Positions 1 through 24,436 of a stretch of DNA of 24,436 nt are shown piece after piece; position 1 is the first letter of the stretch; the number at the start of each line of letters is the position of its first letter. The position numbers were made by a program, and so were the translations under genes. The notes under the pieces were generated by a model. It saw only the letters and a list, made by a program, of their open reading frames with translations. It was not told where the DNA came from and did not search any database. Where the stretch lies: positions 1-24,436 of IMG/VR virus record IMGVR_UViG_3300009445_000016, one strand, 5' to 3'. This DNA is from a virus.

Positions 1-942
1 CCATACACAGTATCATTCCAATTAAACGCCTATGCTAAAACACAAGACGATGCTTTACAAATTGTAGAACAGATTCTACCATACTTCACTCCACACTACA
101 CCGTAACAGTAAAACCTCTCAGAGATTTTGATGTTAAAGAAGACACGCCTATTACAATGACCGGCATTACCTTTAGCGATGATTATGAAGCCGCAATTGA
201 ATCTCGCAGAACAATCATTTATACATTAGATTTTGATATGAAGATCAATCTCTACAAAGACATCGCAACTAACAGTGCTATTATTGAAGAAGCGTGTGTA
301 GAGTTCTTGAATTTAAATGCATTACCAGACGAAGAACTTTTCTCTAAAGTTTGTGCAGACAGTGCTTTCGTAGCATCACCTTTGTCCATTGAACCGATTG
401 AAGATATAGCCTTCACTGTCACAGATTTTGAGATTAGAAATCTTACTAGTATACCAACATCATTATCTGTCTCAGATCCTTTGCATGGAACAGCAAGTGC
501 TTCTTTAACCGAAACGTTGACAACTGACAACGGTATAATTAAAGCGGTTGGTACGTATTCATACACCCCTGATATAGACTATAGTGGTTTAGACTCATTC
601 AACATTAGTGTTCTTGGTGATTTTGGAACCAAATCATATCCTGTCGCTGTTAATGTAGCTGCGGTTACTGACGCCATAAATGACACCGCAGTATGTGATC
701 AAGATAGTTTTATAGATATTCAGGTAGGTATAAACGACACTTGGTTGGATACTACTCTGGTGTTCTCTCTGGCCGCTGGTGGCGACCCTTTAAACGGTAC
801 AGTTCAGGTAATAAACACATCTACAGGTGTGTTGAGATATACTCCTACAATCGGATATGTCGGAACAGATTCGTTTGTTTATCGTGTAACACCAACAGTA
901 GGCACTTCGGAAGTAGGTACAGTTAATATTAATGTTGTATAA
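1..942 (+). CDS. gp15: Tail sheath stabiliser / tail completion protein gp15, 5'-partial, with C-terminal cadherin-like extension
   Basis: The frame is open from base 1, so the gene starts upstream; the ATG at 157 is internal. The first ~85 visible residues match T4 gp15, which forms the ring at the head-proximal end of the tail and joins tail to head. The block with QIVEQILPYF followed by TPHYTVTV corresponds to T4 EQILPYFQPHF, and the following SRRTIIYTLDFDMKINLY corresponds to T4 SRRRIEWSLTFEVNGWMY. From about base 380 the protein continues into two repeats unlike T4 gp15. Each has a DPL(H/N)GT strand followed by YTP...Y.G.DSF, the signature of bacterial cadherin-like/VCBS-type beta domains. 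T4 gp15 ends in a short tail instead. The next gene starts 40 bases later behind a late promoter. The gp15 assignment is firm; the function of the extension (surface adhesion or decoration) is inferred. Confidence 0.85.
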   Translation, partial: PYTVSFQLNAYAKTQDDALQIVEQILPYFTPHYTVTVKPLRDFDVKEDTPITMTGITFSDDYEAAIESRRTIIYTLDFDMKINLYKDIATNSAIIEEACVEFLNLNALPDEELFSKVCADSAFVASPLSIEPIEDIAFTVTDFEIRNLTSIPTSLSVSDPLHGTASASLTETLTTDNGIIKAVGTYSYTPDIDYSGLDSFNISVLGDFGTKSYPVAVNVAAVTDAINDTAVCDQDSFIDIQVGINDTWLDTTLVFSLAAGGDPLNGTVQVINTSTGVLRYTPTIGYVGTDSFVYRVTPTVGTSEVGTVNINVV

Positions 943-946
943 TCCT

Positions 947-954
947 TATAAATA
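947..954 (+). promoter_or_regulatory. T4-type late promoter (TATAAATA)
   Basis: An exact TATAAATA lies in the 40-base gap after gp15, 28 bases before the ATG at 983. This is the T4 late consensus, read by host RNA polymerase with gp55 and gp33/gp45. It is followed by ACAG, as is the site before gp20. Transcription would start around 960, leaving a leader of about 20 bases. Confidence 0.7.
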
Positions 955-982
955 ACAGAATAAACACCGAGATTAGAGAACC

Positions 983-2722
983 ATGGCAGACGTTAAAATA
1001 TCACAACTAACCACGATTACACCAGATTTACTGGATGAAATCATCGTAAATGATGTTGTAGGCGAGTCTAAAACAACACATAGGGCAACTCTTCAAGACG
1101 TTAGAAATCTAGCAAATCAAAACATCGACGATATGTCAGCTGGTGGTGGTGGTGGTGCTGTCGCAGATGGAGATGGATCTAAAGTTACTGGTGATTTATA
1201 TGTGACTGGAAATATTGAGTTTGGTGAAGGTCTTAGTGACGGAACTACCACTATCAACGATCTTAGCACTCTAATCACTGAAGAAGAATTAAATATATTT
1301 TTAGAGGAAACAACCTCTAACGCAGTTAAAAAAATAGATGCTAAGTCTGCTGCGGATAGAACTGCCGCAGGAATTACACTTACTAATACCTTTGTTCCTT
1401 TTCGTTCTTTAGAAAATGGTTTTGATAGCACTAACACCGACCCGGGTTTTACTTATGCTGTAGACACAGGAATACTGAGCGCCCCATTCTTTAGTGGTGA
1501 TGGTTCTTTACTAGTAAATGTTGATAGTGCTTATCACTCTCAGACATCAGACTATGCTATTGCTTCAACATTTGCCTTCACAGCACTGGATGCTTTGCGT
1601 ATTAATACCAAAGATGCAGAAGAAACTGACGCCGATTATTATCCAACATTTGTTGGCCAAGTAGGAATTGATAGTGTTAATGTAGATCCGCAACTAACGT
1701 ATAATCCTAGCAGTGGTATTTTTGGTGGTGCTGCCACAGATGTTTTCTTTAGAGGCGACGGATCTTTATTAGAAAATGTTGAAGCATCAGGAACTCCTGA
1801 TGCTAATACTACAACAGTAGATGCGTTACACTCTATTATGTTTAGAGAACTAGCGACTGGTGATGATAGTACTAATACAGATCCTAGTTTATTATATAAT
1901 CCTGTTACCAACGAAATATCCGGCCTGACCGAAACGGATCTATTCATGTATGGTGGTTCACAATGGTCTAAAAAAACAGATTCTAAACAAATAACAGGTG
2001 TAGATACTAACAAATATTATCTGACATTCAAACGTAATTTGGACGATTTGGATAGTGTGCGTACTGAAACATCTTTTTTTATTCAAGATGATCCAAACGA
2101 TGTCGGAATAAAAACTGTATACGCTACGGCATTTAGTGGGGATGGTTCAGGGTTAACTGATGTGACAAGTGCCAGCGCTGACAGAGCAACATTGGTTGGA
2201 GTGACATCAGCCACTACTGAAACTAATGTGCACTATTTACACTTTGGAAGTATTTCTTCTGGTGATGATGGTGTAAATGTTTCTACCAATCTTATTTTAA
2301 GACCTAATACTTCCAAAATAAATGTGACCTCTAACACAGGATCGATTTCGTTTGGTGTGGATAGCGATGTTTCAATAACGACTAGTGGTATTCAATACTC
2401 TTTCAATGTTTCTAACAACGGCACTTCTGCCTATACTTTTAGTGATTTGAATAGTGTTTGGTTTCCATCAGCTACTGATAATCCTATACTTTATCTTAGA
2501 AGGGGTGAAACATATAGATTTGATATGAATATTACAGGACATCCTTTTAGAATTCAAAGCACCTCGGGTCTTGCTGGAACACCATACAACACTGGCGTCA
2601 CCAACAACGCAAGAACTACATTAGGATCTATCTTTTTTAGTGTTCCCATGTCAGCGCCAGCCACACTTTACTATCAGTGCGTGAATCATACGAATATGAA
2701 TAATACAATTAACATAGTATAA
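983..2722 (+). CDS. Fibre-like virion structural protein with repeats and C-terminal cupredoxin-like domain
   Basis: 579 residues. The N-terminus (MADVKISQLTTITPDLLDE) is the type that starts many tail-fibre/structural proteins of marine T4-like phages. A glycine run follows at 54-58. Residues 140-448 carry four related units with the pattern G.DS.N.DP.L.YNP.(S/T), at about 140, 223, 288 and 421. Three (S/R)GDGS(L/G)L motifs stand at about 171, 257 and 386. Such repeats are typical of trimeric beta-rich fibres. Residues 471-579 look like a cupredoxin: H520 in GHPF, then C566-x2-H569-x2-M572 near the C-terminus in a YYQC strand. This is the usual type-1 copper ligand set. It has its own late promoter, and only an AGAGAA-type weak ribosome site precedes the ATG. 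Structural role is likely; copper binding is inferred. Placement (fibre versus baseplate) is unknown. Confidence 0.75.
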   Translation: MADVKISQLTTITPDLLDEIIVNDVVGESKTTHRATLQDVRNLANQNIDDMSAGGGGGAVADGDGSKVTGDLYVTGNIEFGEGLSDGTTTINDLSTLITEEELNIFLEETTSNAVKKIDAKSAADRTAAGITLTNTFVPFRSLENGFDSTNTDPGFTYAVDTGILSAPFFSGDGSLLVNVDSAYHSQTSDYAIASTFAFTALDALRINTKDAEETDADYYPTFVGQVGIDSVNVDPQLTYNPSSGIFGGAATDVFFRGDGSLLENVEASGTPDANTTTVDALHSIMFRELATGDDSTNTDPSLLYNPVTNEISGLTETDLFMYGGSQWSKKTDSKQITGVDTNKYYLTFKRNLDDLDSVRTETSFFIQDDPNDVGIKTVYATAFSGDGSGLTDVTSASADRATLVGVTSATTETNVHYLHFGSISSGDDGVNVSTNLILRPNTSKINVTSNTGSISFGVDSDVSITTSGIQYSFNVSNNGTSAYTFSDLNSVWFPSATDNPILYLRRGETYRFDMNITGHPFRIQSTSGLAGTPYNTGVTNNARTTLGSIFFSVPMSAPATLYYQCVNHTNMNNTINIV

Positions 2723-2726
2723 TATT

Positions 2727-5700
2727 ATGCACAATCGGTTTGTAGATAAAAAACGTAGAAATATTAATCTGAGGGATATGCAGGTTAAGAATATTTTACC
2801 TGAACATTATGGAACTTATTATCCTAAATTTATTTCTTTGCTTGAACGTTATTACGAATTTCAAGATCAAGAATCTTCTACCGAATTATTAAATCATCTC
2901 TTCGCTACACGCGATGTTAATGAAACTGATATCACTTTGCTTTCTTACATAGAAGATGAATTACTTTTAGGTGAAGAATATTTTCAGGGGTTTGGTAAAA
3001 ATGATAGTGAACTTCGAGCCGCTGCCAATTTTTCTAATATTTTGTTTCGATCTAAGGGCACCAAATTTGCAATAGAGTGGTTTTTTCGTTCGTTCTATGG
3101 CGAAGATGTTGAGGTTTTGTACACAAAAGAAAATATTTTTAAAATAGGTGATGTGGATTCCCAAATTGGTCCTTTCGGATTAAAGTATCTCACCGATGAT
3201 AAATTATATCAAACTTTTGCATTGTTGGTTAGAACTGGTATTTCAATTTCAAAATGGAAAGAAGTTTTTAAATTGTTTGCTCATCCTGCTGGTATGTATT
3301 TGGGTGGAGAAGTTCTGATAGTAGACGAAGCTTCAACGCCTATTGTAACATTAAATGATGCTATTGATGCTTACACTAGAACAACATACACTATTACTGC
3401 GGCGGCATCTAACAATGAAGGTGTTGATTGGTTATTCACTGTAGATAGTTTGAATCAGAGAACGAATCAAGATGCTGTTTATTGGTACGGTGAACATATT
3501 GACACATCAGATGCTGACTTTGGTGTTAATTTTATTAATGGAGATACTGGATTACCACTATCCAATTCACCACAATATCTAGAAATGAATAACGGATCTG
3601 GTTCTTTTTCTATAAAGACGATAATAGATCCTAAAGGCACAGATCCTCTTGCACCCACTAACGAACAATTTAAGATATACATCAAAGATAGAAGTGATAG
3701 AATTGTAGCCGAAATGACATGCGATCTTGTCGATGTAATTCCTAATTGGCAATTAAACGTTTCACCGGGTACAACGATTGTTGAAGGTGATTCGTTGACG
3801 TTTACTTTGCTAGGTAATAAAGCAGAATTACCGTATGATGGTGAAAACACATTACGATGGTACTTAGATGAGACACTATCGACTGTTGTTGCAAGTGATT
3901 TCGAGGGTAATATACCAAATTCTGTTGGAACAGCCGAAGAGTTTACTGTTACGTCTTCTTCACCAACAGTAGCATCAGGTTTTTTTAATGTAAGTTCTTT
4001 AATTAACACAGGCAACACAGGTGATCAGACTGCAATTTTTAAAATTATAAACGTTAATAATGTCGAAATTGCATCTCAATCAATAACTCTTCAAGAAAGA
4101 ACCGTTTCTGTGGGCGTAACAGTGCCGAATACTGTTGAAGGTAATTCAATAGTGGCTAACGTTATAATAGGCGATTATGCAGACGGGGATACTCTGGCAT
4201 GGCAATTTACTGGAAATATATCTTCTGATTTTAGACTCTCAGCATTCTCTGGTTCATCAGTATATTCTCACAATGGTGGCGCTGGGACAAATATAACAGT
4301 AACCACAACGTCGAGTGATATTTTTCAAGACACCGTTACCGGTGCAATGGAAATTACCGACACGACTATACTAGGCACCGCAGTCGGAACTAGTGCGTCT
4401 TTTAATTTCACGGATCAAAGTTCAGTTTACAATATAATTGCTAATCCGACGACGGGTGGTGCGGTTCCTAATGAAACAATCACATACACTTTCGGTGGCA
4501 CAAATATACCTGATGGTGAATATTACTTTTATCTGGAATTTAATGATATTAATCCAAACGATTTTGCATCAGGTGATGCTCCTCGTATAACTCCAACTGA
4601 AACAATTTCAGCGGGGTCTTGGTCAACAGGCATAACCACAATAACCTGTGATTCGACAGAGTATATTGTCGGCGATAGACTTATTATCGAGGGTGTTACA
4701 CCTTCTGCCTATAATGGTGGAGAAGATGGATCTTTTGTAGTTACTTCTAAAACTGTTACTACTCTTTCGTATACACAAACAGTTAGTCCAGGCACTTTTG
4801 TGTCAGGTGGAACAGTAAAAAGTCGTATAAGACCTATAGCAATGTCGGGTAATTCTGGATCAACTACTTTACAGTTTAATGGAACACCACCCAGCTCCCA
4901 ATTAGCCTTTATAGTTCATTTAGCTACTACCAATACCTCATCTCCGAATGATGTGGCCGAGCTGTCTCAAGTTACTTCAGGCACTCCTCCGTCGATTGTA
5001 GGTTCCCCAACATCTCAACAAGAAGGTGAAGATATAACCTTCACAGTTCTTGCTAATGGATTTACTCCTGGAACTTGGAAATATTGGTTTGTGGGTGACA
5101 TAACTGCAAACGATATTTCCACTCCTTACGGTGACATTAACAATAAACAAGATTTTACTGTTGATGGTTCAGGCAATGGTGAAATTGTTGTTAGTATTGT
5201 ACCTGATCAAAATCGTGAGGGTAATGAAACTTTTAGTTTGGTAATAGGTTCCGCTGCAATAGGCAATCCTCCTGTTGCTCAATCTAATACTGTAACGATC
5301 ATAGACTCTTCAACACCAACTACAACTGTCAGCAACTATACAGCATTGACCGGTAGTATAGAGGCATTAACAGTTACTGAAGACGATAATTTATACATAG
5401 GCGTAACCTCAACCGGTAATCAACTTGTCGATATACCTTTTACTGTAACAATATCAGGAGCAGGCGCAGCTAAATATACTTCATCATCTGAACAAATAAC
5501 TAATCCTGCTATGGGAGGTGGTACTTCATACGTCACATTCACTGCAATGGGTGACGATGGAACTCCTGATGGTCCTAGAGATATTGATATAACAGTAACA
5601 GAGAATCAGGGCAGTACAGAAATAGCAACTAAAACCATAACGTTAAATGATGCAGCAGTAGGTTATCAATTAAATTATTTGGGATTTGATGGAGGTGGTG

Positions 5701-6758
5701 TAGGCGGCACTGTTCCCGAAGGCTCGATCTCAAATTTCGAAATTGTAGCTAACAATGTTACTTTACCACAAGATGTTCAAGTTCGTTTAGAAGATTTTGT
5801 GGTGTTTCCATCTGGATTAGTTGCGAGCGGTACGAATCAAATTAATTTATTTTATCTTCTTGGTACCAATGTGCCTCCTGGAATTCCAGAAGTCATCAAT
5901 ATAGGTGAAGAGGTTTGGGTTGATGTGAGTGGTACTGCTACATTTATAGGTAACGTAATTGCTGTTCAAGGATATAATCCTCCGTTCCCTGGCGAACCAT
6001 ATACTTCTATTTTTCTAGATAGGGATATTTCATTATCTACCGCCCTTTACAATTTAAACGTTATAGACCCACTTAAAGGCGCAAGATCATTTAACGTCCC
6101 TTGGATTGATATAAATGTTAATGAGTCACCTAAATCAGTAAATCTAATCACGAATGCACAAACAGCCTTTACTGGAGATAAAACTTATAATTTTGAATTA
6201 TATGAAACATTGCCTCCAGATATTACAGGGGCTAGACCACTTGATGGAGAGCCTGTTGATCCTACGACTGTAATTACTATTAATCATCCTGCGACCACAG
6301 TTAACATAACGCCTACTTATATCGTATCTACTGGAAACGTCGAAGCAACAGCTGGTTTTACGTTATACCCTAATGGTAACATGACGGCAAGCCCATCTAG
6401 TGGTGATGATCCTGTAGATATTACTCCTCCTATAGATATAGCCGATTGGTTATCATCTCAGGTAAATGGAGTTGGTGGTGCATATCAGGTCCAAGCATAC
6501 TCTTACGTTTTGAACCAAGCTCCTGTTAATAAAAATGCACTAGGAGTTACAGGAGTTGGTAGTTCTGGTGTATGGACTAATTTTGGTGATCAATGGCATC
6601 GTTTAAATGAAGAGTTCACGATCAGTCTTTTCTCGGAACGAGGCGATCTAGAAAGAGATATTCAAATAGTAATTAAAGAGTATTCAGGAACATTAGGCAC
6701 AGGTAACACGGTGTTTGGACCTCATACTATATCATTAGCTGCGTTGACGAGTAATTAA
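2727..6758 (+). CDS. Large baseplate-wedge-like structural protein with an array of Ig/Calx-beta-like domains
   Basis: 1343 residues. Residues ~18-200 form a conserved head seen at the N-terminus of large structural proteins in marine T4-like phages: ILPEHYGTYYPKF, LLERYYEFQD, FRSKGTKFAIEWFFRSFYG, then KLYQTFALLVRTGIS and FAHPAGMYLGGEVLI. I read it as a virion (probably baseplate) attachment domain. The rest is a chain of beta domains beginning at about 220, 342, 463, 568, 754, 865 and 979, several with Calx-beta marks (VEGDSLTFTL, QEGEDITFTV, REGNETFSLVIG). A Trp-containing module in the domain at 754 (KYWFVGDITANDIS) echoes one at 463 (LAWQFTGNISSDF). Two inserted modules appear at ~623-700 and ~1041-1102. 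There is no clear ribosome site for the ATG at 2727, which lies 4 bases after the previous stop, so reinitiation is likely. The ATG at 2778 is an alternative. An extended spike or fibre role is inferred. Confidence 0.72.
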   Translation: MHNRFVDKKRRNINLRDMQVKNILPEHYGTYYPKFISLLERYYEFQDQESSTELLNHLFATRDVNETDITLLSYIEDELLLGEEYFQGFGKNDSELRAAANFSNILFRSKGTKFAIEWFFRSFYGEDVEVLYTKENIFKIGDVDSQIGPFGLKYLTDDKLYQTFALLVRTGISISKWKEVFKLFAHPAGMYLGGEVLIVDEASTPIVTLNDAIDAYTRTTYTITAAASNNEGVDWLFTVDSLNQRTNQDAVYWYGEHIDTSDADFGVNFINGDTGLPLSNSPQYLEMNNGSGSFSIKTIIDPKGTDPLAPTNEQFKIYIKDRSDRIVAEMTCDLVDVIPNWQLNVSPGTTIVEGDSLTFTLLGNKAELPYDGENTLRWYLDETLSTVVASDFEGNIPNSVGTAEEFTVTSSSPTVASGFFNVSSLINTGNTGDQTAIFKIINVNNVEIASQSITLQERTVSVGVTVPNTVEGNSIVANVIIGDYADGDTLAWQFTGNISSDFRLSAFSGSSVYSHNGGAGTNITVTTTSSDIFQDTVTGAMEITDTTILGTAVGTSASFNFTDQSSVYNIIANPTTGGAVPNETITYTFGGTNIPDGEYYFYLEFNDINPNDFASGDAPRITPTETISAGSWSTGITTITCDSTEYIVGDRLIIEGVTPSAYNGGEDGSFVVTSKTVTTLSYTQTVSPGTFVSGGTVKSRIRPIAMSGNSGSTTLQFNGTPPSSQLAFIVHLATTNTSSPNDVAELSQVTSGTPPSIVGSPTSQQEGEDITFTVLANGFTPGTWKYWFVGDITANDISTPYGDINNKQDFTVDGSGNGEIVVSIVPDQNREGNETFSLVIGSAAIGNPPVAQSNTVTIIDSSTPTTTVSNYTALTGSIEALTVTEDDNLYIGVTSTGNQLVDIPFTVTISGAGAAKYTSSSEQITNPAMGGGTSYVTFTAMGDDGTPDGPRDIDITVTENQGSTEIATKTITLNDAAVGYQLNYLGFDGGGVGGTVPEGSISNFEIVANNVTLPQDVQVRLEDFVVFPSGLVASGTNQINLFYLLGTNVPPGIPEVINIGEEVWVDVSGTATFIGNVIAVQGYNPPFPGEPYTSIFLDRDISLSTALYNLNVIDPLKGARSFNVPWIDINVNESPKSVNLITNAQTAFTGDKTYNFELYETLPPDITGARPLDGEPVDPTTVITINHPATTVNITPTYIVSTGNVEATAGFTLYPNGNMTASPSSGDDPVDITPPIDIADWLSSQVNGVGGAYQVQAYSYVLNQAPVNKNALGVTGVGSSGVWTNFGDQWHRLNEEFTISLFSERGDLERDIQIVIKEYSGTLGTGNTVFGPHTISLAALTSN

Positions 6759-6761
6759 CAT

Positions 6762-7136
6762 ATGAATGAAACTATAAAGAAAACTCCTGAAGAAAGAGTT
6801 GATTACGACTACGATTATTCTAGAGCCACATATTATGAATTAATTGATAAGGGACGGGAGTCATTAGATCTAATGATCGAAGTGGCACGAGAGTCAGAAC
6901 ATCCGAGAGCATTTGAAGTGCTCTCGGGATTAATCAAAAACATTTCTGATGTCAACGACAAATTAATGGATCTAAATAAGAAGCATAAAGAAATTATTAA
7001 AGAAGATAAACCTGATCAGAAATTGATCACAAACAATAATGTGTTTCTTGGAAGCACAACTGATCTACAAAGATTATTAAAGAATGATGAAAAGGTGATT
7101 GAATCAGATGCCACAAGCAATACGAATGTCGAATGA
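6762..7136 (+). CDS. gp16: Terminase small subunit gp16
   Basis: 124 residues. It recognises concatemeric phage DNA and regulates the gp17 motor. It matches T4 gp16 in the central helical region (SEHPRAFEVLSGLIKN against T4 DSPRHMEVFATLM) and near the C-terminus (NNNVFLGSTTDLQRLL against NATVFMGSPTELMDEI). It is shorter than T4 gp16 (164 residues), mainly at the N-terminus, which starts with a Lys/Glu stretch and an Asp/Tyr run. The gene starts 3 bases after the previous stop and its 3' end overlaps gp17, the normal pairing of terminase subunits. Residues 34-83 are predicted helical and probably form the oligomerising core. Confidence 0.9.
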   Translation: MNETIKKTPEERVDYDYDYSRATYYELIDKGRESLDLMIEVARESEHPRAFEVLSGLIKNISDVNDKLMDLNKKHKEIIKEDKPDQKLITNNNVFLGSTTDLQRLLKNDEKVIESDATSNTNVE

Positions 7137-8724
7137 TACATATCAATATAACCACCTAGTAAAAAAAGACGGTGTAGTTCAAGAATGGACTAAGGATGAA
7201 GTAGTAGAGTATGCGAAATGTATGTCAAATCCTGCGTATTTTGCTGAGACCTATGTCAAAGTTATTTCGTTGGACAGGGGTCTTGTTCCTTTCAATCTTT
7301 ACCCCTATCAAAAAAGTATGTTCAATCACTTTAACAACAATCGTTTTAATATTGTACTTGCTTGCCGACAATCTGGCAAGTCAATTTCGTCTGTCGCCTA
7401 TCTTCTCTGGTACGCAATCTTCAACCCCGAAAAAACAATCGCAGTTCTCGCAAACAAAGGTTCCACTTCGAGAGAAATGCTCGGGCGTATTACTCTCATG
7501 CTTGAAAATCTTCCATTCTTTTTACAGCCTGGTTGTAAGACTCTCAATAAGGGCAGTATCGATTTTTCTAATAATTCTAGGATTGTTGCTGCTTCTACCA
7601 GCGGGTCTTCTATTCGTGGTATGTCTGTCAATTTGCTCTATCTCGATGAGTTTGCTTTTGTTGAGCGAGCATCTGAATTTTACACTTCCACCTATCCTGT
7701 TGTCTCTGCCGGTAAAGATACAAAAGTTATCATCACGTCTACGGCAAACGGTATCGGGAATATTTTCCACAAAATCTGGGAAGGTGCGAATCAAGGAGTA
7801 AACGAATACGTTCCATTCAGAGTTGACTGGTATGACGTGCCTGGTCGTGACGAGAAATGGAAAGCAGAAACTATTGCTAACACTAGTCTACTCCAATTCG
7901 ACCAAGAATTTGGAAACACTTTCTTTGGTACAGGCGATACTTTAATTAACGCCCAAACACTTATGCAATTACGCGCCAAACAACCTAGGTCATATCGAGA
8001 AAATGGCGATCTTCTCATATACGAAGAGACTGTAGCCGAACATGAATATGTCATGACGGTAGACGTATCAAAAGGAAGAGGACAGGACTATTCTACATTT
8101 ACTATAATCGACATTAGCGTGAAACCTTTTCAGCAGGTGGCTGTGTATCGCTGTAACACTATCTCGCCTTTGCTCTTTCCTAATATTATCTATAAGTATG
8201 CGAAAGTCTACAACGAAGCTTATGTTGTTATAGAAGCAAATGATCAAGGTTCACTGGTATGTAATGGTTTGTATCAGGATTTAGAATATGAAAACATGCA
8301 TGTTGAGTCCGTCACCAAAAACAAAATGGGTATTGAAATAACTAGAAAGACTAAACGAATTGGTTGTTCTGGTATTAAAGACTTATTAGAAGAAGGTAAA
8401 TTAGAAATACATGATGAGAATACTATCATGGAAATATCAACCTTTATTGCTAAGGGTGTTTCATATGAGGCTAGTGATAACAACCACGACGATTTAATGA
8501 TGAACTTGGTTATGTTTGGTTACTTCGCTACAGGTACTTACTTTAATGATATAACAGATATCAATATGAAAGAGATGTTATTTAATCAGAAAATGCAAGA
8601 GATTGATGATGATCTTGTGCCGTTTGGTTTTCACGATGATGGCAGTGACCTGATAGATCTATTAGAATCACAAGAAGAGATGAAAGATAAAGGTTGGTCA
8701 ATACCCTTTGAGTCGGAATGGTAA
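7108..8724 (+). CDS. gp17: Terminase large subunit gp17 (packaging ATPase and nuclease)
   Basis: 538 residues from the ATG at 7108, chosen because AAAGGTGA lies 9 bases upstream; a TTG at 7099 and an ATG at 7126 are alternatives. The protein packages DNA through the portal and cuts the concatemer at headful. The ATPase domain shows Walker A CRQSGKS (86-92), Walker B LLYLDE (176-181, with the catalytic Glu) and the coupling motif TSTANG (210-215). The RNase H-like nuclease shows D319 in VDVSKGRGQDYS (T4 LDCSEGRGQDY), E376 in VVIEANDQG, and the HDDL pair at 460-463. All key residues are present. T4 gp17 has 610 residues; this one is shorter at both ends. It overlaps gp16 by 29 bases, which suggests coupled translation. 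Leucine codons in roughly 7280-8190 are mainly CTT/CTC, then TTA dominates. Confidence 0.97.
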   Translation: MPQAIRMSNDTYQYNHLVKKDGVVQEWTKDEVVEYAKCMSNPAYFAETYVKVISLDRGLVPFNLYPYQKSMFNHFNNNRFNIVLACRQSGKSISSVAYLLWYAIFNPEKTIAVLANKGSTSREMLGRITLMLENLPFFLQPGCKTLNKGSIDFSNNSRIVAASTSGSSIRGMSVNLLYLDEFAFVERASEFYTSTYPVVSAGKDTKVIITSTANGIGNIFHKIWEGANQGVNEYVPFRVDWYDVPGRDEKWKAETIANTSLLQFDQEFGNTFFGTGDTLINAQTLMQLRAKQPRSYRENGDLLIYEETVAEHEYVMTVDVSKGRGQDYSTFTIIDISVKPFQQVAVYRCNTISPLLFPNIIYKYAKVYNEAYVVIEANDQGSLVCNGLYQDLEYENMHVESVTKNKMGIEITRKTKRIGCSGIKDLLEEGKLEIHDENTIMEISTFIAKGVSYEASDNNHDDLMMNLVMFGYFATGTYFNDITDINMKEMLFNQKMQEIDDDLVPFGFHDDGSDLIDLLESQEEMKDKGWSIPFESEW

Positions 8725-9251
8725 TGCAGAATTTTCAGATAATTTATCCATTGAAGAATACCGATATAGAATCTATTTTAAATATTTACAACAGATTTCC
8801 CGTTAGAATTATACAACAAGAACACGAATTGTTTTATGTTGAAAAACGAGAAGTTGAAAATGAAAATGTATGTGTAAGACTAGACGCTTGGGTTCAGAAA
8901 AAATACCGTTTAAAAAATAAATCACATCACTTTTTAAGACTTGATAAATGGTCGTGGATAAAAAGTCATAGACCACAATCACCCAGAACAATTATTACGA
9001 TGCTTGAAAAATCAGAGGATCTAGTTGGCGGTCATATGTTATTGACGGATAAACATTATGATCTACCACGATTAACTAAGGATCATGAAATCATTGGTGA
9101 TAGTATGCATCGTAGTACAGTGGTTCCTAGTACTCCAAAATTAGATATTGGTGCTAGTCTGAGTTACACACCAGAAGCATTGCCTGCAATGACTCAGGTA
9201 GAGCAGGGCCATCAAATAGTCTTAGTCAGTCAATATGTTAAGAATTCATAA
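8718..9251 (+). CDS. Uncharacterised protein between terminase and tail sheath genes
   Basis: 177 residues from the ATG at 8718, overlapping the gp17 stop; a second ATG at 8724 (TAATG) gives two residues fewer. I do not recognise the family. No signal peptide, membrane segment or catalytic motif is visible. Residues 1-95 are mixed alpha/beta, rich in aromatic and basic residues (HHFLRLDKWSWIKSHR). The C-terminal third is Pro/Thr rich and looks extended. T4 has nothing between genes 17 and 18. Position in the late operon and overlap with gp17 suggest a virion, tail-assembly or packaging role, but this is only context. The ORF is preserved over its full length and has phage-like codon use, so it is probably a real gene. 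Confidence 0.75.
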   Translation: MVMQNFQIIYPLKNTDIESILNIYNRFPVRIIQQEHELFYVEKREVENENVCVRLDAWVQKKYRLKNKSHHFLRLDKWSWIKSHRPQSPRTIITMLEKSEDLVGGHMLLTDKHYDLPRLTKDHEIIGDSMHRSTVVPSTPKLDIGASLSYTPEALPAMTQVEQGHQIVLVSQYVKNS

Positions 9252-9253
9252 TA

Positions 9254-9261
9254 CATAAATA
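9254..9261 (+). promoter_or_regulatory. T4-type late promoter variant (CATAAATA) before tail sheath
   Basis: CATAAATA differs from the late consensus only in the first base and continues AAAAG. It lies just after the 177-residue gene and 65 bases before the sheath start, in the only sizeable gap of this stretch. A promoter for the highly expressed sheath and tube genes is expected here. Confidence 0.55.
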
Positions 9262-9326
9262 AAAGCATTGAGATATTTACCGTATTATGTAACTCTTATT
9301 CATGTTAACGAAAAAAGGACACGACT

Positions 9327-11123
9327 ATGGCATTTTCACCATCAGAGTCTCCAGCAGTCACAATCAGAGAAGTTGACTTATCAGGTATTGTGCCTGCGGT
9401 TACTTCTTCTACTGGTGCAATTGTTGGCGATTTCAATTGGGGCCCAACCAATCAACCTATTCTAATCGGAAACGAAGCAGAATTGGTTTCAAACTTTGGA
9501 TCCCCTTCACTCGTAATTGACAGCAGCAACGTCGATTTTCTATCAGCTTCCAGCTTTCTAAAATACTCTGGTTCATTATATGTCACTCGTGGATTAGACG
9601 CAGCAGCAAAAAATGCTGTTGACTCTGCATCTTCTGTAGGCAATTCACCAGTAGTAGAAGGTCTATCTAGTTGGAACTCTCAAAAATCTGGATTTATGAC
9701 AAGCGGAAGTAACCGTCTTGTTGCCAAATATCCAGGTGAAGTTGGGAATTCCTTAGCAATCTCTATCTGCCCTTGGTCAGGTATTATTGCAGATGGTGGT
9801 ACTTCTGTTGCTGTAGATGGGCAAGATAGTGCATTCAATGCATGGGCTTATAAATCATTCTTTGACGATGCTCCTGGCACCTCTTCTCACGTATCTGCAC
9901 GAAGCGCAGACAGTGCAACTGCACATGATGAAATTCATGTTGTCGTACTTGATGAGGGCGGTAAATTTTCAGGTACGCCTGGAACAGTTTTAGAAACATG
10001 GCCTTTCCTTTCGTTAGCAACCGATGCAAAAACTCCAGATGGTTCAAGTAATTTCGCACTAGATGTGTTGAATTCTAAATCAGCATTTATCTGGGCTTCT
10101 GCAATCGACAGTTCCGGTAAACCTACCAACGTATTATCTGCAAGTTTTGCAAACGATACTGTTACAGACCAAGATGTTCGTACTCAATCATTTAATGGTG
10201 GCAATCAAGCCTCTGGTGGATTATCTAAAGATGAATATCTGGTTGGATTTGATCAGTATGAAGACGTAGATACCATTCAAGTAGATTTTCTAATCGCACC
10301 TAGTTTGGGTAGCGAAGCAGATCAGAAAGATATAATTGTTGATCTAGAAAGTACGGCTAGAGGTCTACGTAAAGATTGTGTTGTTGTAGCATCTCCTGCA
10401 AGAGAACATGTTGTCAATGTACAAAATCCACAGACTATTGTAACCAATACCACTACTTTTGCTAAGACGTTACCCTCATCATCATACTTGATAATGGACA
10501 ACAACTTCTTGAAAGTTTATGATAAGTATAGTGATGAGTATGTTTTCATTCCGGCTGCTAGTTCTACGGCTGGTCTGATGGCTGCAACAGATGGTAATGC
10601 TGCACCTTGGTATTCACCTGCGGGTAATCGTCGTGGTCAATACTTCGGAGTATCTTCACTTGCGTATAATGCAACCAAATCACAACGAGACAGTTTATAC
10701 AAAGCGGGTATTAACCCTGTTGTAAATCTGCCTGGTCAAGGCGTATTACTCTTTGGAGATAAGACTAAACTAGGTCGTCCTTCAGCGTTTGATCGTATCA
10801 ATGTTCGTAGACTGTTTTTAGTCATGGAACGTGCAATCAAATCTGCTGCTCAAAACGTAATGTTTGAATTCAATGATGAGTTTACCAGAGCAGAGTTCGT
10901 TAACATCGTTGAACCTTTCTTAAGAGAGATTAAAGGCAGACGAGGGATCACTGATTTCAGAGTTGTTTGTGATGAAACAAACAATACTGGGCAAGTGATT
11001 GATAACAACCAATTTGTCGCTGACATCTATGTTAAACCAGCACGTTCTATCAACTACGTAACCTTGAGTTTCGTAGCAGTTCGTACAGGTGTTGACTTTG
11101 ATGAAGTGGTAGGTTTGGCTTAA
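9327..11123 (+). CDS. gp18: Contractile tail sheath protein gp18
   Basis: 598 residues (T4 gp18 has 659). It polymerises around the tube and contracts on infection. The N-terminus (SPSESPAVTIREVDLSGIVPAVTSSTGAIVGDFNWGP, here 3-39) is typical of sheath proteins. The C-terminal ~110 residues are close to T4: DRINVRRLFLVMERAIK, FEFNDEFTRAEF, RVVCDETNNT, then VKPARSINYVTLSFVAVRTG and FDEVVG at the end. This domain carries the strands that link neighbouring subunits. The middle domains (about 90-450) are divergent and surface exposed in known sheaths. A good ribosome site (AAGGA, 7 bases upstream) fixes the start. gp19 follows after 21 bases, so the two main tail proteins are probably co-expressed. 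Confidence 0.97.
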   Translation: MAFSPSESPAVTIREVDLSGIVPAVTSSTGAIVGDFNWGPTNQPILIGNEAELVSNFGSPSLVIDSSNVDFLSASSFLKYSGSLYVTRGLDAAAKNAVDSASSVGNSPVVEGLSSWNSQKSGFMTSGSNRLVAKYPGEVGNSLAISICPWSGIIADGGTSVAVDGQDSAFNAWAYKSFFDDAPGTSSHVSARSADSATAHDEIHVVVLDEGGKFSGTPGTVLETWPFLSLATDAKTPDGSSNFALDVLNSKSAFIWASAIDSSGKPTNVLSASFANDTVTDQDVRTQSFNGGNQASGGLSKDEYLVGFDQYEDVDTIQVDFLIAPSLGSEADQKDIIVDLESTARGLRKDCVVVASPAREHVVNVQNPQTIVTNTTTFAKTLPSSSYLIMDNNFLKVYDKYSDEYVFIPAASSTAGLMAATDGNAAPWYSPAGNRRGQYFGVSSLAYNATKSQRDSLYKAGINPVVNLPGQGVLLFGDKTKLGRPSAFDRINVRRLFLVMERAIKSAAQNVMFEFNDEFTRAEFVNIVEPFLREIKGRRGITDFRVVCDETNNTGQVIDNNQFVADIYVKPARSINYVTLSFVAVRTGVDFDEVVGLA

Positions 11124-11144
11124 GACCACAAGGAGAAATAACAA

Positions 11145-11672
11145 ATGGCAATTTTAGGAGTCGATGACTTTAAATCAAAACTGCGAGGTGGTGGTGCTAG
11201 ACCAAATCTGTTCAAAGCAACCATTAACTTTCCTGCGTATGCCGCTGGAGATGTTGAATTAACATCTTTCATGTGTCGTGCAGCGCAGTTACCCGCTTCA
11301 ACAGTTGAGGCATTACCGGTACCATTCAGAGGCAGAATTCTGAATGTCGCGGGTGATAGAACCTTCGAACCATGGACCGTCACTATCTTAAATGATACCG
11401 GTTTTGAGGTTCGTGATTCTATGGAACGTTGGATGAATGGCATTAACGGTCACTCAGCCAACACCGGTATCACCAATCCTGTTGATTATCAAACGGATCT
11501 TATCATTGATCAATTGGATCGTGATGAGTCTGTAATCAAACGTTATAACATACGTGGTGCTTTTCCCACATCTGTTGGTGATATTGCATTAACGTATGAC
11601 AATGGTGGTGAAGTTGAAACGTTCGAAGTATCGTTTACTTACCAGTATTGGGAGTCAAATACTACTAGTTAA
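11145..11672 (+). CDS. gp19: Tail tube protein gp19
   Basis: 175 residues (T4 gp19 has 163). Hexameric rings of this protein form the inner tube through which DNA passes. Matches to T4 run nearly end to end: ARPNLFKATI against ARPNLFQVEI, CRAAQLPASTVEALPVPFRGR against CKATALPAGIVEKIPVGFMNR, NVAGDRTFEPWTVTILND against NVAGDRTFDDWTVTVMND, the GAFPTSVGDIALTYD strand, and the ending ETFEVSFTYQYWE. AAGGAG lies 9 bases before the ATG. A hairpin spans the stop codon and a stronger one follows, before the portal gene. Confidence 0.97.
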   Translation: MAILGVDDFKSKLRGGGARPNLFKATINFPAYAAGDVELTSFMCRAAQLPASTVEALPVPFRGRILNVAGDRTFEPWTVTILNDTGFEVRDSMERWMNGINGHSANTGITNPVDYQTDLIIDQLDRDESVIKRYNIRGAFPTSVGDIALTYDNGGEVETFEVSFTYQYWESNTTS

Positions 11673-11678
11673 TAGTAG
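11662..11678 (+). other. Stem-loop across the gp19 stop codon
   Basis: CTACTA and TAGTAG are perfect complements separated by a 5-base loop that holds the TAA stop. The stem is only 6 bp and AT-rich, so it is modest by itself. It stands 11 bases before the stronger GC-rich hairpin and may act with it in transcript stability or termination. Confidence 0.35.
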
Positions 11679-11686
11679 ACTAAATA
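11679..11686 (+). promoter_or_regulatory. Possible late promoter variant (ACTAAATA) before the portal gene
   Basis: ACTAAATA keeps the TAAATAACAG tail seen at the 947 site but differs from TATAAATA at its first two bases. It lies in the gp19-gp20 gap, 45 bases before the portal ATG. If used, transcription would start at about the first base of the adjacent hairpin, placing that hairpin at the very 5' end of the mRNA. Confidence 0.4.
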
Positions 11687-11689
11687 ACA

Positions 11690-11722
11690 GGGTGTCTGCG
11701 GGCACCCTTGTTATTATTATTA
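11690..11722 (+). terminator. Intrinsic terminator-like hairpin between gp19 and gp20
   Basis: GGGTGTC and GGCACCC pair over 7 bp (one G-U) around a TGCG tetraloop, followed by TTGTTATTATTATT. A GC-rich stem and a T-rich run fit a factor-independent terminator after the tail tube gene. The T-run is broken by A residues, so termination may be partial, letting some transcription continue into the portal gene. Confidence 0.55.
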
Positions 11723-11731
11723 GGAAAAAGT

Positions 11732-13447
11732 ATGGCAGACAACGATAACGCATTTCTGAAATTATTTGGATTTGAACTGAAACGAACAAAGAAAGTCGAG
11801 AGCAAAATGCTTCCTTCTATTGTTCCTCCTACTGACGATGACGCCGCTGGTTACATTAGTACTGGTGCTGGCGCATATGGTCAGTATATTAATATGGATG
11901 GTGATCAATCCAAAGATAATGCACAACTTATAATGCGTTATCGTGGTGTTGCTATGAATCCTGAAGTAGATATGGCTATTGATGAAATTGTTAGTGAATC
12001 TATCGTTGCTTCAGAGTTAGAATCTTCGGTAGAATTGAAATTAGATGAGATCGAAGCACCTAAGAAAATTAAAGATCAGATTCAAGAAGAGTTTGATAAT
12101 ATTATTTCACTTATTAAGTTTAACGATTTAGGCCATGATATTTTTAGATCGTGGTATATTGATGGGCGAATTGTTCATCATCTTCTAGTCAACGAGGCTA
12201 ACACTAAAGCGGGTATTCAAGAGATACGACACATTGACTCAGCTAAGATCCGTAAGGTTCGTGAAGTCAAGTACAAAAAAGATCCTAAGACTGGCGTTAA
12301 AATCGTAGATAATATTGAAGAATACTACATCTATGAAGAGAAGCCAGGAAGCAACACCGTTCAAGGTGTTAAGATGTCTACTGATGCGATTAGCTATGTG
12401 ACTTCTGGCTTGCTAGATGAGACTAAAAAGAAAGTTGTATCACACTTACATAAAGCATTAAAACCTATTAATCAATTGCGTATGATGGAAGACTCGTTGG
12501 TCATCTATCGTTTAGCACGAGCACCCGAAAGACGTATCTTTTATATTGATGTTGGTAACTTACCTCGTGGTAAGGCCGATCAATACATGAAAGATATCAT
12601 GACTAAGTATCGTAACAAACTAGTCTATGATGCGTCTACTGGGCAGATCAAAGATGATCGAAAGCATATGTCTATGCTTGAAGACTTCTGGTTACCTAGA
12701 CGAGAAAACGGTCGTGGTACAGAAATTTCTACACTTCCTGGTGGCGACAATCTGGGTCAAATCGATGATATCATTTATTTTCAAAAGAGATTATATCGTA
12801 GTTTGAATGTACCTGTCAATAGGCTGGAACAAGAGGCCCAGTTTTCTTTGGGTCGTTCAACAGAAATCTCACGAGACGAAGTAAAGTTTCAGAAGTTTAT
12901 TGACAGGCTTCGTCGTAGGTTTGGAGGTGTATTTCTAGGCATTCTCAAGAAGCAGTTGATCCTTAAAGGTATCATCACTGCTCAAGATTGGGAAGAATGG
13001 AAAGATGATATCTACGTTGACTATATCAAAGACAATCATTTCTCTGAGTTAAAAGATCAAGAAATTCTTCAGAGTCGTATTGGTCTAATGAACGAAGTCA
13101 CTCAGTATGTGGGTGAATACTTCAGTAAAGATTGGGTCATGCGAAACGTTCTTATGTTTTCTGATGATGACATTGAAAAAATGCAAAAAGATATTGACAA
13201 AGAGATTTCTGCTGGTGATATTCCAGATCCTGAAGAAGAAGCTGCTGCTGAAAGAGAAGCACAGAACGCGCCTCCTGAACCTACACCAGTGCGGGTGGTA
13301 GAGCCTAAGAGTGAAACTGAGCGTCAGAAAGATGCAGAAGACGCTAAGAAGAAAAAGGAAAAGAAAGAAGCATATATACCTACAGGTGAAGATGAGTTGA
13401 TGGAAGAAATGACTAGGTTTATGAGCAAGTTGAATGAGCAAAATTAA
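11732..13447 (+). CDS. gp20: Portal vertex protein gp20
   Basis: 571 residues from the ATG at 11732, chosen because AGGA lies 6 bases upstream. The in-frame TTG at 11708 lies in the T-run of the hairpin and is unlikely. The dodecameric portal starts prohead assembly, is the channel for gp17-driven packaging and connects to the neck. T4-like signatures include MRYRGVAMNPEVDMAIDEIVSE near 69-90, the RIFYIDVGNLPRGKADQY block, and VPVNRLEQ followed by GRSTEISRDEVKFQKFIDRLRRRF near 361-397. T4 gp20 has 524 residues. The extra length is largely a charged C-terminal tail rich in Glu, Lys and Ala (about 495-571), predicted disordered or helical. The last 14 bases overlap the collagen-like gene. Confidence 0.96.
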   Translation: MADNDNAFLKLFGFELKRTKKVESKMLPSIVPPTDDDAAGYISTGAGAYGQYINMDGDQSKDNAQLIMRYRGVAMNPEVDMAIDEIVSESIVASELESSVELKLDEIEAPKKIKDQIQEEFDNIISLIKFNDLGHDIFRSWYIDGRIVHHLLVNEANTKAGIQEIRHIDSAKIRKVREVKYKKDPKTGVKIVDNIEEYYIYEEKPGSNTVQGVKMSTDAISYVTSGLLDETKKKVVSHLHKALKPINQLRMMEDSLVIYRLARAPERRIFYIDVGNLPRGKADQYMKDIMTKYRNKLVYDASTGQIKDDRKHMSMLEDFWLPRRENGRGTEISTLPGGDNLGQIDDIIYFQKRLYRSLNVPVNRLEQEAQFSLGRSTEISRDEVKFQKFIDRLRRRFGGVFLGILKKQLILKGIITAQDWEEWKDDIYVDYIKDNHFSELKDQEILQSRIGLMNEVTQYVGEYFSKDWVMRNVLMFSDDDIEKMQKDIDKEISAGDIPDPEEEAAAEREAQNAPPEPTPVRVVEPKSETERQKDAEDAKKKKEKKEAYIPTGEDELMEEMTRFMSKLNEQN

Positions 13448-14429
13448 TCCCGTTGTAACCGCTGCTTTTGGTATAGCACATACACAAAAACAGATAGGAG
13501 ACTTAGAAAATCGTATTATAGATATGATTGAACAAGTGCAAACTCTTAAAGGAGAAAAGGGTGACAAAGGAGATATTGGTGAACGAGGACCAGCAGGAGG
13601 ACCACCAGGACCTCAGGGACCAATCGGTCCTTCAGGCGGTGAAAAAGGTGAACAGGGAATTCAAGGTCTTGATGGCGCTCCTGGCAAGGATGGACCAAGA
13701 GGAGAAATAGGTCCTAGAGGGTTAAAGGGCGAAAAGGGCAATACAGGTATCGCAGGTAGGCCTGGAAAAATTGGTGCAAAAGGCGATAAAGGAGTCAAAG
13801 GTGATAAGGGAGATAGAGGTCCTACCGGAGAGCGTGGAGAAATTGGTCCGAAAGGCGAAAGAGGTAGTAGAGGCGAAAAAGGAGATGTTGGTGCGACTGG
13901 TCCAGCAGGACAAGATGGAAAAGACGCTCCCGATTATAGAGAACGATTCGAAGACGCTCTAGCACAATTTAACACTAAACTCACTGAGAACACCAGCACC
14001 GTAAACAAGAATGTTGAACGCACTCTTGCTAATGTTCAGAAATCATTATCATCTCTTGGCGGTGGTGGTTCATATAAAATTGTGGATAATGCAGACGTAG
14101 ACAAGGCGGCAATAACAAGTCTAGTAGACGATGCAGTTCTTATATACGACCCATTGAAAAAGAAATTTGTCGCTCAGTCTTTTCTGAGTATTCTTGATAG
14201 ACTAAAGGCAGACTTAGAAGTGCAATACGATAAACTAGTAGACGAAGACGCGACTAATTCATTTACCTACGTAGGTGAAGCAGTGCCTGGCACAAGTAAG
14301 TCTGATGCTATATGGAGAATTAAAAGAATAAAAGAATTTGTTGACGGAGATCTCGAAATTATTTGGGCAGAAAACTCAGCAGAGTTTGATAAAGTTTGGA
14401 ATGACAGGGCTACATACGAGTATAACTAA
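13434..14429 (+). CDS. Collagen-like fibre protein
   Basis: 331 residues. N-terminal residues 14-38 are helical with heptad spacing and could nucleate a trimer. Residues 40-164 are collagen-like: 6 Gly-X-Y triplets, one extra Pro, 3 triplets, one extra Gly, then 32 unbroken triplets (41 in all), rich in charged triplets such as GEK, GDK and GER. Residues 168-207 are again helical. The final ~55 residues (FTYVGEAVPGTSKSDAIWRIKRI, then IIWAENSAEFDKVWNDRATYEY) form a small C-terminal domain common at the end of phage tail-fibre and structural proteins. The product is most likely a trimeric rod on the virion. It overlaps the portal gene by 14 bases and shares TAATG with the next gene, so translation is probably coupled. 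Attachment site and target are unknown. Confidence 0.85.
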   Translation: MSKINPVVTAAFGIAHTQKQIGDLENRIIDMIEQVQTLKGEKGDKGDIGERGPAGGPPGPQGPIGPSGGEKGEQGIQGLDGAPGKDGPRGEIGPRGLKGEKGNTGIAGRPGKIGAKGDKGVKGDKGDRGPTGERGEIGPKGERGSRGEKGDVGATGPAGQDGKDAPDYRERFEDALAQFNTKLTENTSTVNKNVERTLANVQKSLSSLGGGGSYKIVDNADVDKAAITSLVDDAVLIYDPLKKKFVAQSFLSILDRLKADLEVQYDKLVDEDATNSFTYVGEAVPGTSKSDAIWRIKRIKEFVDGDLEIIWAENSAEFDKVWNDRATYEYN

Positions 14430-17293
14430 TGGCTGTACCTACTCTCACAAATACTCCAACAATCATCGATACAGCAGATGCTACTACAAACTGGTCAGGA
14501 GGTTCTGCTGAACCAGATGTGACTATCGATGAAAATGGCTCAATTAGTGAAACACTTCGAGCGAATGGTGCAACCCTATCCGTTACTACAAGTTTTACGT
14601 CTGCCGGAAATCATGTTCGTGGTTGGTTTCAGTTCACGGCCGTTCCCGACTTAGACTTTATTGATTTCGAATTGAATGGTGGAACTGCAACTTACATTTT
14701 GTTTGATGGACCAGGGGGAACAAACTCTGGCTCTGGTGTACCAAGATATCGAGGTGGTTGGTTCTATGTGCTCGTTGATTTAGATGCGACACCGGATTCT
14801 GGTACAGTTCCTACGACAACAACCTCGATCGGTTATGAATTTAATCGTGTTTCCCAGCCTCGGAACGTAATCAATACTTTTGCTGATGTTCTGTGGCGAG
14901 GTGACGGATACACTTGTACAGGAGGAACTTCTGGTGATCCTATTACGTTTGAAACCATCGCCAGTGCAGATGCATCCGCAGGTCTTTATTATGGTGTAGT
15001 TCAAACTGTTCGTGATACTACTTTTATATTTGGTGCCGTTACAATAGGTTCTGGTGCTACGGCAACATATTGCACAGTTGCAAACGAAGCAATCATTTTC
15101 GATGATCAGAGATTGGCCGCAACTGACCTTTATAAAATTATTGCAACAGGATCTGGTGCTACATTTGATGCAACAAACTCTCTCTTTAAAGGTAATGGTG
15201 CTCAGACTTTTGATTTCGACATGTCTGCCGTTAATACTTTGATTTGTGATACTAATGTATTGATTCAAGCAGTGCCAACATTTGGTTCAAGCCAAAGCGT
15301 CGAATCATGCACATTCATTAATTGTGGATTAACAACTGGAGGTGGAGCAACATTTACCGGCTGTACGTTTGATGAATCAACTTCCGCAAGCTCACTTACT
15401 CTTACAGCACTTACACAAATCGTTGATTGTGAATTCATGAGCGACGGATCAAACAATGCGGTTGAATTAACAGGAACAGTTCCTTCGGAGTATACTTGGA
15501 ACCATACTTCTTCAGGATATCTTGCCGGATCTCTTGGTGATTTTACTACGGGCACCAACGTCAACGCAACTCTTTACATCAATCCAAGTGCTACCTCAAC
15601 AACAGATTTAATATTGAATATTCCTATAGGTACTACTGTTCCAAGTATTCGATTTGGGGCAAACTACAGTGGCACTGTTACTGTTCGAAATGCACCGAAA
15701 ACTATTGATGTTAACGTGAAAGATGAAGATGGGGTTAATGTATCTGGCGCATTTGTTTGGTTGAATGATGGTGTTATCACCATCTTTAATGGTACTACTG
15801 ATGCGAGTGGTAATATTCCACAACAGGATTATGTTGGTTCAAACAACACTACGCTAAGAGTACGAAGATTTGGCGACAAACCATTTGAAACAACTTTGGG
15901 TACTTCAACAAGTTCAGTATCACAGTTGGTAACACTTGTAAACGACAGACAGCAAGTAGCGGTACCTACACTTAATCAAACATATACAATCAATACGACT
16001 GCCTCCACGATAACAGTATCGGGTGGGTCTGGTAGTGTTGTCCATACAGATTATACTACACTCGATACTGCACAAAACCTATATGAATTTGTAATGAATA
16101 CTTTTGCTGCTACGGCTTTCATGGAGTTTTCAGTACCGTTAGAATCAATTACAAACAATCAATATAATTTCATCAATGGTTTTACTTTTGGTGCGAAAGA
16201 TATTGATTACAAATATATCTATGAAGGTTCATTTACTGATACTGCTAATAATCTATTGTGGTCTAACGTTAAAACAATTGGTACACAGGAAGCAGGAACA
16301 AGCATTTATATTGTTCAAGGTGTAGAAGCATCTGATGCTGCTTTGACTTCTTGGTGGCCCGATGGAAATATCAATGTGCTTGTGAAAGTTGAAGACGGAA
16401 CATTCATTCAGTCAACCGACGATACAGCAACTAATGTCAATGGTGGGGTTTGGTTGTTTGCAAGAGAATATGGTGATCTATACGATCACTTCTTTTCTGA
16501 CCTATCCAATGGTGGGCAGAATATTGTCGCACTTTCAACTTTACCAGATTTGAATAATGAAACCGCTTCTGGTACGGTGGCTGGATATACAAACGTAACA
16601 ACAACCTTTGGGTCAACCTCACAAGATATTGGTGACGGCGCGGGTAATCAACCCTATAATGTTATAGTTGATTGTGCAAATAGACCTTTAACTGAAGTTT
16701 ACGAACGTCTCAAATATATTACATCATTTGATTTCTCAGCAACAGTAGATGGTGATGATGGATTTGAATATCGTAATGCGAACGAGACTGCGGGAACATA
16801 TACAGACACCAAACAGTCTCCGTTTGGAACATTCGCGGGTGGTAAATTCTTTGGTGCAAGGGGGGTGTGGTTAAATAATATTCCTTCCGCTGACGCTAAT
16901 AATATCGAACTGCTTGATGCGAATAATGTAGTCAGAACACCACCTTTGACAGCATCTTTTGTATTGACTGGATTAAAGGATGGTACTGAAATTCGAATAC
17001 ACGATTATGCGGACGATAGTGTTATTGCCGGTGTTGAGGATATGACTGGCGGCACAGGTACTTCAACAACTTCTGTTGTAGGTACTGTCACAATTAGTGG
17101 AAGTACTGATGATAACACATTTACATATAATTATCCAGTTTCGACTCCTGTTTCAGTATATGTGAGAGTATTAAACTTAAATTATATTATTCTATCACTT
17201 GGGCGACCAGTTGCTCAGGCGATAGTCTTAGATGATGAAAACATTTCTATTCCTATCAGTCAACAGATCGATAGAAATTATTTTGACGAATAA
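14429..17293 (+). CDS. Large virion structural protein, beta-helix-like N-terminal half, paralogous to the 17386 gene
   Basis: 954 residues, starting at the TAATG overlap with the collagen-like gene. Residues ~1-160 are beta-rich. Residues ~180-390 have short repeating strands with Asn/Thr/Ser turns and recurrent CTF/CEF steps (VESCTFINCGL, FTGCTFDES, IVDCEFMSDG), as in right-handed parallel beta-helices. Residues ~428-475 resemble a carboxypeptidase-regulatory/transthyretin-like fold (DEDGVNVSGAFVWL...TDASGNI). From ~545 on, two blocks align with the 749-residue protein: NLYEFVMNTF...SITNNQYNFINGF with its YSFLKYLW...SITNEQFEFSNGW, and VYERLKYITSFD with its VYEFAQWALRRD. No signal peptide or membrane segment is seen. 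Beta-helix phage proteins often bind or cut surface sugars, but I see no catalytic signature. An adhesin or virion-surface role is inferred. Confidence 0.75.
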   Translation: MAVPTLTNTPTIIDTADATTNWSGGSAEPDVTIDENGSISETLRANGATLSVTTSFTSAGNHVRGWFQFTAVPDLDFIDFELNGGTATYILFDGPGGTNSGSGVPRYRGGWFYVLVDLDATPDSGTVPTTTTSIGYEFNRVSQPRNVINTFADVLWRGDGYTCTGGTSGDPITFETIASADASAGLYYGVVQTVRDTTFIFGAVTIGSGATATYCTVANEAIIFDDQRLAATDLYKIIATGSGATFDATNSLFKGNGAQTFDFDMSAVNTLICDTNVLIQAVPTFGSSQSVESCTFINCGLTTGGGATFTGCTFDESTSASSLTLTALTQIVDCEFMSDGSNNAVELTGTVPSEYTWNHTSSGYLAGSLGDFTTGTNVNATLYINPSATSTTDLILNIPIGTTVPSIRFGANYSGTVTVRNAPKTIDVNVKDEDGVNVSGAFVWLNDGVITIFNGTTDASGNIPQQDYVGSNNTTLRVRRFGDKPFETTLGTSTSSVSQLVTLVNDRQQVAVPTLNQTYTINTTASTITVSGGSGSVVHTDYTTLDTAQNLYEFVMNTFAATAFMEFSVPLESITNNQYNFINGFTFGAKDIDYKYIYEGSFTDTANNLLWSNVKTIGTQEAGTSIYIVQGVEASDAALTSWWPDGNINVLVKVEDGTFIQSTDDTATNVNGGVWLFAREYGDLYDHFFSDLSNGGQNIVALSTLPDLNNETASGTVAGYTNVTTTFGSTSQDIGDGAGNQPYNVIVDCANRPLTEVYERLKYITSFDFSATVDGDDGFEYRNANETAGTYTDTKQSPFGTFAGGKFFGARGVWLNNIPSADANNIELLDANNVVRTPPLTASFVLTGLKDGTEIRIHDYADDSVIAGVEDMTGGTGTSTTSVVGTVTISGSTDDNTFTYNYPVSTPVSVYVRVLNLNYIILSLGRPVAQAIVLDDENISIPISQQIDRNYFDE

Positions 17294-17313
17294 TGTTTTA
17301 ACATTGTTTTTGT

Positions 17314-17321
17314 TATAAATA
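17314..17321 (+). promoter_or_regulatory. T4-type late promoter (TATAAATA)
   Basis: An exact TATAAATA followed by AACG lies in the 92-base gap between the two paralogous structural genes, 64 bases before the ATG at 17386. The downstream gene also has a strong ribosome site, suggesting high late expression. Confidence 0.7.
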
Positions 17322-17385
17322 AACGTAATTGAATTAAACTTTTGGTGATGTAAATTAATCTAATCATAAACTTAAAGGACTAATA

Positions 17386-19635
17386 ATGGCACTTTCTAAT
17401 TTAGATGCAACCCTACTGTTTAATGATCTGGATGCGCTATCACCAAGAAGTAATACGACTAATGATAGTTTAGCGGATCAAGTAACAGAAAGCCCTACTG
17501 GGCAATACGAAACTAACAGTGGCACCGGTGGTGAAATTGTAGTTGACGCAAATAATAAGAAAATATATTTTCAAGCAGCAGTTGGAAATAATTTTGAATT
17601 TGCAGGATCTGGTATTACAGGTCAGGCATTATATTCATTTCTTAAATACTTATGGAAAAACGTTGAGTCTATCACTAAGTTCGACTTCCCAATGTTGTCT
17701 ATTACGAACGAACAGTTCGAATTTTCAAACGGGTGGTATTTAGATGATACTCAATCTATCTCTCAGAAAACTAAAGAAGTGGCTGCTGTAGTAATTACGG
17801 ATCAAAATCTTATTACTACTGCGGATACTACTGTAGACTTTCGTAAATTTGAAGTAGGTGATACAATCACCATTACTGGTTCTAGTAATGCTGGTATTTC
17901 TGGCACTGTTACTGCTTCTACGAAAACTACTGTTACGGTTTCTGGTACGCCTTTCACTAACGCCACTGAAAGCACTACAATCACGGCTCCTTTCACAGTA
18001 ACTTCTTCAAATCTGTTAAGAACTGCTGGTTGGACTGTTAAAGATACTGCTAATACATATGTAAAAGAAATTTACTCAGGTTTCATTACCTTGGGTACGT
18101 TTGTTGACCAAGTGGATCAACCATACTATGTGCAGTCTCCTTCAACGGTTGCTACAGTACGAAACGCAGTATACACCGGTCCTGCTAACCAAGCAGTAGC
18201 GATTCTGTCTCGTGCAAATACTACCTCTTCTGGTAATAATCTAGTAACAGATATTGCGTTTACTGCTCCTGATACCATCTCATCTACAACCACTGATTTA
18301 AGTGTGTTTAAAGATGGGGATACAATTGTGATTGCTGGTTCACCAACCAACGATGGAACGTATCTTGTAGACGGTGATGCAACCGCAACTAGTCTTACGA
18401 CTATTGAACAAACTCTTTCAACTGAAACAACTTCTGCTGGTTGTACTATCACAGCTGATCGTAGATCTACCTTTAACGTTTATGTTAGAGAACGTGGTAA
18501 AACTTATGCAGACGCAAGTTTGGCAGACATCGGTGTAACGACAATGACTTACATTGTATATCGTTTCCCTGTCACAAACGCTTCTGACATTAAGATCACA
18601 ACCACTGCTGATACTGACATCGATTCTAACGGTGCTGTACCGGCTGATGTAAATCCATTCGATGATATTCAGATTGAGTATTTGGAATTTTCGGCGGGTG
18701 TGCCTTATGACATTAAAGGTTTTGTTACTGCTGGCACTTTGGTGGCAGGCGAAGTCTACAAAGACACTGCTGGCGATTGGTTTAAAGTAACCGTAGGTGG
18801 TGACATCGATGCTGCTGGTGTGGCAGCCTTTGCAAGCAACACCGCAGTCGGGCCCGCGACTTTAGTAGCATACGAAGGCGAAAGAGAAATCTCTAACGTA
18901 AAATATGCGTTTGATGTTATTATCGATGCTAACGATGCCCATGCTAATGCAGGCACTCCTTACGTAGATAGTAATAACAACACCACTGTAGAAAATGTAT
19001 ATGAGTTTGCTCAGTGGGCATTGCGTCGAGATGGTCTGTTGAACGAAGGTGCTACGGGTGCTTCTGTACGAAACGGTGCTATTGCTGAACTGCTTGTAGA
19101 ATTTGTTGGTGATACTTTGGTTACAAAACCAGGCGTATTTATTGACTCTCTCGCATCTATTGACCAGAACCAAGTACAGTTTAACGAAGCTTCTAATGCA
19201 GATTATGCTGGTGGTACATCTCTTGCTTATCCTCGTGTTGTTACAGTTAACATTAACTTTAACTCTAACCTTGCGACTGATGGTGATGCTGTATTCTATG
19301 TATACTACAGTGCGACTCCTAATGGGGAAACGTTCGGTGAAAATGATGCACTTCAAGTAAAAAATGCAGCAAACGCTGAGGTGGGTACTTCAATCAGCAA
19401 CAATGTTCCTGATGAAACTGTGTCTGGTGCTGGTAGCACATACTCATTTGCATATGCATATGATGCAGATCAGACCGGAGGTAGAACCATTGGTACAGAT
19501 GTTGACGTTGTTGCAGTTGCAATTGGGTTAAACACTGGACAGTATGTGAAATCGCAGGTAACTGCCATTGAAGCTACTGGCGCGACAATCTCACTTGTTG
19601 CTCCGTTGGAACGAAACTTCAGCGACCCAGTATAA
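17386..19635 (+). CDS. Virion structural protein with internal repeat modules
   Basis: 749 residues. AAAGGA lies 6 bases before the ATG and an exact late promoter precedes it, so it is probably abundant. The core (QALYSFLKYLW 80-90, FDFPMLSITNEQFEFSNGW 99-117, LRTAGWTVKD 211-220, IYSGFITLGTFVD 229-241, YVRERGKTYADASLADIGV 366-384) is a family I associate with structural proteins of marine T4-like phages. Two ~70-residue modules with the pattern F..GDTI.I.GS are inserted at ~134-207 and ~285-360, and a third unrelated small segment (AGEVYKDTAGDWFKVT) lies at 454-469. A second core block starts at VENVYEFAQWALRRDG (535-550). The last ~130 residues are beta-rich. The cores are shared with the gene just upstream. 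The exact location in the virion is unknown. Confidence 0.78.
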   Translation: MALSNLDATLLFNDLDALSPRSNTTNDSLADQVTESPTGQYETNSGTGGEIVVDANNKKIYFQAAVGNNFEFAGSGITGQALYSFLKYLWKNVESITKFDFPMLSITNEQFEFSNGWYLDDTQSISQKTKEVAAVVITDQNLITTADTTVDFRKFEVGDTITITGSSNAGISGTVTASTKTTVTVSGTPFTNATESTTITAPFTVTSSNLLRTAGWTVKDTANTYVKEIYSGFITLGTFVDQVDQPYYVQSPSTVATVRNAVYTGPANQAVAILSRANTTSSGNNLVTDIAFTAPDTISSTTTDLSVFKDGDTIVIAGSPTNDGTYLVDGDATATSLTTIEQTLSTETTSAGCTITADRRSTFNVYVRERGKTYADASLADIGVTTMTYIVYRFPVTNASDIKITTTADTDIDSNGAVPADVNPFDDIQIEYLEFSAGVPYDIKGFVTAGTLVAGEVYKDTAGDWFKVTVGGDIDAAGVAAFASNTAVGPATLVAYEGEREISNVKYAFDVIIDANDAHANAGTPYVDSNNNTTVENVYEFAQWALRRDGLLNEGATGASVRNGAIAELLVEFVGDTLVTKPGVFIDSLASIDQNQVQFNEASNADYAGGTSLAYPRVVTVNINFNSNLATDGDAVFYVYYSATPNGETFGENDALQVKNAANAEVGTSISNNVPDETVSGAGSTYSFAYAYDADQTGGRTIGTDVDVVAVAIGLNTGQYVKSQVTAIEATGATISLVAPLERNFSDPV

Positions 19636-19658
19636 TAACTTAACTATATAATAGTATA

Positions 19659-19682
19659 GGGTGGGGAATTAATTCCCCACCC
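19659..19682 (+). terminator. Perfect 24-base palindrome, possible terminator or processing hairpin
   Basis: GGGTGGGGAATT is followed directly by its exact reverse complement. As RNA this gives a 10-bp stem, GC-rich at the base, around a TTAA loop. It lies 24 bases after the 749-residue gene and 24 bases before the 57-residue gene. No T-run follows on the + strand, so it is not a classical intrinsic terminator. A 3'-end stabiliser, a processing site or a protein-binding dyad are alternatives. Confidence 0.4.
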
Positions 19683-19706
19683 GATTACTAATCATGAGGA
19701 TATATT

Positions 19707-19880
19707 ATGAGTCAACAAGAAGATAAAATTAAATTAGACGAAGCTGTCGCATACTTTGAAGAGTTTATTAATGCTGTTATCCCCATGGGAATTGAGGGCA
19801 TTGAACCCATGAAAGTTATGAGACATTATAATACACTTCGTACAGAATTATCAAAATTGTACGTAGATTTAGACGTATAA
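19707..19880 (+). CDS. Small acidic helical protein, 57 residues
   Basis: This short gene starts with ATG 6 bases after GAGGA, a good ribosome site, and ends at TAA 14 bases before the next gene. The product (MSQQEDKIKLDEAVAYFEEF at the start, LRTELSKLYVDLDV at the end) is acidic and nearly all helical, with a small hydrophobic centre (INAVIPMGIEGIEP). I recognise no family. The clean start, good ribosome site and fit between two structural genes argue that it is real. It could be an assembly chaperone or minor component of the neighbouring 829-residue protein, but that is context only. Confidence 0.7.
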   Translation: MSQQEDKIKLDEAVAYFEEFINAVIPMGIEGIEPMKVMRHYNTLRTELSKLYVDLDV

Positions 19881-19894
19881 TAACGGGGAATTAA

Positions 19895-22384
19895 ATGGCA
19901 GGCGAAAAGAGATATACTAGGATACCACCGGAGAGTACGGGTGACCGTTTGTACATGGTCCATACTGCCGAGATCGAATTTGTTCAAAAATTAGATGCAC
20001 AAGGTGGAGATACCGATCACGTTTGGAATGTTGGTAAACGATATGACATTTCTGGATTTTTAGGTGGTGATGTTCACGTTCACGGTGTTTATGATAAAGG
20101 TGATGGTACAGGTATTCTTGCGGTTCACTACAACGCATCTGCTAAATTTGAAAATGCAGTACCCGAAGCGCTTGCAGTAATTTCTTATAACGGTACTCCC
20201 ATCTGCAAAGTAGGAGTTGCATACGATGTTTATGTTCCTACAACACACCTTATGGGATACGACAATCCAGAGTATGGATTAGAAATTGATCGTTTCGGCG
20301 CGGCAAACATTAGGTTTTCGGAAGGACAACCAGAACTTGCGGCATATGGTCAGTTGCGTATTGCTAACTCTAAAGTTCTTGCCAGATACAATTTTGATGT
20401 TAGCGCAATGCCTGATCAATTTGCTAACTCTCTTTTAGGTTCTGGCACAGCAGTTTGGGATCCAGGTAAGAAATGGATACGTCTTGGTTTAGAAGGCAAT
20501 CTTGGCAATGGCGCTTCTGGAGACCTTGCAACAAACACTTCGCATCTCTATCACCCATTATCATATGGTTCTGGCGTCTTCGTTATTATGGGTACTGTGG
20601 TTCCTGATACTGGTAAAGCAACCTGTGTGAGAAACTGGGGACCATTTGATGCAACCGATGGATTTATGTTCCGTCTTACTGGGTCAGGTCTTTCTGTCGT
20701 ACACCGTAGAACCTTTGACGGTGTTCAAACCGAAACAGTCATATCACAGGCAAATTGGAACGGAGATCGTCTGGATGGTGCTGGTGGCAACAGCAACAGA
20801 TCAGGTGTGACACTTGATGTCACAACGGCAAACCAATATTTCTACGATTATCAAGTTTTGGCGGGAGGTTCTATTCGTTGGGGTATTATCATCAACGGTG
20901 AACGAATTATCTGTCACGAAATGGATATGAGTAATCGAACTGACATTGGATGGCAAACAAATGCTATCGGATTAAGCGCAAGACCTGTCTGTTGGGCAAC
21001 CAAGAGATTGTCTGCTCCAACCGAAGATACTGCTGATTATTTTTATGCACTGGGTGGTGGTGTTTGGACTGATGCTCAAACTGACCCTGTTCAAGAATTG
21101 GGAAAGGCAGGATCTTTCGACGAAACGTTCGTGTTCGATAATAAAGTAACTACTGCGGGTGTTCCATATACGCAGGGTGCTTATTACTTAACCTCAATGC
21201 GCCCTATCAGTGTATATCCTGCTGGTTCTCCTGCCGCTGGACAGTTCAATCATTCGTTATATGCACCTGAAACTATTCGTCTTAATTGTTTTAACCAAGA
21301 TGGGACTTTTCCTGATGGTGAACTTCGAGTATTCTTGAAGTGCATTCTTCGAGGAGAAAAATGGGAAAATCCCAGTTATAGCACAATAGAACGAGACGGC
21401 GATGCGGCTACTTCGGTTGATGGCATTCGTGCTGTATACAACGCCAAAGCGCAGCACATTGGTCACGGACCAGAAATTCTTCGAGTGCCTATACGAAACG
21501 GTGTGTCCGAGATAGATCTTGAAAGGTTGTTCGACAATATTCAATATGGTGCGGTAAGACCCAATACAGAAGTAGGTCTTTCAAAACGTAAACAACCGCT
21601 AACTAATATCACTGGTAATGTAGATCGTTACAACAGAGGTATTCCTCGTGTAGAAATCGAAGTTGGACCAGATCCCGAACGAGGCGGTAACATTCATTAC
21701 TTCGAAGAAAAAGATCGAATCGAACTTAAAGATATTGTTGATGCGGGAACAGATGGTCCAGCAACATTACTGAACAAAGCATTCTATATGTCTTTCTTGT
21801 CAAGTAACGATGCTTGGTTGTATGATAGCGATGCGGGTGGGTTATCATTACTCGAAAATGATCGTAATACACGAATCATAAACTTCACACCCTCTACTGT
21901 TCCGGTAGGAATTAACATTCTTTCCCCGAGCAATCAAGACAGCGCACAAGTTGCAGGCGCGGGAACTGCACTTGTTCTTGATTATGATTCTGATAATGGT
22001 CGAATATATCTTGAAGGTAGAAACAATGCTCTGTTAGACACAGGTCTTGCGGGTGGTACTGCATTCACAGTTAAAAATAGTACTGGATCAACATTGTTGA
22101 GTACAACATTAACTTCTATTAACACAGTGGGCGTTAACAATTATCCGTTAGATTATAAGACTTCTTTGAACGCAGTTAGTTCGTCTGGATGGGCAACTCC
22201 AGCATTCGATTTAGTGAATGAAGGTAATGTAGAAGGTGAACCACCACCCGCGCCAGTTTGGACATTTATGTACAATCCAATTGGTGGAGATGATCTTGGG
22301 TTCCAGCCTGGTGGATCACAACCATCGGCACCGGATCGAACGTATATAACATTCAACGTTGTGTGGAAAGAACTTAATCAGTAA
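19895..22384 (+). CDS. Tail-associated structural protein with lectin-like (ConA/LamG-type) domain
   Basis: 829 residues. A GGGGAA ribosome site lies just upstream. The N-terminus (RYTRIPPESTGDRLYMVHTAEIEF) and the following ~130 residues are of a type found at the start of marine phage tail proteins. Residues ~153-350 form a recognisable module seen in several phage fibre proteins: GQLRIANSKVLARYNFD, MPDQFANSLLGSGTA, FRLTGSGLSVVHRR, ANWNGDRLDG, and the INGERIICHEMDM strand. Its beta-sandwich pattern suggests a concanavalin/laminin-G-like fold. Residues ~350-570 contain a second conserved stretch (VPIRNGVSEIDLERLFDNI). The last 70 residues are Pro/Gly rich and end in a beta strand. Host-surface glycan contact is a reasonable inference but no ligand-binding residues can be assigned. 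It shares TAATG with the next gene, suggesting coupled translation. Confidence 0.75.
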   Translation: MAGEKRYTRIPPESTGDRLYMVHTAEIEFVQKLDAQGGDTDHVWNVGKRYDISGFLGGDVHVHGVYDKGDGTGILAVHYNASAKFENAVPEALAVISYNGTPICKVGVAYDVYVPTTHLMGYDNPEYGLEIDRFGAANIRFSEGQPELAAYGQLRIANSKVLARYNFDVSAMPDQFANSLLGSGTAVWDPGKKWIRLGLEGNLGNGASGDLATNTSHLYHPLSYGSGVFVIMGTVVPDTGKATCVRNWGPFDATDGFMFRLTGSGLSVVHRRTFDGVQTETVISQANWNGDRLDGAGGNSNRSGVTLDVTTANQYFYDYQVLAGGSIRWGIIINGERIICHEMDMSNRTDIGWQTNAIGLSARPVCWATKRLSAPTEDTADYFYALGGGVWTDAQTDPVQELGKAGSFDETFVFDNKVTTAGVPYTQGAYYLTSMRPISVYPAGSPAAGQFNHSLYAPETIRLNCFNQDGTFPDGELRVFLKCILRGEKWENPSYSTIERDGDAATSVDGIRAVYNAKAQHIGHGPEILRVPIRNGVSEIDLERLFDNIQYGAVRPNTEVGLSKRKQPLTNITGNVDRYNRGIPRVEIEVGPDPERGGNIHYFEEKDRIELKDIVDAGTDGPATLLNKAFYMSFLSSNDAWLYDSDAGGLSLLENDRNTRIINFTPSTVPVGINILSPSNQDSAQVAGAGTALVLDYDSDNGRIYLEGRNNALLDTGLAGGTAFTVKNSTGSTLLSTTLTSINTVGVNNYPLDYKTSLNAVSSSGWATPAFDLVNEGNVEGEPPPAPVWTFMYNPIGGDDLGFQPGGSQPSAPDRTYITFNVVWKELNQ

Positions 22385-22977
22385 TGGCATTTATTCACCA
22401 TCAATACGGTAACAACTGGAATTGGGATCCTGTTCTCGGGTATCCCAATCAGAAGGTATCATTCGATGCTTGGAATCGTTTAATTTATGTTGCAGAAGGT
22501 GTTACAGAAGTAAATGTAACTATCGACATATACTCTGCATGGAAAGAATGGATACTTGGTTCGCCAGAATATCCTCATCCTAGTGCTGCTCTTCAAGCTA
22601 TCAGCGTGGTTGGTGGTGATCCTATTACAGATACCAGAGACTTGGGTGCTACATTCTTCTTAGAAAATGGATGGAGAATTGTACCTTGGCCGTCAGGCGC
22701 AGGTTATGTTTTAACCATTGAAGGTAATATATACACACGAGAAACAGGTGGTAATCCTGTTATACCGGAATCAAATGTTACTATATCATTAACACGATCA
22801 AACTTGATTGATGTGGTTACTATTAGTCCCGAGTCGGTTACTATATCTAACGCAGACATCGCATCTATAGCAGATGCCGTTTGGAACGAAGCGATAGCGG
22901 ATCATCAGAATCCTGGCACTACTGGTTTGAAACTTAAGAAGAGTCTAAATAAAACGCAATACATTGCAAGGATATAA
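22384..22977 (+). CDS. Conserved phage tail-associated protein
   Basis: 197 residues, starting at a TAATG overlap with the gene above. The pattern VSFDAWNRLIYV..GVTEVNV..DIYSAWKEW, then VGGDPI, FFLENGWRIVPWP and LTIEGNIYTRE, is one I recognise from tail structural proteins of many tailed phages, including siphoviruses. The C-terminal DIASIADAVWNEAIADHQNPGT is another recurrent phage tail motif. The fold is mainly beta, with a helical tail (LKLKKSLNKTQYIARI). The tight coupling with the 829-residue gene suggests the two products form one assembly. Exact position in the tail is unknown. Confidence 0.75.
   Translation: MAFIHHQYGNNWNWDPVLGYPNQKVSFDAWNRLIYVAEGVTEVNVTIDIYSAWKEWILGSPEYPHPSAALQAISVVGGDPITDTRDLGATFFLENGWRIVPWPSGAGYVLTIEGNIYTRETGGNPVIPESNVTISLTRSNLIDVVTISPESVTISNADIASIADAVWNEAIADHQNPGTTGLKLKKSLNKTQYIARI
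22944..22951 (+). promoter_or_regulatory. Possible late promoter variant (TCTAAATA)
   Basis: TCTAAATAAAAC lies inside the end of the 197-residue gene, 26 bases before the ATG at 22978, the usual distance. It differs from TATAAATA at one base and shares its AAAAC tail with the 23451 site. A similar TCTAAATAAG occurs inside gp16 (6970-6979), so chance is possible. Confidence 0.35.
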
Positions 22978-23178
22978 ATGAAATTAGAAGATGAAATTTT
23001 ACAATTGAAAAGTAAGATTAAGTCCTTAGAACTTTTGCTGGCAAAGGAAAGAAGGGGCAATGAAGAATTGCTTTTTGAAGCAATGGGCAAAGTAGAGGTT
23101 TTGGAAGATCGTCAAAACGGTATGGTACATATGATCAAACAAATACCTAATAGTTGGAATTTTACACCAAGGAAATAA
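22978..23178 (+). CDS. Small coiled-coil protein, 66 residues
   Basis: Starts immediately after the previous stop, with AAGGA 5 bases upstream, a good ribosome site. Residues 2-55 are almost continuously helical with leucine and isoleucine at heptad positions (LEDEILQLKSKIKSLELLLAKER), predicting an amphipathic coiled coil. The last 10 residues (IPNSWNFTPRK region) are non-helical. No family is recognised. It lies between tail-associated genes and the prohead core genes, and could be an assembly factor or a fibre-trimer helper. It ends 3 bases before gp67. Confidence 0.7.
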   Translation: MKLEDEILQLKSKIKSLELLLAKERRGNEELLFEAMGKVEVLEDRQNGMVHMIKQIPNSWNFTPRK

Positions 23179-23181
23179 AAT

Positions 23182-23445
23182 ATGAGTGAAGTAGATACTG
23201 AAACATTTGATGAAGTGGATTTAGGTCCGGTAGGCGATATGGGTACTGTTACTGGTGATGATGTTGATTTAGAAAAGAATGATATCAACGATTTTCTTGA
23301 TGCTATTGATAAGAAAGATTTTACCACAGCAGGTAAACAGTTCAATGACATGGTAAGTGATCGTTTGCAAGACACTCTTGATCAAGCCAAAGCACGAATT
23401 GCAGGTCAAATTTATGACAAAGCTGAAGAACCAGTTGAAGATTAA
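23182..23445 (+). CDS. gp67: Prohead core protein gp67-like
   Basis: 87 residues, acidic. T4 gp67 (precursor of internal peptides) is part of the scaffold core, degraded by gp21. The helical segment DINDFLDAIDKKDFTTAGKQFNDMVSDRLQDTLDQAKARIAGQIYDK followed by EEPVED (here 34-87) corresponds in pattern and charge to T4 gp67, where IEAIKSNDLVAARKLFAEAM is followed by a helix ending IARNFLIEGEEPEDED. The present N-terminal 33 residues are acidic and probably disordered, whereas T4 has its acidic stretch at the C-terminus. Its position just before the gp68-position gene and gp21 supports the call. A ribosome site is weak (AAGGAAATAAAAT before ATG). Confidence 0.75.
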   Translation: MSEVDTETFDEVDLGPVGDMGTVTGDDVDLEKNDINDFLDAIDKKDFTTAGKQFNDMVSDRLQDTLDQAKARIAGQIYDKAEEPVED

Positions 23446-23450
23446 AATTG

Positions 23451-23458
23451 TATAAATA
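23451..23458 (+). promoter_or_regulatory. T4-type late promoter (TATAAATA) abutting the next start codon
   Basis: An exact TATAAATA follows the gp67 stop. The ATG at 23464 is only 5 bases downstream, where T4 late transcripts normally begin, so the first gene would have no leader. It could mainly drive gp21, gp22 and the downstream capsid gene. Confidence 0.65.
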
Positions 23459-23463
23459 AAACT

Positions 23464-23667
23464 ATGAAATCTTTTAAGAACATAAGAGAAGCAAAATCGA
23501 TGCCTGTGGGAGACCATGTGTTTTCCAAGAAGATCAACAAGCATACTGTTATGATTCATAAAGACAAGAAAGGGTTCTCCGTTTATATTGACGGTGACAA
23601 ATTAGATACCTATCGTTCTCAAGCAGAAGCCGAGAAGATGGGTGCAACATTTGCTAAGGAAATGTAA
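23464..23667 (+). CDS. Small prohead-region protein in the gp68 position
   Basis: 67 residues from the ATG at 23464. The start MKSFKNIREA is of the kind found on many small proteins of T4-like marine phages. The rest is basic with a beta hairpin pattern (HTVMIHKDKKGFSVYIDGDKL) and a C-terminal helix (SQAEAEKMGATFAKEM). In T4 the gene between 67 and 21 is 68, a prohead core protein of 141 residues. Position agrees but I cannot align the sequence with T4 gp68, so a replacement is possible. An ATG at 23500 is an alternative start because the late promoter leaves no leader for the first ATG. Its stop abuts the gp21 start. Confidence 0.7.
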   Translation: MKSFKNIREAKSMPVGDHVFSKKINKHTVMIHKDKKGFSVYIDGDKLDTYRSQAEAEKMGATFAKEM

Positions 23668-24330
23668 ATGAAATTAATGGCAGAATACATCGATCAGGCT
23701 ATTGAGTCGGTCATCACAGAAGCAAAAGATGGTAAACCAAAATCGTTTGCTATCGAAGGTGTATTTGCCCAAGCAGAACAAAAGAATAGAAACGGTCGTG
23801 TTTATCCAAAGCAGATTATGGAAAGTGCTGTGGATAAGTACGTTACCGAACAAGTGGCACAGAAGAGATCAGTCGGTGAGTTAAATCATCCGGAAGGTCC
23901 GACTGTCAATCTTGATAAAGTTTCACATCTCATTACCAAACTGGAATGGAATGGTAATGATGTGATTGGAAAGGCACAAATTTTGGATACTCCTATGGGT
24001 CAGATTGTAAAAGGTCTACTTGAAGGTGGCGTTCAACTAGGAGTGTCAACTCGTGGTATGGGTAGTCTTGAGACTAGAAGTGGCGTTAACTATGTGCGTG
24101 ACGATTTTATTTTAAATACAGTCGATATCGTACAAGATCCATCTGCACCTGCAGCATTTGTCAATGGCATAATGGAAGGCGTAGATTGGGTTTGGAATAA
24201 CGGCGTTATAGAAGCTCAAGTAATTGAAAAAATGGAGACTGAAATTAAAGTCGCTCCGAGAAAGCATCTTTATGAGACGCAGGTTCGTGAGTATAAAAAT
24301 TTCCTCTCGTTGCTCAAATCAAACCAATAA
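23668..24330 (+). CDS. gp21: Prohead core protease gp21
   Basis: 220 residues (T4 gp21 has 212). This serine protease of the herpesvirus-assemblin-like S78 type sits in the scaffold, activates itself and digests the core and trims the capsid proteins before packaging. Matches to T4: FAIEGVFAQAEQKNRNGRVYPK (27-48) against LYIEGIFMQAEVVNRNKRLYPK, SVGELNHP (68-75) with likely catalytic H74, GVSTRGMGSL (125-134) with likely nucleophile S127, and TVDIVQDPSAP (151-161) with D153 in the position of the T4 acidic residue. All expected catalytic residues are present. AAGGA lies 7 bases before the ATG and the gene abuts its upstream neighbour. The C-terminal 50 residues are helical and charged, probably a scaffold-binding tail. 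Confidence 0.95.
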   Translation: MKLMAEYIDQAIESVITEAKDGKPKSFAIEGVFAQAEQKNRNGRVYPKQIMESAVDKYVTEQVAQKRSVGELNHPEGPTVNLDKVSHLITKLEWNGNDVIGKAQILDTPMGQIVKGLLEGGVQLGVSTRGMGSLETRSGVNYVRDDFILNTVDIVQDPSAPAAFVNGIMEGVDWVWNNGVIEAQVIEKMETEIKVAPRKHLYETQVREYKNFLSLLKSNQ

Positions 24331-24341
24331 GGAGTCATAAT

Positions 24342-24436
24342 ATGTCTAATACAGACAATGTTGAACTTCACGATGAGGACAACCAAGTCGAGGAAGGTCA
24401 CGATATGAAGAATGCCGAAGCACAAAGTGTAGCATC
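24342..24436 (+). CDS. gp22: Prohead scaffold protein gp22-like, 3'-partial
   Basis: Only the first 31 codons lie in the window (MSNTDNVELHDEDNQVEEGH at the start). The ATG follows AAGGAG by 7 bases, the strongest ribosome site in this group, fitting the very high expression needed for the major scaffold protein. The visible part is highly acidic and low in hydrophobic residues. T4 gp22 is the main core protein and always follows gp21; the call rests on that position and on acidity, not on sequence alignment. Confidence 0.65.
   Translation, partial: MSNTDNVELHDEDNQVEEGHDMKNAEAQSVA

Follow-up and report, generated by a model that had tools for sequence, protein, structure and literature searches.

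A predicted cupredoxin domain with a type-1 copper ligand set at the C-terminus of a marine phage fibre-like protein

The window described here is the whole stretch of DNA that was analysed, a viral record of 24,436 nucleotides (24.4 kb) with T4-like structural genes. These include genes for a tail sheath stabilizer, a fibre, terminase, sheath, tube, portal, prohead and protease. In relatives the fibre gene likewise follows the sheath stabilizer gene and precedes that of the 1343-aa protein, and the source of the fibre gene is a marine T4-like phage.

The neighbouring genes have features of their own. In the cut open reading frame (ORF) at 1-942, the match to the tail sheath stabilizer is confined to the first 105 residues, and the part beyond resembles cadherin/Big-type repeats (TPTIGYVGTDSFVYRV). 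The 1343-aa protein (2727-6758) has its best PHROG matches (head closure / baseplate wedge) only in the first ~160 residues, past which it resembles repeated Calx-beta-like domains. A collagen-like Gly-X-Y protein lies at 13434-14429; its first 14 bases overlap the portal gene's end. Proteins of the structural cluster at 14429-17293 (954 aa), 22384-22977 (197 aa) and 8718-9251 (177 aa) have no PHROG match.

The fibre gene, which is the subject of this analysis, consists of the following parts:

983..2722, + strand: fibre-like virion protein of 579 aa, with the domain at its C-terminus (ORF translation; phrog_677 match)
983..1132, + strand: N-terminal anchor-type segment beginning MADVKISQL, about aa 1-50 (alignment A5)
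1133..2389, + strand: shaft-like middle part with repeated F-x-GDGS-x-L-x-NV units (scripted motif search)
2390..2719, + strand: C-terminal cupredoxin domain, aa 470-579 (AlphaFold2 pLDDT 93.9, pTM 0.87; PDB fold matches)
2540..2542, + strand: H520, the first ligand position, within G-H-P-F (conservation; precedes the model strand aa 522-525)
2678..2698, + strand: ligand loop C566-V-N-H569-T-N-M572 (AlphaFold2 strands; alignment A4)
2678-2680, + strand: C566, the sole Cys of the 579-aa protein
2687-2689, + strand: H569 (ORF translation)
2696-2698, + strand: M572 (ORF translation)

The C-terminal 228 residues (aa 352-579) match phrog_677, “baseplate wedge tail fiber protein connector”, of the PHROG tail category, at E 1.2e-28. 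At the other end of the protein, the MA..KI..L start is invariant in 11 syntenic relatives (alignment A5) and belongs to a segment common to other “KISEL”-type fibre proteins. By inference, aa 1-50 form the virion anchor. Residues 1-469 have no match in the PDB, including none to a solved baseplate protein. Because its own N-terminus matches no solved baseplate protein, the place of this protein in the virion is inferred. The structure of the shaft is also unresolved, the full-length AlphaFold model of the 579-aa protein having a pLDDT of 36, which is unusable.

A sequence-only reading of this DNA had proposed that the protein ends in a cupredoxin-like domain with all four ligands of a type-1 copper site. 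The last 110 residues read ...GHPFRIQ...YNTGVTNN...LYYQCVNHTNMNNTINIV, and the ORF translation confirms H520 and C566-x2-H569-x2-M572 in the proposed order; the interval given for the domain, 2393-2719, corresponds to aa 471-579, that is, to the whole domain. The same reading had likened the loop to that of amicyanin. C566-VN-H569-TN-M572 does have the amicyanin pattern C-x2-H-x2-M, and the title of PDB entry 2vmj gives its grafted loop as CTPHPFM, which is the amicyanin loop. A C-x(2-5)-H-x(2-5)-M motif is absent from the other proteins of the window (14 proteins scanned).

The domain was modelled with AlphaFold2 from window positions 2378-2719 together with 74 relatives (model m3823e30d8a48). 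The model has eight strands, with a pLDDT of 93.9 and a pTM of 0.87. In it, H520 stands immediately before the strand aa 522-525, C566 ends the penultimate strand (aa 561-566), and the loop with His and Met runs into the last strand (aa 573-578). Foldseek against the PDB places rusticyanin at the top (E 2.6e-5), followed by Cu nitrite reductase, AcoP, amicyanin, pseudoazurin, plastocyanin and laccases; among the matches listed, all are cupredoxins or multicopper proteins. VIA-align superposes 93 residues on the N-terminal cupredoxin domain of Hyphomicrobium copper nitrite reductase (2dv6) with Z 11.3 and 1.9 A, and 96 residues on rusticyanin with Z 10.3 and 2.5 A. The domain thus qualifies as a cupredoxin-type Greek-key beta-sandwich. 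It also meets the description of a type-1 site, with the order His...Cys-His-Met, the Cys ending the penultimate strand, and His and Met before the last one. A common fold alone does not show function, but here the ligands accompany the fold.

Other structural relatives of the model were found among giant virus “beta-sandwich proteins” in BFVD (Pithovirus LCPAC302/304, Marseillevirus LCMAC201; E about 1e-6 to 1e-5). Some structural relatives bear the name YHYH domain; this identification was rejected, since YHYH is a different, predicted zinc-binding domain (PMC7824862).

Sequence comparison also links the domain to blue copper proteins. On its own, the window domain stays below all Pfam and NCBIfam cut-offs, and Pfam, PHROG and NCBIfam assign it to no copper family. 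It does not match Copper-bind (PF00127) at the curated cut-off, and is therefore not filed in that family; nor does it match the NCBIfam amicyanin model TIGR02657. Among 74 relatives, however, 23 match PF00127 at E <= 0.1 (best 1e-4), and the NCBIfam models for amicyanin, halocyanin, plastocyanin and pseudoazurin weakly match 12, 9, 7 and 6. A profile of eight relatives (A1), run against all PDB sequences, gives nine matches with plastocyanin first (E 0.03); they include Cu nitrite reductase and amicyanin, and the C-x-x-H columns coincide. A wider profile (A2) gives no clear sequence match in the PDB, and matches such as a cerato-platanin entry and congerin were set aside as chance. Profile E-values against PDB sequences are therefore weak evidence, and this part of the argument rests on the fold search.

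The phage domains were also aligned with genuine PF00127 proteins fetched from bacterial genomes (alignment A4). Only six columns are invariant, four of them the ligands, and hhalign of the domain profile against genuine cupredoxins pairs the Cys and His columns at E 2.7e-5. A 148-aa secreted protein from a Prochlorococcus MAG (L231), with a C-x2-H-x4-M loop, bridges the phage domain and the plastocyanin family, because it passes the PF00127 cut-off and has a phage-like HPF motif. It is almost certain that the domain has a cupredoxin fold with a type-1 ligand set. The proposal of such a domain, with a complete and conserved ligand set on a phage fibre-like protein, is thus borne out by sequence, profile and fold comparison.

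The closest known systems are the small type-1 copper proteins (plastocyanin, amicyanin, pseudoazurin, rusticyanin). They share with the window domain the cupredoxin fold, the same order and topology of His...Cys-x2-His-x2-Met and, in amicyanin, the loop length. The window domain differs in being joined to the end of a phage fibre protein, with no signal peptide, and in having HPF rather than the usual HN after the first His. The phage domain also has a conserved YNTGVTNN loop. The window domain is too distant for Pfam and NCBIfam cut-offs, and copper has not been shown in it.

A second group is defined by the At5g54830-like domain (PF25489), matched by 47 of 74 family members at E <= 0.1, but not by the window domain itself. 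It occurs in secreted bacterial lipoproteins of Marinifilum, gammaproteobacteria and a planctomycete. These keep H/C/H/M and fall in one tree with the phage domains, from which they differ in being stand-alone or otherwise fused, and secreted by cells. Lipoprotein-like secreted proteins encoded by cells were likewise found in Marinifilum, a Bdellovibrionales MAG, flavobacteria and gammaproteobacteria. Some matches in MAGs are phage contigs binned with bacteria, such as L087, which agrees with viral contig L012 in length and match.

In phages the domain is widespread. By tblastn it occurs in 353 phage records, most from phages of Synechococcus and Prochlorococcus and a few from Pelagibacter phages or further marine phages. 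Podoviruses also carry it, and some phages have two or three copies. Many fibre or baseplate proteins of marine phages end in it, on differing N-terminal anchors. An example is gp9 of cyanophages (phrog_677), where the same C-terminal domain is found in S-SSM5, P-SSM4, S-RIM12 and many others. Isolates, S-SSM5 and P-SSM4 among them, have it at the gp9 C-terminus, and in P-TIM40 and S-TIM5 the genes or their neighbours are annotated as virion structural. The name “cupredoxin” was not found on the phrog_677 and cyanophage gp9 records examined. As a separate observation, the S-SSM5 protein downstream of gp9 (L112) contains diverged copies of the cupredoxin motif, which the 1343-aa protein of the window does not.

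S-SSM5 gp9 begins with a region homologous to T4 gp9/gp10 (E 1e-4 to 7e-4), whereas the N-terminus of the window protein is of the MADVKISQL type. The domain is therefore a module carried on several anchors. For the same reason, and since the N-terminus of the window protein has no solved match, naming its gene gp9 would go too far.

Conservation of the ligands was examined in 147 distinct domain matches. Five of these, being a diverged second domain or partial matches, were excluded from the ligand count (the “ECHK” rows L148, L149 and L151 and the partial rows L167 and L168), leaving 142 alignable relatives. The search patterns of this main scan, GETYRFDM and PYNTGVTN, exclude the ligand residues, so that the sample is unbiased for ligands. 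Frequent loss of the Cys or His in homologues would have refuted the proposal; it was not seen, as 137 of the 142 keep H/C/H/M. By redundancy-weighted conservation in 145 distinct relatives, the top positions are Y564, C566, H569, H520, G508 and M572, with F513 level with M572. Since all four ligands rank among the six most conserved positions, the set is not a matter of chance. H/C/H/M was also found in 50/50 cyanophage gp9-type copies in a separate scan, and in all full-length domain matches of 17 fetched isolate-phage regions.

The exceptions are of two kinds. Single ligands are changed in L111, which has no Met, and in L146, where the second His is Tyr. In the three ligandless sequences L033 (S/S/D/M), L080 (N/S/N/M) and L117 (D/S/N/M), both His and the Cys are gone together; these are the only alignable relatives that lack the His at position 520. 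The tree requires at least two independent losses. The remainder of the domain is intact, and the ligands make up three of only five or six changes within the 25 most conserved columns (hypergeometric 0.02-0.03 per sequence, uncorrected for relatedness). L033 is the closest full-length relative outside the near-identical group of the window, and both ligandless lineages occupy the window's gene position.

At this gene position, some relatives (L036, L038, L039, L056, L080, L117) have a split fibre, in which an ORF of 333-386 aa is followed by one of 235 aa. The separate 235-aa ORF carries the cupredoxin domain, and the ligandless L080/L117 lineage is among these.

Because both His and the Cys were lost jointly, twice, from a domain otherwise intact, a role in a metal site is favoured over a role in the fold. 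Such a loss is what would be expected if all three strong ligands hold one metal, so that selection on them is relaxed at the same time. It also suggests that the metal is unnecessary for the fold or persistence of the protein. Since two lineages persist without the ligands at just this gene position, the protein can do without metal in some phages.

These observations bear on what the domain might do. It could be simply a beta-sandwich adhesin of cupredoxin descent, whose four residues serve packing and bind no metal in nature. Ligandless relatives with otherwise intact domains fit this, and copper is scarce both in the cytoplasm and in seawater, as is generally known. Packing, however, leaves unexplained why two His and the Cys rank at the top and why they change jointly to Ser/Asn/Asp, twice, and this reading is considered unlikely. 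A working redox centre, in which the fibre tip swaps electrons with surface or periplasmic redox proteins of the host, or senses redox to trigger attachment or ejection, would make use of the complete type-1 set. With its axial Met and short amicyanin-type loop, the set has the arrangement of electron-transfer cupredoxins, and the main known hosts are photosynthetic. It is nevertheless quite improbable, since no partner protein is known, a docking patch is without data, the domain also occurs in marine phages of unknown, possibly non-cyanobacterial hosts, and two lineages do without the site. A bolder reading, that redox-active type-1 copper sits at the fibre tips of marine T4-like phages, is loaded from host copper at lysis and is needed for adsorption or ejection, is speculative and again unlikely; if true, it would be the copper analogue of the iron “Ferrojan horse” and would put cupredoxins to a new use.

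Metal on the fibre might instead be recognised by a metal-uptake receptor in the host outer membrane, a copper “Trojan horse” like that proposed for iron on tails. This is very doubtful: there is no evidence for a receptor, and a type-1 copper generally lies mostly inside the protein that provides its ligands, a poor setting for direct recognition. The near-universal retention of the ligand set in ocean phages does agree with it, and fibre-tip metal has a precedent in iron at the HxH sites of T4 gp37 and in the HxH motifs of marine phage fibres, for which a role in attachment has been proposed (a hypothesis discussed in PMC11705849). What the two cases would share is a metal on a fibre with a suggested part in attachment. 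The iron sites, however, are octahedral and formed by His pairs, in contrast to a type-1-like site inside a cupredoxin fold.

The best explanation is a metal-binding cupredoxin knob on a virion fibre that acts as an attachment surface, and as a whole it is held with moderate confidence. It draws on sequence, fold prediction, profile-aligned ligand equivalence, conservation, coordinated loss and wide occurrence. A place in the virion is inferred, with support from the PHROG tail category, the structural annotations in P-TIM40 and S-TIM5 and the T4-like start of S-SSM5 gp9. Counting against the explanation are the lack of any Pfam or NCBIfam cut-off match for the window domain by itself and the two lineages that persist without the ligands. 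Binding of copper, or of another thiophilic metal, in the virion is probable, although there are no binding data and the ligand distances are unmeasured. The metal is most probably copper, but this is inferred, and nothing in the analysis identifies it. That the domain serves mainly as a metal-stabilised knob, for attachment or structure, and not for electron transfer, is a little better than an even guess; direct evidence for attachment is lacking. A redox role, or recognition of the metal by a receptor, is possible but unsupported.

Under this explanation, H520, C566, H569 and M572 would form a mononuclear type-1-like site, most probably for copper, in a domain inferred to be the C-terminal knob of a presumably trimeric fibre on the tail or baseplate. 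Synthesis in the host cytoplasm would leave the site empty or reduced. Loading is inferred to come later, at lysis or afterwards, with copper that may be set free from the periplasm or from plastocyanin. The bound metal would then join the strand of the first His and the ligand loop near the C-terminus, giving a rigid, stable tip for attachment. Copper as the stiffener of an attachment tip is likewise an inference.

Cupredoxins and metal (iron) on phage fibres are already known. The literature searched, which leaves out most subscription papers and preprints, contains no report of this domain or of a type-1 ligand set on phage fibres. Annotation gives this widespread domain of marine phages, with its blue-copper-type site, no other names than “tail fiber connector” or “hypothetical”. 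A ready-made comparison is offered by natural relatives that occupy the gene position of the window without the three strong ligands, so that the question can be tested in cultured cyanophages. Since almost every related marine phage retains the site, metal is probably present on the machinery with which these viruses attach. If copper is bound, phage particles would be copper carriers in seawater, and their adsorption may respond to copper.
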